Shown: one piece after another, positions 1 to 64,000 of the stretch
Numbering within the stretch: the first letter of the stretch is position 1
How the letters are laid out: every line of letters starts with the position of its first letter
From: Bacteroidetes bacterium HGW-Bacteroidetes-8
GTDB lineage: Bacteria; Bacteroidota; Bacteroidia; Bacteroidales; UBA932
Reading direction: 5' to 3'
DNA length: 64,000 nt
Assembly (NCBI GenBank): GCA_002840895.1
Contig: PHCZ01000003.1
Span: forward strand, 62,001 to 126,000
Translations under genes and position numbers: made by a program
The notes under the pieces: model-generated
Seen by the model: only the letters and a program-made list of their open reading frames with translations
Databases searched by the model: none
What the model was told of the DNA's origin: nothing

Positions 1-378
1 GCCTCGGCCGAGTGGCTTCACGAAAAGATTCGTAAGCAATTCTGGGGATATGCTCTGGAGGAGAGTCTACCTCTGGAGATGATGCTCTTGTCAAAATATC
101 AAGGAATCCGACCGGCACCCGGATACCCTGCCTGCCCCGAACATAGCGAAAAACAGACAATTTTTGACATTTTAGAGGCCGAAGAAAGAATCGGAGTAAA
201 ACTCACCGAGAGCTTTACAATGGTGCCCGCTGCATCTGTCTGCGGATATATCTTCTCTCATCCGGCATCTTCATATTTCAATGTAGGGAAGATAGGAGTT
301 GACCAACTTAGAGACTACGCAGCCAGAAAGGGGATCACCGTAGATGAAGCAACCCGCTGGCTGGCCCCTAACCTTTAA
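1..378 (+). CDS. metH: Methionine synthase (cobalamin-dependent), C-terminal fragment
   Basis: The reading frame is open from base 1, so the gene is cut by the window edge and only about 125 residues of its C-terminus are present. The segment matches the AdoMet-binding reactivation domain of MetH. It has an upstream helix of the type WLHEKIRKQFWGY and the hallmark GIRPAPGYPACPEH motif that binds AdoMet, then the usual VCGYIFSHP and YFNVGKIG strands. MetH remethylates homocysteine with methyl-tetrahydrofolate, and this domain reductively re-methylates the cobalamin. metF follows 70 bases downstream and ahcY after that, which makes a compact methyl-cycle block. Only the activation domain can be seen; the other domains are inferred to lie to the left. 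A separately encoded activation-domain protein is a less likely alternative. Confidence 0.93.
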   Translation, partial: ASAEWLHEKIRKQFWGYALEESLPLEMMLLSKYQGIRPAPGYPACPEHSEKQTIFDILEAEERIGVKLTESFTMVPAASVCGYIFSHPASSYFNVGKIGVDQLRDYAARKGITVDEATRWLAPNL

Positions 379-384
379 TCCATT

Positions 385-418
385 TTTGTTGACTTATCAA
401 GGAAAATTTATATATTTA
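385..418 (+). promoter_or_regulatory. Putative Bacteroidota promoter of metF
   Basis: TTTG at 385-388 and TATATTTA at 411-418 are separated by 22 bases. This resembles the Bacteroidota -33 (TTTG) and -7 (TAnnTTTG) elements, with one mismatch in the -7 box. It would start transcription about 25 bases before the metF ATG. metF may therefore be transcribed separately as well as from metH. Confidence 0.35.
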
Positions 419-448
419 GATATTGAACCACTGTAACCAGATAACCTA

Positions 449-1402
449 ATGACTGTAATTGAAAAGATTAAAAACGCAAAAAGCCCCCTTTTTACATTTG
501 AGCTGCTGCCCCCATTAAAGGGACACAGTATTGATAAAATATACTCCTCAATAGAGGGTCTGCTGGAGTTTGAGCCGGCATATATCAACTTTACATCACA
601 TCGCAACGAGACTCTCTACAGGGAGAGGTCAGACGGTACGCTTGAGCGCAGGGTTGCGCGAATAAGACCGGGAACAATTGCTCTGGCTGCAGCAGTTAAA
701 TACAAATACAATATTACCGTTGTACCACATTTGCTCTGCGGTGGCTTTACAAAGGAGGAGACCGAGAATGCACTTATCGAGATGAACTTTTTGGGTATCC
801 ACGATGTTCTGGCTCTTAGAGGTGACCCTGTTAAAGGAACCCGGATGTTTATCCCGGAGAGGGATGGTCACCGTAATACAAACGAACTGATTGAGCAGGT
901 GGTCAATCTAAACAAAGGAAGGTATCTGGACTCATCAATGGAGAGTGCCTCCCCAACCTCTTTCTGTATTGGGGTTGCAGGGTATCCGGAAAAACACTTT
1001 GAAGCCCCCAATCCGGAGATAGATATGGAGTACCTGAAAAAGAAGATAGATGCAGGGGCAGATTATATCGTTACACAGATGTTCTTTGATAACGAAAAGT
1101 TTTATCGTTTCCGGGATCTGTGCCAAAAAATCGGGATTACAGTTCCAATTATCCCCGGTATTAAACCGATATCTGCACTAAACGACATAAAGCTTCTTCC
1201 TCAAACCTTCCATATTGATGTCCCACAGGATCTCTTTAAAGCTGTGGTTAAATGTAAGGATGACAAAGAGGCCAGAGAGGCGGGTGTTGAGTGGGCAACT
1301 ATGCAGTCTAAGGATCTTATTAAAAACGGAGTTCCGGGGATTCACTTCTATACTCTGGGAAGGTCCGATAATGTTGCAAAAATTGTAAAATCTTCATACT
1401 AG
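449..1402 (+). CDS. metF: 5,10-methylenetetrahydrofolate reductase
   Basis: This FAD enzyme reduces 5,10-methylene-THF to 5-methyl-THF, the methyl donor for MetH, whose gene lies immediately upstream. At 317 residues it has the usual length of bacterial MetF. Visible family features are the N-terminal FELLPP strand with the catalytic Glu near residue 18, the ALRGDP motif, the GVAGYPEKH segment, the DAGADYIVTQMFFD block and the IIPGIKPI strand, which together form a TIM barrel. The ATG at 449 gives the expected N-terminus. The next gene, ahcY, starts 27 bases after the stop on the same strand, so the two are probably co-transcribed. The identification is firm. Confidence 0.97.
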   Translation: MTVIEKIKNAKSPLFTFELLPPLKGHSIDKIYSSIEGLLEFEPAYINFTSHRNETLYRERSDGTLERRVARIRPGTIALAAAVKYKYNITVVPHLLCGGFTKEETENALIEMNFLGIHDVLALRGDPVKGTRMFIPERDGHRNTNELIEQVVNLNKGRYLDSSMESASPTSFCIGVAGYPEKHFEAPNPEIDMEYLKKKIDAGADYIVTQMFFDNEKFYRFRDLCQKIGITVPIIPGIKPISALNDIKLLPQTFHIDVPQDLFKAVVKCKDDKEAREAGVEWATMQSKDLIKNGVPGIHFYTLGRSDNVAKIVKSSY

Positions 1403-1429
1403 TAATTTTAAAAACGAGAATTATCATAA

Positions 1430-2845
1430 ATGAGTACAAATAATAATTTTAACGACTATAAGGTAGCAGATATAACACTGGCAGATTTTGGCAGGAGGGA
1501 GATAGAGATTGCCCAGAAGGAGATGCCCGGGTTGATGTCGCTGCGAAAAAAATATGGCTCATCTAAACCGCTTTCTGGAGCTAGGGTGATGGGGTCACTC
1601 CATATGACCATCCAGACAGCTGTATTGATTGAGACACTCAAAGAGCTTGGTGCAGATGTCCGCTGGTGCAGCTGTAATATATTCTCAACCCAGGACCACG
1701 CAGCTGCTGCTATAGCAGCATCCGGAGTTCCGGTATTTGCCTGGAAAGGTGAGAACCTTGCAGAGTACTGGTGGTGTACCGAAAGAGCGCTCGATTTCGG
1801 GAACGGATTGGGGCCTAACCTTATTGTAGATGATGGGGGTGATGCCACTATTATGATTCACCGGGGCTATATGGCAGAGAGTGATGCATCTGTACTCTCC
1901 GCTCCTGCTCAGGCACAGGATGAGATTGAACTTAATAATATCTTAAAAGAGCTCCTTGCTGCTGACCCCGGTCGCTGGCACAGGCAGGCTCCCGAGATTA
2001 AAGGGGTTTCGGAGGAGACCACTACCGGCGTTCACCGCCTCTATCAGATGCTGGAGCAGGGTAAGCTGCTCTTTCCTGCTTTTAATGTTAACGACTCGGT
2101 AACAAAATCTAAATTCGATAACCTCTATGGATGCCGTGAGTCTCTTGCAGATGGCATTAAAAGGGCAACCGATGTTATGATTGCCGGAAAGGTTGTGGTT
2201 ATTGCCGGCTACGGAGATGTAGGAAAAGGTTGTGCCCGCTCTATGCATAGTTACGGAGCAAGGGTAATTATTACAGAGATAGACCCTATCTGCGCACTGC
2301 AGGCAGCAATGGAGGGTTATGAGGTAAAGACTATGGATGAGGCAGTTTACCAGGGGAACATATTTGTAACAACTACAGGAAATAAAGATATTATAACAGC
2401 AGAGCATATGGCTGCAATGAAAGATCAGTCAATAGTGTGCAACATAGGTCACTTTGACGATGAGATTCAGGTGGCAAGGCTGGAAAGGTGGAGTGGAATC
2501 AAAAAAATAAACATCAAGCCTCAGGTAGACAGATATCTCTACCCGGACGGACACTCTATCTTTCTGCTGGCACAGGGTCGTCTTGTGAATCTTGGTTGTG
2601 CAACAGGTCACCCCTCTTTCGTAATGAGTAACTCCTTTACAAATCAGGTTTTGGCACAGATGGAGCTTTGGAACAAAAAGTATGAAATTGATGTCTATCG
2701 TCTTCCCAAACATCTTGACGAAGAGGTGGCAAGGCTGCATCTGGAACAGCTCGGGGTTAAACTTACTCTCCTTACCCGGGAGCAGTCAGAATATCTGGGA
2801 ATACCAATAGAGGGTCCTTATAAACCGGAGCACTACAGGTATTAG
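1430..2845 (+). CDS. ahcY: Adenosylhomocysteinase (S-adenosylhomocysteine hydrolase)
   Basis: AhcY reversibly splits S-adenosylhomocysteine into adenosine and homocysteine with tightly bound NAD, returning homocysteine to MetH. The 471-residue length matches the long bacterial form, which carries an insertion relative to the roughly 432-residue animal form. Visible signatures are the Rossmann NAD loop [10 protein letters not shown] near residues 262-271, the HFDDEIQ segment, [13 protein letters not shown], and a C-terminal YKPEHYRY tail of the type that completes the neighbouring subunit's NAD site. It follows metF closely. Its presence suggests direct hydrolysis of SAH rather than the Pfs/LuxS route. 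Confidence 0.98.
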
Positions 2846-2871
2846 AAGTTAGGTATTAAAACAGAGATGTT

Positions 2872-3765
2872 ATGAACAACAGGCCATTGGTCTCCATAAT
2901 AACGGTTAACTACAACCAGAGCGTCGTAACGGGTGAGTTACTAAAATCTCTGCGCTCTATTACATACCCCAATTATGAAATTATTGTTGTAGATAATGGT
3001 TCTGTTGAGAGTCCCGACCATCTTAAGGAGAGTTTCCCCGAGATTTACCTGGATAAGACCGGAGAGAATCTGGGATTTGCAGGAGGTAATAACTGCGGAG
3101 TAAGAGTATCCAAGGGCAAATACCTTATGTTTCTAAACAATGACACAGAGGTCTCTCCGGGTTTTTTGGAGCCTCTGGTGAAACTGATGGAAGCTGACTC
3201 GACAATAGGAATGGTTAGCCCGAAAATCAAATATTTCAGAAATCCGGATATAGTCCAATATGCCGGGTTTACCAAAATGAATCCATACACAATCCGAAAC
3301 AGTGGTGTTGGGTATCTGCAGCCGGACGGCCCCGAGTATGACACTATCTCTCAAACAGAATATATTCACGGAGCTGCAATGATGGTTCCGAGAGCTGTAG
3401 TTGACAGAGTTGGACAGATGCCGGAGATCTACTTTCTCTACTATGAGGAGTACGACTGGAGCGAGATGTTTAAACGTGCGGGCTATAAGATCTACTACCA
3501 TCCCGGCTCAGTTGTATTACATAAGGAGTCTGTGACTACAGGTGTTGAGAGCCCATTAAAAACTTACTACATAAACAGAAGCCGTCTTATATTTTCCCGT
3601 AGAAACTACTCAGGATATCAACTGATTATAAGTCTTCTTTTCCAGACATTAATCTCACTCCCAAAGAACAGCCTGGTTTTTCTGCTTAAAGGTGAGTTCA
3701 AAAATATGTCTGCCTACTTGAGAGCCTATCTCTGGAATATTACACACTTAAAACTCAGGCAATGA
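2872..3765 (+). CDS. GT2 family glycosyltransferase (rhamnosyltransferase-like)
   Basis: This is a 297-residue GT-A fold glycosyltransferase. The N-terminal SIITVNYNQ strand, the VDNGS loop, the GFAGGNN motif, a metal-binding NND at residues 89-91 and the late EEYDW motif at 192-196 are typical of the WcaA/WbbL-like, often rhamnosyl, branch of family GT2. No membrane span long enough to anchor it is obvious, although the C-terminal 60 residues are hydrophobic and basic. It starts 26 bases after ahcY and its stop overlaps the start of the next glycosyltransferase (ATGA). It is inferred to build a surface polysaccharide; donor and acceptor cannot be read from the sequence. Confidence 0.9.
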   Translation: MNNRPLVSIITVNYNQSVVTGELLKSLRSITYPNYEIIVVDNGSVESPDHLKESFPEIYLDKTGENLGFAGGNNCGVRVSKGKYLMFLNNDTEVSPGFLEPLVKLMEADSTIGMVSPKIKYFRNPDIVQYAGFTKMNPYTIRNSGVGYLQPDGPEYDTISQTEYIHGAAMMVPRAVVDRVGQMPEIYFLYYEEYDWSEMFKRAGYKIYYHPGSVVLHKESVTTGVESPLKTYYINRSRLIFSRRNYSGYQLIISLLFQTLISLPKNSLVFLLKGEFKNMSAYLRAYLWNITHLKLRQ

Positions 3766-4901
3766 AAATAGGGATTGAAGCACAAAGAGTTTTCCGGACT
3801 AAAAAGCACGGAATGGATATGGTTGCCCTTGAGCTGATCAAAAACCTGCAGATTATTGATAAGGAAAATGAGTATGTCGTTTTTGTCAAGCCGGATGACG
3901 ATAGAGAGTGTATTCCCAACTCTCCCAACTTTAAGATTGTTGAACTTAGAGGTGGCCCCTACCCTCTATGGGAGCAGTTTGCCCTTGGCAGGGCTGCCAT
4001 TAAAGAGGGTTGCCAGATTCTGCACTGCACAAGCAATACGGCTCCAGTTAAATGTAAGATCCCTCTTGTTATAACCCTTCACGACATAATCTATCTGGAG
4101 AGCATATCCCTATTTAAAAAAAGCGGCACCTGGTATCAGAAGTTTGGTAATATGTATCGTAGGTTTGTTGTACCGATTGTTGCAAAGAGAAGCGCAAGGG
4201 TGGTTACTGTATCAAACTTTGAGAAAGAGCGTATCCGAAGCTTTATGGGACTAAAGGATAATCTGGTTGCAATTTATAATGGGGTTGGCAGCCACTTTAC
4301 AAAGATTAGTGATGCTCTAATTATCGAAAGGGCAAAATCTAAATACAACCTTCCGGATAATTTTCTCTTCTTTCTGGGGAATACAGATCCAAAGAAAAAT
4401 ACTCCCAATGTTTTAAAGGCGTTCGCAATATTTAATGCCCAATCTGCAGTAAAGTACAAGCTGGTTATGCTCGATTTTCGTGAAAGCGCGCTTTTACAAA
4501 TACTAAATGAGATAGGGTCACCTCAGATAAGAGAGGATATTCAACTCACCGGTTACGTTCCTAACGGGGAGTTGCCTGCCATAATAAACCAATGTAAGGT
4601 TTTTCTCTATCCATCTCTTAGAGAGAGCTTCGGGATACCGATTTTAGAGGGTATGGCGTGCGGGGTTCCTGTTATAACATCCACAACATCCTCAATGCCG
4701 GAGGTTGCCGGGGATGCTGCACTGTTGGTAAACCCGGAAAATCCTCTCGAGATAGCAGATGCTATTGCTAAAATAATATCGGACAACCAACTTCGGGAGT
4801 CACTCTGCCAAAAAGGTGTTGAAAGAGCCTCTCACTTCTCCTGGAGAGAGATGGCCCAAAACTATCTGGAACTCTACAAGAGCGTTATCAAAGAATTATA
4901 G
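3762..4901 (+). CDS. GT4 family glycosyltransferase
   Basis: This 379-residue GT-B fold glycosyltransferase has an N-terminal acceptor half with the HCTSNTAP segment and a C-terminal nucleotide-sugar half. The C-terminal half carries the FFLGNTDPKKN donor loop, the LTGYVPNGELP strand and the ESFGIPILEGMACG motif, which contains the E-x7-E donor-binding glutamates, followed by VPVITSTTSSMPEVAGDAA. These are classic GT4 (mannosyltransferase-like) features. It overlaps the preceding GT2 gene by four bases and precedes a membrane GT2, so the three probably form one unit. The sugar specificity is unknown. Confidence 0.92.
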   Translation: MKIGIEAQRVFRTKKHGMDMVALELIKNLQIIDKENEYVVFVKPDDDRECIPNSPNFKIVELRGGPYPLWEQFALGRAAIKEGCQILHCTSNTAPVKCKIPLVITLHDIIYLESISLFKKSGTWYQKFGNMYRRFVVPIVAKRSARVVTVSNFEKERIRSFMGLKDNLVAIYNGVGSHFTKISDALIIERAKSKYNLPDNFLFFLGNTDPKKNTPNVLKAFAIFNAQSAVKYKLVMLDFRESALLQILNEIGSPQIREDIQLTGYVPNGELPAIINQCKVFLYPSLRESFGIPILEGMACGVPVITSTTSSMPEVAGDAALLVNPENPLEIADAIAKIISDNQLRESLCQKGVERASHFSWREMAQNYLELYKSVIKEL

Positions 4902-4916
4902 TAAATAACTACCATT

Positions 4917-6086
4917 ATGAGAACTACCGAAATTCTCTTTTTTGCTGCTCTGTTTATTGTCTTCTACACCTATATCGGATATGGCATTCTACTATATCTT
5001 TTAGTTCGAATCAAAAGAGTGTTAAAACCCTCTCCCCGAAGAGATCTATCTCCATTTGAGCCGGAAATTACAATTTTAGTTGCGGCATATAACGAAAAAG
5101 ATTTTGTCAAGCGAAAAGTTGAGAACACCCGTGCCCTGGAGTACCCCAAGGATAAACTTCGGCAGATTTGGGTAACAGATGGCTCAAATGACTCAACCCC
5201 GGAGTTGCTAAAGGAGTATCCTGAGGTTACTGTACTTCACCTTGATGAGCGAAGGGGTAAAATTGCAGCTATGAACAGGGCAATGAAGTTGATTGATACA
5301 CCATACGTAATCTTCTCTGATGCAAATACAATGCTCTCAGAGGGCTCCGTTAGAGTTATTGCAGATCTTTTCCGAAACCCTAAAACAGGATGCGTCTCGG
5401 GGGAGAAACGAATTCGAAACTCTGCCTCTGATGGTGCGGCAGGAGCAGGAGAGGGAATATACTGGAGGTATGAATCTACTTTAAAAAAATGGGATGCTGA
5501 GCTCTACTCTGCCGTTGGTGCGGCCGGCGAGCTCTTTGCAATAAGGACGGAGCTGTTCCGTGAGGTTGAGCCGGATACTCTTCTGGACGATTTTATCATC
5601 TCCCTGAGGGTTGCAATGAGTGGTTATAAGATCGATTACAACCCAAATGCCTACGCCATAGAGGCACCTTCTGAGAGTGTTAAGGAGGAGTTAAAACGGA
5701 AAATCCGAATCGCTGCCGGCGGAATCCAGTCAATAGTTCGTCTTTTACCATTGCTAAATATTTTTAAATATAAAACACTTTCGTTTCAATATATATCTCA
5801 CAGGGTTTTACGATGGACACTAGCCCCTGTACTTCTCCCGTTCATCTTTTTTCTTAATGCAGCTCTTGCTTGGGGCTCCCAAAGCTACCTGGCCCTATTT
5901 ATAGCCCAAATTTTATTTTACTCTCTGGCTGCTTTAGGATGGATACTTCAAAGCAGAGAGATAAAGGTGAAGGCTCTTTTTATCCCTTACTACTTCCTGA
6001 TTATGAACTATGCTGTTTATCGCGGATTCTTCCGGTATTTGGCAGGCAAGCAGAGTGTAAACTGGGAGCGGGCTAAGAGAGGGTGA
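4917..6086 (+). CDS. Membrane GT2 family glycosyltransferase
   Basis: The 389-residue protein has an N-terminal membrane helix (about residues 8-30), a cytoplasmic GT2 domain and two to three C-terminal helices (about 300-375). Catalytic-type motifs are VAAYNE, VTDGSNDST, FSDAN at about 133-137, GAAGELFA and LLDDFIIS (a TED-like position), followed by a KRKIRIAAGG segment where processive enzymes have QxxRW. This is the architecture of PgaC/cellulose-synthase-like enzymes, but the lack of a clean QxxRW argues for caution about processivity. It ends 14 bases inside the convergent pabC-like gene. No terminator hairpin was seen at the junction. Confidence 0.88.
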   Translation: MRTTEILFFAALFIVFYTYIGYGILLYLLVRIKRVLKPSPRRDLSPFEPEITILVAAYNEKDFVKRKVENTRALEYPKDKLRQIWVTDGSNDSTPELLKEYPEVTVLHLDERRGKIAAMNRAMKLIDTPYVIFSDANTMLSEGSVRVIADLFRNPKTGCVSGEKRIRNSASDGAAGAGEGIYWRYESTLKKWDAELYSAVGAAGELFAIRTELFREVEPDTLLDDFIISLRVAMSGYKIDYNPNAYAIEAPSESVKEELKRKIRIAAGGIQSIVRLLPLLNIFKYKTLSFQYISHRVLRWTLAPVLLPFIFFLNAALAWGSQSYLALFIAQILFYSLAALGWILQSREIKVKALFIPYYFLIMNYAVYRGFFRYLAGKQSVNWERAKRG

Positions 6087-6657
6087 TGCTAACAGGAGTC
6101 ATATCCATCATTGCATTAATGATAGAGACAGAGCTGAATCTCTTTATGTCTCTCTCCCGGATAACTCGCTCCCGGACTGTGCCTCTTGCAATCAGATACT
6201 CTCTTTTAGTCCCTTTTAACAGAGGATTTGCAGGGGTATAGTAACTACTACCATCCCCAAAAATTATATTGCAATATGAGCTGTCTGTAATAAGACCCTC
6301 TTTTACTATAAGGATATCGTCACAATCTCCCCTCTTTTCTAAAAGCGTGTTAATTGTATCCCTGTTTTCATATTTAAACCTGTAGTCTATATCGCAACCA
6401 TCAACCAACCTAAGTGTTTTTATATCCTTTGGGGTGTATGGTTCCAATGAATAATCTATAATATCCTTTGAGTAGATAACCCTCAATTTACAGACTCCGC
6501 TTAAAGGCCGATTAACATTGAAATATAACAACTCTGCCAGCGGGAGCTTTTTGATTATTCCAAAATTATGAAGCATTGTCTCTGAAGATCTCTTTAGGTG
6601 AAGATCAAGATTTTGGGCGACACCGTCTACCACTTTAATTGTCTCAATAAAATTCAT
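6073..6657 (-). CDS. pabC: Aminotransferase class IV, probable aminodeoxychorismate lyase
   Basis: The protein is a fold-type IV PLP enzyme. The PLP lysine is K95 in the YRFKY segment, followed by the EGLITDSSYCN block and the LLKGTKRE turn that positions the cofactor phosphate. PabC releases pyruvate from 4-amino-4-deoxychorismate to give p-aminobenzoate for folate synthesis. At 194 residues it is shorter than the usual 270 or so, which is common for the Bacteroidota version. pabB lies 9 bases upstream on the same strand, and this context is the main reason for assigning PabC rather than a branched-chain aminotransferase. Confidence 0.85.
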   Translation of the reverse strand: MNFIETIKVVDGVAQNLDLHLKRSSETMLHNFGIIKKLPLAELLYFNVNRPLSGVCKLRVIYSKDIIDYSLEPYTPKDIKTLRLVDGCDIDYRFKYENRDTINTLLEKRGDCDDILIVKEGLITDSSYCNIIFGDGSSYYTPANPLLKGTKREYLIARGTVRERVIRERDIKRFSSVSIINAMMDMTPVSITLS

Positions 6658-6666
6658 AATTGTAGT

Positions 6667-7707
6667 TTATAACCTACTCTCAAAAGGGAAGTAGATCTTG
6701 GCCATCATTTCACTATGTTCATCTTCGCAATTACTGTTTACTGTTATCCCGCCTCCGCTTCTGTACCACATCTTTCCATCTTTGTCTCTCTCAATGAATC
6801 TTATCATCACTGCCGAGTCAAAAACCGACCCGTCAAAAAAACCAAAAACTCCGGTATAGAATCCCCTTTTCTCCCCCTCACTTTTGGCAATAAGTTTAAG
6901 GGTAGACTTTTTGGGCGCTCCCGATACCGAGCCTGCAGGTAGTAGCCTAAAAATAAGGTCTCCCAAATTATCTAAATAGCTCCCGGGCAGCTCCCCTCTA
7001 ATATCGGAGCTTACCTGCAGAATTTCACCCCTATCGGTCTTGACACTGTCTATGTAGCGGAAACTCTCTACCCAAACCCTCTCCGAGACCATACCCAGGT
7101 CATTTCTTATAAGATCTGTTATGGTATTATGCTCGCTACTCTCTTTATAATCTGAGAGAATCCTCTCCCTGGCCTGTGGTACGGATGCCATAATGGTACC
7201 CTTCATTGGCCTGGAAGATATAACCCCATTTTCTATCTGCACAAATCTCTCCGGGCTGAAACATACGAACCTGCCCGGCAGACAGATTGCAAACGGGGAT
7301 TCAGATTCAGAGAAGATCTCCTCTAAGGTTAGTGATGTCTCTACCTCTGTTTTGCAGGTTAGGTTAATCAGATATGTATCTCCACGCATAAGCCCCTCAA
7401 GAACAGTGCTGAACTTCTCTCTGTACTCCTGTATGGGTACAGGATTTAAAATTTTCAGCCTTTTTTCCCTCTTTTCGGGTAGTTGCCCAACTCTTATAGC
7501 AGATCTATTGCATATATCTCCTATTCTGAATAGTATCTCGCTGCTGTTAATCGGGTCTTCGATAAATATTCCACTCTCCAGCTCAAAATCTACCGCAAAA
7601 AGAAACGGACCTCTCTTTGATGCGGTACGGTTTATATGTTCGCAAACCTCGGCCGCAGAAATAATCGCTACCTGGGAATTTTTTGCAAGGTTTGTGTTAC
7701 CAGCCAT
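6667..7707 (-). CDS. pabB: Aminodeoxychorismate synthase component I
   Basis: This chorismate-binding enzyme converts chorismate plus ammonia to 4-amino-4-deoxychorismate. The 346 residues cover the catalytic domain of the TrpE/PabB family, with motifs SSRPMKGTI, TDLIRNDLG, GSVSGAPKKSTL and GGGITVNS. The lysine in the PMKGT motif is diagnostic for PabB; anthranilate synthases have alanine there. The N-terminal non-catalytic domain is reduced. It sits with the pabC-like gene downstream and diverges from pabA, which starts 80 bases away on the other strand, so all three pABA genes are adjacent. Confidence 0.93.
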   Translation of the reverse strand: MAGNTNLAKNSQVAIISAAEVCEHINRTASKRGPFLFAVDFELESGIFIEDPINSSEILFRIGDICNRSAIRVGQLPEKREKRLKILNPVPIQEYREKFSTVLEGLMRGDTYLINLTCKTEVETSLTLEEIFSESESPFAICLPGRFVCFSPERFVQIENGVISSRPMKGTIMASVPQARERILSDYKESSEHNTITDLIRNDLGMVSERVWVESFRYIDSVKTDRGEILQVSSDIRGELPGSYLDNLGDLIFRLLPAGSVSGAPKKSTLKLIAKSEGEKRGFYTGVFGFFDGSVFDSAVMIRFIERDKDGKMWYRSGGGITVNSNCEDEHSEMMAKIYFPFESRL

Positions 7708-7750
7708 TTAAGGAGTATTTTTGACAAGGTTCTTTGGCAATATCGGGAAA

Positions 7751-7783
7751 TTGTTAACAAATGTACTAAAATATATACTTTTG
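7751..7783 (+). promoter_or_regulatory. Putative promoter of pabA, overlapping the start region
   Basis: An exact -7 box TACTTTTG (7776-7783) lies only four bases before the GTG start at 7788, with TTG at 7751-7753 in a plausible -33 position (22-base spacer). If used, transcription would begin at or next to the start codon, giving a leaderless or nearly leaderless message. Confidence 0.4.
7758..7765 (-). promoter_or_regulatory. Putative -7 box of pabB
   Basis: The minus strand reads TACATTTG, an exact match to TAnnTTTG, about 50 bases upstream of the pabB ATG. No convincing -33 TTTG partner is present. Confidence 0.35.
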
Positions 7784-7787
7784 CGGG

Positions 7788-8369
7788 GTGAAAAGGATTC
7801 TGATTATAGATAATTACGACTCGTTTGTCTACAATGTTCTTCATCTTGTAAAAAAGGTGACAGATACTGCTGCAGATATCTTCTTCAATGATAAAATTCC
7901 CTTTGACAAGCTGGATAGTTACAGCCATATTATTCTCTCCCCCGGGCCCGGAGTCCCTTCGCAAGCGGGAGATCTGCTTAAGCTCATAAATAGCTGCAAA
8001 GAGAGCCACTCAATTTTGGGAATATGTCTGGGACACCAGGCGATTGCTCAACACTTCGGAGCCAGACTAATAAACCTGAGTCACCCACTTCACGGTCACA
8101 AATCTATTTTATCCATTGAAGATAGTAACGACCCTCTCGTTGGGAAATTTAACAGGGAGAACCCCTGTACAGTTGCCCTTTACCACTCCTGGGCAGTGGA
8201 GAGAGATGGTTTTCCGCCTGTTCTCTCAATTGGCTCCTGCAACGAGGATAAAATAATAATGTCTCTGTACCACAGGTCGCTACCAATTTACGGGGTTCAG
8301 TTCCACCCGGAATCTGTAATCACAAACCTGGGAGAACAGATACTCTCTAACTATTTTTACGGTAACTGA
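7788..8369 (+). CDS. pabA: Aminodeoxychorismate/anthranilate synthase glutamine amidotransferase
   Basis: This 193-residue class I glutamine amidotransferase supplies ammonia to PabB. The triad is clear: nucleophile C80 in GICLGHQAIA, and H173 and E175 in GVQFHPESV near the C-terminus. The oxyanion-type SPGPGVP motif lies near residues 51-57. The start is a GTG, chosen because KRILIIDNYDSFVYN is the canonical N-terminus of PabA/TrpG. It is divergent from pabB, so PabA is the best call; TrpG cannot be excluded because some bacteria share one subunit between both synthases. The last 23 bases overlap the convergent ABC permease gene. Confidence 0.93.
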   Translation: MKRILIIDNYDSFVYNVLHLVKKVTDTAADIFFNDKIPFDKLDSYSHIILSPGPGVPSQAGDLLKLINSCKESHSILGICLGHQAIAQHFGARLINLSHPLHGHKSILSIEDSNDPLVGKFNRENPCTVALYHSWAVERDGFPPVLSIGSCNEDKIIMSLYHRSLPIYGVQFHPESVITNLGEQILSNYFYGN

Positions 8370-9495
8370 GTACTGCCCACAAACTAAAAGCACCTGCAAA
8401 CCCAAACATAATAAAAATATGTTTGTAGAGATCTGCCAGGCCACTCCCCTTGAGAAAAACCATTCTCATAATCTCTGTAAAATACTTCATCGGGTTGATG
8501 GAGTTTATTACCTGTGCCCATATAGGCATACTGCTAACCGGAGTAAAAAGACCACTTAAAAGAATCATTACCAGCATAAAAAAGAACATTACAAACATTG
8601 CCTGCTGCATTGTTCGTGAGTTGTTTGATATTACCAAACCTAATCCTGAGACCACAATAAGGAATAGAAAAGAGAGAAGATAGAACTCAAAAATACTTCC
8701 TACAGGCACAATCCCGTATAGGAGTTTTGCTAAAATCAGTGTATTTGTAAGAATTATAAACCCGATAACCCAATACGGTATAAGCTTTGAAAAAATAAAG
8801 GTGATCTTTCTCACCGGCGTTACGTTTATCTGCTCAATTGTACCCGCCTCCTTCTCCGAAACAATATTAAGTGCAGGCAGAAAGCCTCCTATTATCGTAA
8901 TTATTATAACTATAAGACCGGGGACCATAAAAAGCTTATAGTCCATTGATGGGTTATATTTACTTAGCGATACTATCTCTATTGAAGATGGCATTGCAGC
9001 TGTTATAGCAGCAGAGGAGCCTCTATTGACTATTTTGCTCTCTATAAGTTCTGCCGAGAAGTCATTAACAACACCTGCAAGATATGAGGCGGCAATGCTC
9101 CCTCTCATACCATCAACCGCATTTGAGGAGATAGAGAGCTCTCTGTTGACTCCATTTACCAGATCTTTTTCAAAATCGGAGGGGATCTCCAAAATAATAT
9201 CACACTCTCCTCTCTCTATTGTTGAGATTGCCTCGTTATAGCTCTCCAAATAGATAGCCTCTTTGAAATATTCCGAACCGGAGGCTTTTTGGGTAAGTCT
9301 CCTTGAATATGTGCTGTTGTCATTATCGACCACGCATAAGCGAATATCTTTCACATCCAGATTCGCTGCCCAGGGCATCAGTATCATCATAACCACCGGA
9401 TAGACAAGTATAAGCTTAGGGAGAAACCTGTTTCTCGCAATCTGTTTAAACTCCTTTTCCAATAAAAATCTGAACATCATAAATTTATTTAGCAA
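8347..9495 (-). CDS. ABC-2 type permease (YbhR/YhhJ-like), distal
   Basis: The 382-residue protein has an N-terminal membrane helix (about 25-45), an extracytoplasmic domain of about 130 residues, then five hydrophobic spans. The SEKEAGTIEQINVTPV segment between spans is the conserved coupling region of ABC-2 exporters, with NPMKYF near the end. This is the topology of the YbhS/YbhR permeases. It is the last gene of the tetR-tolC-hlyD-ABC-ABC-permease-permease operon and lies 9 bases after the other permease. The two permeases are expected to form a heterodimeric channel driven by the two ATPases. The substrate is unknown; drugs, bile salts or lipids are all possible. Confidence 0.92.
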   Translation of the reverse strand: MLNKFMMFRFLLEKEFKQIARNRFLPKLILVYPVVMMILMPWAANLDVKDIRLCVVDNDNSTYSRRLTQKASGSEYFKEAIYLESYNEAISTIERGECDIILEIPSDFEKDLVNGVNRELSISSNAVDGMRGSIAASYLAGVVNDFSAELIESKIVNRGSSAAITAAMPSSIEIVSLSKYNPSMDYKLFMVPGLIVIIITIIGGFLPALNIVSEKEAGTIEQINVTPVRKITFIFSKLIPYWVIGFIILTNTLILAKLLYGIVPVGSIFEFYLLSFLFLIVVSGLGLVISNNSRTMQQAMFVMFFFMLVMILLSGLFTPVSSMPIWAQVINSINPMKYFTEIMRMVFLKGSGLADLYKHIFIMFGFAGAFSLWAVLSYRKNS

Positions 9496-9504
9496 TGTGA
9501 CTCT

Positions 9505-10614
9505 CTACTGAAGCCTGTCTCTAAAACTTCTTAAACTGGCTGTAAGGTAAATGGCTGCCATAGCAACAAGAACAGATAGTTCGGTTACAACAGAGTTTAG
9601 CGGCAATCCCTGAATCATAAGTTTTCTAACAGCCTCTATGTACCATTTTGCAGGTATAAATTGTGCAATAACCTGTAGAATATCGGGCATATTTGATATT
9701 GGATAGATCATCCCGGAGAGCAACATAACCGGCATCATCAGTACAAGCCCCGAAATTAACATCGCTGCCACCTGCGTACTCGCAATGGATGATATGAGCA
9801 ACCCCATAGAGAGAGAGACAAAAATGAATACCAAAGATAGTATCACCAGCCAAAATAGGCTTCCCGTAACAGGGACCCCAAGCAGAAAGACGGAGAGCAG
9901 CAATATTGTTGTCAGATTGACCACCGAAAGTACAAAATATGGAACAACCTTGGAAAGTATCAAAAAGAGAGGGCGCACCGGGGATACAAGAAGAACCTCC
10001 ATTGTACCTGTCTCCTTCTCTCTTACAATTGATATTGAGGTCATCATTGCACATATAAGCATAAGTATCAGACCCATTACTCCCGGAACAAAATTGTACG
10101 AACTCTTCATTTGGGGGTTGTAGAGTAGTCTCACATTCGGGATGGCAACTCCGCCGGAGTGTAGGTTTTTTCCGGCAATATCCAATTCGGCAGACCGGAT
10201 TATTGAAGATGCATATAGAATAATTGATGACGCCATATTCGGGTCTGTTCCATCTGCAGTAAGCCCCAAGCGGGCACTCCCCTGATGCATCAATTTCTCC
10301 CGGAACCTTTCACTGTAGTTAAGAATAAGAGATACCTCTCCTCCTCTTAAGAGAGCATCTGCCTGCTGCTCTGTTGTAATCATCTTATATGGTCTAAAAT
10401 ACTCCCCTGCTGTTAATCTCTCTGTTATCATTGTTGTAGCAGCATCCCGGGATGGATCCATTATTGCAACTTTCACATTTTTCACCTCGTTTGTTAGTGC
10501 AAATCCAAATAGAATTATTTGGACAACAGGCATAAGAAGTAAAATAAGCACGCTCCTTCCATCTCTGAATATATGGAGAAACTCCTTTCTGACGAATATA
10601 AAAAATTGTCTCAT
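9505..10614 (-). CDS. ABC-2 type permease (YbhS-like), proximal
   Basis: This is the 369-residue partner of the downstream permease, with the same plan: an N-terminal span at about 20-40 (SVLILLLMPVVQIILFGFAL), a periplasmic domain, then five spans. The EKETGTMEVLLVSPV coupling motif is present, as is the FIPAKWYIEAVR segment of the YhhJ/YbhS group. Its start overlaps the end of the ATPase gene by four bases (ATGA), so translation is coupled. Together with the HlyD adaptor and TolC channel encoded upstream it is predicted to form a tripartite pump across both membranes. Confidence 0.93.
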   Translation of the reverse strand: MRQFFIFVRKEFLHIFRDGRSVLILLLMPVVQIILFGFALTNEVKNVKVAIMDPSRDAATTMITERLTAGEYFRPYKMITTEQQADALLRGGEVSLILNYSERFREKLMHQGSARLGLTADGTDPNMASSIILYASSIIRSAELDIAGKNLHSGGVAIPNVRLLYNPQMKSSYNFVPGVMGLILMLICAMMTSISIVREKETGTMEVLLVSPVRPLFLILSKVVPYFVLSVVNLTTILLLSVFLLGVPVTGSLFWLVILSLVFIFVSLSMGLLISSIASTQVAAMLISGLVLMMPVMLLSGMIYPISNMPDILQVIAQFIPAKWYIEAVRKLMIQGLPLNSVVTELSVLVAMAAIYLTASLRSFRDRLQ

Positions 10615-11363
10615 CGTTTAGAGTTTGCAAGTTGATAAAAGACCTCATCCATACTTTTTGCACCATACTTTAACTTAAGGTTTGCAGGTGTATCTAATGC
10701 GTCAATCGCACCATCCTTCATTATTGATACCCGGCTGCAGTACTCTGCCTCATCCATATAGTGAGTCGTTACAAAGATTGTGATTCCCCGCTCTGCAGCA
10801 TCGTAGATAAGCTCCCAAAACTGTCGCCTTGCTTTGGGGTCTACCCCGCCGGTCGGCTCGTCCAGAAAAACAATGCCCGGGTTATGTATTATTGCTACTG
10901 AGAATGCCAGCTTCTGTTTCCACCCTGCGGGCAGTGACTTTACCATTGTGTTTCTCTCTTGAGTAAAACCAAGTTCGTGGAGCATTCTCTCAGTCGTTTG
11001 GGATATTTCTCTCTCCTTTAATCCATAAATTCCTCCAAAGAGCCGGAAGTTCTCCCACACTCGCAGGTCGTCATAAAGCGAGAAGCGCTGACTCATATAT
11101 CCTATATTGGCCTTTACTCTTTCCGGCTCTCTTGTAATGTCGAAGCCTGCCACAGATCCTCGGCCTGATGTGGGTTTAAGAAGGCCGCACAGCATCTTCA
11201 TCGCAGTTGTTTTTCCAGCACCGTTTGCTCCTAGAAAACCGAATATCTCCCCCTTATTCACCTCAAACGAGATAGAGTTCACCGCTGTGAATTTTCCGAA
11301 AACCTTTGTCAGATTCTCAACAAATATTACAGGTTTCATATTTTCTCCCGAGTTGTTATTCAT
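10611..11363 (-). CDS. ABC transporter ATP-binding protein, second of pair
   Basis: This 250-residue nucleotide-binding domain has Walker A GANGAGKTT, Walker B IVFLDEPTGG and H-loop TTHYMDEAEYC. The signature motif reads LPAGWKQKL in place of the usual LSGGxxQ, so this site may be catalytically weaker than the other. I chose the ATG at 11363, which overlaps the upstream ATPase's stop region and suggests coupling; an internal start at 11339 (MKPVIFVENLTK) would also give a full domain. A longer in-frame extension to 11417 would lie inside the upstream gene and looks spurious. In E. coli YbhF the two ATPase domains are fused; here they are separate. Confidence 0.92.
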   Translation of the reverse strand: MNNNSGENMKPVIFVENLTKVFGKFTAVNSISFEVNKGEIFGFLGANGAGKTTAMKMLCGLLKPTSGRGSVAGFDITREPERVKANIGYMSQRFSLYDDLRVWENFRLFGGIYGLKEREISQTTERMLHELGFTQERNTMVKSLPAGWKQKLAFSVAIIHNPGIVFLDEPTGGVDPKARRQFWELIYDAAERGITIFVTTHYMDEAEYCSRVSIMKDGAIDALDTPANLKLKYGAKSMDEVFYQLANSKR

Positions 11364-12300
11364 ATCCCTCTTTATTTGCAGAGAACTCCATATAGCAATC
11401 CTCAATGGTTGGAGCAATCACTTTTATGTGAAAATTTCTCTCTCCTCTTTCCTCTAGTTTTTGGGTAAGGGAGTCAATATAGTTATGGTTGTAAAGCTTC
11501 TTATCAATAGCTATATGATGTTCCTGACCAAAAGAATATACGCTCTTAACTTCATTATAACTTCTTAGTTCTTTTAGTAGCGAATGCATATCATCTCCCC
11601 ATATTGCAAGAAGAGTGTTTTGGTATGAGTCAATAACACCACGGGGTGAGTCACTGCTTAAAACTCTCCCCTCTTTAATAAGTGCGACTCTGTCGCATAA
11701 GAGTGCCTCATCCATATATGAGGTGGATACCACTATAGTGATCCCATATGTTTTCAGCCTCTCCAGCATCTGCCAAAACTCTCTCCTGGAGACCGGGTCT
11801 ACCCCGGTTGTCGGTTCATCCAGAAAGAGAACAGATGGCTTGTGGATCAGTGCACAGCTAAGGGCAAGCTTCTGCTTCATACCGCCCGAGAGGCGGGAGG
11901 CTCTTCTGCTACCAAAAGGTGCAATATCCTTAAAGATGTTCTCTATAAGCGGATAGTTATCTGCCACCTTTACATTGAAGACAGATGCAAAGAAGGAGAG
12001 GTTTTCGTCTACCGTCAAATCTCCATAGAGAGAGAATCTTCCCGGCATATAACCTATTATCCTCCTTATGGATTTATAATCTCTCTTGATGTCAAAGCCT
12101 TCAATGGTGGCAACTCCGCTATCCGGAAGAATCAATGTTGTAAGAATCCTAAATAGAGTACTCTTCCCTGCACCATCCGGCCCTATGAGACCGAACATCT
12201 CCCCTTTTTGTACGGAGAGAGATAGGTCATCCAGTGCTTTAACTGAGGAGTAGTTTTTAGATACCCCTTTAGCCTCTACAGATATATCGCTACTCTTCAA
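11356..12300 (-). CDS. ABC transporter ATP-binding protein, first of pair
   Basis: This is a 314-residue ATPase with canonical motifs: Walker A GPDGAGKST, signature LSGGMKQKLALSCALI, Walker B VLFLDEPTTG and switch region TSYMDEALLCDR. After about residue 225 there is a C-terminal extension of the kind often annotated DUF4162 in drug-export ATPases. It lies 33 bases downstream of the HlyD adaptor gene and overlaps the next ATPase gene. It is predicted to power the ABC-2 exporter. Its intact signature motif contrasts with the altered one of its partner. Confidence 0.94.
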   Translation of the reverse strand: MKSSDISVEAKGVSKNYSSVKALDDLSLSVQKGEMFGLIGPDGAGKSTLFRILTTLILPDSGVATIEGFDIKRDYKSIRRIIGYMPGRFSLYGDLTVDENLSFFASVFNVKVADNYPLIENIFKDIAPFGSRRASRLSGGMKQKLALSCALIHKPSVLFLDEPTTGVDPVSRREFWQMLERLKTYGITIVVSTSYMDEALLCDRVALIKEGRVLSSDSPRGVIDSYQNTLLAIWGDDMHSLLKELRSYNEVKSVYSFGQEHHIAIDKKLYNHNYIDSLTQKLEERGERNFHIKVIAPTIEDCYMEFSANKEGYE

Positions 12301-12333
12301 AACCTGATGTTTAATCCTGTTAATAACTATTGG

Positions 12334-13230
12334 CTATTTTTTAAACTTCGCATCGCCGTACATCCCCGTTTTAATATATCCATCATTTTTTACGGCAATC
12401 TTTACTGCATAAACCAAGTTCGATCTCTGATCCGGGGTCTGAATATTTTTAGGGGTAAACTCTGCCTCCTGAGATATCCAAGAAACAACTCCTGCGTACT
12501 CCTTTTTTGTCTCTTCATCAAAACCGGTAAATATTGATGCCTCATCTCCCACTTTAATCTCGGAGAGAACTTTTGCCGAAACATATGCCCGTAGTATGAG
12601 ATTATCCAGATCTGCCATCTTTAGCAGTGGTTGCCCCACACCCCGAAACTCTCCCTGGTTGGCATACTTAACAGAAATTGTACCCGATATTGGAGCGATA
12701 ATCATACTTTTTCTAATGAGGTCCTCAGTTTGAGCTATCTGAATCTCTATTGCAGCACCCTCTTTATCTGCAGATAGGTTACCACTCTCCAGAGCGGAGC
12801 GCTGGGCATCAATCTGCCTCTGCAGTGTAGATATCTGAGCTTCTATATCTTCCAGATTTTTTCTGTTCCCGGCGTCTGCCCTTACCAACTTTTGAGCCCT
12901 CTCTCTCTCCACCTCAAGGTTAGTTATCTGCTGTTTTAATACAGCAATCTGTTTAGAGACATCTGCCCTTCTTGCCCTTACAGCCTGATTGCTCACAAGT
13001 AGTCTTCTCTTTTGGAAACTTAGCTGAATTGTATCTATGTAGCCTAAAACTGAGCCGCTATCTACCTTGGTGCCCTCTTCTGCCCATAACTCCATAACCC
13101 TTCCGGTTGCCTCAGATGATACAATAAGCTCTGTCGCTTCAAACCTGCCGGATGCGTCATACTCCCCTTTACTATCCCTGCAGGCTAAGATGGCCGGCAA
13201 CAGGATAAGGATAACAAAAAACCTATTCAT
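12334..13230 (-). CDS. HlyD-family periplasmic adaptor lipoprotein
   Basis: The 298-residue protein begins with a short hydrophobic stretch and a lipobox-like LPAILAC, with C17 as the predicted acylated residue, so it is probably a lipoprotein of the cytoplasmic membrane. A biotinyl-lipoyl strand set (SSEATGRVMELWAEEG, VDSGSVLGYID) flanks a long coiled coil of about residues 75-165, rich in Q, R and E. A barrel-sandwich return (IIAPISGTISVKYANQGEF) follows. This is the membrane-fusion protein design, closest to YbhG. It lies between tolC and the ATPase genes of the same operon and would link the ABC permease to TolC. Confidence 0.93.
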   Translation of the reverse strand: MNRFFVILILLPAILACRDSKGEYDASGRFEATELIVSSEATGRVMELWAEEGTKVDSGSVLGYIDTIQLSFQKRRLLVSNQAVRARRADVSKQIAVLKQQITNLEVERERAQKLVRADAGNRKNLEDIEAQISTLQRQIDAQRSALESGNLSADKEGAAIEIQIAQTEDLIRKSMIIAPISGTISVKYANQGEFRGVGQPLLKMADLDNLILRAYVSAKVLSEIKVGDEASIFTGFDEETKKEYAGVVSWISQEAEFTPKNIQTPDQRSNLVYAVKIAVKNDGYIKTGMYGDAKFKK

Positions 13231-13236
13231 ATAAAA

Positions 13237-14547
13237 CTAGTTGTTAAGTGTATATTTTAATTCCGTATGTGCCATAATTAGCTCGATCTCCCTCCTCCGC
13301 AAAGCGCTTCGTGCAATATCCAGAATATTAAGCTCTCTCAGATACTCCGAAACCGAAATGGTTCCACCCTCCAGCTTCTTCTCCGCGGCATCTTTAAGTG
13401 ACACTCTAAGTTCTATCATCTTACGGTCATCTTCCAGCAGCTCCTGCAGCTTCTTAATTTTGCTGTTTACTCCGGTACTTTTAAGTCGTATATTGTATAG
13501 AAAAAGCTCTCTTTGTGTATCTATTTCGCTCTGCCTTAAGGATATCAATCTCAATTCGTCTCTTTTTGTATAGAGAGATCCAAGATTCCAGACAACCTTA
13601 ATACCTGCTGTATAAAAACCCGCAAACTCATCTTTTAACATATTAAGTCCGGGCCTTCCGTACCCCGCCTGAAGATATGCACCTAACTTGGGTAGAGATC
13701 TTGAATCAATCACAGCTCTCTCTCTCTCCAGAGAGTTTTGACGGGAAATAAACAGATTGAGCTCAGGTCGCATAATCTCTTTATTTTCTGCACTTTTTAC
13801 AAGAGGTACCTGAAGCGTTGAGTTTTGATTAAACTCTACGCCTGTAATTTGCGAAAGCATAGTAAAAAAGGCCTCTTTGTCGCTTATGAGTTCTCTCATT
13901 CTCTGTTTTAGAGAGATTAGCTCTACCTCAACTGCGCTGAGGTCACTTCTGTTTGCAGCACCTGCGTAGATATATGACTCTACCCGCTCCTTTGCGCGAT
14001 TAAGCTCCCTCTCTGCAATACGTAGCTCCTGAATATACCCCTCTGCTAAAAGAATTCCGAAATAGATGTTATGAACCCTCTCTCTTAAAGTGTATAGCTC
14101 AACCTCGACCTCCATCCTCTGAGATGCGGCAGTTGCCTCACTCTGCTTTTTGTACGCACCGGAGATTCCTCCATCCCAGATTGTCTGCTCAACATTAACA
14201 ATTGCCGAGTACTGATCTTTACTCATCGGGTCTATTGCCATACCTGGAAACACGATAGGAATTGAAGTGACATCGGACTGATAGCTCCCTTTTGCAGAGA
14301 GTGCCACTTGAGGCAGATGGCTTTTGGCTATGTTCCGGATTGTATACTCTTTTGCTTTTTCGATAAGATCATATCTTTTAATCAAAGGATAATTTTGAGT
14401 GGCTAACTCGACACACTCCTCTAATGTGTGTTTTCTTACCGCCTGCTCTTGGCCCAGTGCGGGATTTTGCATAGCTGGCAAATTTTGTTCACCTGACGGC
14501 ATTAATGAGAGCACTGTCAATATAGCCGTAAATAAAACTACTTGCAT
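13237..14547 (-). CDS. TolC family outer-membrane efflux protein
   Basis: The 436-residue protein has a hydrophobic N-terminal signal, then TLEECVELATQNYPLIK, the usual start of TolC repeats. Long amphipathic helices, a GxYQSDV-type beta segment and a second repeat (PELNLFISRQNSLE, with GYGRPGLNML) follow. Full length and two-repeat structure support a complete trimeric channel subunit. The hlyD gene starts 6 bases downstream. Compare the much shorter TolC-like protein in the polysaccharide locus at 33872-34594. Confidence 0.93.
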   Translation of the reverse strand: MQVVLFTAILTVLSLMPSGEQNLPAMQNPALGQEQAVRKHTLEECVELATQNYPLIKRYDLIEKAKEYTIRNIAKSHLPQVALSAKGSYQSDVTSIPIVFPGMAIDPMSKDQYSAIVNVEQTIWDGGISGAYKKQSEATAASQRMEVEVELYTLRERVHNIYFGILLAEGYIQELRIAERELNRAKERVESYIYAGAANRSDLSAVEVELISLKQRMRELISDKEAFFTMLSQITGVEFNQNSTLQVPLVKSAENKEIMRPELNLFISRQNSLERERAVIDSRSLPKLGAYLQAGYGRPGLNMLKDEFAGFYTAGIKVVWNLGSLYTKRDELRLISLRQSEIDTQRELFLYNIRLKSTGVNSKIKKLQELLEDDRKMIELRVSLKDAAEKKLEGGTISVSEYLRELNILDIARSALRRREIELIMAHTELKYTLNN

Positions 14548-14568
14548 ATTATCGTTTATAAATTATTA

Positions 14569-15216
14569 TCAAATATTTTCATTAATACATATTCCTCCCC
14601 ATACCGTGAGAAAAACCTCTTCGCTCCTCAACTTTGTAAATTTTACAAACTCTTCAAAGGAGTAATCTCTTACGTGAGAGATCAGGGGTTGGGCTATGTA
14701 GACAAAAAGATTCAACGAGAGGATATTCAGGAATAGATCAAACGCAGAGATATCCCTTACCCTTCCGGCTTCAATCTCTTTTTTTAATTCCGAATCAATT
14801 CCGGATAGAAGAGAGCCAACAGTATCCTTAATTTTCTCTGCAATAACTCTAAACCGAACCGGATTTGTTGTCATTTCGTTTATTATAAGAAACGGAAGAC
14901 GGGGGTTCTGAGATATTATCTCCGAATGACTTTCAATTATGCTCCGTACAACATCCTTGAAATTTGCAGATCTCTCTTTAGATAGCACTACCGCAGAGAT
15001 GAAGCTGACAAACTTCTTCTCAAAGAGCTTTTCGAAGAGCCTCTCTTTTGTTCGAAAATAGTAGTGTATGAGAGCCTGGTTACAGCCGACTCTTTTAGCA
15101 ATTTCTGTTGTAGAGGTCATAGCGTACCCCTTCTCCAGAAAGATATCTTCGGCAACATTAAGTATCATCTGCTCTACATTTTCACTCTTTTCACGACGCA
15201 CTTTTTTATTAGCCAT
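14569..15216 (-). CDS. TetR family transcriptional regulator
   Basis: The 215-residue repressor has an N-terminal TetR helix-turn-helix: TSTTEIAKRVGCNQALIHYYF followed by the RTKERLFEKLF recognition extension. It is the first gene of the efflux operon, 21 bases upstream of tolC. This is the same arrangement as CecR with YbhGFSR in enterobacteria, which suggests it represses its own operon and responds to a pump substrate. A perfect 7-2-7 palindrome lies 16 bases upstream of its start and is the likely operator. The C-terminal ligand domain is not informative by eye. Confidence 0.94.
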   Translation of the reverse strand: MANKKVRREKSENVEQMILNVAEDIFLEKGYAMTSTTEIAKRVGCNQALIHYYFRTKERLFEKLFEKKFVSFISAVVLSKERSANFKDVVRSIIESHSEIISQNPRLPFLIINEMTTNPVRFRVIAEKIKDTVGSLLSGIDSELKKEIEAGRVRDISAFDLFLNILSLNLFVYIAQPLISHVRDYSFEEFVKFTKLRSEEVFLTVWGGICINENI

Positions 15217-15231
15217 ATTTAATATATTTGT

Positions 15232-15247
15232 TTAATAGCTCTATTAA
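15232..15247. promoter_or_regulatory. Candidate TetR operator palindrome
   Basis: TTAATAG (15232-15238) and CTATTAA (15241-15247) form a perfect inverted repeat around two bases. It sits 16-31 bases upstream of tetR in the divergent region shared with the first LruC gene, the expected place for an autoregulatory site. Confidence 0.45.
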
Positions 15248-15304
15248 TTGTCTGCAAATATCTTTACAATTATCGATATATGCAAAAAAAATCCTATTTT
15301 TATG

Positions 15305-15312
15305 TAAATTTG
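15305..15312 (+). promoter_or_regulatory. Putative -7 box of first LruC lipoprotein gene
   Basis: TAAATTTG is an exact TAnnTTTG match 26 bases before the ATG at 15338. No good -33 TTTG is seen at the right distance. Confidence 0.4.
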
Positions 15313-15337
15313 CATCGTAGCTAAAAATTGAAATAAG

Positions 15338-16474
15338 ATGATATACAGAATATTAATATTATTGACAATCATAGTCTCCTCCTGTATAAAAATTCCTAAG
15401 GATAGCTATGTATCTGAACTTAAAGTTCCTTTTGAGTTTGACTGGAAGACTATAGAGGCTCAAACAGTAAAAATTGTGGAGCTCTCTAATGTGATTAATG
15501 ACAAAGGGGATACAATTGCAACCCTTTTGCCTCCCGGAGATTATAACCTGACTGTAGTAAAAAACAGCACTCTCTCTGTAGTTAAGAGTAACAGTGCTCC
15601 TGCCACCAAAGCTATTGGGGGTTCTATTAAAGAGGCGGTCTACTTTCCATCAAAGGGGAGATATGCAACTGTTATGTTTGAAGACCTCTTCCCCTCAAAG
15701 GGAGATATGGATATGAACGATGCGGTCTTTGGACTAAATATTGAGTTTTACGTAGATAACCAGAGTAACGTCAGGGCTTTCAGGATAAATATTCAGCCCA
15801 GGGCAATTGGCAGCTCTTACGCATCTATCGGGCTGGCAGCCTCTATCTATACATTCCCCGGAATATCATTTGTAGAGAAGATTGCCCACTCCTCAAACTC
15901 CTATGTGAACGATCTTTTCCGGGTTAACGCTGCGGGTGGCGAATACTCGGTTGAGCAGGGAAATCTATTTGATGTTATTCCTATAACAGGAAATTTTAGA
16001 GCCTACTTTAACAATAGCGCAGATCTCTTCCTCAACGTAAGAAACATAGACCCCTTTACCTCAACTCAGGAGTTCTATGTAGATGTTGAACTTAAACCTA
16101 ACTCCAAATTCCCGTTCTCATCTCTCACCCTTCTGGAACCCGCAGCTACCGGCAAAGTAAATATAGACATCTTTGGAGTATTCGGAGGAAGAGGGAAAGA
16201 GGTTCATTTTAAAGATGGACGCCCAACCAACTATTTCTATTACCCATACTTTGTAAGCACCAATACCACAAACTTTGCCACAGTAGACAATTGGGTATGG
16301 GCAGTGTTAAGTGACCAATCAATCAGGCACCCACAGGAGTTCAAAAAGATATACCACGCCTACCCGAATTTCAAGAGTTGGGCAGAGAGCGGCGGTGGCG
16401 GTGGCGCCGGTTGGTATACTCCTGCTGTACTGGATAGCCTATGGACAGGCGGCAACTTTAGTTATGTGAATTAG
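15338..16474 (+). CDS. LruC domain-containing lipoprotein (short)
   Basis: The 378-residue exported protein has a lipobox ending TIIVSSC, with C16 predicted to be acylated. A short PFEFDWKTIE segment recurs as PDFDWKTVK in the next gene. From about residue 104 the LruC domain runs to near the end: YATVMFEDLFPSKGD, then an acidic DMDMNDAV loop at 123-130 that may bind calcium, the INIQPRAIGSSY strand and a terminal REVHF-type motif. A glycine-rich stretch lies near residue 354. The family is named after a Leptospira antigen and is common in Bacteroidota; its function is unknown. It is probably surface or periplasmic. Confidence 0.85.
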   Translation: MIYRILILLTIIVSSCIKIPKDSYVSELKVPFEFDWKTIEAQTVKIVELSNVINDKGDTIATLLPPGDYNLTVVKNSTLSVVKSNSAPATKAIGGSIKEAVYFPSKGRYATVMFEDLFPSKGDMDMNDAVFGLNIEFYVDNQSNVRAFRINIQPRAIGSSYASIGLAASIYTFPGISFVEKIAHSSNSYVNDLFRVNAAGGEYSVEQGNLFDVIPITGNFRAYFNNSADLFLNVRNIDPFTSTQEFYVDVELKPNSKFPFSSLTLLEPAATGKVNIDIFGVFGGRGKEVHFKDGRPTNYFYYPYFVSTNTTNFATVDNWVWAVLSDQSIRHPQEFKKIYHAYPNFKSWAESGGGGGAGWYTPAVLDSLWTGGNFSYVN

Positions 16475-16523
16475 TTACGCGAAAAAAAATTCAAAAGAGC
16501 ATCAACATTTGATAAATATTTTC

Positions 16524-16531
16524 TATATTTG
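16524..16531 (+). promoter_or_regulatory. Putative -7 box of second LruC gene
   Basis: TATATTTG is an exact -7 match, 41 bases before the GTG at 16573. It suggests the second LruC gene has its own promoter. Confidence 0.4.
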
Positions 16532-16572
16532 CAAATAATTTTATTAACAATTGTTGAAAACTCTTTACTGCT

Positions 16573-18996
16573 GTGAAAATCAATCTTTTACCCCTTCTTC
16601 TCTCCGCTTTACTTCTCTCTTGTATAAAGATGCCTGAGTCAAATGTAAAGCCGATAGAGGACTTGGTTATACACCCGGACTTTGACTGGAAGACAGTCAA
16701 AGAGTTAAACGTGACTGTTACTGTTACTCCTGTGGATGCCCAAAGTACGGACAAGGCTCACGTTATAAGGATTTATAACTCTCCTCTTCTTAATACCGGT
16801 GCACTTATGGCAACCGGTGTTGCAAAACCTAATGCATCCTATGTTGTAAAGTTATCCGTTTCGGCTCCTGTAGAGAATCTCTATGTTCACGAAACAAAAC
16901 CCAACGGGTTGGTGAAAGTCTCTAAACTCCCCATCTCCTCTTCTACATTAAGTATTGCATTTGATAAAAGATCGGATGAGGACTCTTTCTTTACAAAAAG
17001 CTCGTTTATGACCGGTCATAATGCGCTCTTTACCTCTCCATCGATTGCCATACCAACCGGATATGATCAGATAGTAAACAACAATAATACACTCAACACC
17101 CTCGGCTTTAACACCGGAGAGAGCTCTGCTTACGGAAACACATATAAGTCATATCTTATTCCTGCAGGGTATACAAGAACTGCTGCTATTAACTTTAGCA
17201 ACTACAGGTCTCACGCAATTATCTATGTTCAGGGTACCTTAAATATCAATGCAGAAATTAATCTAAATAACTCCTCTATTGTGGTTTTAAGCGGCGGGAA
17301 TGTTGTTTGCGAAGGGATCAACACCGGTAGCTTTACAAATACTAGCAGCAATCCTATCCCTATAGTATATCTCCAGAACAACGCTACAATAACATCAGAG
17401 AAACATATCTCTTTAAACAATAGTGTAATTACAGTAAATAAAGGGACTCTTATTGTAGACGGAAACAACTTTGATCTCGATATGAATAATGGGAGCAAGG
17501 TTTACAACGAGGGAACAATAAGAATATTAAACAGTAAATCTGAACTGCTAATAACCAATAGTGCTCAACTCTTTAATTCGGGGTTGATTGAGTCTCCTGA
17601 TGTTGAGATGTCTGTAAACAGTACAACCTTGAATGACGTTACGGGTGTAATTAATATTAAACAGTGGTACCAGACTAACGGAACAGTTTTAACCAACCAC
17701 GGAGAGATTGTTGCAACCACCTATTTTAAAACATCCGGCGGCGGTACCGTTTATAACTTCTGTAAAATCCTTGCAGAACTTTCGGATTTAACCCAGATTA
17801 CTGCATTTCTTGAGCCCGGCTCTTACTGGAGCTCTCAAGATTTCAAGACCAACAACTCAAGTATTACAATGGTCGGCGGTAGTATGTTTCAAACCGCAAA
17901 TGTGTCGGATATATTCCGAATGAATCTGCAATCCTCATCTGCCTCTTTTTCTCTGTTCAAAAACACAGGTAATATGCCGGACCTTAGGTGGGCTCAAACA
18001 ACGTTTAGCGGAAACATTGAGTATGTACAGACTACTCTTACAGAAGGGACAGGGACCAATGGCAGGGGACTTTATCAGGCATCATTTGTTAACGGTGCTC
18101 TTCTAAACAAAGAGCAGACCAAAAACATACCGGGTACCACCTGTAACGGTTCATTCGGGCAGATAATTCCTGATGACGATGATGATGACGATGACCCTGA
18201 TACACCTGACCCACTTTATGGTGTATTCTTCCCTTCACAAACCGGATGGGGAACATACGCATTTGAAGATCAGTGGCCTCAAAAAGGTGACTATGACCTT
18301 AATGACCTAGTTACTGCCTTCCGTGTAAGCTTTTACTCAAACTCTTCCAACCAGATTGTAGAGCTTCATTTCGATTATAAAATTACCGCTGTTGGAGCAA
18401 CATTCAATATAGCTGCAGCATTCCAAATGGATAATGTAGCGGCATCTAATGTAACATCTGTTTCGGGAAGTCTGCTCGGCGGGAGTACATCACCTTTCCC
18501 TATAGATTCTCGGGGCACAGAGTCGGGTATAAGCACGGCTGTAATTCCAATATTCAACAACACTAAAACCGTTGTCTCTTATAGCGGGTTCCTAAATACA
18601 GAGAGGGGGTCGTTTACGCCAACAGAGGAAAAACGGGTTGTGGTTAAATTTACAGATCCTATACCACAATCTCAACTCTCAATGGAATCATTTAACTTCT
18701 TTATCGTTGTTAATCAAAGAGGAAGAGAGGTTCACCTCCCTGGTTATGCAGGAACAACAAAGTTTGATGCCTCTCTAGCATCCGGAGTTACTCTCCACCC
18801 AAGCGATAATTTCAAAGATGCTCAGGGAATGATGTGGGGGCTAATGTTCCCCGAATATTTCAACTACCCACTTGAGAGAAAGGCGATAATTAATGCATAC
18901 ACCCATTTTGCCGCCTGGGCAACATCTTCCGGGGCTCAATATCCGGACTGGTTTATGGATAAAGCTGGATACCGAAACGAAAATCTAATCTATTAG
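16573..18996 (+). CDS. LruC domain-containing lipoprotein with beta-repeat midsection
   Basis: This is an 807-residue protein with a GTG start, chosen because it gives a clean signal ending LLLSC (C17, lipoprotein). After the PDFDWKTVK segment shared with the upstream gene, residues of about 215-410 form repetitive short strands rich in N, S, T and I, of the parallel beta-helix type. Eight consecutive aspartates follow at 534-541 with a DPDTPDP linker, then the LruC domain (YAFEDQWPQKGDYDLNDL and RGREVHLPGY). The arrangement suggests a cell-surface adhesive or matrix protein, but this is inference. It is adjacent to and on the same strand as the shorter paralog. Confidence 0.85.
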   Translation: MKINLLPLLLSALLLSCIKMPESNVKPIEDLVIHPDFDWKTVKELNVTVTVTPVDAQSTDKAHVIRIYNSPLLNTGALMATGVAKPNASYVVKLSVSAPVENLYVHETKPNGLVKVSKLPISSSTLSIAFDKRSDEDSFFTKSSFMTGHNALFTSPSIAIPTGYDQIVNNNNTLNTLGFNTGESSAYGNTYKSYLIPAGYTRTAAINFSNYRSHAIIYVQGTLNINAEINLNNSSIVVLSGGNVVCEGINTGSFTNTSSNPIPIVYLQNNATITSEKHISLNNSVITVNKGTLIVDGNNFDLDMNNGSKVYNEGTIRILNSKSELLITNSAQLFNSGLIESPDVEMSVNSTTLNDVTGVINIKQWYQTNGTVLTNHGEIVATTYFKTSGGGTVYNFCKILAELSDLTQITAFLEPGSYWSSQDFKTNNSSITMVGGSMFQTANVSDIFRMNLQSSSASFSLFKNTGNMPDLRWAQTTFSGNIEYVQTTLTEGTGTNGRGLYQASFVNGALLNKEQTKNIPGTTCNGSFGQIIPDDDDDDDDPDTPDPLYGVFFPSQTGWGTYAFEDQWPQKGDYDLNDLVTAFRVSFYSNSSNQIVELHFDYKITAVGATFNIAAAFQMDNVAASNVTSVSGSLLGGSTSPFPIDSRGTESGISTAVIPIFNNTKTVVSYSGFLNTERGSFTPTEEKRVVVKFTDPIPQSQLSMESFNFFIVVNQRGREVHLPGYAGTTKFDASLASGVTLHPSDNFKDAQGMMWGLMFPEYFNYPLERKAIINAYTHFAAWATSSGAQYPDWFMDKAGYRNENLIY

Positions 18997-19019
18997 AGAT
19001 TTTTTAATCAATTAATTAG

Positions 19020-19059
19020 AACCTGCGCTATAGTTTTTTCAGAAATCTTAGCGCAGGTT
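19020..19059 (+). terminator. Intrinsic terminator after LruC gene
   Basis: AACCTGCGCTA (19020-19030) pairs perfectly over 11 bases with TAGCGCAGGTT (19049-19059) around an 18-base loop, and TTATTTTA follows. It ends the plus-strand LruC transcript and overlaps the stop codon of the convergent glycosyltransferase, so it may act in both directions. Confidence 0.7.
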
Positions 19060-20008
19060 TTATTTTAGACTTGATATAGAGGGTAATCGGGAAAAGGAGC
19101 ACCAGAAGGGATTTTATCTTTATTTCCCCAATATATCCGTTTTTTAGAATAAATTTGATCACAAAAAACCTGGTCTTAAAAGGCAGAAGACCACTCTGGT
19201 ATGCAACGCCACTTAATATATTCGATATAAGCTTATCTATAACCGGGATTGTAAGAGATCCAGCTCTCTCTTTTGTCCTCTCCAGCTCATTGACAATTGT
19301 CAAGTAGGAGTTTATGTTTTTAAGCGAGAACTTTGTGGTCATCGTTGAGTTTGCCCTCAATCTTCTTCTGAAAAAATCTTCGGGAATATATCCGACCCTC
19401 TTTGCGAAAAGATAGAGTTGAGAAAAAAAGAGCTCATCTTCGTGTATTATCCTTGGATAGAAGTGTAACTCATTCTCTGTAGCAATCTCCTTTCTAAACA
19501 GGTGCATCCAGGGGGCTACACGAAAGAGGTCTTTACTTAATAGCATATTCATAAGCTCTGCTCCGTTGTATATACCCTCTCCAACGACCCCTTTTCTGTT
19601 ATAGTGGAAGCTTTGAGCATTTAGATTTGTGTCGTCACTAAAAGAGACTGCATCAAAAAAGACCATATCCAGCGAATCCTTTACGGCTCTTTTATAACAG
19701 CTCTCCAGTGCCTTAGACTCAAGAATGTCGTCACTATCCATAAAGAAGAGATACTCACCCTTTGAGATTCCCAGTGCTCGCTCTCTGGCAATTGAAGAGC
19801 CGCTGTTTGGTTGATCTATCAAGATAACTCTGGAGTCTGCTTGTTCAAACTCTTTCAATATCTTTAAACTGTTATCTGTAGATCCGTCATTGACAATAAT
19901 CAACTCGAAATCCCGGAAGGTTTGATTAAGTATAGAGCCAACCGCCTCATTGAGATAGACATCGGTATTATATACTGGAATTATTACACTTATTGCAGGT
20001 GTACTCAT
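19028..20008 (-). CDS. GT2 family glycosyltransferase
   Basis: The 326-residue cytoplasmic GT-A enzyme has N-terminal ISVIIPVYNTDVYL, the VNDGSTDNS loop, a metal-binding DSDD at residues 91-94, and an HEDELFF motif in the acceptor region. These are typical of capsule and O-antigen GT2 enzymes. The basic hydrophobic C-terminus (about 290-326) may contact the membrane. It follows the methyltransferase gene by 36 bases on the same strand. The sugar is unknown. Confidence 0.9.
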   Translation of the reverse strand: MSTPAISVIIPVYNTDVYLNEAVGSILNQTFRDFELIIVNDGSTDNSLKILKEFEQADSRVILIDQPNSGSSIARERALGISKGEYLFFMDSDDILESKALESCYKRAVKDSLDMVFFDAVSFSDDTNLNAQSFHYNRKGVVGEGIYNGAELMNMLLSKDLFRVAPWMHLFRKEIATENELHFYPRIIHEDELFFSQLYLFAKRVGYIPEDFFRRRLRANSTMTTKFSLKNINSYLTIVNELERTKERAGSLTIPVIDKLISNILSGVAYQSGLLPFKTRFFVIKFILKNGYIGEIKIKSLLVLLFPITLYIKSKIKPALRFLKKL

Positions 20009-20044
20009 TACTCTTTATAGAGATTAGCCTTAGTTATTACAAAT

Positions 20045-20800
20045 TCAGTCGTGATAAACTATTGAATCTTCGTGAGGGAAGATCATCCTAAATAATTTGT
20101 CTTTTAAAAACCACATAAATGCCTTGAAAGTCAAAAGCAACTCTTTTCCTATCGGGAAAGGGGGGAATAGTTTGTGCACCATCTCCTGTGTCCATACAGT
20201 TGTAAAGAATGCTTTATACTCCGGCTGCTGGGGATTAACTATAAATTCAAAATTATCCCTCCACTCTATCTTCACATTCTGAAGATTATTCCGGTACATT
20301 ACAAAGAGGCGGAATGGGAGAGAGTAATAGGGTAAATAGGCAGAGAAGAGACCACCTACAATAGGGTTAAACCCGTGTGTAATCTTTGATTTGTCGTATA
20401 TGAGAAGCTTATTATCTACCAGCAGCAGAACCCACCTGTGAGATGACTTTGGGGAGAAGATCTCTCCAATAAGGCTGGGTGTCTCTATGTAACCTCTTTT
20501 TGCCACCCGAAACATCTCCTTCAAAAAGAGTTCAGGATCCTCTGCGTGTTCCAAAACGTGAGTAGAAATTACATAATCAAATTCATTATCTTTGAATGGT
20601 AGATTCTCACCGGCACCCTCTACAAGTACCTGATGTGGAAAAACCCTCAGGGAGCCGTGTCTCTGACTGTCGTCAAAGAGGAATTTATCTACCAGCACAT
20701 TTGCCCTTCTTGTAGGGTCATTTCCAGGACCAACATCTAAAACCCTGTAGGATTTTTTTATATGCAGATTGTTTTTATTGTACGGCTTTTTTACTATCAT
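20045..20800 (-). CDS. SAM-dependent methyltransferase, type 11
   Basis: The 251-residue class I methyltransferase has motif I VLDVGPGNDPT (about residues 19-29), acidic LVDKFLFDD, VEGAGENLPFKDNEFDYVISTHVLEHAEDPE (motifs II/III, split across loops), and a C-terminal hydrophobic part of unknown role. I start it at the ATG at 20800. A longer in-frame start at 20905 exists, but its extra 35 residues do not look like protein sequence of this family and run through the promoter of the divergent GT4 gene. The locus context suggests it methylates a sugar or lipid-linked glycan. Confidence 0.82.
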   Translation of the reverse strand: MIVKKPYNKNNLHIKKSYRVLDVGPGNDPTRRANVLVDKFLFDDSQRHGSLRVFPHQVLVEGAGENLPFKDNEFDYVISTHVLEHAEDPELFLKEMFRVAKRGYIETPSLIGEIFSPKSSHRWVLLLVDNKLLIYDKSKITHGFNPIVGGLFSAYLPYYSLPFRLFVMYRNNLQNVKIEWRDNFEFIVNPQQPEYKAFFTTVWTQEMVHKLFPPFPIGKELLLTFKAFMWFLKDKLFRMIFPHEDSIVYHD

Positions 20801-20869
20801 AACAGAATCGTTGCATAAAAGTAGATAAAATTTTGTATCTATGGCTATTCTAAGAGTGAATTTATGCAC

Positions 20870-20898
20870 TTGTTTTAATGAAGAATTATCTATATTTG
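20870..20898 (+). promoter_or_regulatory. Putative promoter of first GT4 paralog
   Basis: TTG at 20870-20872 and an exact TATATTTG at 20891-20898 are separated by 18 bases. The ATG follows 28 bases later. This is one of the better -33/-7 pairs in the window. Confidence 0.5.
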
Positions 20899-20926
20899 TA
20901 TACACTCCTCTATTATAATTTTTTAA

Positions 20927-22081
20927 ATGGCCATAAAAGTCGCATACTGTATCCCTTCTCTCTTCTCTGTAGGTGGAATGGAGAAGGTTCTCACGCTTAA
21001 GGCCAACTATTTTACAGAGGTCTTTGGGTATGATGTCACAATAATCCTCACAGACGGTAAGGATATGAGTTACGCTTTCCCGCTTTCAGATAAAGTCAAA
21101 GTGATTAATCTCGATATCAACTATAAGAACATTTGGAGTTATAAGTTTTTTTATAAATTTATCACATATTCATATAAACAGCGAATCTTCCGAAAAAGAC
21201 TCACAAAGACTCTCTTTGAAATTCAGCCGGACATTACAGTGTCTATGCTCCGTAGAGAGATTAACTTCATTACTAAAATAAAAGATGGCAGCAAAAAGGT
21301 TGGAGAGTTGCACTTTAACAGAATTAACTACAGAGATTTTAACACACAGGGTAGTTCAGAAGGCGTTAAGAGCGTTATGTCCAAATTGTGGATGAAACAA
21401 CTGATCCACAACCTAAAAAAGGTAGATAAGTTCGTAGTCCTCAGTTATGAAGATATGGCAAGATGGGTAGAGCTAAACAATGTATGCGTAATCTACGATC
21501 CGCTGGCAGAATTTCCGGAAGACATCTCTGATTGCACTTCAAAAAAGGTGATTGCTGCAGGAAGGTTGGTTAATCAAAAAGGGTTTGATATGCTCCTGGA
21601 TAGCTGGAAAATAGTAAGTAAGAAACACCCGGATTGGATATTGAATATTTACGGAAGCGGCAACCCTACACCTTTATTGAAACAGATAAAGAGAAACAGA
21701 ATCGATAAGAGCTGTTTCCTCCACGATGCTGTTCTAAATATAAACGACAAATATAGAGAGAGTTCAATATTTGCATTCAGCTCCAGGTTTGAGGGTTTTG
21801 GAATGGTTATTACAGAGGCGATGTCTTGTGGTATCCCCCCTGTTGCCTTTGCTTGCCAGTCAGGACCAAAAGAGATTATAACAGATGGTGTTAATGGGAT
21901 ACTTGTCCCTCCCGATGATGTAATTCATCTCGCTAATAAGATTTGCTATTTAATAGAAAATGAAGAGATAAGAAAAGAGATGGGGGCAGCAGCGAGGAGA
22001 AGAGCAGAGGATTTCCGGATAGAGAAGATTGCCAAAGAGTGGGACAATCTTTTCCGAAATCTATTAAATGAAAACAACTAA
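20927..22081 (+). CDS. GT4 family glycosyltransferase, tandem paralog 1
   Basis: This is a 384-residue GT-B glycosyltransferase. It shows the N-terminal VGGMEKVLTLKANYF acceptor motif, VIAAGRLVNQKGFDMLLDSW donor-domain entry, and RFEGFGMVITEAMSCG, which contains the E-x7-E pair (about residues 288-297), followed by IPPVAFACQSGP. It is the first of three consecutive paralogs of the same length (384, 384, 383 residues). The next gene starts 20 bases after its stop. The family transfers sugars such as galactose, glucose or GlcNAc; specificity cannot be told. Confidence 0.92.
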   Translation: MAIKVAYCIPSLFSVGGMEKVLTLKANYFTEVFGYDVTIILTDGKDMSYAFPLSDKVKVINLDINYKNIWSYKFFYKFITYSYKQRIFRKRLTKTLFEIQPDITVSMLRREINFITKIKDGSKKVGELHFNRINYRDFNTQGSSEGVKSVMSKLWMKQLIHNLKKVDKFVVLSYEDMARWVELNNVCVIYDPLAEFPEDISDCTSKKVIAAGRLVNQKGFDMLLDSWKIVSKKHPDWILNIYGSGNPTPLLKQIKRNRIDKSCFLHDAVLNINDKYRESSIFAFSSRFEGFGMVITEAMSCGIPPVAFACQSGPKEIITDGVNGILVPPDDVIHLANKICYLIENEEIRKEMGAAARRRAEDFRIEKIAKEWDNLFRNLLNENN

Positions 22082-22101
22082 CTAAGAGAAAAAAGAATTT
22101 T

Positions 22102-23256
22102 ATGTCCTATAAACTTTTAATCTGCTTACCATCTCTCCATCTTGTAGGTGGAATGGAGAAGGTTCTTACAATAAAAGCAAGCTACTTTGCCGAAGTATAT
22201 GGTTATGATGTTACTATTGTTTTAACCGACGGAAAAGATGAGTCTCCATATTTCCCTCTCTCAGATAAAGTTAAAATCCTACACCTGGATATAGACTTTG
22301 AAAAAATTCGCCTCTACCCGATATACATCAAAATTCCAATTTATCTATATAAACAATATATCTATAAAAGAAGACTTACAAAGGTACTGATGAGCACCCG
22401 GCCGGATATTACAATCTCAATGTTGAGACGAGAGGTAAATTTCTTTGCAGATATTAACGATGGAAGCAAAAAAATTGGAGAGCTTCAGTTTAATAAGCTC
22501 AACTACAGAGATTTCAACACTAAGGGAGAGGCTAGCGGGATAAAAGGATTTTTCGCAAAATACTGGATGAAGCAGTTGGTCACAAACCTAAAGAAGGTGG
22601 ATAAGTTTGTTGTATTGAGCGAAGAGGATAAAAAGAACTGGACAGAGTTGGATAATGTAGTTGTTATACACAATCCAATAGAGAGTATTCCTGAGGAGTC
22701 TTCAAACTGTACATCGAAAAAGGTGATAGCTGCTGGAAGGTTGGTTAGTCAAAAGGGGTTTGATATGTTAATAGATAGCTGGAAGATTGTGAACGACAGA
22801 CATCCGGACTGGACCCTCTCTATTTATGGGAACGGATCAAAGGAGTATTTTATAAACCAGATAGAGTTAAATGGTATCAAGAGTAGTTGTTTTCTCTACG
22901 ATGCCGTTTTAAATATTAACGAGAAATTTATTGAGAGCTCCATTTTTGCTTTCAGCTCCAGGTTCGAAGGGTTCGGGATGGTTATAACAGAGGCTATGTC
23001 CTGCGGAATTCCTCCGGTTGCATTTGCCTGCCCGTGCGGTCCTAAAGACATAATTACAGATGGTGTAGACGGAATTTTAGTAACTCCCGAAAGTGTAGAT
23101 GAGCTTGCAGATAAGATCTGTTTTTTAATAGAGAACGAAGATATAAGGAGAGAGATGGGCCGCAGAGCCAGGATTCGCGCAGAGCAGTTCAAGATTGAGG
23201 TTATCGCCAAAGAGTGGAATACTCTTTTTAAAAATTTATTAACTCCTGATAATTAG
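22102..23256 (+). CDS. GT4 family glycosyltransferase, tandem paralog 2
   Basis: The 384-residue protein is strongly similar along its whole length to its neighbours on both sides. It keeps the VGGMEKVLTIKASYF, MLRREVNFF, GELQFNKLNYRDF, VIAAGRLVSQKGFDML and FEGFGMVITEAMSCG blocks. The differences cluster in the acceptor half (about residues 70-100) and in the loop before the EX7E motif. That pattern is expected if each paralog recognises a different acceptor. It lies 20 bases downstream of paralog 1 and is probably co-transcribed with it. Confidence 0.92.
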   Translation: MSYKLLICLPSLHLVGGMEKVLTIKASYFAEVYGYDVTIVLTDGKDESPYFPLSDKVKILHLDIDFEKIRLYPIYIKIPIYLYKQYIYKRRLTKVLMSTRPDITISMLRREVNFFADINDGSKKIGELQFNKLNYRDFNTKGEASGIKGFFAKYWMKQLVTNLKKVDKFVVLSEEDKKNWTELDNVVVIHNPIESIPEESSNCTSKKVIAAGRLVSQKGFDMLIDSWKIVNDRHPDWTLSIYGNGSKEYFINQIELNGIKSSCFLYDAVLNINEKFIESSIFAFSSRFEGFGMVITEAMSCGIPPVAFACPCGPKDIITDGVDGILVTPESVDELADKICFLIENEDIRREMGRRARIRAEQFKIEVIAKEWNTLFKNLLTPDN

Positions 23257-23287
23257 ACATTTTTTAATTTTTAATTGAAAATTATAT

Positions 23288-23295
23288 TATATTTG
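23288..23295 (+). promoter_or_regulatory. Putative -7 box of third GT4 paralog
   Basis: An exact TATATTTG lies 31 bases before the ATG at 23327, within a 70-base AT-rich gap. It suggests independent transcription of the third paralog. Confidence 0.4.
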
Positions 23296-23326
23296 AGTCC
23301 CTTTTAACCAACTAAAACTTGTCAAG

Positions 23327-24478
23327 ATGGCTATTAAAGTTGTCTTCTGTTTACCTTCACTTCACCTGGTAGGTGGAATGGAGAAGGTTCTCACAATAAA
23401 AGCAAACTATTTCGCGGATGTTTTTGAATACGATGTAACAATTGTTTTAACGGACTCAAAGGAGAAGGCCCCATATTTTCCTCTTTCAGACAAGGTGAAG
23501 GTTGTCAATTTAGATATCGATTTTGAAAATATCAGGCTATATCCGATTTATCTAAAAGTTATCCTCTACTCATACAAACAGTTCCTATATAAAAGAAGGC
23601 TTACAAAACTTTTAATGAGTTTAAGGCCGGACATTACAGTCTCAATGCTCCGTAGAGAGATTAACTTCATTACCCGAATAAAGGATGGAAGCAAAAAGAT
23701 TGGGGAGATGCAGTTCAATAGGCTCAATTACAGAGATTTTGACATTAGTGGCAGGTACTCGGCCATAAGACATTTTTTCTCCAAACTCTGGATGAATCAA
23801 CTCGTTTATAATCTTAAAAAAGTAGATAAGTTTGTAGTCTTAAGCTGGGAGGATTTGGAGAGGTGGCCGGAGTTAAATAATGTAGTTGTTATACATAATC
23901 CTATAGACAAACTTCCGGAGAGAGTATCTGACTGCTCCTCAAAAAAGGTGATCTCAGCAGGAAGGTTTGTAGGACAAAAGGGGTTTGATATGCTTCTGGA
24001 CAGCTGGAAGATAGTAAATTCAAAACATCCTGAGTGGAGCCTCCACATCTACGGAGCAGGAGATAGAACTACCTTTAATGAACAGATCATTCGAAATGGC
24101 ATTGAGGGCAGCTGCACACTTAATGGTCCGCTAAGAGATCTTACCGAGCAGTTCTGCGACAGCTCGATCTTTGCCTTTAGCTCAAGATTTGAGGGTTTTG
24201 CACTTGTCCTCACAGAGGCTATGTCCTACGGAGTTCCCCCGGTTGCTTTTTCCTGCCCCTGCGGTCCAAAAGACCTAATCACAGACGGTGTTAACGGGTT
24301 ACTGGTTACCCCACAAGATGTAGACGAGCTGGCAGAAAAGATCTGTTACCTTATTGAGAACGAGGAGATTCGCAAAGAGATCGGAAGAAATGCGCGTGAA
24401 CGTGCAAAGAATTTTACTATAGATATTATGGCAAAAGAGTGGGATAAACTCTTTAAAGCTCTTCTATCAACTAATTAA
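23327..24478 (+). CDS. GT4 family glycosyltransferase, tandem paralog 3
   Basis: The 383-residue third copy has VGGMEKVLTIKANYF, MLRREINFITRIKDG, VISAGRFVGQKGFDMLLDSW and FEGFALVLTEAMSYG. It differs from copies 1 and 2 in the EX7E region (ALVLTEAMSYG against GMVITEAMSCG) and in the donor loop GAGDRTTFNEQ, so it may use a different donor. Its last 8 bases overlap the end of the convergent glycosyltransferase gene. Unlike copies 1 and 2, it is preceded by a promoter-like box. Confidence 0.92.
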   Translation: MAIKVVFCLPSLHLVGGMEKVLTIKANYFADVFEYDVTIVLTDSKEKAPYFPLSDKVKVVNLDIDFENIRLYPIYLKVILYSYKQFLYKRRLTKLLMSLRPDITVSMLRREINFITRIKDGSKKIGEMQFNRLNYRDFDISGRYSAIRHFFSKLWMNQLVYNLKKVDKFVVLSWEDLERWPELNNVVVIHNPIDKLPERVSDCSSKKVISAGRFVGQKGFDMLLDSWKIVNSKHPEWSLHIYGAGDRTTFNEQIIRNGIEGSCTLNGPLRDLTEQFCDSSIFAFSSRFEGFALVLTEAMSYGVPPVAFSCPCGPKDLITDGVNGLLVTPQDVDELAEKICYLIENEEIRKEIGRNARERAKNFTIDIMAKEWDKLFKALLSTN

Positions 24479-25598
24479 AAGTCTCATCTACAACCCTTTT
24501 CATCTGCACATCCCAGGAGAGCTTCGCGGTAATACTCTCTCTGATTTGCTCCGGGGTTAGATCAAGTGCATTTTTAAACTCAATAATCTTATGTATATCA
24601 ATTGCCGACTCATCTGCAGGGGCCTTTAAAATGTATGGCATATGTTCAAAATCCTCGTCTATCTCAGAATATATAAAAGGTATTCCCCTTGCAGCATACT
24701 CCCGGTTTTTGAGGGTCTTAATATTGGTTATACCTGTTCGGTGTCTTGCCAGGCTTGCAATACCAAAATCTGCAATATTAAAAAATTCATCCAACTCATC
24801 TGATCGCCTGTTTCCGTGAAAATGGACATAATCTCCCATCCCGAGTTTTGCAGTTATATCTTTAAGCTGGGCAAGATCTGCCTCAGCTCCTGCTCCAACT
24901 ATGTGAAAGTGAATATCTATCTCCCTGTTACTATCTTTGTAGAAGTTTGCCAAACCTGCAATAACCCTGTCGTATCCGTGCCAAAAGTGGAGCTCGGCAA
25001 CTCCTAAGAGATTAAATATTTTTTTATCTACCTCAACTCTTTTTGCCAATGTTACACTAGAAAAATCAATTGCATTTGATATGTTAATTGTTTTAACCCC
25101 ATCAATAAATTCAAGGTTGGTAAAGGTGACTATCCTATCCAGCCTCCCTTTAAGAAACCTTCTGAATATCCTGTTAATAAAAAAGATTGGTTTGTACATA
25201 TAGTACTCCCTCTGAGTCTCTTTATCGTAAGGATAGGTCGGATACTCCATCACAACCTTTACCCCTCTCTTCTTTAACTTTGAGAACATCCTTAAAAGAG
25301 CGGGATTTGTGTTGTAGAAACTCCTTATATATACAAACTCTATATTATTGGAGAAAATATAGTTGGTTAGATTTCTAAAAGCGAGCCACTTCCCGAACTT
25401 TGAAAAAACCCCGTTTCCAAAATTGTCAATTTCGGTTCCCGAACAGACTCTCCTCTGAACTCTATCTTTGTCTATATCTACATAACAGAGTTGCATCTGA
25501 ATACCATTGCGCTCAAGGGCCTCAATTTGGCAGATTATCTTTTTGCTAATCCCGCTAAACTCTTTTAATCCAAAGAAGTGAATAAATAGTCCCTTCAT
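24471..25598 (-). CDS. GT4-type glycosyltransferase (divergent)
   Basis: The 375-residue protein has GT-B organisation. The N-terminal FIHFFGLKEFSGISKKI contains a glycine-rich acceptor turn, and a central LLGVAELHFWHGYDRVI opens the donor domain. Later come VGAGAEADLAQL, VHFHGNRRSDELDEFF and FGIASLARHRTGITNIKTLKNREYA (split by loops), the usual donor-binding region. The EX7E motif is atypical, so it is a distant GT4 member. It follows a GT2 gene by 5 bases on the same strand and ends tail to tail with GT4 paralog 3. Confidence 0.82.
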   Translation of the reverse strand: MKGLFIHFFGLKEFSGISKKIICQIEALERNGIQMQLCYVDIDKDRVQRRVCSGTEIDNFGNGVFSKFGKWLAFRNLTNYIFSNNIEFVYIRSFYNTNPALLRMFSKLKKRGVKVVMEYPTYPYDKETQREYYMYKPIFFINRIFRRFLKGRLDRIVTFTNLEFIDGVKTINISNAIDFSSVTLAKRVEVDKKIFNLLGVAELHFWHGYDRVIAGLANFYKDSNREIDIHFHIVGAGAEADLAQLKDITAKLGMGDYVHFHGNRRSDELDEFFNIADFGIASLARHRTGITNIKTLKNREYAARGIPFIYSEIDEDFEHMPYILKAPADESAIDIHKIIEFKNALDLTPEQIRESITAKLSWDVQMKRVVDETFN

Positions 25599-25603
25599 AC
25601 AAA

Positions 25604-26449
25604 CTATTTTGATGTTGGTTTTTCATCAGAATCTCCTGTAAAGAAGAAATATCTTTTGAAACCTTTAATTGATTCGCCGACTCTTTTAAAAAGAGCTTTA
25701 AAGATAGGGCCATCTGCTCCAATAGATTTTGTACAGGTGATTGCTCTGGTTTTGCACCCTCTTTTAAAAGATATCCTGCCAAACTGCTTTAGGTCATATG
25801 CCATTGAGCCATCTTCTCCCCTGGTTATATGAACCCTGTAACCACCAATCTTACGGGCCAACTCAACTGAGTGTCCAAAAACCGCTCCTCTTACACACCA
25901 AACCGGATTCTTAAACGAGAGCAAAAAGAGATGGATATCCCTAATCAACTCATAAAATGTTAACCAGTATTTAGGATACTTTTTGCTTGGCACATAACTA
26001 TATGAGGCAGAAACAGCAACAACTCCCGGTTTTTCAAGCTCCTCTATCATCTTTTCAACATATTTTTGCGGGTACATTGTGTCTGAATCAATGCAAAGAT
26101 AGTATTTGCCTCTGGCCTCTGTAAGCCCCCTGTTTCTTGCATAGCCCGGCCCTTTGTTGGTTTCGGTAAAAAAAGGCAGGTTAACAGCCTTGTATACATC
26201 GGGTGTTGCATCGGTAGAGTTGTTGTCAATACCTATGATTTCAATAGGATATTTGCACCGGGAGTCACTCAGAGACCAGATACAACTGAGAAGCCGAATC
26301 TCTTCATTATATGCAATTATAGCCACTGTTGCAACCGGATTATCGCTCTGAACTCTGTTAAGATTTGATTTAATCTCCTCTATCACCTCCTGTGGAGTAT
26401 GAGAAAAGGGTTTCTCAAATACGGGCAGATATTTGTTGTACCAACTCAT
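25604..26449 (-). CDS. GT2 family glycosyltransferase
   Basis: The 281-residue GT-A enzyme shows VATVAIIAYNEEIRLL near residue 41, GIDNNSTDATPD, NKGPGYARNRGL, a CIDSDTMYP metal site, and RGAVFGHS with RGEDGSMAYDL, a variant of the ED motif. There is no N-terminal membrane helix. It is paired with the downstream GT4-type gene (5-base gap) and diverges from the GT11 gene. It probably adds one residue to the repeat unit of the surface polysaccharide. Confidence 0.9.
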   Translation of the reverse strand: MSWYNKYLPVFEKPFSHTPQEVIEEIKSNLNRVQSDNPVATVAIIAYNEEIRLLSCIWSLSDSRCKYPIEIIGIDNNSTDATPDVYKAVNLPFFTETNKGPGYARNRGLTEARGKYYLCIDSDTMYPQKYVEKMIEELEKPGVVAVSASYSYVPSKKYPKYWLTFYELIRDIHLFLLSFKNPVWCVRGAVFGHSVELARKIGGYRVHITRGEDGSMAYDLKQFGRISFKRGCKTRAITCTKSIGADGPIFKALFKRVGESIKGFKRYFFFTGDSDEKPTSK

Positions 26450-26573
26450 CTTTTTTCTGTTTATTTTGACTCATTTATCTCTTTATACTCTGTTCAAAAA
26501 TAATTATTGCAAGGCAACCCTGCTCATCAATATTGGAGCCTGTACAAATTTACCCTTTTTTAGCTATTTTTTT

Positions 26574-26581
26574 TATATTTG
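26574..26581 (+). promoter_or_regulatory. Putative -7 box of GT11 gene
   Basis: An exact TATATTTG lies 10 bases before the ATG at 26592, implying a very short leader. Its position argues against translation starting at the in-frame ATG at 26433. Confidence 0.4.
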
Positions 26582-26591
26582 TAAAAAAAGT

Positions 26592-27503
26592 ATGGTCTAC
26601 ACTACTCTAACAGACAGAATCGGAAACAACCTCTTTCAGATTGCTACAGGAGCATCTCTGGCCCATAGAAATAACTGTGAATATATAGTCTGTATCTCGG
26701 AAATTGACGTTCCGGACGGCATCTCTTTAAAAGAGTATGTCAATCAGTTTCGCTCAAATATTCTTCGTAATGTTAAATTTATGGATGGCATTCCGGAAGA
26801 GTCTACCGAATATATTCAGCCCTGTTTTGAGTACCGGGAAATTGAGTATTTTGACAAGATTCGCCTGAGCGGCTACTTTCAAAGTGAGAAATTTTTCGAC
26901 AAAGATTTTGTCCGAGAGCTCTTCTCTCCTGATAAAGAGACCCTTTCTCACATAAACAGTACATACGGGCACCTGTTTAAAGAGGAGATAATCTCAATTA
27001 ATGTAAGGAGGGGAGACTATCTTACACGACCACTAAGGCAGCCGATTTGCGAAATGCCCTATTTTAAAAGGGCAATCAACTATTTTGGAAAAGATAAACG
27101 ATATCTATTGATAAGCGACGATATTGAGTGGTGCAAAAGAAAGTTTAAAGGGGAAAACTTCTATTTTATTGACGACGAACCCCCTATAATTGACCTCTAT
27201 CTGCAAGCTATGTGTACCCATAATATCATAAGTAACTCCACGTTCAGCTGGTGGGGAGCCTGGCTCAACCCTAATCCATCAAAAATTGTAATAGCTCCAA
27301 TCAAATGGTTTGGGGTACAGATGAACAATTTTAATACCAGGGATTTGATACCCGAAGAGTGGGTAAGAGTGGCAAACCCAAGAACACTATCTCTTAAGCT
27401 GAAGATATCTTACAGATATTTCATAGATCTCTTTATTAGGGCTAACTGGAAATATATCCGGATAAGAAACCGCATCAAAAAGCACCCTCTTTTTGCAAAA
27501 TAG
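26592..27503 (+). CDS. GT11 family alpha-1,2-fucosyltransferase-like protein
   Basis: From the ATG at 26592 the protein is 303 residues. It has the GT11 landmarks: N-terminal DRIGNNLFQIATG (usual form GRLGNQMFQYA), the INVRRGDYL motif with the HxRRxD-type arginines that bind GDP-fucose, LLISDDIEWCK, and NSTFSWWGAWLN. The family transfers fucose from GDP-fucose, usually to galactose in alpha-1,2 linkage. The in-frame upstream extension to 26433 is hydrophobic, low-complexity and overlaps the promoter, so I reject it. It is alone on the plus strand between two minus-strand blocks of polysaccharide genes. Confidence 0.92.
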   Translation: MVYTTLTDRIGNNLFQIATGASLAHRNNCEYIVCISEIDVPDGISLKEYVNQFRSNILRNVKFMDGIPEESTEYIQPCFEYREIEYFDKIRLSGYFQSEKFFDKDFVRELFSPDKETLSHINSTYGHLFKEEIISINVRRGDYLTRPLRQPICEMPYFKRAINYFGKDKRYLLISDDIEWCKRKFKGENFYFIDDEPPIIDLYLQAMCTHNIISNSTFSWWGAWLNPNPSKIVIAPIKWFGVQMNNFNTRDLIPEEWVRVANPRTLSLKLKISYRYFIDLFIRANWKYIRIRNRIKKHPLFAK

Positions 27504-27517
27504 CTCCGGATAATTTT

Positions 27518-28999
27518 TTATTTTCTTCTAAGAATTTTATTAATAAGCTCTCTAACCCCTATTAGTTTATCAATTTCTACATAGGAGTATACTACCGAAA
27601 TTAGAGCCAAAGCAGATGCTACGGGGTAGGTGTAACCTGCCGGGGCATAATGTAATACCGCATACAGGAGCAGCATCAGCAGCAAGCTGGTGAGCAAAAT
27701 CTTTCTCAGTGCTTTATCTATAGAGAAGTTGTATAGTTTTTTTGTGACAATATTTATCACTAAAAAATAGACAATGTGCATAGAGAGATATGCCCACGAT
27801 AGCCCTGTCAGTCCGTTGATCTTATACCCAATTATGCTAAACAGTAATATGCTTGCATTCATATATATCCCCTCCAGAAAAAAGAAGACCTTTTTATCTC
27901 CCTTGGAAAATGAGATTGCTCCGATTGAGTAAGAGGCGGCCTTGAACAACATTCCAAAAGCAATCACTCTAAGGAAACCGACAATAGGTAAAAACTCAGC
28001 TGAGTATAGTAGCCTTATTACCAAAGGTGCCGCCACAGAGAGAACTATAAGAACAGGTGTGGCAATCAGCATTGTTATCTCACCCTGCTGGTTTACCATC
28101 TCTTTTACCTTTTGGTTATTGTCGCTTATTGCAGATAACCTGGGATAGTAGTCAATTGCCATTGCAGTAAAGACTAGCCCTATAGACTGCGAGGTGATTG
28201 CCATTCCGGCCTGGTAGAGTCCTAAATCTGCAATGGAGCCGGAGTTGCTGATGTATGTATTAATAAGGTAGTGCACCAAAGAGCCTATAGATACCGATAG
28301 CATCATAGCTACACCCAATTTTACCATATCCAACCCCTGAGAATAGCTCTCTTTCCAACTCACAGAGACGCTCTTTACCTCTATCTTTGAGGTGTAGTAA
28401 ATGCTAAATAGAAACGTTATAAATGCAGATACTATAAGGGCAGGAACAACACCTTTTATCCCGAAAAGATAGTAAAAAGGGACAGAGACAATAAGACCGA
28501 CCAGGGAGCCGGTTAGAGTGTGAAGGGCATATTTTTTAAGGTTTCTGGTACCCTGTAAAAGCGATGCGTTACCGGCAGATAGTGAGCCGAACAAAAGCAT
28601 AAATGCCAGAAACATAAAAGGGACGGTATATTCGTAGCTCTTAAAAGTGTAGAGACTTAGAAGTGGAGAAAAAATCAGTACCCCGGCAAAACCCAAAAGT
28701 GCTGTAGCGTATAACCATCTTTTAAAAACTTTTATGATTATTGAGAGTTTATCTATATCTCCGGACTCTTTGGCCTTTGCAATGTCCCTCACTGCTGTAA
28801 AGCTTAGCCCCAGCCCCGAGATGTTGCTTATCATTGATACCGATGAGATAAAGAGACTGTTGAGCCCCACACCGGCCGCACCAAGTAGCACAGCAATAAC
28901 TTTCCCTCTGACAAGATTGAGGAGAACCTGAATAACCTGAACACCACCAAAAAGTGAGGTGGCTTTAAAAATAGTTCTGTATGAAGTTCCTCCTTCCAA
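27518..28999 (-). CDS. wzx: O-antigen/polysaccharide flippase (Wzx-like)
   Basis: This is a 493-residue integral membrane protein with about twelve to fourteen hydrophobic spans, beginning RTIFKATSLFGGVQVIQVLLN and GKVIAVLLGAAGVGLNSL. These are characteristic of the Bacteroidota O-antigen translocase branch of the MOP superfamily. It would flip undecaprenyl-linked repeat units to the periplasmic face, upstream of Wzy polymerisation. It is the last gene of the minus-strand polysaccharide operon and lies 9 bases after the membrane GT2 gene. Confidence 0.92.
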   Translation of the reverse strand: MEGGTSYRTIFKATSLFGGVQVIQVLLNLVRGKVIAVLLGAAGVGLNSLFISSVSMISNISGLGLSFTAVRDIAKAKESGDIDKLSIIIKVFKRWLYATALLGFAGVLIFSPLLSLYTFKSYEYTVPFMFLAFMLLFGSLSAGNASLLQGTRNLKKYALHTLTGSLVGLIVSVPFYYLFGIKGVVPALIVSAFITFLFSIYYTSKIEVKSVSVSWKESYSQGLDMVKLGVAMMLSVSIGSLVHYLINTYISNSGSIADLGLYQAGMAITSQSIGLVFTAMAIDYYPRLSAISDNNQKVKEMVNQQGEITMLIATPVLIVLSVAAPLVIRLLYSAEFLPIVGFLRVIAFGMLFKAASYSIGAISFSKGDKKVFFFLEGIYMNASILLFSIIGYKINGLTGLSWAYLSMHIVYFLVINIVTKKLYNFSIDKALRKILLTSLLLMLLLYAVLHYAPAGYTYPVASALALISVVYSYVEIDKLIGVRELINKILRRK

Positions 29000-29008
29000 G
29001 AGTCCGGG

Positions 29009-30166
29009 TTACCCCTTTTGAGTGTGAATAAAATTCTTTGATGCCCCTCTTGTTCTGAAAAGGTTGAAAAACATTAATATAAACAGTATCGGCAGTTTTC
29101 TTATAGATTTCATACTCCGTTTGGTGACCAGATAATCCGGAATTGCCATTGCAAAAGTGAATACCAGTAGAATAAGCAATAGCCACCATTTAACAGAGTA
29201 GGTCCAGCTGAAAATTGTAAGAGCAGAGGCAACTATTGATATTATACCAAGAATGAGAACTCTTGGCAGTAGTGCCCATTGAAAAATTTTATCTGCATAA
29301 TCTATGTTCAAACTGAGTAGTGCCCCCGGAATATCTTTAACCCCTTTTGCAAAAGAGAGAAACTGAGCGGCAATCCATCTTCTTCTCTGATTGTAAAATC
29401 CTCTCGCTTTTTGGGTCTTCTGGTCAAAAACCTTTACATTATCCAGATAATCAATAAATACTCTCTCTTTAAAGAGCAAAACTTCCAACTCTTTATCCTC
29501 TCCCGCTGTTTTCAGGTGTACCACATTTTTCCTAAACAGTTTAAAATCAAAGGCCATACCGGACCCTATAAGCGCAGACGAGAGCCCCATATTTACGTGC
29601 CCTCTTCTAAAGATTGAGTTATTAATCTCCTCACTGATAGCATCCAGAATTGCCACATCTGTATCCAGATTCTTTGGGAGCCTGTGCGCCTGCATTGCGA
29701 GTGAGCCGGAGTAGTAACAGTCATTGAGTTCATTAAGGAAGTTTGGTTCCACTACATTATCGGCATCCAAAACTACCACTATGTTGTAATTCTCATTAGG
29801 AAGATTATCCATTGCGTAGTTGAGAGCCAACGCTTTTGAGCTATTTTGAGCATTAAGCTCCAAAAGTGTTAATGGAAGAGCAGATAGTGTCCTGTTTGTA
29901 TCCTCCGACATATTATCTGAAATTACAACAAGATCAAATTTATCTTTCGGATACTCCTGATTTAAAATAGAGTTAACCGACTCCATAATAACCCTATCTT
30001 CCTTGTATGCAGGAATAAGGATCAAAAAATGAAACTTCTTTGTACTCGCAGGATATTTTTTCTTTAATCCCCATAAAGAGAAAAAGGCAAAGAGTGCAAG
30101 ATATGCAACAGATATCGCCATTAGAATAAATAGTAGCCTGTCAACAAAAATTAATTCCCATTCCAT
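29009..30166 (-). CDS. Membrane GT2 family glycosyltransferase
   Basis: This 385-residue enzyme has an N-terminal span (about 10-33), a GT2 catalytic domain and C-terminal spans (about 290-350). Motifs are LILIPAYKEDRVI, ISDNMSEDT, VVLDADN at 132-138, a TAGEDKELE acid motif and QRRRWIAAQF, a good QxxRW. The latter suggests a chitin- or cellulose-synthase-like active site, possibly processive. It lies between wzy and wzx in the operon, 19 bases downstream of wzy. Whether it forms a homopolymer or adds a single sugar cannot be decided from sequence. Confidence 0.9.
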   Translation of the reverse strand: MEWELIFVDRLLFILMAISVAYLALFAFFSLWGLKKKYPASTKKFHFLILIPAYKEDRVIMESVNSILNQEYPKDKFDLVVISDNMSEDTNRTLSALPLTLLELNAQNSSKALALNYAMDNLPNENYNIVVVLDADNVVEPNFLNELNDCYYSGSLAMQAHRLPKNLDTDVAILDAISEEINNSIFRRGHVNMGLSSALIGSGMAFDFKLFRKNVVHLKTAGEDKELEVLLFKERVFIDYLDNVKVFDQKTQKARGFYNQRRRWIAAQFLSFAKGVKDIPGALLSLNIDYADKIFQWALLPRVLILGIISIVASALTIFSWTYSVKWWLLLILLVFTFAMAIPDYLVTKRSMKSIRKLPILFILMFFNLFRTRGASKNFIHTQKG

Positions 30167-30185
30167 ATCGTTATATTTTCGATGG

Positions 30186-31655
30186 TTAAACTTTAATGGT
30201 ATCTGAGGCTATACGATTTTCTTCAAGCTCTTTGTCGTATACAGGACTTAAAAAAATAAAGGTCATCACTATATATATAAGTATTGAGTTTGGAAACTGT
30301 CCAAATATCTCAAGACTATAAGCTGCCAGAGACACCCCGAAAAGCGCGCAGACAAATGCCGTTATTATCCCTCTCAACTCGGGATCTTTTAATTTTAGGA
30401 GAATCAAATAGATGCCACTTCCAACAATATAGAGAAGCATAAGAATGTAAAATACCATTCCTACAAGCCCTGTCTCCACCCAAAGCAGCACATACCAGGA
30501 GTCGTGTGGAATTTTTGACAGGACCGGGTGTGGAGTATAGAGAACCGCGTTACCACGCTTCATCCCGATGCCTACCCCTAGTGGTTTCCCAATCATAGCC
30601 GTCCTTAAAAGTTGCTGGTTTTCAAGCCTTACGTTAAGGGAGGCGTCATCGGGGTTAAAGACAGATCTCATCCTTCTGATGTAGGTATTTCCGTGTCCTA
30701 TATAAGTAAAGTTAAGAAACCAGAACCCAAGCAGCAGAAAGGCAAAGGTTGGAACTATTACCTTTATGTTTCTGGAGAGTGCTGTATATAGTGTCAGCCC
30801 GGAAAATGGGATAATAAGGGAACCTCGGGTTCCGGAGATAATCATCCCATATGCACAAGCACCTGCAACAAAAAGATAGAAATTTCTCAGCCTCTTATCT
30901 TTAACCTGGAATGCGGTAATTGCAAAGATCAACATTGAGAAGGCAATTCCCGAACCAAAGTTACCGGCGTCGGTAAAGAAGGAGAAGTATCTTATACCGG
31001 TGTGGATAATATGTGTTCTTGCCCCCCCCTCTGCCAACCATATTCTTTCTGCAAAGTCAAACCCGAATGTCTTTTGTATAAATGCTTTGAAAACGGCAAG
31101 AAGACAAAAAACGGCCCATATAAAAAGAATCTTTTTTAGGTCTTTATAACTTCTCAAAATAATTGAGGCCAAGGCAGTAACCAAAAGAAAATAGACGCTG
31201 ATACCTCGCACATTTACGAGCCACGCAATTGGGCTGGAAGATTCCGGGTTCAATATCTGGAACAGACAGAAGAGGAACCATAGAAATGCCACCATAGTCA
31301 GCCTGTTGAGAGCATTGCTTAGTTTTGTCTCCTTCCCGCTTTTAAATACCTGCAGAGAGATAACAATAACCGTAAATGCAATTATTATATCCATAGTAAT
31401 TCCGGGGGCAACATTGACATAGCGAGAGATTCCCGAAACAAAATAGTTTGCCGTAAAGATGAGCATAAAAGAGTAATAAGGCTTGTCTATGAACAGCAGC
31501 AAGGCAATTATACCCAGCGGGACAAGTGAAATTGCAAGCCCAACTATATGGCTGATATTTAAAGTGACCCTTAAAAAAAGTGCAACCAGAAATATGAGAA
31601 CTGCAAGTACAAATGCCTTATTAAAATTGTCAGATATAGTTTCCCTTAAGCCCAC
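30186..31655 (-). CDS. wzy: O-antigen polymerase/ligase family protein (Wzy-like)
   Basis: The 489-residue polytopic protein has about eleven to twelve hydrophobic spans. The conserved Wzy_C/O-antigen-ligase region is visible near the C-terminus: RTAMIGKPLGVGIG, then the periplasmic loop KIPHDSWYVLLWVETGL, with HDS as the expected catalytic-type signature. Position between the chain-length regulator and wzx supports a polymerase acting on flipped repeat units. A WaaL-type ligase has the same fold and remains possible. Confidence 0.85.
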   Translation of the reverse strand: MGLRETISDNFNKAFVLAVLIFLVALFLRVTLNISHIVGLAISLVPLGIIALLLFIDKPYYSFMLIFTANYFVSGISRYVNVAPGITMDIIIAFTVIVISLQVFKSGKETKLSNALNRLTMVAFLWFLFCLFQILNPESSSPIAWLVNVRGISVYFLLVTALASIILRSYKDLKKILFIWAVFCLLAVFKAFIQKTFGFDFAERIWLAEGGARTHIIHTGIRYFSFFTDAGNFGSGIAFSMLIFAITAFQVKDKRLRNFYLFVAGACAYGMIISGTRGSLIIPFSGLTLYTALSRNIKVIVPTFAFLLLGFWFLNFTYIGHGNTYIRRMRSVFNPDDASLNVRLENQQLLRTAMIGKPLGVGIGMKRGNAVLYTPHPVLSKIPHDSWYVLLWVETGLVGMVFYILMLLYIVGSGIYLILLKLKDPELRGIITAFVCALFGVSLAAYSLEIFGQFPNSILIYIVMTFIFLSPVYDKELEENRIASDTIKV

Positions 31656-31662
31656 AATTTCA

Positions 31663-33819
31663 CTACTTAGATGTTAAGCCAAACTGCATAAACTTATAAA
31701 CCATAGTTCTAAACTTAGTAAATGGAGGCAACATTCCAAGGAAGCTCTCCGCCTCTTCTCGTTTGGTGTTTGTCAAATATAGCATAAGAGGGCTATTGTT
31801 GCTCTGCTCTTTAAGCCTGTCAAACGCAATTTTATCTATATCACGCCAAACTTTGTCTGCTCTCAGGATTACAAGATTAAGCGATGCCTCTCTTAATAGC
31901 CCAACAGGGATTGCCGATTTCCTTATAGATTGGTGCTCTACCAGAATAATATCTTCGTTTTCGTAGTCGTACAACTCCGAAAGGTTGTTTGAGAGGATAT
32001 ACTCCCTGGTCTTATCATCCAGATTTTCGTGCCAGGAGATGAGCCTTACCCTAAGTCCCCTCTCAGTCCAGTACTCATTCAGCTGAGAGATTAGAGTGCT
32101 CTTGCCCGTTAACTCCTCTGTGCTGATAAAGTTGATTATGTTAGGTCTCTCTTTAGGATTGAGATATGGCACAATTGAGTTTGCCATATAGTTTGTGGCT
32201 ATTCTCTGATATTCATTATTGTACCCTCTGTACCTGATCTTACTCTTACCCGGGAATGCTCCAAGCACTGTTGCAGGAATCATTCTCTCTGCCCTGAGCC
32301 TGTCTCTTACAGTTCTGTCAAAGAACTCGAGAATAATGAAGTAACCTATAACAAGAGCTATTGTACCAAAGAATGTGATGATAACAATAAGTCTCCTCGC
32401 GTTTTTAATAGGAGAGACCGGGAATAGAGGCGGATTGATAGGCTTAAAGGTTGCTGCCGTCATCTCGAGATTTTTCTGCCTCATTAAAGCAGTGTTCAAG
32501 CTCTGCAATACCGAGAGGTATGAGTTCTCTGTGAAACCGATATCCCTCTCCATCCTCTTAAGAGTGGAGCCGATTGGTGAGAAGTAGACATACTGCTCGT
32601 CCAGACTTCTTCTAACCTCCTCCATAACAGTAAGTTCTGCTGCAGATTTCTCTCTTTGTATAAGTTGTACAATCCACTCCTCAACAAAGGATGTAACAGC
32701 AATACCCTCTTTTGTATACCTTAACTCCTGATCACTTGTGGTAAACGTCTTGAGATCTGCCTCGGCATTTTTGAGTTCCAGTTTGTACTTCTCAATTACA
32801 GGAATATATGTAGAGATCGAGTCTCTCTGAAATAGTTCCAGTCTTGCAATCTTTTCACTAAGGGAGGATATTGTAGTTATTTTATTTATGAACAGAGAGT
32901 TATTCTCTATCATCCTTGTCTGCTCCTTAATCTTCTCATCCAGATTCCTAACCAATTCACTTGAACTGGTATACTTAAGAAGAATATCGTAGTAGAGCAG
33001 GTCGTAGTCCCTGGCCAAGGCGGTAATCTGCTTTGTCTGCTCTCCGTAGTTTATTACCTTTTTATCTATATAGTATTGAGTAAGAGAGTCTTCTGACATT
33101 CTAAGCTTTTTGGCAAGCTCGGCCAGAACTCGTCTAAAATACTCTATAACATTGTTTGTCTCTCCAAATCTTAAATATTCATACTGCTTAACAAACTCCT
33201 CCAACAGCAGAAGCAGGGTGTTGTGAGCAACTCCCGGGTCATTTGCAGAGTAGGTTATCTCAAGCATATCGCTGTTAAAAATTCTTCTGACCTGAATTCT
33301 GCTTAGTGCTGTATAGCTGTAATATGGGTGATACCAGTTAAATAGTCCATATACAAAGTTGGATGGTGATGCTTTTTCATAATTGTTGAGATTCTCAATG
33401 GTCTTCTGTTCAGAGCTTTTATCTATTAGCGCCCTTACCTCTTTTGGAGTTATCCGAAGAACGTTTCTGTAGTTCTCTGCCTTGATGTAGTTGTTGTCTA
33501 CCAAGGAGTCACCTTCCATCATATGTTGTGCATAGAGCCTCATTGAGACCTCTCTAAGAGTTGCTTTGGACTTTATTATACTCATAATATTGTCCATACC
33601 GTTACTAACGCTATTCCAGTCTACCCTGCTGACCCCCTCTGTGCCCGATTCAATTGTAAATCCTGATGCAATACCGGTATATATGGTTGTATTTACCTCA
33701 TATGTCCGTTCAAGATTTCTTGTCTGATATATTGCTATCAGAGTGGTCAATAATGGAATAATTATCAACCAGTACCTTATCCGGTACAGCATTTTTATTA
33801 TTTGAGATAAAATCTCCAT
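31663..33819 (-). CDS. Polysaccharide chain-length/co-polymerase protein with degenerate kinase-like domain
   Basis: The 718-residue protein has TM1 at about 15-32, a large periplasmic coiled-coil Wzz/GumC domain (about 35-470) with the FKPINPPLFPVSP proline motif just before TM2 at about 476-499, and a cytoplasmic domain to the end. The cytoplasmic domain resembles a BY-kinase fold, but the Walker A reads STEELTGKST (566-575) without the usual leading Gly/Ala-x-x-Pro. There is no recognisable Walker A-prime (DxDxR) and no C-terminal tyrosine cluster. It is therefore probably kinase-inactive. It lies between the TolC-like gene and wzy. Confidence 0.9.
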   Translation of the reverse strand: MEILSQIIKMLYRIRYWLIIIPLLTTLIAIYQTRNLERTYEVNTTIYTGIASGFTIESGTEGVSRVDWNSVSNGMDNIMSIIKSKATLREVSMRLYAQHMMEGDSLVDNNYIKAENYRNVLRITPKEVRALIDKSSEQKTIENLNNYEKASPSNFVYGLFNWYHPYYSYTALSRIQVRRIFNSDMLEITYSANDPGVAHNTLLLLLEEFVKQYEYLRFGETNNVIEYFRRVLAELAKKLRMSEDSLTQYYIDKKVINYGEQTKQITALARDYDLLYYDILLKYTSSSELVRNLDEKIKEQTRMIENNSLFINKITTISSLSEKIARLELFQRDSISTYIPVIEKYKLELKNAEADLKTFTTSDQELRYTKEGIAVTSFVEEWIVQLIQREKSAAELTVMEEVRRSLDEQYVYFSPIGSTLKRMERDIGFTENSYLSVLQSLNTALMRQKNLEMTAATFKPINPPLFPVSPIKNARRLIVIITFFGTIALVIGYFIILEFFDRTVRDRLRAERMIPATVLGAFPGKSKIRYRGYNNEYQRIATNYMANSIVPYLNPKERPNIINFISTEELTGKSTLISQLNEYWTERGLRVRLISWHENLDDKTREYILSNNLSELYDYENEDIILVEHQSIRKSAIPVGLLREASLNLVILRADKVWRDIDKIAFDRLKEQSNNSPLMLYLTNTKREEAESFLGMLPPFTKFRTMVYKFMQFGLTSK

Positions 33820-33871
33820 GGTTCTCTTTTTTAAGTTAGATTCTCTTACTATCTATTAGCAAGCAACTTGC

Positions 33872-34594
33872 CTAACGGTTCATTATTTTTGTGCCGGACA
33901 TAACCTCCATCTTGAGGATAGCGGCATTAAGTTCGGACTTGATCCTCTCCAACTGCAGCACCGCCTGTACCTGCTGCCCTTTTGCATTACTCAGCGCTCC
34001 GGGGTTGTTACTACCTCCCAATATAAACTCCTTCTCCGCTACCTGAAACTGAGCATCTGTAAGTATGTACATCTGAATTGCCTGGTTGAGGTTTCCCAGC
34101 ATCTCCTGTGTCTTTGCATAAAGCTCGATGAGTCTCAGCTTTTGCTCGTCGTACCACAACTCTCTCTCTGTGCGTGTCTCCTCAATTTTAAGCTGTTGCC
34201 GTCTTATCCTGTTACCACGGTCAAAGAGCTGGTCCAACGGAATCCTGAGTAGAGCCCCCGCACTATACCACATCTGTGCACTTCCGGAATATTGATAAAT
34301 CATCGGATAATCAATTCCTATATTGGAGTATGCATTCATCGCCATTACTCCATACTGATATGATGCATAGAAACTTATATACTCCTGCCATCTTCTTCTC
34401 TCTGTTTTTAACATCAACTCTTCTCCCTCCATTCTGTAATTGTAGAACTGTACTGTTGAGCTGTTTCTTATACCTTCGAAGAGAGTCTCTATCGGAGGAA
34501 GAGTAAGAGAGAGGTACTCCTCTTCAATGTTATTCTGAGCGTTTGCTCTTGTAACCCCCAGTATCACTATTGCAATTATAATTAATCTCTTCAT
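33872..34594 (-). CDS. Short TolC-like outer-membrane protein of polysaccharide locus
   Basis: The 240-residue protein has a signal peptide ending about ANA-Q (cleavage near residue 19). The mature part has long amphipathic helices rich in Q, E, R and L (about 115-240), with an ASYQYGVMAMN beta-like stretch between. It resembles one TolC repeat rather than the usual two; the efflux-operon TolC in this window has 436 residues. It lies between the initiating sugar transferase and the co-polymerase genes, where Wza-type export genes often sit. A role in polysaccharide export is inferred from context only. Confidence 0.7.
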   Translation of the reverse strand: MKRLIIIAIVILGVTRANAQNNIEEEYLSLTLPPIETLFEGIRNSSTVQFYNYRMEGEELMLKTERRRWQEYISFYASYQYGVMAMNAYSNIGIDYPMIYQYSGSAQMWYSAGALLRIPLDQLFDRGNRIRRQQLKIEETRTERELWYDEQKLRLIELYAKTQEMLGNLNQAIQMYILTDAQFQVAEKEFILGGSNNPGALSNAKGQQVQAVLQLERIKSELNAAILKMEVMSGTKIMNR

Positions 34595-34611
34595 ATCTGT
34601 AAGTCTCTTTA

Positions 34612-35775
34612 TTATACATTCTCTTTCTGTATGAAAGCTGTAAACGTCTTAAAAATAATTCTCATATCCATCCAGAATGAGTAGTTTTTAACATAGAAAA
34701 TGTCTAACTGTTTCCTCTCTTCCGGCGAGAGTTTTCCTGCATCTCCCCTCTTCTCAACCTGCCATAACCCTGTTAGGCCACTTGGTCCCAGAAACCTGTC
34801 AATATATTGATCTGACGTTAGTTTCTCCGCTTCATAGAGCGGTAAAGGGCGGTTTCCCACTATTGACATATCACCTTTGAGAATATTTACAAGCTGAGGA
34901 AGTTCGTCTATGCTGTATTTCCTGATAAACTTCCCAACCTTAGTAATCCTTGGGTCGTTCTCATATTTTACAAAATTATTTTTGTCTTTAAGGTTCTTAT
35001 CCCGCAAAAATGAGACCTCAGTGACTACATCATCGTCAGAAACAAAGAAGTTCTCTCCGGAGCCCTCTCCCGAAACAGGTATAAGAACCTCATCACTATA
35101 GTTATAATAGCTCTCCTGTTCTACCTCTTTGTACTGATTCATACTCATAAACTCCTTAAGTCTCTGGTCTGCATCTTTATACATAGACCTAAACTTAAGA
35201 AAATCAAAAACAATGTAGTTGCTCCCAACTCTTTTCGACTTGTAAACTACTGGCCCTCTGCTCTCTATAGAGATAGCAATGGCAACAATAATTAAAATTG
35301 GCGATAAAACAATTATCGCCAAAAGGGAGAAGATTATATCAAATACTCTTTTCCATAGTGGACAAACATAACTCCCAAGCGGCATCATATCTTTTGAGGA
35401 TGAGACAATCAATGCCTGATTCCGAAATACAAAATCTATCCCGTTTCGCACTCTCTCTTCGGTTACCGTTGGAGGAATTGTGTCGTTTATTCCCATTCTC
35501 TGGTATGCAGAGATTTCGTCCTTGTTAATATTTTCTGTTACCAGAACTATATAAGCATATGGAAAACGACTCTTGAGGTATCCAATTTGCAGATTGTCAG
35601 TCTCCGGACTCCCTTTTTCGAATAGAATCATAATGGCACAATCTCCCTCTCTCTCCAGAATCTTCTTCTCTGCCTCCCTATGGTCGGAAGCTACAACTAA
35701 ATCCCTTTTTAAAAGGGATAGGAAGTGGTAAATAATCTGCTCACTTCTACCCACGTATATTGTGAATACTTTCAA
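34612..35775 (-). CDS. Initiating sugar transferase with N-terminal pseudo-receiver domain
   Basis: The C-terminal part (about 138-387) is a bacterial sugar (phosphoglycosyl) transferase. It shows KRVFDIIFSLLAIIVLSPI membrane hairpin, VVYKSKRVG, FLKFRSMYKDAD, RKYSIDELPQLVNILKGDMS and VGNRPLPLYE. It would attach the first sugar-phosphate to undecaprenyl phosphate. The first 120 residues look like a receiver fold, but the phospho-acceptor region reads IMILFEKG and the conserved lysine position is lost, so phosphorylation is unlikely. Its start overlaps the single-domain response regulator gene by four bases, suggesting the two proteins work together. Confidence 0.88.
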   Translation of the reverse strand: MKVFTIYVGRSEQIIYHFLSLLKRDLVVASDHREAEKKILEREGDCAIMILFEKGSPETDNLQIGYLKSRFPYAYIVLVTENINKDEISAYQRMGINDTIPPTVTEERVRNGIDFVFRNQALIVSSSKDMMPLGSYVCPLWKRVFDIIFSLLAIIVLSPILIIVAIAISIESRGPVVYKSKRVGSNYIVFDFLKFRSMYKDADQRLKEFMSMNQYKEVEQESYYNYSDEVLIPVSGEGSGENFFVSDDDVVTEVSFLRDKNLKDKNNFVKYENDPRITKVGKFIRKYSIDELPQLVNILKGDMSIVGNRPLPLYEAEKLTSDQYIDRFLGPSGLTGLWQVEKRGDAGKLSPEERKQLDIFYVKNYSFWMDMRIIFKTFTAFIQKENV

Positions 35776-36137
35776 GATACAATTTTTTTAAGTCTGACTT
35801 TTAACTCCATAGGGTTAAATGGTTTAGATATATAGTCATCTGCACCTCTCTCCAAAAGTGCAATCTTCTGCGAAGTGCTATCCTCGCTGGAGAGAATCAC
35901 AAAAGGTATGGCCTTAAAAATATCATTTTTCTTTACATAGTCCAGAAAATCAACACCGGACATATTTGGCATATTGATATCCGAAATAATAAGATCCGGC
36001 AGGTTACCCTCCTGAAGCCACGCAATTGCGCGAATCGGGTCCTCAAAATAGACACACTCAAAAGTCTCTGATATATAGACCTGTATTACTTTTGCAATCG
36101 TGGGCTTGTCGTCCACTATCAATACTTTCTTTTTCAC
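35772..36137 (-). CDS. Single-domain response regulator (CheY-like)
   Basis: The 121-residue receiver domain has no output domain. VLIVDDKPT holds the acidic pair near residues 9-10, the phospho-acceptor is D53 in LIISDINMP, the switch serine lies near 83-84 in VILSSED, and K105 is in SKPF. The start is a GTG, favoured because KKKVLIVDD is the standard N-terminus. It is the first gene of the polysaccharide operon and is translationally coupled to the sugar transferase. Possible phosphodonors include the receiver-histidine kinase at 37336-38463. A near-consensus -7 box TACTTTTA lies at 36173-36180 on the minus strand. Confidence 0.93.
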   Translation of the reverse strand: MKKKVLIVDDKPTIAKVIQVYISETFECVYFEDPIRAIAWLQEGNLPDLIISDINMPNMSGVDFLDYVKKNDIFKAIPFVILSSEDSTSQKIALLERGADDYISKPFNPMELKVRLKKIVS

Positions 36138-36329
36138 GGCATTCTTTTGGTTAAAGTAATATTTTTCAGTTGTAAAAGTATGGATAATAAAATTTTAATA
36201 CATTCCTGCATATTGCTAATTATTAACAACTAAAAAATTTTTATTAACATAGGTGAAATAATAGTTTTAGTTTGAAAATAAAACGACTATTTTTACAACA
36301 ATTATTAATAGTTACAATTTATAACCATT

Positions 36330-37367
36330 ATGGGAGTAAAGGCAGTTAAAGTTTTTTTTAACGGTTGGGTTGTAGTTATAGGACTGTTATCTCTTGCCGT
36401 AGCATTTATTATCTCCTCTGCAGATAGGATAGATCCTGAGATTTATGTGTGGCATCAGTATCCTGTAATGTTCTCCCCCCTTATTGTCCTCTTTAACTTC
36501 GCTCTGATGGTTTACTGGATTGTAAAGAGAAAGATTTGGGCTCTGATCCCGATTTTTGCGTTGGTTTTAAATTTTAAGTTTATCACATCAATTGTGGGTC
36601 TAAGCTTCGGTGATAACGATGTTAACAATTTCACAGGCAAAAAAATAACAGTTTCTACATTCAATGTTAACTACTTCAGTTATAAAAAAGATGTAAACGC
36701 CCCCGCTATAGCAAAAGAGATGGCAAATAAAGGTGTGGATATCCTTGCAATGCAGGAGTTTGAGCCAACAGTCTATTTTAATCTTGATGAACTTAGAGGA
36801 GAGTTTGACTGCCTCCCCTACTCATCCATAAACCTTGATAAAGATCGAATAGGAATCGCCATTTTTAGCAAACACCCAATAATCCGTAGTGAGAAAATTA
36901 ACTTTGAAAATACCGGTAACGGCGCTTTGTGGGCAGATATTCTCATACACGGAGATACTCTGAGGTTTATCTGCAACCACCTTCAAACAACGGGTTACTA
37001 CTCTACATACGGACAGGGGATGAAATCTGTATTCAAAAAGATGGAGGAGAATTTTATTCGCCGGGCAAACCAGGTTAAGGTTATTAGAGCGTTCATAGAT
37101 ACTACAAGATATCCTGTTATTGTCTGTGGTGACTTTAACGATACCCCGCACAGTTATGTCTATAGTGCAATGAAAGGAGATAACCTGAGCGACGCTTTCG
37201 AAAAAGCCAGATTTCAAATGGGAGGTACTTTTTTCAGAACACTGGGACTGCTAAGGATAGATTACATATTTCACAGCAAAGAGCTGGAGACCCTCACATA
37301 TTTTAGTGAACGTTCAGATCTTAGCGACCATTTACCTATTTACTCGGTGTTGGGATATAAAAACTAA
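36330..37367 (+). CDS. Endonuclease/exonuclease/phosphatase family protein, membrane-anchored
   Basis: The 345-residue protein has about three N-terminal membrane segments (about 10-28, 45-62 and 68-92) and a DNase I-like EEP domain. Motifs are TVSTFNVNY, LAMQEFEP (metal-binding Glu), ICNHLQTTG, VIVCGDFNDTP, RIDYIFHS and the terminal SDHLPIYS with the catalytic Asp-His. All active-site residues seem present, so it is probably an active phosphodiesterase on nucleic acid, lipid or inositol phosphate. The domain should face the periplasm if the helices are in the usual orientation. Its end overlaps the convergent kinase gene by 32 bases. Confidence 0.9.
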   Translation: MGVKAVKVFFNGWVVVIGLLSLAVAFIISSADRIDPEIYVWHQYPVMFSPLIVLFNFALMVYWIVKRKIWALIPIFALVLNFKFITSIVGLSFGDNDVNNFTGKKITVSTFNVNYFSYKKDVNAPAIAKEMANKGVDILAMQEFEPTVYFNLDELRGEFDCLPYSSINLDKDRIGIAIFSKHPIIRSEKINFENTGNGALWADILIHGDTLRFICNHLQTTGYYSTYGQGMKSVFKKMEENFIRRANQVKVIRAFIDTTRYPVIVCGDFNDTPHSYVYSAMKGDNLSDAFEKARFQMGGTFFRTLGLLRIDYIFHSKELETLTYFSERSDLSDHLPIYSVLGYKN

Positions 37368-38463
37368 ACACTGAGCCTTTTCCCTCCTCCGAAGTGAACC
37401 AAAGCTCCCCTCCGTTTCTCTTCACAAATTCGTTGCAAAGAAGCAGTCCCAACCCGGACCCCTCCTCATTTCCTGTACCAAAGCTTGTAAAATGGGTGTC
37501 TGCCTTAAAGAGCAATTTCTGTTTCTCTTTGTTGATTCCTGCACCCTGGTCTATCACATCTACCACAACTTTATCATCCTCCTCTTTAATCACGACCTCT
37601 ACCTCAGTTCCGTCGTAACTGAATTTTACAGCGTTGCTCAGAAGATTTCTAAGTGCTGTTTTAGCCATATCAATGTCAAGCCTGGCAATTCTGGAGGTAG
37701 TTCCGGTAAGATTAACGGTGATGTTTTTTAATTTAGCAACCCCCCTTATTACCTCAACAACTCCTCTTACAAGATTCATAACATCAACATCATCCTGGTA
37801 TACGGTGCTTAGGCGTCCTGTCTGGCTTTTTGTCCATTTAAGGAGATTATCCAGGAGGGTAAAACTATCGTCAGTAAGACGATTTGCCATAATCAGGAGA
37901 TCGTACATATCCGGGTCCAGAGTCTCCTTCTGAATTCCGTTAATAAGAACCTCCATAACCATCCTGATTGAGGCAATAGGAGATCTCAAATCGTGTGCTA
38001 TTACTGAGTATAACTTATCCCTGCCTAAAATTGTACGCTTGAGCTCCTCTGTCTGGCTGGAGATTGTTCTCTTGGCGTGAATAAGTGATATCTGGTGGTT
38101 AATCCGGGTAAGAAGCTCATCTTTATTGAAGGGTTTAGATACATAGTCTGCCGCACCTAATTTAAAGCCCTGAACAATATCTTCGGTTGAATTTAGTGCT
38201 GAAAGGAAAATTATTGGAATCTCTGCCTTGTCCGGCATCTCCTTGAGTTGACGAGCTACCTCGTGGCCATCCATTATGGGCATCATAATGTCTAAAAGGA
38301 TGAGATCCGGGTTTTGTTTTATTATTATATCAAGAGCCTCTTTACCGTTGTATGCTGTAAGGGTTTTGTATCCGGCTTTAGATATTAGAAGCTTCAAAAG
38401 AAGCACATTGGCGTCAACGTCGTCTACAATAAGAATTGTAAAATCTGAGTTAGTGATATCCAT
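37336..38463 (-). CDS. Response regulator receiver-histidine kinase hybrid
   Basis: The 375-residue soluble protein has the receiver first (D58 in LILLDIMMP, K110 in SKPF), a coiled linker, then HisKA with H157 in IAHDLRSP, and an HATPase domain (N box LRNLLSNAVKF, G1 DVIDQGAGI, G2 GSGLGLLLCNE). There is no membrane segment or DNA-binding domain. Receiver-first kinases of this kind usually act inside phosphorelays. It is the third gene of an apparent ugd-uxs-kinase unit, 4 bases after uxs, so it is probably linked to polysaccharide control, perhaps with the response regulator at 35772-36137. Confidence 0.93.
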   Translation of the reverse strand: MDITNSDFTILIVDDVDANVLLLKLLISKAGYKTLTAYNGKEALDIIIKQNPDLILLDIMMPIMDGHEVARQLKEMPDKAEIPIIFLSALNSTEDIVQGFKLGAADYVSKPFNKDELLTRINHQISLIHAKRTISSQTEELKRTILGRDKLYSVIAHDLRSPIASIRMVMEVLINGIQKETLDPDMYDLLIMANRLTDDSFTLLDNLLKWTKSQTGRLSTVYQDDVDVMNLVRGVVEVIRGVAKLKNITVNLTGTTSRIARLDIDMAKTALRNLLSNAVKFSYDGTEVEVVIKEEDDKVVVDVIDQGAGINKEKQKLLFKADTHFTSFGTGNEEGSGLGLLLCNEFVKRNGGELWFTSEEGKGSVFSFYIPTPSK

Positions 38464-38467
38464 CTGC

Positions 38468-39403
38468 TTATAAATCTATATTTTTGAAGTAATCTATAGT
38501 TAACTTTAGCCCTTCGTTCAGTTGTACCTCGGGCTTCCAGTCCAATATTTTCTTTGCAAGGGAGATATCCGGCTGCCTCTGTTTCGGGTCGTCAGAAGGT
38601 AGGTCTCTGTATACAAATTTTGATGACGAACCTGTTATTTTTATAACTTTTTCTGCAAGCTCCTTTATAGTAAATTCATTGGGATTACCCACATTTACAG
38701 GGCCAATAACAGAATCGTCGGTAGCCATAAGTCTGGTCATACCCTCTACAAGATCGTCTACATATTGAAAACTTCTGGTCTGACTACCATCTCCATAGAG
38801 TGTTATATCCCTGTTATTCAACGCCTGCACAATAAAGTTTGAGACAACCCTGCCGTCGTTCGGGTGCATATTCGGGCCATAGGTGTTGAAAATCCTAATT
38901 ATCTTTATTTTTACCCCATTCTGCCTGTGGTAGTCCATAAAAAGGGACTCGGCACATCTTTTGCCTTCGTCGTAACAAGATCTGATACCTATCGGGTTTA
39001 CATTCCCCCAGTAGCTCTCCTTCTGTGGATGTACAATAGGGTCTCCATATACTTCGCTGGTTGAGGCCTGAAGAATTTTTGCATTAACTCTCTTTGCCAG
39101 TCCAAGCATATTTATTGCACCCATAACCGATGTCTTAATCGTTTTGATTGCATTGTATTGATAATGAACCGGAGATGCAGGACAAGCAAGATTGTATATC
39201 TCATCTACCTCTGCGTGAAATGGGTTAATAACATCGTGCCTGACCAGTTCAAACCTTGGATTTCCAATAAGATGCATTACGTTTCTCTTGGCTCCGGTAA
39301 AGAAGTTATCAAGGCAAATTACATCATTTCCCTCATTTACCAGCCTGGTACAGAGGTGTGAGCCAATAAAGCCGGCCCCTCCGGTTACCAATACTCTTTT
39401 CAT
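38468..39403 (-). CDS. uxs: UDP-glucuronate decarboxylase (UDP-xylose synthase)
   Basis: This 311-residue extended short-chain dehydrogenase has an NAD loop GGAGFIG at 8-14 and Y144xxxK148 in the SCYDEGKR segment. The SEVYGDP strand, RIFNTYGP, and the diagnostic [10 protein letters not shown] near 74-83 distinguish UXS from dTDP-glucose dehydratases. It converts UDP-glucuronate to UDP-xylose and CO2. The upstream gene encodes the UDP-glucose dehydrogenase that makes its substrate, and the two overlap by four bases. Length matches the soluble bacterial form without a membrane anchor. Confidence 0.95.
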
Positions 39404-40725
39404 AATTTATGAGTTTTTCCTATTGAGATACATTCAAATCCCTCCTCTTTGAGCTCTTTGGCATCATAGATGTTTCTTCCGTCTATAACAATATTTCCTC
39501 TCATTGTAAGTTTTATCTGGGACCAGTGAGGTAGTCGGAACTGCTTCCACTCCGTCATAAGGGCAATGGCATCTGCATCTTTAACCGTGAAGTAGATATT
39601 CTCGCAATAGGTGACAGAATCTCCAAGTTTATGCCTTGCCTCCTCCATCGAAACCGGGTCAAACACCTTCACAGATGCCCCCTCTGCAAGAAGCTTGTTG
39701 ATAACCACAATTGAAGGTGCTTCACGCATATCGTCGGTGTCCGGTTTAAAAGAGAGTCCCCACATTGCGATAACCTTGCCTTTAAGATTTCCGCTGAATG
39801 CCTTTTTCAACTTTTTGTATACTATCTCTTTCTGCCTTTCGTTAACCTCCTCTACAGCCTTAACTACATTCATCTCCACTCCCAACTCCTTTCCTGTCTG
39901 AATTAGTGCCTGAACATCTTTTGGGAAACAAGAGCCCCCGTAACCGGCACCGGCATAAAGGAAACTTGTACCAATCCTTTTATCACTTCCAATCCCTCTG
40001 CGAACCTCATCTACATTAGCTCCCGCAATTTCGCAAAGTGCTGCAATTTCGTTCATAAAGCTGATTCTGGTTGCCAACATTGCGTTGGCTGCATATTTTG
40101 TCATCTCTGCAGACGATACATCCATAAATATGATTGGGAAACCATTTAACATAAATGGTTTATAAAGTTTTTCCATTAATGATTTTGCTCTCTCACTCTC
40201 TACGCCTACCACAACCCTGTCCGGGCTCATAAAATCTTTTATTGCTGCACCCTCTTTTAAAAACTCAGGATTTGATGCTACATCAAACTCAATTTTAACT
40301 CCTCTTTTACTTAGCTCCTGCTCAATTGCCGCCCTCACTTTAGGGGCTGTTCCAACAGGCACTGTGCTCTTTGTAACCAGCAAAACATAATCCTTCATAT
40401 TTTTGCCCACTGTTCTTGCAACGTCCAAAACATATTTAAGGTCTGCACTGCCATCCTCATCCGGAGGCGTCCCTACTGCACTGAAAACTACCGAGACATC
40501 GTCCAGTACCTCAACAAGGTTATTGGAGAAAAAAAGCCTTCCCTCTGCCACGTTTTTATCTACAAGCTCCTTTATTCCCGGTTCATAAATGGGCATAATA
40601 CCCTCTTTAAGCTTAGAAATCTTGTTTTTATCTATGTCTACACAAACAACATTAAGACCCATTTCGGCAAAACAGGCTCCTGTAACCAAACCAACGTATC
40701 CGGTTCCAACAATTGCAATTTTCAT
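39400..40725 (-). CDS. ugd: UDP-glucose 6-dehydrogenase
   Basis: The 441-residue enzyme oxidises UDP-glucose twice with NAD to UDP-glucuronate. Visible are the NAD loop [10 protein letters not shown] at 7-16, TKSTVPVGT, the EFLKEGAA substrate loop, K210 in [11 protein letters not shown], the catalytic C266 in [10 protein letters not shown], and the C-terminal [17 protein letters not shown]. Full length and all catalytic residues are intact. Its stop overlaps the uxs start. A 13-base inverted repeat and a -7-like box lie in its upstream gap. Confidence 0.97.
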
Positions 40726-40746
40726 AAAGTATTAGGTATTAAAAGA

Positions 40747-40787
40747 ATTATCTTTGTTTGGCACTTTTCAGGCAAAACAAAGATAAT
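40747..40787. repeat. Perfect 13-base inverted repeat upstream of ugd
   Basis: ATTATCTTTGTTT (40747-40759) and AAACAAAGATAAT (40775-40787) are perfect inverted copies around a 15-base spacer. Each arm contains TATCTTTG, an exact -7 box; the minus-strand copy at 40778-40785 is well placed to drive ugd. The hairpin could also terminate the upstream cysteine-desulfurase-like transcript, although it is AT-rich and lacks a long U tract. Confidence 0.55.
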
Positions 40788-40814
40788 AAAAAAAAATAGA
40801 CGCAATTTTAGTTT

Positions 40815-41978
40815 TTATCTTCTCAAAGAGGCAATCTCCCTTATTGCATCTATCGCTGTATCAACTTCCTCTTCAGTTGTAAATGCACCTATACTCATAC
40901 GTACAGTACCGTGCATATCAAAAGTACCTATCTGCACGTGAACCAGTGGTGCGCACTGCAACCCTGTCCTTACTGCAATATTGTAGTCTACATCCAGCAT
41001 AGTCCCCACATCTCCGGCTTCAAAACCCTCAATATTGAATGAAAGTACGGGATTTTTATTCTCCCTGCCGTTTGCACAATATGTGGTAACTCCCTCTATC
41101 TGTTTTACTCCATTGCAAAGTCTCTCCCAAAGATCCATCTCTCTCTCGTGAATATTCATAATACCCTCATTGGTTATCCACTTCACACCTGCGTAGAGAC
41201 CCGCAACCCCGAGCAGATTTAGAGTGCCGTACTCAAGTCTGTATGGATACTCCTCAAGATGTCCCTTATACGCAGATCTTACGCCTGTTCCTCCTGCTCT
41301 GGTGTGTTTGATTGTAACACCCTCCCTTACGTAGGAGCCCCCGATTCCGGTTGGACCCATTAAGCATTTATGCCCTGTAAAGCAGTAAACATCAATGTTT
41401 GAGGCTTGCATATCCAGATCTACCGAGCCTGCTCCCTGACTTCCGTCAACTACAAACAGAACTCCCTTCTCTTTACAAATCCTGCCAATCTCTGTTATCG
41501 GCTGGATGGTTCCAAGAACGTTAGAACAATGAGTTACAATTACAAATTTTGTATTCTCCTTTATTGCGTTCCTGATATCCTGTGGGTCTACATATCCCTC
41601 CATACTGAAAGGAACATAGGTAACCTCAATAAGACCGCTCTGTTCGTGAACATACAAAGGTCTTAAGACCGAGTTATGCTCCAGCATTGTAGTAACTACG
41701 TGATCTCCCTTTTCTACAAGTCCGTTGATTATAAGGTTTAGGGAGTCTGTGGCATTATAACTGAAAGTAAGTCTATTATGGTCTGCTCCTCCATTAAAAA
41801 GCTGAGTGAGCATTTTTCTTGTGTTGTTTACAACCTCCTCTGTCTCTAAAGCGGCATCAAATCCCGATCTTCCGGGACTCACACCCTTTGTGCGATAAAA
41901 TGAGTCCATAAAATCGTAAACTTGATCGGGTTTTGGAAAACTGGTCGCAGAGTTGTCCAGGTAGATAAGTTTTGACAT
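40815..41978 (-). CDS. Cysteine desulfurase family protein (class V aminotransferase)
   Basis: The 387-residue PLP enzyme has the N-terminal IYLDNSATSFPKP, HNSVLRP, VDGSQGAG with the PLP aspartate, K204 in FTGHKCLMGP, and a cysteine C342 in RTGLQCAP at the position of the SufS-type persulfide cysteine. It resembles the subgroup often labelled cysteine desulfurase family (am_tr_V, EF2568-like) rather than the housekeeping IscS or SufS. It lies 39 bases downstream of the DsrK-like gene on the same strand. That suggests it feeds sulfur, as a persulfide, to the DsrC system, which is inference. Confidence 0.88.
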   Translation of the reverse strand: MSKLIYLDNSATSFPKPDQVYDFMDSFYRTKGVSPGRSGFDAALETEEVVNNTRKMLTQLFNGGADHNRLTFSYNATDSLNLIINGLVEKGDHVVTTMLEHNSVLRPLYVHEQSGLIEVTYVPFSMEGYVDPQDIRNAIKENTKFVIVTHCSNVLGTIQPITEIGRICKEKGVLFVVDGSQGAGSVDLDMQASNIDVYCFTGHKCLMGPTGIGGSYVREGVTIKHTRAGGTGVRSAYKGHLEEYPYRLEYGTLNLLGVAGLYAGVKWITNEGIMNIHEREMDLWERLCNGVKQIEGVTTYCANGRENKNPVLSFNIEGFEAGDVGTMLDVDYNIAVRTGLQCAPLVHVQIGTFDMHGTVRMSIGAFTTEEEVDTAIDAIREIASLRR

Positions 41979-42017
41979 AATAAAATTATTAATAGCGTTA
42001 AATATTGATTAAATCTG

Positions 42018-43325
42018 TTATTTGCTTATAACTAGAGAATCTGCAACCACCTCGGCAATCGTTTTTATCGTCACCCCTAATTTGTAGGTGTGGTTAATCT
42101 GCAGAAGCTGGTCTACACAGTTATGACAAGGTGTAATTACAACTTTTGCGCCGGTTGCCTTTATCTGATTGGCCTTGATCTCTCCTATTTTCAATCTCCT
42201 GTCGTTATACTCACTCATTGCCAGAGCTCCGCCTCCACCTCCGCAACAGAAGTTATCCTCTCCGTACGGACTCATTTCTATAACTTCAGAAACAGAGCTG
42301 TTCACCACAAATCTAATCTCTTTCATTAATCCGCCATTTCTGACTAAGTTGCAGGGGTCGTGAATGGTATGCTTCTCCTTTACCAGTGACTTATCCAGTT
42401 TAATCCTACCGGATCTGATATACTCTCCGATTAGCTCAACTACTGTTATATTGTCAAAGTCATAAGTTTTTTTTAGGTAGTTAGGCCCCTCCCATCTATG
42501 CGCTCTCGAGCCGTGACCGCACTCCCCAAGTATAAGTCTTTTCCCTCTTAAATGCTTTATCTCGTCATATAGATACCCGGCTATTTGCGCCGCTTCTACT
42601 TTGTTACCATTGAAAAAGCCGTAGTTTGTAACATCATAGAACTTAGATGATAGTGTCCAACTCTCGCCTGCGGCATAAAAGACCTTTGCTATTGCGCTTA
42701 TTGAGAGTGGGAAAAACTTTGGCTCCCTTGGATTTAGTGTGTAGAAGATCTCCTTATCAAATTCGTTAAGGGGGATTCTTGCATTTTCGTCACCCATTTC
42801 GTCAATAAGCTCCTCCTCCATCCACTTAATGGTATCCACAAACTCATCCTCGGGAATAGCCATATTATTCCCGGTATTTATGGCAGCATCAACTGTAGAT
42901 TGTAAAGATTGCGGAACCATATTCATTACAGCCAACATCTCCCTGCCTCTTCTTACAACATATGGGATATCTACACCTATAGAGCAGTGTTTAACGCAAC
43001 GACCACACATTGTACAGGCCCCGAAAAGGAGATCTACCATACTCTCCTCCATTTTATCATCCAGCTCCTTTGCACCAAATAGCCTTGGGGCAATTTTCCC
43101 GGTTGCTGTATAGTAACGTCTGTATATAGAGGAGACAAGATCTACCTTTGCAGAGGGGATAAACTTTGCCTCTTTAAAGGCTTTATAAAACATACAACTA
43201 TCTGCACACAACCCACACCTCACACAAGAGTTTAGGGATGTAAGAAGCTTACTGTCATCACCGGGTTTTAAAAGCTCCAGTGCAAGCTCTCTTTTACTAT
43301 TTATCTGGTTGGATTTCATAATCAA
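42018..43325 (-). CDS. DsrK/HdrD-like iron-sulfur protein with CCG domain
   Basis: The 435-residue cytoplasmic protein has two ferredoxin-type clusters near the N-terminus: C34xxC37xxC40xxxC44 and C104xxC107xxC110xxxC114. The C-terminal CCG domain follows the pattern C-x34-CC-x38-CxxC (DPC, FCCGG, CHNC), which in HdrB/HdrD and DsrK binds a non-cubane [4Fe-4S] cluster for disulfide chemistry. It overlaps the membrane cytochrome gene by four bases and is near dsrC. By homology it would move electrons between menaquinol and the DsrC disulfide or trisulfide. Glycolate oxidase-type subunits also carry CCG domains, but gene context favours DsrK. Confidence 0.87.
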   Translation of the reverse strand: MIMKSNQINSKRELALELLKPGDDSKLLTSLNSCVRCGLCADSCMFYKAFKEAKFIPSAKVDLVSSIYRRYYTATGKIAPRLFGAKELDDKMEESMVDLLFGACTMCGRCVKHCSIGVDIPYVVRRGREMLAVMNMVPQSLQSTVDAAINTGNNMAIPEDEFVDTIKWMEEELIDEMGDENARIPLNEFDKEIFYTLNPREPKFFPLSISAIAKVFYAAGESWTLSSKFYDVTNYGFFNGNKVEAAQIAGYLYDEIKHLRGKRLILGECGHGSRAHRWEGPNYLKKTYDFDNITVVELIGEYIRSGRIKLDKSLVKEKHTIHDPCNLVRNGGLMKEIRFVVNSSVSEVIEMSPYGEDNFCCGGGGGALAMSEYNDRRLKIGEIKANQIKATGAKVVITPCHNCVDQLLQINHTYKLGVTIKTIAEVVADSLVISK

Positions 43326-43957
43326 CTTTTATTGACAGTTGGCCACGCACCTCTCCTTCCGTAGAAGAACCCAAGATGGATTCTTGCAAAGAAAAAGTAG
43401 AGCAGATGTCTGGTTTTCCCCAGGGGCATCCAAGTAAAAAGCAATGCCATAATTATAAAATATATGACTTGGCTCCCCGGGACAAGAATATAGAGAATTG
43501 CTGCTACCTGAGATATTGTTGTCAGGAAGTTTGATATATAGTCATCTGCACAAGAGAGGTATCTGAGCTCTTTAGATATGACTCTCTTAATTAGAATAGA
43601 GAAACCTGCCAAAGAGGAGAGAGAGAGAAGTATAACCAACCCGATGCTAACCAGAGATGGAAGTGTTATAGGTACAAAAAGCGTAACAATAACCCATACA
43701 AAGAAAAGAAGAGATGAAAATATCCCTACGTGATATAACATCCCTGCTGCATATGTGGGCAGATGAAGAAATGCCGACTCCTTCTCCATCGGAGACATTG
43801 CTCCGGTAAATGAGTATATAATTCCCCTCTTTACACTACCTGTCTCTTTAGAGAGGTCCTTAGGCAAACCTAGTGAGAGCAGGTATATTAACCTGTAGAG
43901 AAATGTTGTAAAGCAAATGGCAGCAGTAAAGATTGCCAGATAGTTAAACCATTCCAT
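43322..43957 (-). CDS. DsrM-like membrane cytochrome b subunit
   Basis: The 211-residue protein has about five membrane spans. Histidines at H65 and H76 (between and within spans 1-2) and at H184 and H194 near the last span are candidates for two heme b ligand pairs, as in NarI/DsrM/HmeC-type subunits. The positive GKTRH and GRRGAWP ends place the C-terminus in the cytoplasm. It lies between dsrC and the DsrK-like gene, and the latter overlaps it by four bases. Quinone oxidation or reduction coupled to the DsrK-like partner is inferred. Confidence 0.83.
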   Translation of the reverse strand: MEWFNYLAIFTAAICFTTFLYRLIYLLSLGLPKDLSKETGSVKRGIIYSFTGAMSPMEKESAFLHLPTYAAGMLYHVGIFSSLLFFVWVIVTLFVPITLPSLVSIGLVILLSLSSLAGFSILIKRVISKELRYLSCADDYISNFLTTISQVAAILYILVPGSQVIYFIIMALLFTWMPLGKTRHLLYFFFARIHLGFFYGRRGAWPTVNKS

Positions 43958-43965
43958 AGCTTATC

Positions 43966-44283
43966 TTAAACGCATCCGTCAGGCTTTGGAAGTCCGGCTA
44001 TTTTACACGCGCCTCTTGCCGGCCCCAAAGGGAAAAGTTCATATATCTCTCTAAGTTTTAGGCCTGTCTCCTGACATATTTTCCTGATCATCGGAGCATT
44101 GCCGTTAGCCTCAAAGTTATCTCTGATAATTTTAATAACTGACCAGTGTTTGTCGTTAAGGCTGTCAATACCATCTGCTTTAGCGATTAGTGCTGCCACT
44201 TCGCTATCCCATATACCAGGTTCGGAAAGGAAACCATCTCCGTCCACATCAAAAACTCTTCCTTCAATCTCAAGTTTTGCCAT
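43966..44283 (-). CDS. dsrC: DsrC-type sulfur carrier protein
   Basis: The 105-residue protein matches the DsrC/TusE family: an N-terminal DVDGDGFLSEPGIWDSEVA segment and a C-terminal arm GLPKPDGCV. Both redox cysteines of true DsrC are present, C104 (penultimate) and C93, ten residues apart; TusE keeps only the penultimate one. DsrC carries sulfur as a persulfide or trisulfide. It is the first gene of the cluster with the DsrM- and DsrK-like proteins and the cysteine-desulfurase-like enzyme. It diverges from fhs; a weak TTTG/TAACTTCG pair lies in the minus-strand upstream gap. Confidence 0.92.
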   Translation of the reverse strand: MAKLEIEGRVFDVDGDGFLSEPGIWDSEVAALIAKADGIDSLNDKHWSVIKIIRDNFEANGNAPMIRKICQETGLKLREIYELFPLGPARGACKIAGLPKPDGCV

Positions 44284-44411
44284 AAGTGAAAAATATTTTT
44301 TAATTTAGTGGCAACGAAGTTATGAAAAAATATTAAACTGTTACAAAAACTTTATTGTAGCTCGTTTGTTTTAACTTTTAAGTATCTATTTATAATAAAA
44401 CTTATCTGATT

Positions 44412-46073
44412 ATGACCGATCTTGAAATTGCTCGCAAAGTGACGATGAAACCTATAGGTGAGATAGCCAAAAAGCTTGGAATCGATCCGGAAGATCTTGA
44501 ACTCTATGGGAAATACAAAGCAAAGCTCCCTCCTAAATATATAGACAGATCAAAATTCGGGAAGCTTATTCTTGTCTCCGCAATCTCTCCAACTCCAGCC
44601 GGAGAGGGCAAAACAACTGTATCCATAGGCCTCTCGCAGGCTCTAAACCGAATAGGAATGAGATCTGCGGTGGTTTTGCGAGAACCATCACTTGGTCCTG
44701 TATTTGGTATTAAAGGGGGAGCAACCGGAGGGGGCTACTCTCAGGTTCTACCTATGGAGGATATAAATCTCCATTTTACCGGTGACTTTGCAGCAATTGA
44801 GAAGGCCCATAACCTGCTTGCAGCTCTAATAGACAATAATATTCAAAGTAAAACCAGGTCACTGAATCTTGACCCTCGCACTATCTCTTGGAAAAGAGTT
44901 ATGGATATGAATGACAGATCTTTAAGATCTATTGTTGTTGGTCTTGGAGGAACTGCTCACGGTATCCCGAGGGAGACAGGCTTTGATATCACAGCAGCTT
45001 CGGAGGTGATGGCTATCTTATGTCTCTCTAAAGATATGCAAGATCTGAAAAACAGGCTTGGAAGTATTTTTATTGGTTACACATTTGACAAAAAACCGAT
45101 ATATGCCAGAGATCTTAAGGCACACGGAGCAATGGCTGCTCTTCTAAAAGACGCGCTTAAACCTAATCTGGTACAGACTGTTGAGGGTACACCGGCAATA
45201 ATTCACGGAGGTCCTTTTGCAAATATTGCTCAGGGTACAAACTCTGTTATTGCAACACAGACTGCTATGTCTCTTACAGACTACACTGTAACGGAAGCAG
45301 GTTTCGGGTTTGACCTTGGTGCCGAAAAATTCCTTGACATCAAATGCCGAAGCGCAAAGCTCTCACCAAATGGTGCAGTGTTGGTTGCTACAATAAGGGC
45401 ACTTAAATATCACGGAGGACAGCCACTAAAGGAGATAAAAACTCCAGGAGTTGAGTATCTGAAAAAAGGGATCGGGAATCTGGAGAAGCACGTGGAGAAC
45501 ATCAGGCTCTTCAGTCTGGCTCCTGTGGTAGCAGTAAACCGTTTTTTAACCGACACTCAGGAGGAGATAGATTTCGTGGTAAACTTCTGTAAGAGTAAAG
45601 ATATACCTGTTACTGTTGTGGATGTGTGGGCAAAAGGTGGAGCAGGAGCAGAGGAGCTGGCTCATATGGTAGTTGAGGCTGCAAAGGTGTGCTGTCCTCT
45701 ATTCGCCCCTCTATACCCTCTAACAGACAGTGTAGAGCAGAAAATTGAGACAATTGCCAAGAAAATTTACGGTGCAGAGGCTGTAGACTACACCTCTAAA
45801 GCTAAAAGTGCACTTGCTAAGATCTCAAATCTTGGACTTGACGGGCTTGCAATATGTATGGCAAAGACTCAGAAATCCCTCTCGGACAATCCGGATCTTT
45901 TAGGAAGACCAAAGGATTTTGTGATCACCGTAAGAGATATCGAGATTGCAGCCGGGGCAGGATTTCTTGTTCCTATTACCGGGGAGATTATGCGTATGCC
46001 GGGGCTTCCTGAGGAGCCATCATCGGAGCGTATCGATATTGATAACGACGGAAATATCTCCGGACTATTTTAA
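44412..46073 (+). CDS. fhs: Formate-tetrahydrofolate ligase
   Basis: The 553-residue enzyme makes 10-formyl-THF from formate, ATP and THF. The P-loop TPAGEGKTT at 61-69, the EPSLGPVFGIKGGATGGG segment (split by a turn), FAAIEKAHNLL, and the C-terminal AGAGFLVPITGEIMRMPGLP are all characteristic. Full length matches bacterial Fhs. It stands alone on the plus strand between the dsrC cluster and the his operon. It links to the metF-metH-ahcY and pABA genes through the folate pool. Confidence 0.98.
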   Translation: MTDLEIARKVTMKPIGEIAKKLGIDPEDLELYGKYKAKLPPKYIDRSKFGKLILVSAISPTPAGEGKTTVSIGLSQALNRIGMRSAVVLREPSLGPVFGIKGGATGGGYSQVLPMEDINLHFTGDFAAIEKAHNLLAALIDNNIQSKTRSLNLDPRTISWKRVMDMNDRSLRSIVVGLGGTAHGIPRETGFDITAASEVMAILCLSKDMQDLKNRLGSIFIGYTFDKKPIYARDLKAHGAMAALLKDALKPNLVQTVEGTPAIIHGGPFANIAQGTNSVIATQTAMSLTDYTVTEAGFGFDLGAEKFLDIKCRSAKLSPNGAVLVATIRALKYHGGQPLKEIKTPGVEYLKKGIGNLEKHVENIRLFSLAPVVAVNRFLTDTQEEIDFVVNFCKSKDIPVTVVDVWAKGGAGAEELAHMVVEAAKVCCPLFAPLYPLTDSVEQKIETIAKKIYGAEAVDYTSKAKSALAKISNLGLDGLAICMAKTQKSLSDNPDLLGRPKDFVITVRDIEIAAGAGFLVPITGEIMRMPGLPEEPSSERIDIDNDGNISGLF

Positions 46074-46081
46074 CGGGGAAG

Positions 46082-46678
46082 TTAGTTTCTTGAGTATAGC
46101 TCCTCCTCAATATCGGAGAGAGAGAGTCCAAAAAACTCAAGGAGAACAATAAGATGGTATATGAGATCTGCACTCTCATATACCAATCTTTTTTTATCCC
46201 CTTTTATAGCCTCAATTATGGTCTCCGCAGCCTCCTCTCCAACTTTTTTGCAGATTCTCTCTGCTCCGGAGTTAAAGAGTGAGGTTGTGTAAGAGTCCGG
46301 TGGCATATTGAGGTGCCTCTCTCTTATTATTTGAGCAAGCCTCCCTGTAAAACCTTCACTATCTCTGCCTGCGAAACAGCTTACGCTCCCGGTGTGGCAT
46401 ACTGGGCCTGCAGGATTTACCCTCACTAAAAGTGTATCCTGGTCACAATCTTTTTCAATGGTCACAATTTTGAGAAAGTTTCCGCTGCTCTCCCCTTTTG
46501 TCCAGAGTTTCTTGCGGGATCTGCTGAAAAAGGTGACCAGCCCACTGGCTATACTTAACTCATATGACTCTCTGTTCATATAACCCAGCATAAGAACTTT
46601 AAGGGTTTTATCATCCTGGATTACTGCCGGAATAAGATCCGTTTCATTTTTAAATACTATATCTCTTAATTTTTCCAT
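46082..46678 (-). CDS. hisIE: Phosphoribosyl-AMP cyclohydrolase / phosphoribosyl-ATP pyrophosphatase
   Basis: The 198-residue bifunctional protein catalyses steps 2 and 3 of histidine synthesis. The N-terminal HisI domain (about 1-105) shows MLGYMNRESYE, SRSRKKLWTKGE and zinc-binding CDQDTLLV with HTGSVSCF. The C-terminal HisE domain (about 108-198) shows SYTTSLFNSG, KKVGEEAAE and ESADLIYHL. It is the last gene of the his operon, 15 bases after hisF, and ends close to the convergent fhs stop. Confidence 0.97.
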   Translation of the reverse strand: MEKLRDIVFKNETDLIPAVIQDDKTLKVLMLGYMNRESYELSIASGLVTFFSRSRKKLWTKGESSGNFLKIVTIEKDCDQDTLLVRVNPAGPVCHTGSVSCFAGRDSEGFTGRLAQIIRERHLNMPPDSYTTSLFNSGAERICKKVGEEAAETIIEAIKGDKKRLVYESADLIYHLIVLLEFFGLSLSDIEEELYSRN

Positions 46679-46693
46679 AATCTCTTTTTTTAA

Positions 46694-47449
46694 CTATAAT
46701 CTCACTACAACTCCTGACTCCAGCAGAAATCTTTTCAATGCAGGTATCCCAATCTCTCCGTTGTGAAAGACAGACGCAGCAAGAGCGGCATCTGCTCTTC
46801 CCTCTTTGAAGAGTTGGGCAAAGTGCTCCATCTTACCTGCTCCACCGGATGCAATGACAGGAATGGTTAGCCTGGAACCCAGAGTTGACAGAGCTTGGTA
46901 TGCAAACCCGCTTTTTGTCCCATCGTGATCCATTGAGGTGAAGAGAATCTCGCCTGCTCCCCGGCTCATAACCTCATCTGCCCACTCAAATAGCTCCCTG
47001 TTGCTCCTCTTTTGACCTCCGCTGCTCATAACTCTCCATATACCCTCCTCTACTCTTGCATCGATTGCAACAACTACAAACTGAGATCCGTACCTGCAGG
47101 CAATTGAGTCGACCAGTGCAGGGTTAGAGATTGCAGCACTATTGATTGAGATCTTGTCTGCTCCCGCATCCAGAAGAGCACTCACCTGGCTGAGTTCTGT
47201 AATGCCACCACCAACCGTAAATGGAATATTAATCTCTTTGGCAACTCTCTTTACAAGTGAGAGAAATGTCCGGCGACCCTCCTGAGTTGCGCTTATATCC
47301 AGATAAACAAGCTCATCTGCCCCCTGCTGAGCATATCCTCTTCCCATAAGAACAGGATCTCCCACCTCTTTTAGGTTTATAAAATTTACCCCTTTCACAG
47401 TCTTGCCCTCGTGAACATCCAGGCAAGGTATTATCCGTTTTGCAACCAT
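46694..47449 (-). CDS. hisF: Imidazole glycerol phosphate synthase, cyclase subunit
   Basis: This 251-residue TIM barrel joins PRFAR with ammonia from HisH to form IGP and AICAR. The N-terminal RIIPCLDV holds catalytic D11, and the second catalytic aspartate is in SMDHDGTKSG near residue 130. The VGGGI and ASGGAG phosphate loops are present. Its start overlaps the hisA end by 19 bases. Length and motifs are intact. Confidence 0.98.
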   Translation of the reverse strand: MVAKRIIPCLDVHEGKTVKGVNFINLKEVGDPVLMGRGYAQQGADELVYLDISATQEGRRTFLSLVKRVAKEINIPFTVGGGITELSQVSALLDAGADKISINSAAISNPALVDSIACRYGSQFVVVAIDARVEEGIWRVMSSGGQKRSNRELFEWADEVMSRGAGEILFTSMDHDGTKSGFAYQALSTLGSRLTIPVIASGGAGKMEHFAQLFKEGRADAALAASVFHNGEIGIPALKRFLLESGVVVRL

Positions 47450-48189
47450 AGTGATAACTCCTTTAAATCAACTCTATTTTCATATAGTGCTTTCCCAACT
47501 ATAACGCCATCTGCACCGCACTCTTTTAGTTTAACAATATCTTGTAGCGAGGAGACACCTCCGCTGGCAATAAGCTCAATTCCGGGAAACTCTCTTTTTA
47601 GGGAGGAGTAGATATCAAATGCCGGTCCACACAACATACCGTCTTTAGAGATATCTGTACAAATCAATTGACTCACTCCAATTTTTGCATAGTTGGATAT
47701 AATCTCAAAGAGATCTGAATCACTCTCCTTCTTCCACCCTTTTATCGCAATTTTACCATCTCTAATATCTACCCCAAGAATCAACCTTTCGCTACCGAAG
47801 ATCTTTAACATCTCCTTAAAGAGAGAGGGGTTCTCTACCGCAATACTCCCACAAATTACTCTTGAGGCTCCGGCGCTAAACACCTCGGTGGCAGACTCCA
47901 AACTCTTGACTCCGCCTCCGAACTGAATCTCCATTGTGCAGCCTTTAGAAACCCTCTCCAAAACATTTAGGTTTACCGGACTCTCTCCCCTGGCTCCCTC
48001 CAGATCTACCAAATGAAGTCTTTCAAAACCAAACCTTTGAAAATTCATAGCCACCTCTATGGGGTCTGTACTATAGACAATTTTTTTGCTATAGTCTCCC
48101 ATTGAGAGCCTTACACACTCTCCTGCAATTATATCAATTGCAGGGATAACAGAAAATTTGGGTTTACTCGCTATATCCATCTCTATCAT
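47431..48189 (-). CDS. hisA: ProFAR isomerase
   Basis: The 252-residue TIM barrel isomerises ProFAR to PRFAR. VIPAIDIIAGECVRL carries the first catalytic aspartate and CTDISKDGM the second; FGGGVKS and IASGGVSS bind phosphate. The ATG at 48189 overlaps hisH by 26 bases; an ATG at 48180 would also serve. It is in the expected place between hisH and hisF. Confidence 0.97.
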   Translation of the reverse strand: MIEMDIASKPKFSVIPAIDIIAGECVRLSMGDYSKKIVYSTDPIEVAMNFQRFGFERLHLVDLEGARGESPVNLNVLERVSKGCTMEIQFGGGVKSLESATEVFSAGASRVICGSIAVENPSLFKEMLKIFGSERLILGVDIRDGKIAIKGWKKESDSDLFEIISNYAKIGVSQLICTDISKDGMLCGPAFDIYSSLKREFPGIELIASGGVSSLQDIVKLKECGADGVIVGKALYENRVDLKELSLWLQNG

Positions 48190-48769
48190 CTATATTAAAA
48201 AAGTTCTTTAGAAATCGCTCTCCTGCCTGCCCGCTCTTCTCCGGGTGAAATTGTACTCCATAGAAATTTCTTCTATTGAGTGCAGATGAAAATTTGCCCC
48301 CATAATCGGTCGTGGCAACCGTGTCCAGGCTGATTTCCGGAGCGTAGGAGTGAACAAAATAGAACCACTCCCCCTCGGGTATAGATTCGAAAAGAGGGCC
48401 CCTGAGTCCGGTTATACGGTTCCACCCCATATGCGGAATCTTAAGACCCGGCGATCTTAGTTTTACAACCCTGTTATCCAAAACATCCAATAACCCGGTA
48501 TCACCCTCTTCGCTATAAGAGCATAAAACCTGCATCCCTATACAAATGCCCAATACCGGAGAGCTTAGTGACCGGATAAGATTTGTCAAATTGCGCTCCT
48601 CTATCCCGCAAATAACAGATGCCGCCTGCCCAACTCCCGGAAGAACTATATGCGATGCAGTGGATATAAGTGAGGGGTCTGATGTAACAACATAATCTTC
48701 TCCTATCCTCTCAATTGCATTGGTCAATGAGCGGATATTTCCCGCTCCGTACTCTACTATTGCAACCAT
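48164..48769 (-). CDS. hisH: Imidazole glycerol phosphate synthase, glutaminase subunit
   Basis: The 201-residue class I glutamine amidotransferase has C76 in GICIGMQVL and H175/E177 in VQFHPEKSG. The N-terminal VAIVEYGAGNIRSL is the standard HisH start. It delivers ammonia to HisF, encoded two genes downstream. It begins 5 bases after the hisCB stop. Confidence 0.97.
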   Translation of the reverse strand: MVAIVEYGAGNIRSLTNAIERIGEDYVVTSDPSLISTASHIVLPGVGQAASVICGIEERNLTNLIRSLSSPVLGICIGMQVLCSYSEEGDTGLLDVLDNRVVKLRSPGLKIPHMGWNRITGLRGPLFESIPEGEWFYFVHSYAPEISLDTVATTDYGGKFSSALNRRNFYGVQFHPEKSGQAGERFLKNFFNIDDRDGYSE

Positions 48770-48774
48770 AATCT

Positions 48775-50487
48775 TTATATTACCCCCTTACTGCTTGGTG
48801 TTTGATAGAGATTAACATCATTTGAGAGTGCTACTCTTAGCGCTCTTGCGAATGCTTTAAAAATTGCCTCTCCCTTATGGTGGTCGTTATCTCCCTGTGC
48901 AGATATATGAAGTGTAACGAGAGCCGAGGAAGATAGGGTAGAGAAGAAGTGTCTGAACATCTCACACGGAAACTCACCAACTCTCTCTCCCTTAAAGGAT
49001 ACATCCCATATAAAAGAGGCCCTTCCTCCCAAATCCAGCAGTACCTCTGCCCTGGACTCATCCATAGGTAACACAAAACCATATCTGTTGTACCCCTTTT
49101 TTGCAGATATCATCCTCTTAAATGCCTCTCCCAAAACTATTGCGACATCTTCAACGGTGTGGTGCGGGTCTACTTTTAGATCTCCGCAGGCATCAATATC
49201 CATAGAGATGCCTGAGTGAACCGATATCTGTTCCAACATATGGTCAAAAAACCCTACTCCTGTACGGATCTCCGAATCCCTTCCTCCATCCGGGTAGATC
49301 CTGACTTGTATCTTTGTCTCCTTTGTTACTCTTGAGAGCTCAATGCAGTCGCTAAATTTTTTAGCGGAGTCTCCATTAATCACAGAGAGAAGAGCTCTGT
49401 TTTCCAGCGGTTTCCCAACAGTGATACGGAGAGTTTGTGAGCAACCGGCCACATCGCTTCTATCTCTTGTTACAATACCGGCGTTTAACAATTTGTTATA
49501 AATCTTTTTTGCATCGGTGAATTTTACCAGCAAGAAGTTGGAGTTACTCGGATATACCCTCTCAACTCCTGTAGATCTCCCCAGAGAGGCTGCAAGCATA
49601 TCCCTCTCTGCAATAATCGTCTCCACAATAGTAGGGTCGCTCTCTTTAAGAGCCCTTATCGCAAGCTCTTGATTTACACGACTTATATTATATGGGTATT
49701 TAACCCTCTCCATAAATGCGATGATTTTTGGTGAGGATAGAGCAAAACCAACCCTAATAGCAGCCATCCCTTTCGCTTTGGACATTGTTCGCAAGACCAC
49801 AAGATTGGGATATTGGTCAATCATTGGAACAAACCCGGCATCAGATGCAAAATCTATATAGGCCTCATCCACTACAACCACTCCGCCAAACCTCTCAATC
49901 ACCCAGATAACATCCTCTTTTTTGAGTAGGTTCCCGGTTGGGTTATTTGGTGAACACAAAAATATTATCTTGCTATTTTTGTCACTTAACTTCAATAGCC
50001 TCTCTCTGTCAAAAGAGAAGTCGGTTTCAAGAGAGAGCTCTCTGTAGGATATGTCATTTATAGATGCACAAACCTTATACATTCCGTAGGTTGGAGAGAG
50101 AGTAATGATATTATCTCTTCCGGGTATACAAAAAATTCGTATCAACAGATCTATTGCCTCATCCGATCCGTTTCCTGCAAAGATATTCTCCGGTTTTGGC
50201 ATAAAGTGTTCGGGGTTTACACCACTATCAATAAATATCTGCACCTGTTTGCAGATAGATACAGCAGCAGCTCTCTTTAGCTCTTTACTGTGAGGATCCG
50301 GATATCTGTTATAACCGGAATTGTATGGGCTCTCATTTGCATCGAGATATACAGCGCATTTAAGATCTGATTCATCTCTTGCGGTAGAGTAGGGTTTGAG
50401 CTCTTTTATATTTGGGCGGATAATATTATCCAACCAGATTATCTCTTTTAGCTCGTTACTCTTTTTGATCTTTGTTGTCTCTTTCAT
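48775..50487 (-). CDS. hisCB: Fused histidinol-phosphate aminotransferase / imidazoleglycerol-phosphate dehydratase
   Basis: A single uninterrupted 570-residue frame joins two enzymes. Residues of about 15-372 are HisC: NESPYN, GNGSDEAIDLL, SPNNPTGN, VVDEAYIDF and PLP lysine K237 in TMSKAKG. Residues of about 386-570 are the IGPD (HisB) domain: GFFDHML (412-418), HHTVEDVA (442-449), DESRAEV (476-482) and HHKGEA (536-541) with the manganese-binding histidines. The histidinol-phosphate phosphatase half found in enterobacterial HisB is absent. Steps 6 and 7 of the pathway are thus on one chain. The gene sits between hisD and hisH. Confidence 0.95.
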   Translation of the reverse strand: MKETTKIKKSNELKEIIWLDNIIRPNIKELKPYSTARDESDLKCAVYLDANESPYNSGYNRYPDPHSKELKRAAAVSICKQVQIFIDSGVNPEHFMPKPENIFAGNGSDEAIDLLIRIFCIPGRDNIITLSPTYGMYKVCASINDISYRELSLETDFSFDRERLLKLSDKNSKIIFLCSPNNPTGNLLKKEDVIWVIERFGGVVVVDEAYIDFASDAGFVPMIDQYPNLVVLRTMSKAKGMAAIRVGFALSSPKIIAFMERVKYPYNISRVNQELAIRALKESDPTIVETIIAERDMLAASLGRSTGVERVYPSNSNFLLVKFTDAKKIYNKLLNAGIVTRDRSDVAGCSQTLRITVGKPLENRALLSVINGDSAKKFSDCIELSRVTKETKIQVRIYPDGGRDSEIRTGVGFFDHMLEQISVHSGISMDIDACGDLKVDPHHTVEDVAIVLGEAFKRMISAKKGYNRYGFVLPMDESRAEVLLDLGGRASFIWDVSFKGERVGEFPCEMFRHFFSTLSSSALVTLHISAQGDNDHHKGEAIFKAFARALRVALSNDVNLYQTPSSKGVI

Positions 50488-50490
50488 ATT

Positions 50491-51780
50491 TTAATTTCCG
50501 GAATTTATTCTCTTTAATCTTATCTCTACAGCATTTCTATGCCCCTGGAGCTGCTCGTTTTGCGCCATAGTGGCAATGTGTGGGCCGAGGTTGAGCAGCC
50601 CCTGCGGGGTGAGCTCCTGGTAGGTTATTTTATGTGTAAAGCTCTCAAGTGAAAGCCCCCCAGAAGATCTTGCCCATCCACCTGTAGGGAGAGTGTGGTT
50701 AGTCCCGCTAGCGTAATCTCCCGCACTTTCGGGAGAGTACTCTCCTATGAATATACTCCCGGCGGCTCTGATTTTATCTGCAATTTCCCACGGCATCTGT
50801 GTTGCAATTATAAGGTGTTCGGGTGCATAGAGGTTCGCAAACTCTATTGAGTTTGATATCTCTTTAAAAATTATGACTCTGCTATTCATTAGTGAGCCCT
50901 CTATCTCTCGTTTACGATCAAGCAATACCCTCTGCTCCTGGACAGACTTCATAACCTTATCTGCAACAGATTTTTCCGGAACCAAAAGTATAACCTGAGA
51001 GTCCAATCCGTGCTCAGCCTGAGATAGCAGATCTGCCGCAATAAAACCTGCATCACAGCTACTGTCTGCAATAACCATCAGTTCCGACGGACCGGCAACC
51101 ATATCTATCGCCACTGTTTTTGATACCATCTGCTTAGCTATTGTTACATATTGATTTCCGGGTCCAAAGATTTTATCTACCCTCTTTATGCTCTCTGTTC
51201 CGTAAGCCATTGCAGCAACTGCCTGAGCACCCCCTACCGTAACAATGGTATCAATACCTATCCGGGATGCAGTGTAGGCCAACACGGGTGGTATCTTTCC
51301 GTCATATGAGGGTGGAGTAAAGAGAACTATCTCCCTGCAACCTGCTATTTTAGCCGGTATTCCCAACATAAGCACTGTGGAGAAGAGTGGTGCGCTCCCA
51401 CCCGGGATATATAGACCCACCCTCTCTATTGGCAGAGATCTCTGAATACATCTCACTCCGGGGGTGGTTATAATGTCAATATCTACACTAACCTGCGCAC
51501 GGTGAAATCTTTCGATATTCTCTGCCGCTATATCTATTGCGTTTTTAAGTTCTTGCTCTATAAGGTTTTTACTATTGTCAATAAACTCTCTGTCCAGATA
51601 GAGTGACTTAAGAAAGACTCCATCTATTTTTTGGGTAAGTTCATAAAGAGCTATGTCGCCACTAGTACGCACCTCCGATAATATCCCGGATACTCTCTTC
51701 TCTATTGATTCCGTAAGCTCGGTAGATCTGCCTGCAAGTTGTGCCCATTGACCTCTTTGGGGCTCTTCAATAATCTTCAT
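50491..51780 (-). CDS. hisD: Histidinol dehydrogenase
   Basis: The 429-residue NAD- and zinc-dependent enzyme oxidises histidinol to histidine in two steps. Visible are IPGGSAPLFSTVLM, GGAQAVAAMAYGT, GPGNQYV, MVAGPSE, DLLSQAEHG (zinc histidine), YAPEHLI with the catalytic Glu-His, and SAGDYASGTNHTLPTGGWAR. All catalytic regions look intact. It starts 30 bases after hisG and ends 3 bases before hisCB. Confidence 0.98.
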   Translation of the reverse strand: MKIIEEPQRGQWAQLAGRSTELTESIEKRVSGILSEVRTSGDIALYELTQKIDGVFLKSLYLDREFIDNSKNLIEQELKNAIDIAAENIERFHRAQVSVDIDIITTPGVRCIQRSLPIERVGLYIPGGSAPLFSTVLMLGIPAKIAGCREIVLFTPPSYDGKIPPVLAYTASRIGIDTIVTVGGAQAVAAMAYGTESIKRVDKIFGPGNQYVTIAKQMVSKTVAIDMVAGPSELMVIADSSCDAGFIAADLLSQAEHGLDSQVILLVPEKSVADKVMKSVQEQRVLLDRKREIEGSLMNSRVIIFKEISNSIEFANLYAPEHLIIATQMPWEIADKIRAAGSIFIGEYSPESAGDYASGTNHTLPTGGWARSSGGLSLESFTHKITYQELTPQGLLNLGPHIATMAQNEQLQGHRNAVEIRLKRINSGN

Positions 51781-51810
51781 TATATAACTTTTTGAATTAG
51801 TCCAATAAAT

Positions 51811-52662
51811 CTATGGTAAAATCTTCTCCAGCGAGAGTACCAGAATACCCTCTGCACCAATTGCTTTTAGCTGCTCCATTTTTGGCCAAAGCTCCCTCTC
51901 CTCTACCACAACGTGTATTGAGCACCACCCTTTTTGTGCCAGAGGAAGAATGGTGGGGCTCCTCATTCCGGGCAATATCCCGGTTGCCTCATCCAGTTTA
52001 TCTTCCGGGAGGTTCATCAGAAGATACTTCATCCCTCTGCTTCTCTCAACAGATTCAAATCTTGAGACCAGCTGGGTTACAACCTCCATCTTCTCCCTCT
52101 CCAGCTTTGGATTTGCAATTAAAACCGCTTCGGAGACAAAGACCCTCTCAACCTCTTTAAGCCCGTTGGTTATGAGGGTTCCTCCCGAACTTACAATATC
52201 AAAAATTGCATCTGCCATCCCAACTGAGGGTGCAACCTCTACAGATCCTGTAATTTTATGAATCTGCGCATCTATACAGTTCTCTTTGAAGAATTTTTCA
52301 AGAATTGAGGGGTAGGATGTCGCAACCCTCTTGCCGTTAAAATAGTCAAGTCCCGTGTATTCCGCAGCTTTTGGAATTGCGAGTGAGATGCGACACTTGC
52401 TAAAGCCCAGCTTATGAATGACAGTGTTATCCATCTTTTTCTCCTCAACCTCGTTCATTCCCACAATTCCAATATCTGCAACCCCCATTGCAACTGCTCC
52501 CGGAATATCGTCATCCCTGAGAAAGAGAACCTCAAGGGGGAAATCTCCGCACTTGGCAAGCAGCTTTCTTTTGCCCTCCTCAATTGTGAGCCCGGACTCG
52601 TGCAGAAGGTTAATACTCTCTTCGCTTAATCGGCCTTTGGCCTGAATAGCAATCCTAATCAT
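51811..52662 (-). CDS. hisG: ATP phosphoribosyltransferase, long form
   Basis: HisG commits PRPP and ATP to histidine synthesis. At 283 residues it is the long form with a C-terminal ACT-like domain (about 210-283) that mediates feedback inhibition by histidine, so no HisZ partner is needed. Motifs are IAIQAKGRL, GVADIGIVGMNEVEE, and the PRPP loop DIVSSGGTLITNGL. It is the first structural gene of the operon and lies 20 bases after the attenuator terminator, so its expression should depend on antitermination. Confidence 0.96.
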   Translation of the reverse strand: MIRIAIQAKGRLSEESINLLHESGLTIEEGKRKLLAKCGDFPLEVLFLRDDDIPGAVAMGVADIGIVGMNEVEEKKMDNTVIHKLGFSKCRISLAIPKAAEYTGLDYFNGKRVATSYPSILEKFFKENCIDAQIHKITGSVEVAPSVGMADAIFDIVSSGGTLITNGLKEVERVFVSEAVLIANPKLEREKMEVVTQLVSRFESVERSRGMKYLLMNLPEDKLDEATGILPGMRSPTILPLAQKGWCSIHVVVEERELWPKMEQLKAIGAEGILVLSLEKILP

Positions 52663-52682
52663 AAATCAATAAATTAAAAAAT

Positions 52683-52714
52683 AAAAAAAAGGGCCTACCT
52701 TGCGGTAAGCCCTT
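52683..52714 (-). terminator. his attenuator terminator
   Basis: On the minus strand AAGGGCTTACC (52714-52704) pairs with GGTAGGCCCTT (52699-52689) over 11 bases with one G-U pair, around a GCAA tetraloop. A run of Us ends at 52683. It lies between the leader peptide and hisG, so it is a leader terminator and not the end of an upstream gene. Confidence 0.88.
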
Positions 52715-52737
52715 CTAAACTAAATATATCTGAATAA

Positions 52738-52827
52738 TTATCTCATATATACAAATAGCCGATCCAGCCTACCGTGTAACTGCAGGTGATGATGATGGAT
52801 CGAATGGATATTTGAATATAGATTCAT
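52738..52827 (-). CDS. hisL: his operon leader peptide
   Basis: This 29-residue open frame lies between a promoter-like box and the attenuator terminator. Residues 8-18 read HSIHHHHLQLH: six histidines in the peptide, four of them consecutive (codons 11-14). There is no other apparent function. In known his attenuators, scarcity of charged tRNA-His stalls the ribosome at such a run and lets the antiterminator form. The stop codon is 23 bases before the terminator stem. An AGAGAG purine stretch 4-9 bases upstream could act as a ribosome-binding site. Confidence 0.85.
   Translation of the reverse strand: MNLYSNIHSIHHHHLQLHGRLDRLFVYMR
52760..52802 (-). promoter_or_regulatory. his antiterminator and leader pairing segments
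   Basis: On the minus strand CGGTAGGC (52774-52767), covering leader codons 18-21, can pair over 8 bases with GCTTACCG (52710-52703). The latter is the 5' arm and loop edge of the terminator, so the two structures are mutually exclusive. Upstream, CGATCC (52802-52797) can pair with GGATCG (52765-52760), enclosing the four consecutive histidine codons. GGTAGGC occurs both here and in the terminator 3' arm, as expected of competing strands. Confidence 0.75.
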
Positions 52828-52848
52828 TTTCTCTCTTTTGTTGAGTCG

Positions 52849-52856
52849 CAAATGTA
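52849..52856 (-). promoter_or_regulatory. Putative -7 box of his operon
   Basis: The minus strand reads TACATTTG, an exact TAnnTTTG, 21 bases before the leader ATG. A TTG at 52880-52882 could be the -33 element but with a long 23-base spacer. Confidence 0.45.
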
Positions 52857-52898
52857 AATCAAATTTTTTCTGATTACAGCAATTATTTTAAAAATTTT

Positions 52899-53669
52899 TT
52901 AATAAACGTGTATACTACCTTGTGCAGCAGGCAGATAATTTACTCCTATCCAGGTTATCATAAGCAAGATAAATGCTACCGGAAGCAACCAAAGAATATA
53001 TTTGAGCGGATATCCCCTCAATCTGGAGTGAATATAGATGAGGTATGCTGTTGCTGTTATGAATGCCCAAACCTCCTTCGGATCCCAACTCCAGTAGTCT
53101 CCCCACGCCTCTTTAGCCCAGATCGCCCCCATTAGCATTCCCATCATAAGGAATCCAAATCCTATGTAAACGAGGTTATCTATAAGAGGCATCAACCTCT
53201 GGTTGGAACGCAACTCTTTCAATGCAACAAACGAGGCGATTGTGGCAGCCCCCAGCATTGCATATGATAGAATATATACCGTTACGTGCGGAACAAACCA
53301 GACACTCCTAAGGGCCGGCATTAGATTGGTTGTATGAATTTCCGGCTTTAGCAGGTTAACAAAAATAAAAACTGCAGAGACCAGGGTGCTATAACCCATT
53401 AGCCATTTGTACCCCCAGTGGAGGTATGTGGCAAATCCCACAATTATTATAAAAAAAGAGTACCAGAGACGTGTCTCTCCAATTGTCCGTAAAGGGGGGT
53501 GCCCCTGTGCTATCCATAAACCTGCAATGAAAACAGAGAAGAGGAGAACACCTGCCAAGATTAAGGTCTTTCCTGCTGTTGTACTCTTTGCCCTATAGAG
53601 AGATACTACTCCGGCACTCCAAAGAGTCAGGGAGCCAAAGGCGAAATATATGAAGTGACTCCAACTCAT
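52899..53669 (-). CDS. ccsA: Cytochrome c biogenesis protein CcsA (System II)
   Basis: The 256-residue membrane protein has about eight hydrophobic spans and the WWD heme-handling motif WGDYWSWDPKEVWAF near residue 185-200, typical of CcsA/ResC. It presents heme for attachment to apocytochromes c outside the membrane. I start it at 53669, where the ATG overlaps the ccsB stop (ATGA); a slightly longer start at 53687 would add six residues. It is the last gene of the nrfH-nrfA-ccsB-ccsA unit. Confidence 0.93.
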   Translation of the reverse strand: MSWSHFIYFAFGSLTLWSAGVVSLYRAKSTTAGKTLILAGVLLFSVFIAGLWIAQGHPPLRTIGETRLWYSFFIIIVGFATYLHWGYKWLMGYSTLVSAVFIFVNLLKPEIHTTNLMPALRSVWFVPHVTVYILSYAMLGAATIASFVALKELRSNQRLMPLIDNLVYIGFGFLMMGMLMGAIWAKEAWGDYWSWDPKEVWAFITATAYLIYIHSRLRGYPLKYILWLLPVAFILLMITWIGVNYLPAAQGSIHVY

Positions 53670-54799
53670 CTGGCACCTCCTTTCCAAAAGAGGGTAATAG
53701 CTCCGGCAATCATCATAATAATCCCGATTAAAGCAGGGATAAACCAGGGATCATAGACCAATTCAAAACGGGACCACTGAGAATCTCTTCCCTTTTGCGT
53801 GTCGTATGAGTGCTGGTAAATTTTCCAGCTCCCTACTGTGAGCGGGGAGTTTACCATAACAATCCCACCCCTCTCTTTACCACTGCGCGTATATACAATA
53901 ACATCGGAACTATATGCTTTAGGCTCGGGAAAAGTCATAGCAACGCAAAAATTTTCATTTATATCCAGTGTTTTATGCCTCTGAAAGTGGTTCCCGCAGC
54001 TAACCCATCCTCGCAGAGTATCGTTGGTGCCTTGAGATGTTACCAATACATACGCAGTGGGGGCGTAGCGGGGCAGATATTTTAAAGAGTCTACCTTGAT
54101 ACTCCACCCCTCTATTTGGGCAAAATTGTTCAACTCTGCAGGAAAAAGCAGAGGTCTCCCTTTAGGAAGTGCCTCTCCCGTTGCTCTCTCGATTATTGCC
54201 AGCTTGGGAGGGTACTCTTCGATTTCAAAATTTTTTAAACTAATAGCAATAGGCAGCTCTTTAAGAGCATCACGGGCGCCAAATCCCGATTGATCTGCTC
54301 TCCACTCAACCTCCCCCTCATTCACTCTCATAAAATATCTCGACTTATCTGCAGATCCTAAACCTGCAGCATAAAGAAGTATTAAAACTCCAAAATGATT
54401 TAATAGAAATGGGATACTCTTTTTTGAGAAGCTCTTAAGATGTACAGAGATTACAGCAGTTATATTTATGAGGGTCATTAGGTAGATTAGAATAAAAGGC
54501 CAGGAGAGCTTTACCCTATTCCCCGGAACAAGACCCATATAGAGAGTGCTAAATAATATAAGTGTCAAGAGTATAACCGACAGAGAGCCGGATGAGAGCC
54601 GGGAGAGGAACTTACCCCTTTTAATAAAAAAGAGAGTACCAAAAGCAGCCAGCGCTATTATATTAACGGGAAAAGCCAGAAAGGCCTTGTCAAAAGAGCC
54701 TAATGTGAATTGGAGGGCAAAACCGGCAGAAACAACTGCTGCTGTTACAACAGCCTCCTCTATAGCAATCGTCCGTTTTCTCTTGCCTTCACCAACCAT
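53666..54799 (-). CDS. ccsB: Cytochrome c biogenesis protein CcsB (ResB-like)
   Basis: The 377-residue membrane protein has three to four N-terminal spans (about 15-145), a large extracytoplasmic domain (about 150-345), and a final span near 350-372. This is the ResB topology. Typical segments are GVLILLYAAGLG, LPIAISLKNFEIEEYPP and YQHSYDTQKGRDSQWSRFELVYDPW (split by turns). It is the partner of CcsA in System II. Its 5' end overlaps the nrfA coding region by 40 bases. Confidence 0.9.
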   Translation of the reverse strand: MVGEGKRKRTIAIEEAVVTAAVVSAGFALQFTLGSFDKAFLAFPVNIIALAAFGTLFFIKRGKFLSRLSSGSLSVILLTLILFSTLYMGLVPGNRVKLSWPFILIYLMTLINITAVISVHLKSFSKKSIPFLLNHFGVLILLYAAGLGSADKSRYFMRVNEGEVEWRADQSGFGARDALKELPIAISLKNFEIEEYPPKLAIIERATGEALPKGRPLLFPAELNNFAQIEGWSIKVDSLKYLPRYAPTAYVLVTSQGTNDTLRGWVSCGNHFQRHKTLDINENFCVAMTFPEPKAYSSDVIVYTRSGKERGGIVMVNSPLTVGSWKIYQHSYDTQKGRDSQWSRFELVYDPWFIPALIGIIMMIAGAITLFWKGGAR

Positions 54800-56250
54800 T
54801 GTGGTACTGTTGTTGTCATAAATTCATCCTTTTCTCTGCGAAGTTTAGCCATATCAAGCCCAATGTACTGTTGTGCTCTCTCCTTTGTGGAGATATCGGG
54901 AGTAGGTATCTCATCCTTAATACCCAACGAAGCAAGAACTTTAATTGTCTCCAGTTGTGCCTGATAGCTCTTGTCGAGACTATGGGCAAGAATTCTCTGG
55001 GTCTCTACAGGTGCGTGAAATGCGGCTCCGTGTGAGGCAACTGCAAAGTCCCACCGCCATTGTGCTGCCCTTATAAGCATAAGAACCGGCTCCATCTGTT
55101 TTTGAGAGGCTCCATTATCCCAGGCAAACTTTGCGGCAATATGAGATTTTACAAGCTCCTTCTCAACCCGGTCTCTGGTTTCAAGTATTTTGTCCTGATA
55201 CTCGTAAACGTACTTTAAAAGATTCTCTTTGCTGTCTCGGTGGCAGGTCTGGCAGGTTCGGTCTATGTTTAGCAAAGGCGACGTTACGTGGTGATCGCTG
55301 TATTTGATTGCACCGTCCGACTTGTATGGCATATGACAATCTGCACACGATAACCCTCGTTGGGCGTGAGGCCCTGCCATAAATATCTCGTAGTCCGGAT
55401 GCTGAGCCTTTAACATTGGGGCTTTGCTTAGGGTGTGAACCCAGTCTGAAAAGCCAATCTCATCGTAATAGCTCTCTATCTGCTCTACACTCATCCCTTT
55501 ATCCCAAGGGAATGTGAGGTATTTGCCGTCCCCTTTAAAGTGGTACTCTACGTGGCACTGTGCGCAGGCTAATGAGCGTCTCTCCTGAATGGTGGTCACC
55601 CCTATATCTTTCCCGACTCTCTCAAAAGCCTCTGCAAGAGCAGGTCGAGAGATGGCGATATTCATATTCTCAGGGTTATGGCAATCTGCACAGCCGATAG
55701 AGTTGACAACCTCACTTCCAAAGTGAGACCATTTTGATGAGTAAAACTTCTCAATTCCCACCTCCGCCATCAACCTTGGCACATCCGGGCTTTTGCAGGC
55801 CCAGCAGGTTGAGGGTTGTAGATTTTTATCCTCTGTAACGGGAGCTCCTGTTCTCAGAGTCTTAACCACATCCTCTACTGCATATGAGTGACCTCTCGGG
55901 GCGCTATAGTCACGGGAGAAGGCATATCCTGCCCAGAGTACGACCATATCCGGCCTCTGCTCCAAGAGGTCAACCACTCCGTTACCGTTATGTTTGCTCT
56001 CGAAATCCATCTCCTTAGTCTTTTTCCAGGTCTCATACTCTCTGGGGTAGTTCTCTCCCCAAATCTCACTTCTGGACTCTATACCTTTTATCTCCACTCT
56101 TTTATTATTAAAAAGAGTCGCAATCTCTGCTCTTCGTTCAGTTACAGAGGCGGCCAAAAGGCCGAGCAAAAAAACAACCACAATTGTTCCTGCAAACAGG
56201 GTCCACATTAGAGCAACCCTGTGTTTTTCGAAGAATAGTTTAAGTTTCAT
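54760..56250 (-). CDS. nrfA: Ammonia-forming cytochrome c nitrite reductase, catalytic subunit
   Basis: NrfA reduces nitrite to ammonium with six electrons in the periplasm. The 496-residue protein has an N-terminal signal anchor (about 13-35) and five hemes: the catalytic CWACK site at 149-153 with its lysine ligand, then CADCH (187), CAQCH (229), CADCH (302) and CQTCH (333). The KAQHPDYEIF and MPYKSDGAIKYSDHHV segments are conserved around the active site and calcium. It follows nrfH by 11 bases. All hallmarks are intact. Confidence 0.98.
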   Translation of the reverse strand: MKLKLFFEKHRVALMWTLFAGTIVVVFLLGLLAASVTERRAEIATLFNNKRVEIKGIESRSEIWGENYPREYETWKKTKEMDFESKHNGNGVVDLLEQRPDMVVLWAGYAFSRDYSAPRGHSYAVEDVVKTLRTGAPVTEDKNLQPSTCWACKSPDVPRLMAEVGIEKFYSSKWSHFGSEVVNSIGCADCHNPENMNIAISRPALAEAFERVGKDIGVTTIQERRSLACAQCHVEYHFKGDGKYLTFPWDKGMSVEQIESYYDEIGFSDWVHTLSKAPMLKAQHPDYEIFMAGPHAQRGLSCADCHMPYKSDGAIKYSDHHVTSPLLNIDRTCQTCHRDSKENLLKYVYEYQDKILETRDRVEKELVKSHIAAKFAWDNGASQKQMEPVLMLIRAAQWRWDFAVASHGAAFHAPVETQRILAHSLDKSYQAQLETIKVLASLGIKDEIPTPDISTKERAQQYIGLDMAKLRREKDEFMTTTVPQWLVKARENGRLL

Positions 56251-56261
56251 AGAGTTATGTT

Positions 56262-56831
56262 TTATCTCTTCATTATTTTTTTAAGCCAGTCGGGAACAGG
56301 AGATTCAGGTAGGGGCACTATTGCATTGGGGCTCATCGCCAGGTTTGAGACTCTTCCGTGAGGAACCTCTCTGTGACAATCCCAACAGGCTCTTGCCTCT
56401 CCCTTTTCAACTTGTCTGTATTTAACCATCCCTGTCTTTACAAACTCAGTGTTAAGCTGAGTGTGACATCGAATGCAATTATCCATTATAGCTCCGTAGC
56501 TCTCTGCCCGTGGGCGGATAACCTGAGGCTCCATTCTTAGAGTGAAGATTGCGGCGTGATATAGACCATCTTTTGCTTTAAATGAGTACCCTTTGATGAT
56601 ATTGTCCTGAGGTACGTGACAGTCATTGCAGGTTGTCCAGGGCTGGTGAGAGCTCTTTTGCCACGATTGGTAATATGGGGCCATTATATGACAATTTACA
56701 CAGGCCGATGGGTCGTCACTGAGGTAGGATGCTACCCTGGAGATATAGAGCAGATACAAAAAAATACCCACCACAGCTCCGCAAAGAACAATGGTAGGAG
56801 TTACAAGTCGCCGGGGAAAGGTTTTTTCCAT
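56262..56831 (-). CDS. nrfH: Cytochrome c nitrite reductase, quinol-oxidising small subunit
   Basis: The 189-residue NapC/NirT-family protein has one N-terminal membrane helix (about 11-31) and four hemes: CVNCH (44-48, followed by M50 as possible axial ligand), CNDCH (68-72), CIRCH (119-123) and CWDCH (149-153). It passes electrons from menaquinol to NrfA. I chose the ATG at 56831 because it gives the standard short N-terminus and leaves the promoter outside the gene; a longer frame to 56885 runs through that promoter. Confidence 0.96.
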   Translation of the reverse strand: MEKTFPRRLVTPTIVLCGAVVGIFLYLLYISRVASYLSDDPSACVNCHIMAPYYQSWQKSSHQPWTTCNDCHVPQDNIIKGYSFKAKDGLYHAAIFTLRMEPQVIRPRAESYGAIMDNCIRCHTQLNTEFVKTGMVKYRQVEKGEARACWDCHREVPHGRVSNLAMSPNAIVPLPESPVPDWLKKIMKR

Positions 56832-56856
56832 AGACTTAGTTTTTCTGATACTCAAA

Positions 56857-56886
56857 CAAAGATAACAAAACGGGGCAATAATCAAA
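56857..56886 (-). promoter_or_regulatory. Putative promoter of nrfHA-ccsBA
   Basis: On the minus strand TTTG (56886-56883) and an exact TATCTTTG (56864-56857) are 18 bases apart, 25 bases before the nrfH ATG. This is among the best -33/-7 pairs in the window. Confidence 0.5.
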
Positions 56887-56920
56887 CAACAATCAGGATA
56901 AAGATATTGCTACGATATAA

Positions 56921-59554
56921 TTAGTACCCTGTCTCATAATCAAGCTCAATTGCAGATAGTCCCGGAGCCATCCATTTTGGCATTGGCTCCCCTTTTAGAT
57001 AGTGGTTAAAAAACTGCATCATTCTTATCTGAAAGTCAACTTTGTTGCTCATCTTTTGAGGCCAGTGAATCTCCCCGGTATAGTTTAGCAGCCATACCGG
57101 TTTTTGAAGCCTTTTTAGTGCAGTAAAATACTCTATTCCCTGATACCAGGGCACGTGCCCATCCATATCGTTATGCATTATGAGAATTGGCGTAGTAACC
57201 TTATCCATTGTAAAGAGCGGTGAATTCTCCATATATCTTAGAGGCGATTCCCAGGGTGTTTTTCCTATTCTACTCTGCTGATGTTCGTACTGGAAAGATC
57301 TGTTTAACCCAGTACCCCAACGTATCCCACCATAGGCACTAAACATATTTACTACCGGTGCGCCGGACTCAATTGCAGCAAAGAGAGTAGTTCTTGTTGC
57401 GAGATAGGCAACCTGATATCCGCCCCAGCTATGTCCCTGGGCACCTATCCTTTTTGGGTCAACAAAGCCCATATTGAGAATTGCAGAGATTCCCGGCATC
57501 ACCGCATTGAATGCACTCTCGCCCGGATAACCCTCTCTATAAACAATATCGGGGTTAAATACAACATACCCGTTACTGGTGTAAAGATGATAATCTATCG
57601 TTGAACGGTGAGGTTCGGGAACTCTATGAGAATATAGAGCTGAGGAGTTTTTATCATAGAAGTTAACAATCATCGGATATTTTTTGGCAGGATCAAAGTT
57701 TTCCGGTTTATATATCACCCCCTCAAGTTCAATCCCGTCATTAGATGTCCACTTTACAAGTTCTGCTGATCCCCAGATAAAGTTTTTCTGTTGAGGATTG
57801 GCATCTGTAACTCTTATAGTTTTTTTAAAGTTGCCATCGGAATAGTGAATATCCGGAAACTCAGTGAAGCTCTCTTTGGTGAAGATATAGTTATTGCTCA
57901 TTTTTGCCTTAACCGGTGATGACAGCATAAAATTACCCGAGTACAACAGTTGCGGCTCCCGATTCTCTCCCCAGGTTATGGAGTAGTACCCATCTCTCTT
58001 TGTCAAATTATCAAACCCTGTCAATAGAAGCATCTGTGAAAGATCCAGCGAATCTGAATCTTCTCTACTGCTCCGGTACCTGTAGGTGATCTTTTTTGCC
58101 CTTCCGTCAAGTGTTAGGTTTACGGGCTTCTCTTTTGCCTGGGGGTCAACTAACCAAATATCATACCTGTCATTTACGAGCATATATCTATCCCCTGTGC
58201 TCCATCCGGAGATTGAGTATGAAGATGGCCAATCAGGCACATCATTCTCCTGATCATACGCTATTATGGTAGATGGGGTGGTAACCCTTTTTACCTCAAA
58301 TGTAGAGGTTGAACAGGTAAACCAAGAGCTGTCCGGAGCGCTATACCAATATATATATTTTCCTCCGGGAGAAGCTTTTACCGACCCATCTGCACCCTCC
58401 TTGACCAGAGAGGCTCTCTCAAGAAAAGTATTAATTATGTAGATATCCTTTCTATCCCTTCCATTCCACATCTGCTCCAGAAGATATCTTTGGTCTGAGA
58501 TCCCTACTACCAGCGAAGAGTTTCCTTTATCTATAAGGATTGTTTCGGTCAGGTAATCATTGGATATTTTAAAAGAGTCTCCCTTCTCAAAAGTAAAAAC
58601 GTGAAGATCGCTCTTTTTGGATTCGTTCTTTTTGTCTACAACCTGTTGAGTAAATTGCTTACCCTCCTTCCAGCTCCATATATGTACCAGCGGGAAGTCA
58701 TCTTTTGCGATGGTTGTGTCCCTGACTCTGGTAACAGGTGCAACTCCATAGTAAAGTCTGGATCCGTCGGGAGAGAAAAAGAGTTCTCTTTGATCTGAAA
58801 CTCCGCCGGCTATCTCCATAATCTGCGAATCTCCATCCTTAACATAGAGCTTCCCTGAAGATAAAAACGATATCTTCTTGCCATTGTCGCTGAGAGCAAT
58901 TTTTGAGACCTTTTGTTTACCTCTCCAGATGGTGTCTGCACGCTCTTTTCCCAGTGACAGGAGCAATAAATCTGATCCGTTTGAGAACAGTAATATGTTC
59001 CCCTCTTTAGATACTTTGTAGTCTGACGCTTTTCCCGCCAGCACGGATTTTCCTGCGCTCATACTTTCGATAACAAGTGTCGAATCTGTTTTTTGATAGA
59101 CTACAAAACCATCCCACCCCTCGGGAGTTGCAAAGCTTTTAACACTCTCTATGACTCTCTCTTTTCTATCTTCTATGAGATAGATATTAAGGGAGCTATT
59201 CTTGACGCTCCCCCTCTTATAGATAAAATATTGTGACGTTGAGTCAAAAGAGACGGACCAGGAGGAGTCTGCCGAAAATAGCTCTACACCCTTATTGTTA
59301 TAAAGCTTTACTGTAGAACTACCTTTCCAAGGCTCAAGTTTAACGGCTATAAAAGAGCCGTTTGGAGATATCTCCCTCTCTGTTATTCTACTCCATTTTA
59401 CTACATCTTCTATTGTCATCTGCTTTTTTGCAGCCATCTCTGTTGCGGTATTTTTTGACCTCTCTCCTTTTCTACTGCCGGTTTTACTTTGAGCCCCTGC
59501 GTTGAGTATGGAGCAGATAACCAGAAGTGCCGAAACTAAGTAACATTTTATCAT
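56921..59554 (-). CDS. S9 family peptidase (prolyl oligopeptidase-like), exported
   Basis: The 877-residue protein has a signal peptide ending near AGAQ-S (residue 22), a beta-propeller region (about 50-600) and a C-terminal alpha/beta-hydrolase domain. The triad is S709 in GHSWGGY, an aspartate near 798 in HNDMDGHVP, and H830 in GEIHW. The YPMIVNFYDKNS and GYVVFNPDIVYREGYPG strands are typical of dipeptidyl or acylaminoacyl peptidases. It likely degrades peptides in the periplasm or outside. The gene stands alone on the minus strand. Confidence 0.93.
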   Translation of the reverse strand: MIKCYLVSALLVICSILNAGAQSKTGSRKGERSKNTATEMAAKKQMTIEDVVKWSRITEREISPNGSFIAVKLEPWKGSSTVKLYNNKGVELFSADSSWSVSFDSTSQYFIYKRGSVKNSSLNIYLIEDRKERVIESVKSFATPEGWDGFVVYQKTDSTLVIESMSAGKSVLAGKASDYKVSKEGNILLFSNGSDLLLLSLGKERADTIWRGKQKVSKIALSDNGKKISFLSSGKLYVKDGDSQIMEIAGGVSDQRELFFSPDGSRLYYGVAPVTRVRDTTIAKDDFPLVHIWSWKEGKQFTQQVVDKKNESKKSDLHVFTFEKGDSFKISNDYLTETILIDKGNSSLVVGISDQRYLLEQMWNGRDRKDIYIINTFLERASLVKEGADGSVKASPGGKYIYWYSAPDSSWFTCSTSTFEVKRVTTPSTIIAYDQENDVPDWPSSYSISGWSTGDRYMLVNDRYDIWLVDPQAKEKPVNLTLDGRAKKITYRYRSSREDSDSLDLSQMLLLTGFDNLTKRDGYYSITWGENREPQLLYSGNFMLSSPVKAKMSNNYIFTKESFTEFPDIHYSDGNFKKTIRVTDANPQQKNFIWGSAELVKWTSNDGIELEGVIYKPENFDPAKKYPMIVNFYDKNSSALYSHRVPEPHRSTIDYHLYTSNGYVVFNPDIVYREGYPGESAFNAVMPGISAILNMGFVDPKRIGAQGHSWGGYQVAYLATRTTLFAAIESGAPVVNMFSAYGGIRWGTGLNRSFQYEHQQSRIGKTPWESPLRYMENSPLFTMDKVTTPILIMHNDMDGHVPWYQGIEYFTALKRLQKPVWLLNYTGEIHWPQKMSNKVDFQIRMMQFFNHYLKGEPMPKWMAPGLSAIELDYETGY

Positions 59555-59593
59555 AATCTCTGTTTTAAAGGTGAATCTATGAGTGTTTAGTTG

Positions 59594-60508
59594 TTAAAAT
59601 ACCGAAATTCCTATATCGGTTGTGAATTGCTCCAGAGTTGCTATGCCTCTGTACGAGTTTCCATTACTATTGAGCTCCGGGCTCCACACAGCAATTGCAA
59701 GCCTGCCCGGAATAATTGCTACAACGCCTCCGCCAACTCCACTTTTGCCCGGCAGACCAACTCTATATGCAAAATCTCCCGACTCGTTATAGAGACCACA
59801 GGTGAGCATAAGGGCATTCATCCTCTTTGCACTTCTTGGCCCGACCACTTTTTGTCTGTTTATAGGATTTACCCCGCTGTTGGCTAGAAAAAGAGCGGAT
59901 TTTGCAAGCTCTTTTGTACTCATACTTATACTGCACTGGTTACAGTAGATATCAATTATTGTATCTATATCATTTGTAATATTGCCAAAGCTCTTCATAA
60001 AATTTGCGAGAGCAATATTTCTGTAAGAGTGCTCCAGTTCCGATTTTGCAACCTCATTATTGTAGTAAATATCCGGATTGCCACAAATCTCTCTTACAAA
60101 ATCGAGGATTGCCTGCTTGGGTTTAGGATAGAGGTCAATAAGTTTATCGGTAACAACCAATGCCCCTGCATTAATAAATGGGTTTCTCGGAATCCCTTTC
60201 TCCTGCTCAAGTTGTATAAGTGAGTTAAATGCGGTACCCGAGGGCTCCCTGCCTACTCGCTCCCACAACTTATCTCCCAGATAACGGCTTACCATTGCAA
60301 GCGTAAAAACTTTGGAGATACTCTGGATAGTAAACCTAACATCGCTGTCGCCTATGGAGAACTCGCCGCCCTCAAGGTCACATACCGAGATTGCGTAAGA
60401 TTTAGGATCTATCGCAGAGAGCGCAGGAATATAACTTGCCACTTTGCCCTCTCCGGTATAACTAAGCATTGAGTTGTATATTCTCTCTATAACCTCTTTA
60501 TAAATCAT
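59594..60508 (-). CDS. glsA: Glutaminase (beta-lactamase fold)
   Basis: The 304-residue enzyme hydrolyses glutamine to glutamate and ammonia. The serine-lysine pair S63-x-x-K66 in QSISKVF, the NPFINAGALV segment, the tyrosine region CGLYNESGDFAYRVGLPGKS (split) and GVGGGVVAIIPG are characteristic of the GlsA family (YbaS/YneH). There is no signal peptide, so it is cytoplasmic. An exact -7 box lies 44 bases upstream. Confidence 0.97.
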   Translation of the reverse strand: MIYKEVIERIYNSMLSYTGEGKVASYIPALSAIDPKSYAISVCDLEGGEFSIGDSDVRFTIQSISKVFTLAMVSRYLGDKLWERVGREPSGTAFNSLIQLEQEKGIPRNPFINAGALVVTDKLIDLYPKPKQAILDFVREICGNPDIYYNNEVAKSELEHSYRNIALANFMKSFGNITNDIDTIIDIYCNQCSISMSTKELAKSALFLANSGVNPINRQKVVGPRSAKRMNALMLTCGLYNESGDFAYRVGLPGKSGVGGGVVAIIPGRLAIAVWSPELNSNGNSYRGIATLEQFTTDIGISVF

Positions 60509-60551
60509 TGAAATCTTGTTTTCGTAATTTTCTCATAATCTCTATTCAAAA

Positions 60552-60559
60552 CAAAGATA
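60552..60559 (-). promoter_or_regulatory. Putative -7 box of glsA
   Basis: The minus strand reads TATCTTTG, exact to consensus, 44 bases before the glsA ATG. A -33 box at standard spacing is not evident. Confidence 0.35.
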
Positions 60560-60642
60560 TTCAAATAAGCCAAAATATTTGCTCGTATAAAGCCTCTTTT
60601 TTACTATATTGCGAATGTGTGTCATTTTAATTTTAAAAAAAT

Positions 60643-61914
60643 ATGAGAACTCCTATTTTAATCGCAATTGCTATTTCTGCTTCAATAATATCTTGTAATA
60701 AGATTGCAGAGAACAAAAAAGGGGAGGATCCAGTTAATGAGAATCCAATAGCTATTATTCTCTCCTCAGCCCAGACAAAAGTTGCGGCTAGTGGAAATTT
60801 AAATTCAATTAACCTCTTCTCTGAAATTGCCGGCAAAGAGTTTTCTGATGGGAAGAGTGTAAATACAATCATCTCTCCCCTGAGCCTCTATATCGCTTTG
60901 GGAATGGTGTGGAACGGAGCAGACGGACAGACAAAAGAGGAGATTCAGAGATTTCTCTCTCTGGAGGGTATCTCAGAAGATGAGGTAAACAACTTCTTTA
61001 AAAGAATGGTTGAAACACTACCTCTTACTGACTCTAAAGTAAAGCTTTCGATAGCAAATTCTATCTGGCACGATAAGAACCTTTTAGTATATGAAGATTT
61101 CAAGAAGAAAAACACCAATTATTTCTACTCATCAATTGAGCCTCTTGACTTTACAAGTCCTTTATCTGTAGGCATTATCAATAAATGGTGCTCAGACAAA
61201 ACCAACGGAATTATTAATAAGATAATTGACCAGATAGATCCAGAAGAGGTTATGTTTCTCATAAACGCTCTCTACTTTAAAGCTCCGTGGAAAACTCCGT
61301 TTAAACCCTCAGAGACAGTTACGGCACCTTTCTATCCAAGAGGCGGCCCGACTGTTAATGTACAGATGATGTCTCTCTCCGGCACGTTCCGATTTTATGA
61401 ATCTACCAGCTTTAAAGCAGTAGCTCTCCCTTACGGAAACGGCGCTTTTAGTATGATATTAATACTGCCTCAGACGGGCCAGAGTGTAACAGATGTGGCC
61501 AATGAGCTTAAAGATCCCTCTAAGTGGGTGTCAGTTCTTGGAAATACTACAGAGTCTAAGGCATATATTAAAATCCCCAAATTCAAATACGAATACGAGG
61601 TTCAACTGGATAGCTATCTTAAAAAACTGGGGATGACAAAATCATTCAACCCTGCCGAAGCAGACTTTACCAAAATTGCTAATGTAGGGGGCCGTAAGTT
61701 ATACATCACCCGTGTTCTCCAAAAGGCTGCCATAGAGGTAAACGAAGAGGGGAGCGAAGCTGCCGCAGTTACTGCAGTAGGAGTAGGAGTTACATCTGCC
61801 CCTGTAATGAAGGAGTTTATTGCAGACATACCTTTCATCTTTGCAATAACAGAAAACTCCACCGGTACCGTATTATTTATTGGTAAGGTGGAGAATCCTG
61901 CTTTAGGCAAATAG
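60643..61914 (+). CDS. Serpin (serine protease inhibitor), lipoprotein
   Basis: The 423-residue serpin has a lipobox ending SIISC, with C18 as predicted acyl anchor. Conserved segments are NTIISPLSLYIALGMVWNGA (split), NALYFKAPWK, FMLILP-like SMILILPQ, and the breach strand IPFIFAITENSTGTVLFIGKV (split). The hinge EEGSEAAAVTAV (368-379) fits an inhibitory serpin: small residues allow loop insertion. Counting from G370 as P15 puts P1 near T384, so a protease preferring small residues, such as an elastase, would be the target. This is inference. It is convergent with the C69 dipeptidase gene. Confidence 0.94.
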   Translation: MRTPILIAIAISASIISCNKIAENKKGEDPVNENPIAIILSSAQTKVAASGNLNSINLFSEIAGKEFSDGKSVNTIISPLSLYIALGMVWNGADGQTKEEIQRFLSLEGISEDEVNNFFKRMVETLPLTDSKVKLSIANSIWHDKNLLVYEDFKKKNTNYFYSSIEPLDFTSPLSVGIINKWCSDKTNGIINKIIDQIDPEEVMFLINALYFKAPWKTPFKPSETVTAPFYPRGGPTVNVQMMSLSGTFRFYESTSFKAVALPYGNGAFSMILILPQTGQSVTDVANELKDPSKWVSVLGNTTESKAYIKIPKFKYEYEVQLDSYLKKLGMTKSFNPAEADFTKIANVGGRKLYITRVLQKAAIEVNEEGSEAAAVTAVGVGVTSAPVMKEFIADIPFIFAITENSTGTVLFIGKVENPALGK

Positions 61915-61923
61915 GTATATCTC

Positions 61924-63618
61924 TTATTCTTTTACTTTTAGTCTTGTGCCGGCATCCTCTTTAACGGCTCTTTTCCATCTCTCGCTGTAGCCCGGTTGGC
62001 TTGGAGATGCCGGAATACCTTTGCCACTTCCGTTATCCATAAAACATCCGGGTGAATTCTCCTTCTTGACGTTTCCGTCTATAAATTTCACCAGCAGATA
62101 CCTATCGAGGTCAACCCAGTTGTTAAATAGTTGTTGAGCAGTGTTAACCGAGAAGTCGGTAAGGAATTCACGTGCCTTTGCAGGAGAGTCCTTATGGATT
62201 GCAAGGGCAGTAGCATCAATTGCAGGAACAGTCTCAAGAGCGGTTAGTTCGTGTTTGTCAGCAGCCTTTTTTACTTCCGGGGCTATGAGGTCGTATCTGA
62301 GGTATGCAAAATTTGTTACTCTGTTAAAGATCCAGAATGCAGCTGTTGGAGAGTAGGTTGTCATATTGCCGTTTCCTACTCGGAAGCACTCAGGAACCCT
62401 TACAGATGATGAGTAGATTGGTGTTAAAGCAGATGTAGCAGCATCGTCAACCCCAAACCATAAAATACCGCCAATCTCATCGGGAAGCCAACTTCTGGCC
62501 TGACCAAGGAACCAGAAACCTGTCTGCTGGGTAGCAATAGCCCTTTCGTTTGTAAATTTCTCTCCGTCAACAGAGAACGACATCGGCCTCCATCTGTATG
62601 GCAGAGCGTGGCCGCCGGATCCGATATCCTTAGTCATATCCAACTCTGTACCCTCATAATGGTCGCGCATAACATCTGCAAGCATCTTAACTGAAACCTT
62701 CTCCTTAGGTTTAACATAGAGAGGCATTCTGTTCTTTGCATTGTGACCCATTGCATAGTCCAGATAGTCGGTGTATGGTTTATCTCCAATAAAACCTCCA
62801 CCAAGGATGTTAAATGCAGACCATACTCTGGCCTCACAACCCCTCATCCCTCCAAAAGTGAGTGGAGCGTATGTGTCAGAAAAGCTGAAATCCTTATCTG
62901 TGCCTTTGTATAGACCATTTTCACGAGCAAAAGCGATTACATCTGGTGAGTATAGACAATTTTCAGGATCATTTTTAGGAAATGTTGTAATCCTGGCCTG
63001 GTTTGCGTGTGCAGAAATATATCCATCCGGTATTTTCATCGCTACCCATACCGCCCCTTTGTTTATGTTCTTTCCGTTAACCAGTTTTGTCCCCTTGCCA
63101 ATAAGCTCAAGAATCCACACCTCATCTTTGTCTGCAATTGAGAAAGACTCTCCGGAAGAGTAGTATCCATACTCCTTAACAAGATCTGTCATAACCTTGA
63201 TTGCCTCTCTGGCCGTTTTGGCCCTCTGAAGAGCTATATAGATGAGGGAGCCGTAGTCCATAATCCCTGTAGTATCTACCAGCTGATCCAGGCCACCGTA
63301 TGTTGTCTCACCGATTATAAGCTGGTGCTCGTTCATATTCCCTACCGTTGTATATGTTTTTGGAACCTGAGGAATCTCTCCGAGATACTTTCCTGTATCC
63401 CATTCGTAAATTTTTAACATTGTCCCGGGTGCAAAACTGGCCCCCTTTTTAAAATAGAGCTCTCCATAAAGCTGGTGTGAGTCTGCAGAGTAGGTAACCA
63501 TAACAGAGCCATCTTTTGAAGCCCCTTTTGTTACAAGAATGTTTGTGCAGGAATCTCCTCGGTTGGGAGCAGCCAAAATAATAACTGCCGTGAGAATAGT
63601 TGTTAAAATCTTTTTCAT
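61924..63618 (-). CDS. C69 family dipeptidase (peptidase U34)
   Basis: This 564-residue Ntn-hydrolase has a hydrophobic signal (about 1-22) directly followed by DSCTNILVTKGASKDG, where C24 is the expected N-terminal nucleophile after processing. VGNMNEHQLIIGETT, WILELIGKGTKL, and RGCEARVWSAFNI are family blocks. The enzyme is predicted to cut dipeptides in the periplasm, and would release amino acids together with the S9 peptidase nearby. An exact -7 box lies upstream on the minus strand. Confidence 0.93.
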   Translation of the reverse strand: MKKILTTILTAVIILAAPNRGDSCTNILVTKGASKDGSVMVTYSADSHQLYGELYFKKGASFAPGTMLKIYEWDTGKYLGEIPQVPKTYTTVGNMNEHQLIIGETTYGGLDQLVDTTGIMDYGSLIYIALQRAKTAREAIKVMTDLVKEYGYYSSGESFSIADKDEVWILELIGKGTKLVNGKNINKGAVWVAMKIPDGYISAHANQARITTFPKNDPENCLYSPDVIAFARENGLYKGTDKDFSFSDTYAPLTFGGMRGCEARVWSAFNILGGGFIGDKPYTDYLDYAMGHNAKNRMPLYVKPKEKVSVKMLADVMRDHYEGTELDMTKDIGSGGHALPYRWRPMSFSVDGEKFTNERAIATQQTGFWFLGQARSWLPDEIGGILWFGVDDAATSALTPIYSSSVRVPECFRVGNGNMTTYSPTAAFWIFNRVTNFAYLRYDLIAPEVKKAADKHELTALETVPAIDATALAIHKDSPAKAREFLTDFSVNTAQQLFNNWVDLDRYLLVKFIDGNVKKENSPGCFMDNGSGKGIPASPSQPGYSERWKRAVKEDAGTRLKVKE

Positions 63619-63678
63619 CCGTTAATGTTTTACAATTATCAATTAATCAATATATAAAGTATTCATAAGTGAATTTCA

Positions 63679-63686
63679 CAAATATA
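63679..63686 (-). promoter_or_regulatory. Putative -7 box of C69 dipeptidase gene
   Basis: The minus strand reads TATATTTG, an exact -7 match, 61 bases before the ATG at 63618. Confidence 0.4.
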
Positions 63687-63690
63687 ATAT

Positions 63691-63698
63691 TAATTTTG
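63691..63698 (+). promoter_or_regulatory. Putative -7 box of the terminal exported-protein gene
   Basis: TAATTTTG is an exact TAnnTTTG match, 18 bases before the ATG at 63716. It is back to back with the box of the divergent dipeptidase gene. Confidence 0.4.
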
Positions 63699-63715
63699 TT
63701 GAAAAATAATCTCAT

Positions 63716-64000
63716 ATGTTAAGGAACATCAGTATAGGCCTCACTATTTTTGCATCACTGTTATGTACATTTGCTATGGCCCAAAACCAGCCTCCGGAGA
63801 AGAAAAATCCCATTGAAATTGCTGCAGAACAGGCAGATAGACTACAGATAGACCTTAAGCTGGACCATCGTCAACTATTCCTTACAGACTCCGTCCTTCA
63901 GAAAAATATTGCAGGGGTTATGAATGAGTTTGAAGCAATGCAAAAGGCAGGAATGCAGAACTCAGAGAGCTACAGAGATGTTCAGCTTAAATGGGTTAGA
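63716..64000 (+). CDS. Hypothetical exported protein, 5' part
   Basis: An open frame from ATG 63716 runs off the window after 95 codons. The first 21 residues form a signal peptide ending about FAMA-Q. The mature part is charged and helical, with repeated EQADRLQIDLKLDHRQLFLTD and FEAMQKAGMQNSESY-type segments (split). It resembles small Bacteroidota periplasmic proteins of unknown function, loosely of the Spy/CpxP style. I do not recognise a specific family and give no function. Confidence 0.75.
   Translation, partial: MLRNISIGLTIFASLLCTFAMAQNQPPEKKNPIEIAAEQADRLQIDLKLDHRQLFLTDSVLQKNIAGVMNEFEAMQKAGMQNSESYRDVQLKWVR

Follow-up and report, generated by a model that had tools for sequence, protein, structure and literature searches.

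The leader and the his operon of the window

In the window, i.e. the whole stretch of 64,000 nucleotides analysed here, a full his operon with gene order hisG-D-CB-H-A-F-IE is found on the minus strand, downstream of a short leader. The leader is located between hisG, which starts at 52662, and a ccsB-like gene, which lies on the same strand, ends at 52899 and matches its model below cut-off. hisC and hisB form a single fused ORF of 570 codons (window 48775-50487); for the second half of the fusion, corresponding to hisB, the best hisB models score below the curated cut-offs. Directly upstream of the leader, on the same strand (window 52899-56250), there are the ccsB-like cytochrome biogenesis gene, an ORF without NCBIfam match and a gene for an ammonia-forming nitrite reductase. 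The features of the locus are the following:

52882, minus strand: TTG, weak -33 candidate, 26 nt further upstream of the -7 box
52849..52856, minus strand: -7 box TACATTTG of the Bacteroidota type TAnnTTTG, putative leader promoter, beginning 29 nt before the ATG
52738..52827, minus strand: leader peptide ORF, 29 codons, MNLYSNIHSIHHHHLQLHGRLDRLFVYMR, with six His (codons 8, 11-14, 18)
52796..52802, minus strand: outer protector strand CGATCCA, pairing with TGGATCG in the predicted fold
52786..52797, minus strand: putative control codons CAT CAT CAT CAC (codons 11-14)
52782..52786, minus strand: segment 1, inner protector strand CCTGC, pairing in the MFE fold with GTAGG (52772-52768, within the arm)
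52767..52774, minus strand: segment 2, antiterminator arm CGGTAGGC, 8 bases
52760..52766, minus strand: outer protector strand TGGATCG (MFE fold)
52703..52716, minus strand: segment 3, terminator 5' strand and first loop base, AGAAGGGCTTACCG, whose partner is segment 2 or segment 4
52687..52699, minus strand: segment 4, terminator 3' strand GGTAGGCCCTTTT
52676..52690, minus strand: U tract TTTTTTTTATTTTTT, overlapping the end of segment 4
51811..52662, minus strand: hisG, long form with C-terminal domain, presumed first regulated gene (TIGR00070 and TIGR03455, both above cut-off)
46082..51780, minus strand: remaining his operon, hisD, hisC-hisB fusion, hisH, hisA, hisF and hisIE (profile matches)

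All the leader parts named in a first-pass annotation (-7 box, ORF, arm, terminator and U tract) are present in the sequence; its list lacked the CCTGC/GTAGG protector hairpin, which is predicted to hide the arm. The -7 box follows TAnnTTTG, which we take to be the Bacteroidota consensus. The terminator hairpin (52716-52687) has 13 pairs and a GCAA loop, and its U tract stops 13 nt short of hisG. In the MFE fold the leader forms this terminator and a second hairpin, where CCTGC/GTAGG is enclosed by CGATCCA/TGGATCG.

The leader RNA folds better than 200 of 200 shuffled sequences (z -3.93), and a terminator scan of 52600-52950 detects two sites against 0.0 expected, namely the hairpin of the hisG leader and a weak one inside the ORF. 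Four His codons together with a competition between pairings had been considered very unlikely to arise by chance: this stands for the combined, conserved parts, but not for the run itself, since the CAY x4 pattern (four His codons in a row) occurs six times on the two strands of the 2.9 Mb genome and the reversed control pattern four times. The run alone is thus rare without being over-represented and proves little; it is through the set of parts and their conservation that the leader exceeds chance. When the six CAY x4 sites were searched for terminators by a crude perfect-stem criterion, the known leader itself was missed, and this test was discarded.

Rfam gave no match at gathering score for the window and 15 loci of relatives. 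At a permissive threshold (hits up to E 5) 13 matches were obtained, all of them under the gathering score and hence rejected; the best ones were Ref55 (E 0.003), ctRNA_p42d (0.008) and BTnc231 (0.02), and most of them lie over the terminator hairpin. RF00514 (His_leader) has no gathering-score match and is absent also from these 13 hits.

Distribution and parts of the leader among relatives

The regions upstream of hisG were compared in 203 non-redundant loci, comprising 30 near loci, 75 named loci (according to their titles almost all from Bacteroidales), drawn from the best 80 of 590 relatives, and a phylum sample of 98. The phylum search gave a match in 325 of 392 genomes, from which the 30 best loci, one being the window itself, were used together with 69 more that were listed and picked for spread over genera and families; this sample represents the better-matching part, with HisG matches down to about 1e-98, and weaker ones, such as the large group f43, lie outside it. 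Before counting, duplicates (L031, L032, L035, L037 and L111), rows not derived from hisG searches (L141-L146) and one locus with the gene start off the contig (L054) were removed. A leader was defined as a complete ATG ORF of 6-60 codons, at most 350 nt from hisG, with at least three of one residue in five codons, a rule which superseded an earlier criterion based on runs of three His.

By this rule a His-rich ORF is found in 163 of the 203 regions; the next residue is Leu with 28, and each of 20 shuffled sets gives 0-6 for His. When four residues in five codons are required, His is counted 126 times, any other residue at most 7 times, and shuffles give 0-1 over the same regions. The strict rule finds no His-rich ORF in 40 of the 203 regions, 12 of which have a His-rich frame that is weaker or does not begin with ATG, although some of these are doubtful. 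In the genus of the window the ORF is present in 20 of 21 hisG loci, or in all 21 counting one GTG start, and named carriers include Bacteroides propionicigenes, B. gallinarum, Dysgonomonas and Carboxylicivirga. Among near and phylum loci the leader is found in 27 of 32 family groups, many of which have a single member; family labels were assigned by hand, and the family of the window was divided by genus into three groups. In all these counts the sequences are related, hence the counts are not independent.

In the 15 nt searched, a Shine-Dalgarno 5-mer occurs in 0 of 163 leaders and a 4-mer in 4; the start context is A-rich. The phylum is said to lack Shine-Dalgarno sequences (PMC6847099). 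In 124 of 163 leaders the 80 nt preceding the ATG contain a TAnnTTTG box, located most often 25-29 nt from the ATG, and TTG/TTTG peaks 22-24 nt further upstream of this box, the distance being 26 in the window.

Downstream of the ORF, the terminator scan finds a hairpin followed by a T tract in 149 of the 163 leaders. In 114 of these 149 an arm complementary to the terminator 5' strand is detected at p<=0.05 against shuffles, and in 49 at p<=0.01, while the other 35 loci with a terminator have no arm above chance. The arm sequence differs among lineages, being GGTAGGC in many Bacteroidales, CTCAAGCG in members of group f31 and GCGCCGG in members of f42, and each of these lineage-specific arms matches its own terminator. 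In 140 of 149 loci the distance from the first His codon to the start of the arm is 15-36 nt, against an expectation of 62.8 loci by shuffling, the range having been chosen after the spacing had been seen; assuming a footprint of 27 nt, the arm lies just outside the ribosome placed at the control codons. Its position relative to the stop codon distinguishes two arrangements: in other families the median end of the arm is 3 nt past the stop, whereas in near loci the ORF extends past the arm, by 27 nt in the median.

These data bear on an alternative explanation, i.e. that the hairpin merely terminates transcription of the upstream ccsB-like/nrf genes and that the small ORF is a chance frame. 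The ccsB-like gene does end at 52899 on the strand of the hairpin, and the scan of 52600-52950 shows no other good terminator between this gene and hisG, so that the hairpin may also stop read-through. However, the promoter box and the ORF separate the ccsB-like gene from the hairpin, and the combination of ORF, arm and hairpin is found again before hisG where the upstream sequence differs by eye (e.g. L019 and L024), which makes this explanation very improbable.

The scan finds no terminator in 14 of the 163 leaders, three of which (L044, L067 and L108) show a hairpin and a T run on inspection. By family, leaders without scanned terminator are 4 of 4 in f28, 4 of 8 in f35, 2 of 2 in f49 and 1 of 1 in f36. 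The His leaders lacking an intrinsic terminator by scan are L165-L168 in f28, L119, L120, L122 and L124 in f35, and L214 and L215 in f49; control in these families is possibly translational or Rho-dependent. Such families lend some weight to the proposal that the leader acts on hisG translation, by start-site masking or reinitiation, rather than on transcription; yet in the window a strong, covarying terminator is followed by a U tract ending 13 nt before hisG, and the proposal has a still smaller chance of being correct.

Covariation and the proposed switch

Covariation was analysed in alignment A3, which contains 19 of 22 near loci; L018, L020 and L022, in which A2 had placed the 3' strand of the terminator wrongly, were excluded. 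The four control codons are invariant in these 19 loci, apart from the third base of the last one. Paired cells amount to 97.4% in the antiterminator, where 7 are changed on both sides, and to 98.9% in the terminator, where 10 are; as the sequences are related, the same change may enter these numbers more than once. On three measures, namely the percentage paired, the changed cells and the covariation score, 0 of 500 shuffles reach values as high, for antiterminator and terminator alike, and controls with slid strands pair at most 50% and 66%, respectively. Two cruder measures are unremarkable for both structures: the number of pairs changed on both sides is equalled in 204 (antiterminator) and 41 (terminator) of 500 shuffles, and the number of pair types in 483 and 492. 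The upper helix of the antiterminator is 89.6% paired.

The antiterminator shares the 5' strand of the terminator, and the two structures covary through the shared columns. Columns 62 (arm), 133 (terminator 5' strand) and 144 (3' strand) shift jointly from U-A-U to C-G-C in 6 of 19 sequences. The inner protector helix has 98.9% of cells paired in the 19 sequences, with variation on one side only, while fixed-column covariation of the outer protector (72.4% of cells paired) and of the whole protector does not go beyond shuffles; the claim of a conserved protector is limited to the inner helix, and the outer one is not claimed. In relatives such as L005-L008 the predicted folds have instead CAAATA/TATTTG and CCATTC/GAATGG as outer protector. 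This helix also bears on the idea that no ribosome stalling is involved and that the terminator is controlled by the leader peptide or by a His-binding factor on the RNA: SNIHS and LFVYMR, the ends of the peptide, seem to be kept through much of the genus, but their codons coincide with the predicted CAAATA/TATTTG helix and the ends vary between families, where the His run and arm spacing are constant, and the idea is hardly credible.

The first-pass annotation had interpreted the locus as a His-codon attenuator and had proposed two comparative checks, both of which turned out favourable: His codons are kept upstream of hisG in 163 of 203 related regions (20 of 21 in the genus), and both stems covary in the 19 near loci. 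The interpretation is therefore supported at the level of sequence. From the parts, their conservation, covariation and spacing we infer ribosome stalling, its timing, termination and a response to histidine; that the leader is a ribosome-mediated transcription attenuator reading charged tRNA-His is assigned a probability of about 0.92. Most likely, the switch would turn the his genes on only when histidine is short.

In such an attenuator, transcription would start just past the -7 box and the leader peptide would be translated as RNA polymerase moves on. When charged tRNA-His is scarce, the ribosome would stall at His codons 11-14 and cover segment 1, leaving the arm (segment 2) free to pair with segment 3 while segment 4 has yet to be synthesised, and the polymerase would continue into hisG. 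With enough histidine, the ribosome would move past the arm, segments 3 and 4 would pair and transcription would end before hisG. Where other families have a clear arm, a ribosome that has reached the stop codon would occupy the arm itself. In the genus of the window, where the stop lies beyond the arm, the CCTGC/GTAGG hairpin would have to hide the arm behind the ribosome.

The switch was modelled by masking 27 nt for each codon position, on transcripts reaching the end of segment 3, and by scoring whether the arm holds segment 3. The model and a protector test were applied to the 114 of 149 loci having an arm at p<=0.05, 21 near and 93 others; in L015 and L017 the automatic arm starts too early, so that their protector values are not meaningful, although they are kept in the means. 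With the ribosome on the best His codon the modelled antiterminator value is 0.93 in near loci and 0.91 in the others; moving the ribosome to the stop gives 0.78 and 0.01, and omitting it 0.69 and 0.35, respectively. The predicted value at His exceeds that at the stop in all 114 loci, by more than 0.3 in 92 of the 93 others and in 4 of the 21 near ones; the locus of the window gives 0.86 at His against 0.55 at the stop.

Because in near loci the ORF ends past the arm, a ribosome at the stop does not cover it, and a refolded hairpin would have to hide it. In the model, the refolded protector holds the arm before segment 3 appears with a value of 0.62 in near loci, where the arm is thus hidden in part only, and of 0.06 in the others, and in the profile of the window the arm is covered while the ribosome passes over codons 17-26. 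In folds extending to 14 nt past the arm, this is hidden by upstream RNA with a value of 0.63 against 0.40 for shuffles in the 21 near loci, and of 0.61 against 0.49 in the 93 others; p<=0.1 is reached in only 10 of 21 and 22 of 93 loci. Protector hairpin and arm cover at codons 17-26 may together constitute the off-switch of near loci; as modelled this switch is weak, and it is the weakest step of the proposed mechanism.

At equilibrium, the full RNA is predicted to favour the terminator in both states (for L001, 0.92 and 0.93 with the ribosome at His and at the stop, respectively), so the switch must be kinetic, with the order of synthesis deciding the outcome. The order of synthesis decides in classical attenuators too.

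A wider reading, to which we give a little less than even odds, would be that Bacteroidota share an old set of His attenuators, which work without Shine-Dalgarno initiation and with the ribosome close behind RNA polymerase; that the genus of the window evolved a second off-switch, with an ORF running through and past the arm and a hairpin refolding behind the ribosome; and that f28 and parts of f35 and f49 may use the leader without an intrinsic terminator.

Known attenuators and leaders of other amino-acid genes

Leader-peptide attenuation requires a prompt ribosome start and a ribosome that closely follows RNA polymerase. The kind of control proposed here, ribosome-mediated transcription attenuation, is already known, and a 5' element of hisG has already been noted in Flavobacteriaceae; new are the breadth of its distribution, the lack of a Shine-Dalgarno 5-mer (0/163) and the variant geometry in the genus of the window. 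We take RF00514 to represent the His leader attenuator of enteric bacteria, with its A-F hairpin set. The leader of the window shares with the enteric one the run of His codons in a short ORF before hisG, the strand common to terminator and antiterminator and the proposed choice by a stalled ribosome; it differs in having one protector hairpin in place of the A-F set, no Shine-Dalgarno sequence, a Bacteroidota promoter and no Rfam match.

The earlier statement that attenuation by his leaders is established in Gammaproteobacteria holds, but would be too narrow if meant for that class only, since His leader attenuators are described in Firmicutes (PMC9413887, PMC2965389) and clues are given for Flavobacterium (PMC9723704). 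The leaders of some Firmicutes likewise have 3-5 His codons in a row and a terminator and an antiterminator before the his operon (PMC9413887); they belong to another phylum, and the comparison is one of description. Closer is the structured 5' element reported before hisG in Flavobacterium psychrophilum and other Flavobacteriaceae, i.e. the same gene and phylum as in the window, within a study that gives strong clues to leader-peptide attenuation before amino-acid operons of Flavobacterium and conserved elements without Rfam hit; its section on 5' cis-regulatory RNAs contains no count of His codons, pairing model or spread past the family (PMC9723704). For B. thetaiotaomicron, leaders containing small ORFs that look like those of leader peptides have been noted (PMC7366714), and in the passages considered of a his-gene study of the Bacteroidota superphylum attenuation appears once, for enteric bacteria (PMC8305728). 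Our literature search, in which subscription papers were mostly outside the scope and some hit lists were partial, found no description of such a His attenuator for Bacteroidales. A 2004 survey by Vitreschak and others reportedly mentions attenuators in Bacteroidetes/Chlorobi.

A His attenuator would provide a simple account of the control of many Bacteroidota his operons, and the leader would represent an RNA family that gave no Rfam match. Furthermore, a phylum that is said to lack Shine-Dalgarno sequences but keeps the attenuator geometry makes transcription-translation coupling on leader RNAs directly testable.

The trp leader of E. coli follows a simple 1:2, 2:3, 3:4 logic, and a ribosome at its stop codon covers part of segment 2. 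The leader of the window shares this logic, whereas in its genus the stop lies beyond segment 2. RF01692 (Bacteroid-trp) presumably holds a Trp-rich leader. It is listed as a candidate structured RNA for Bacteroidetes in PMC2864571 and, unlike the his leader of the window, is named for trp. In 15 genomes of the genus no trpE is found above cut-off, with weaker matches in 12; the sole trpE-family match in the genome of the window is at window 6694-7479 (110 bits against a cut-off of 517.7).

Two more candidate attenuators are suggested by sequence in the same genome: upstream of leuA (L241, G000:C8) there is a Leu-rich leader, MNRQISIIQSLLLLGFYKSGGATVVH, and upstream of pheA (L234, G000:C11) a Phe-rich leader, MSNSTTYIFFCFFFGPQKGLICY, each followed by a hairpin and a T tract. 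In the genus of the window, none of the 10 leuA and 9 pheA loci has a His-rich leader. The same ORF rule finds a Leu-rich leader in 9 of the 10 leuA loci, with Ile in 3 and Phe in 1, and a Phe-rich leader in 4 of the 9 pheA loci, with Leu in 2 and Ile in 1; thus leader attenuation seems to be in wider use in this genus.
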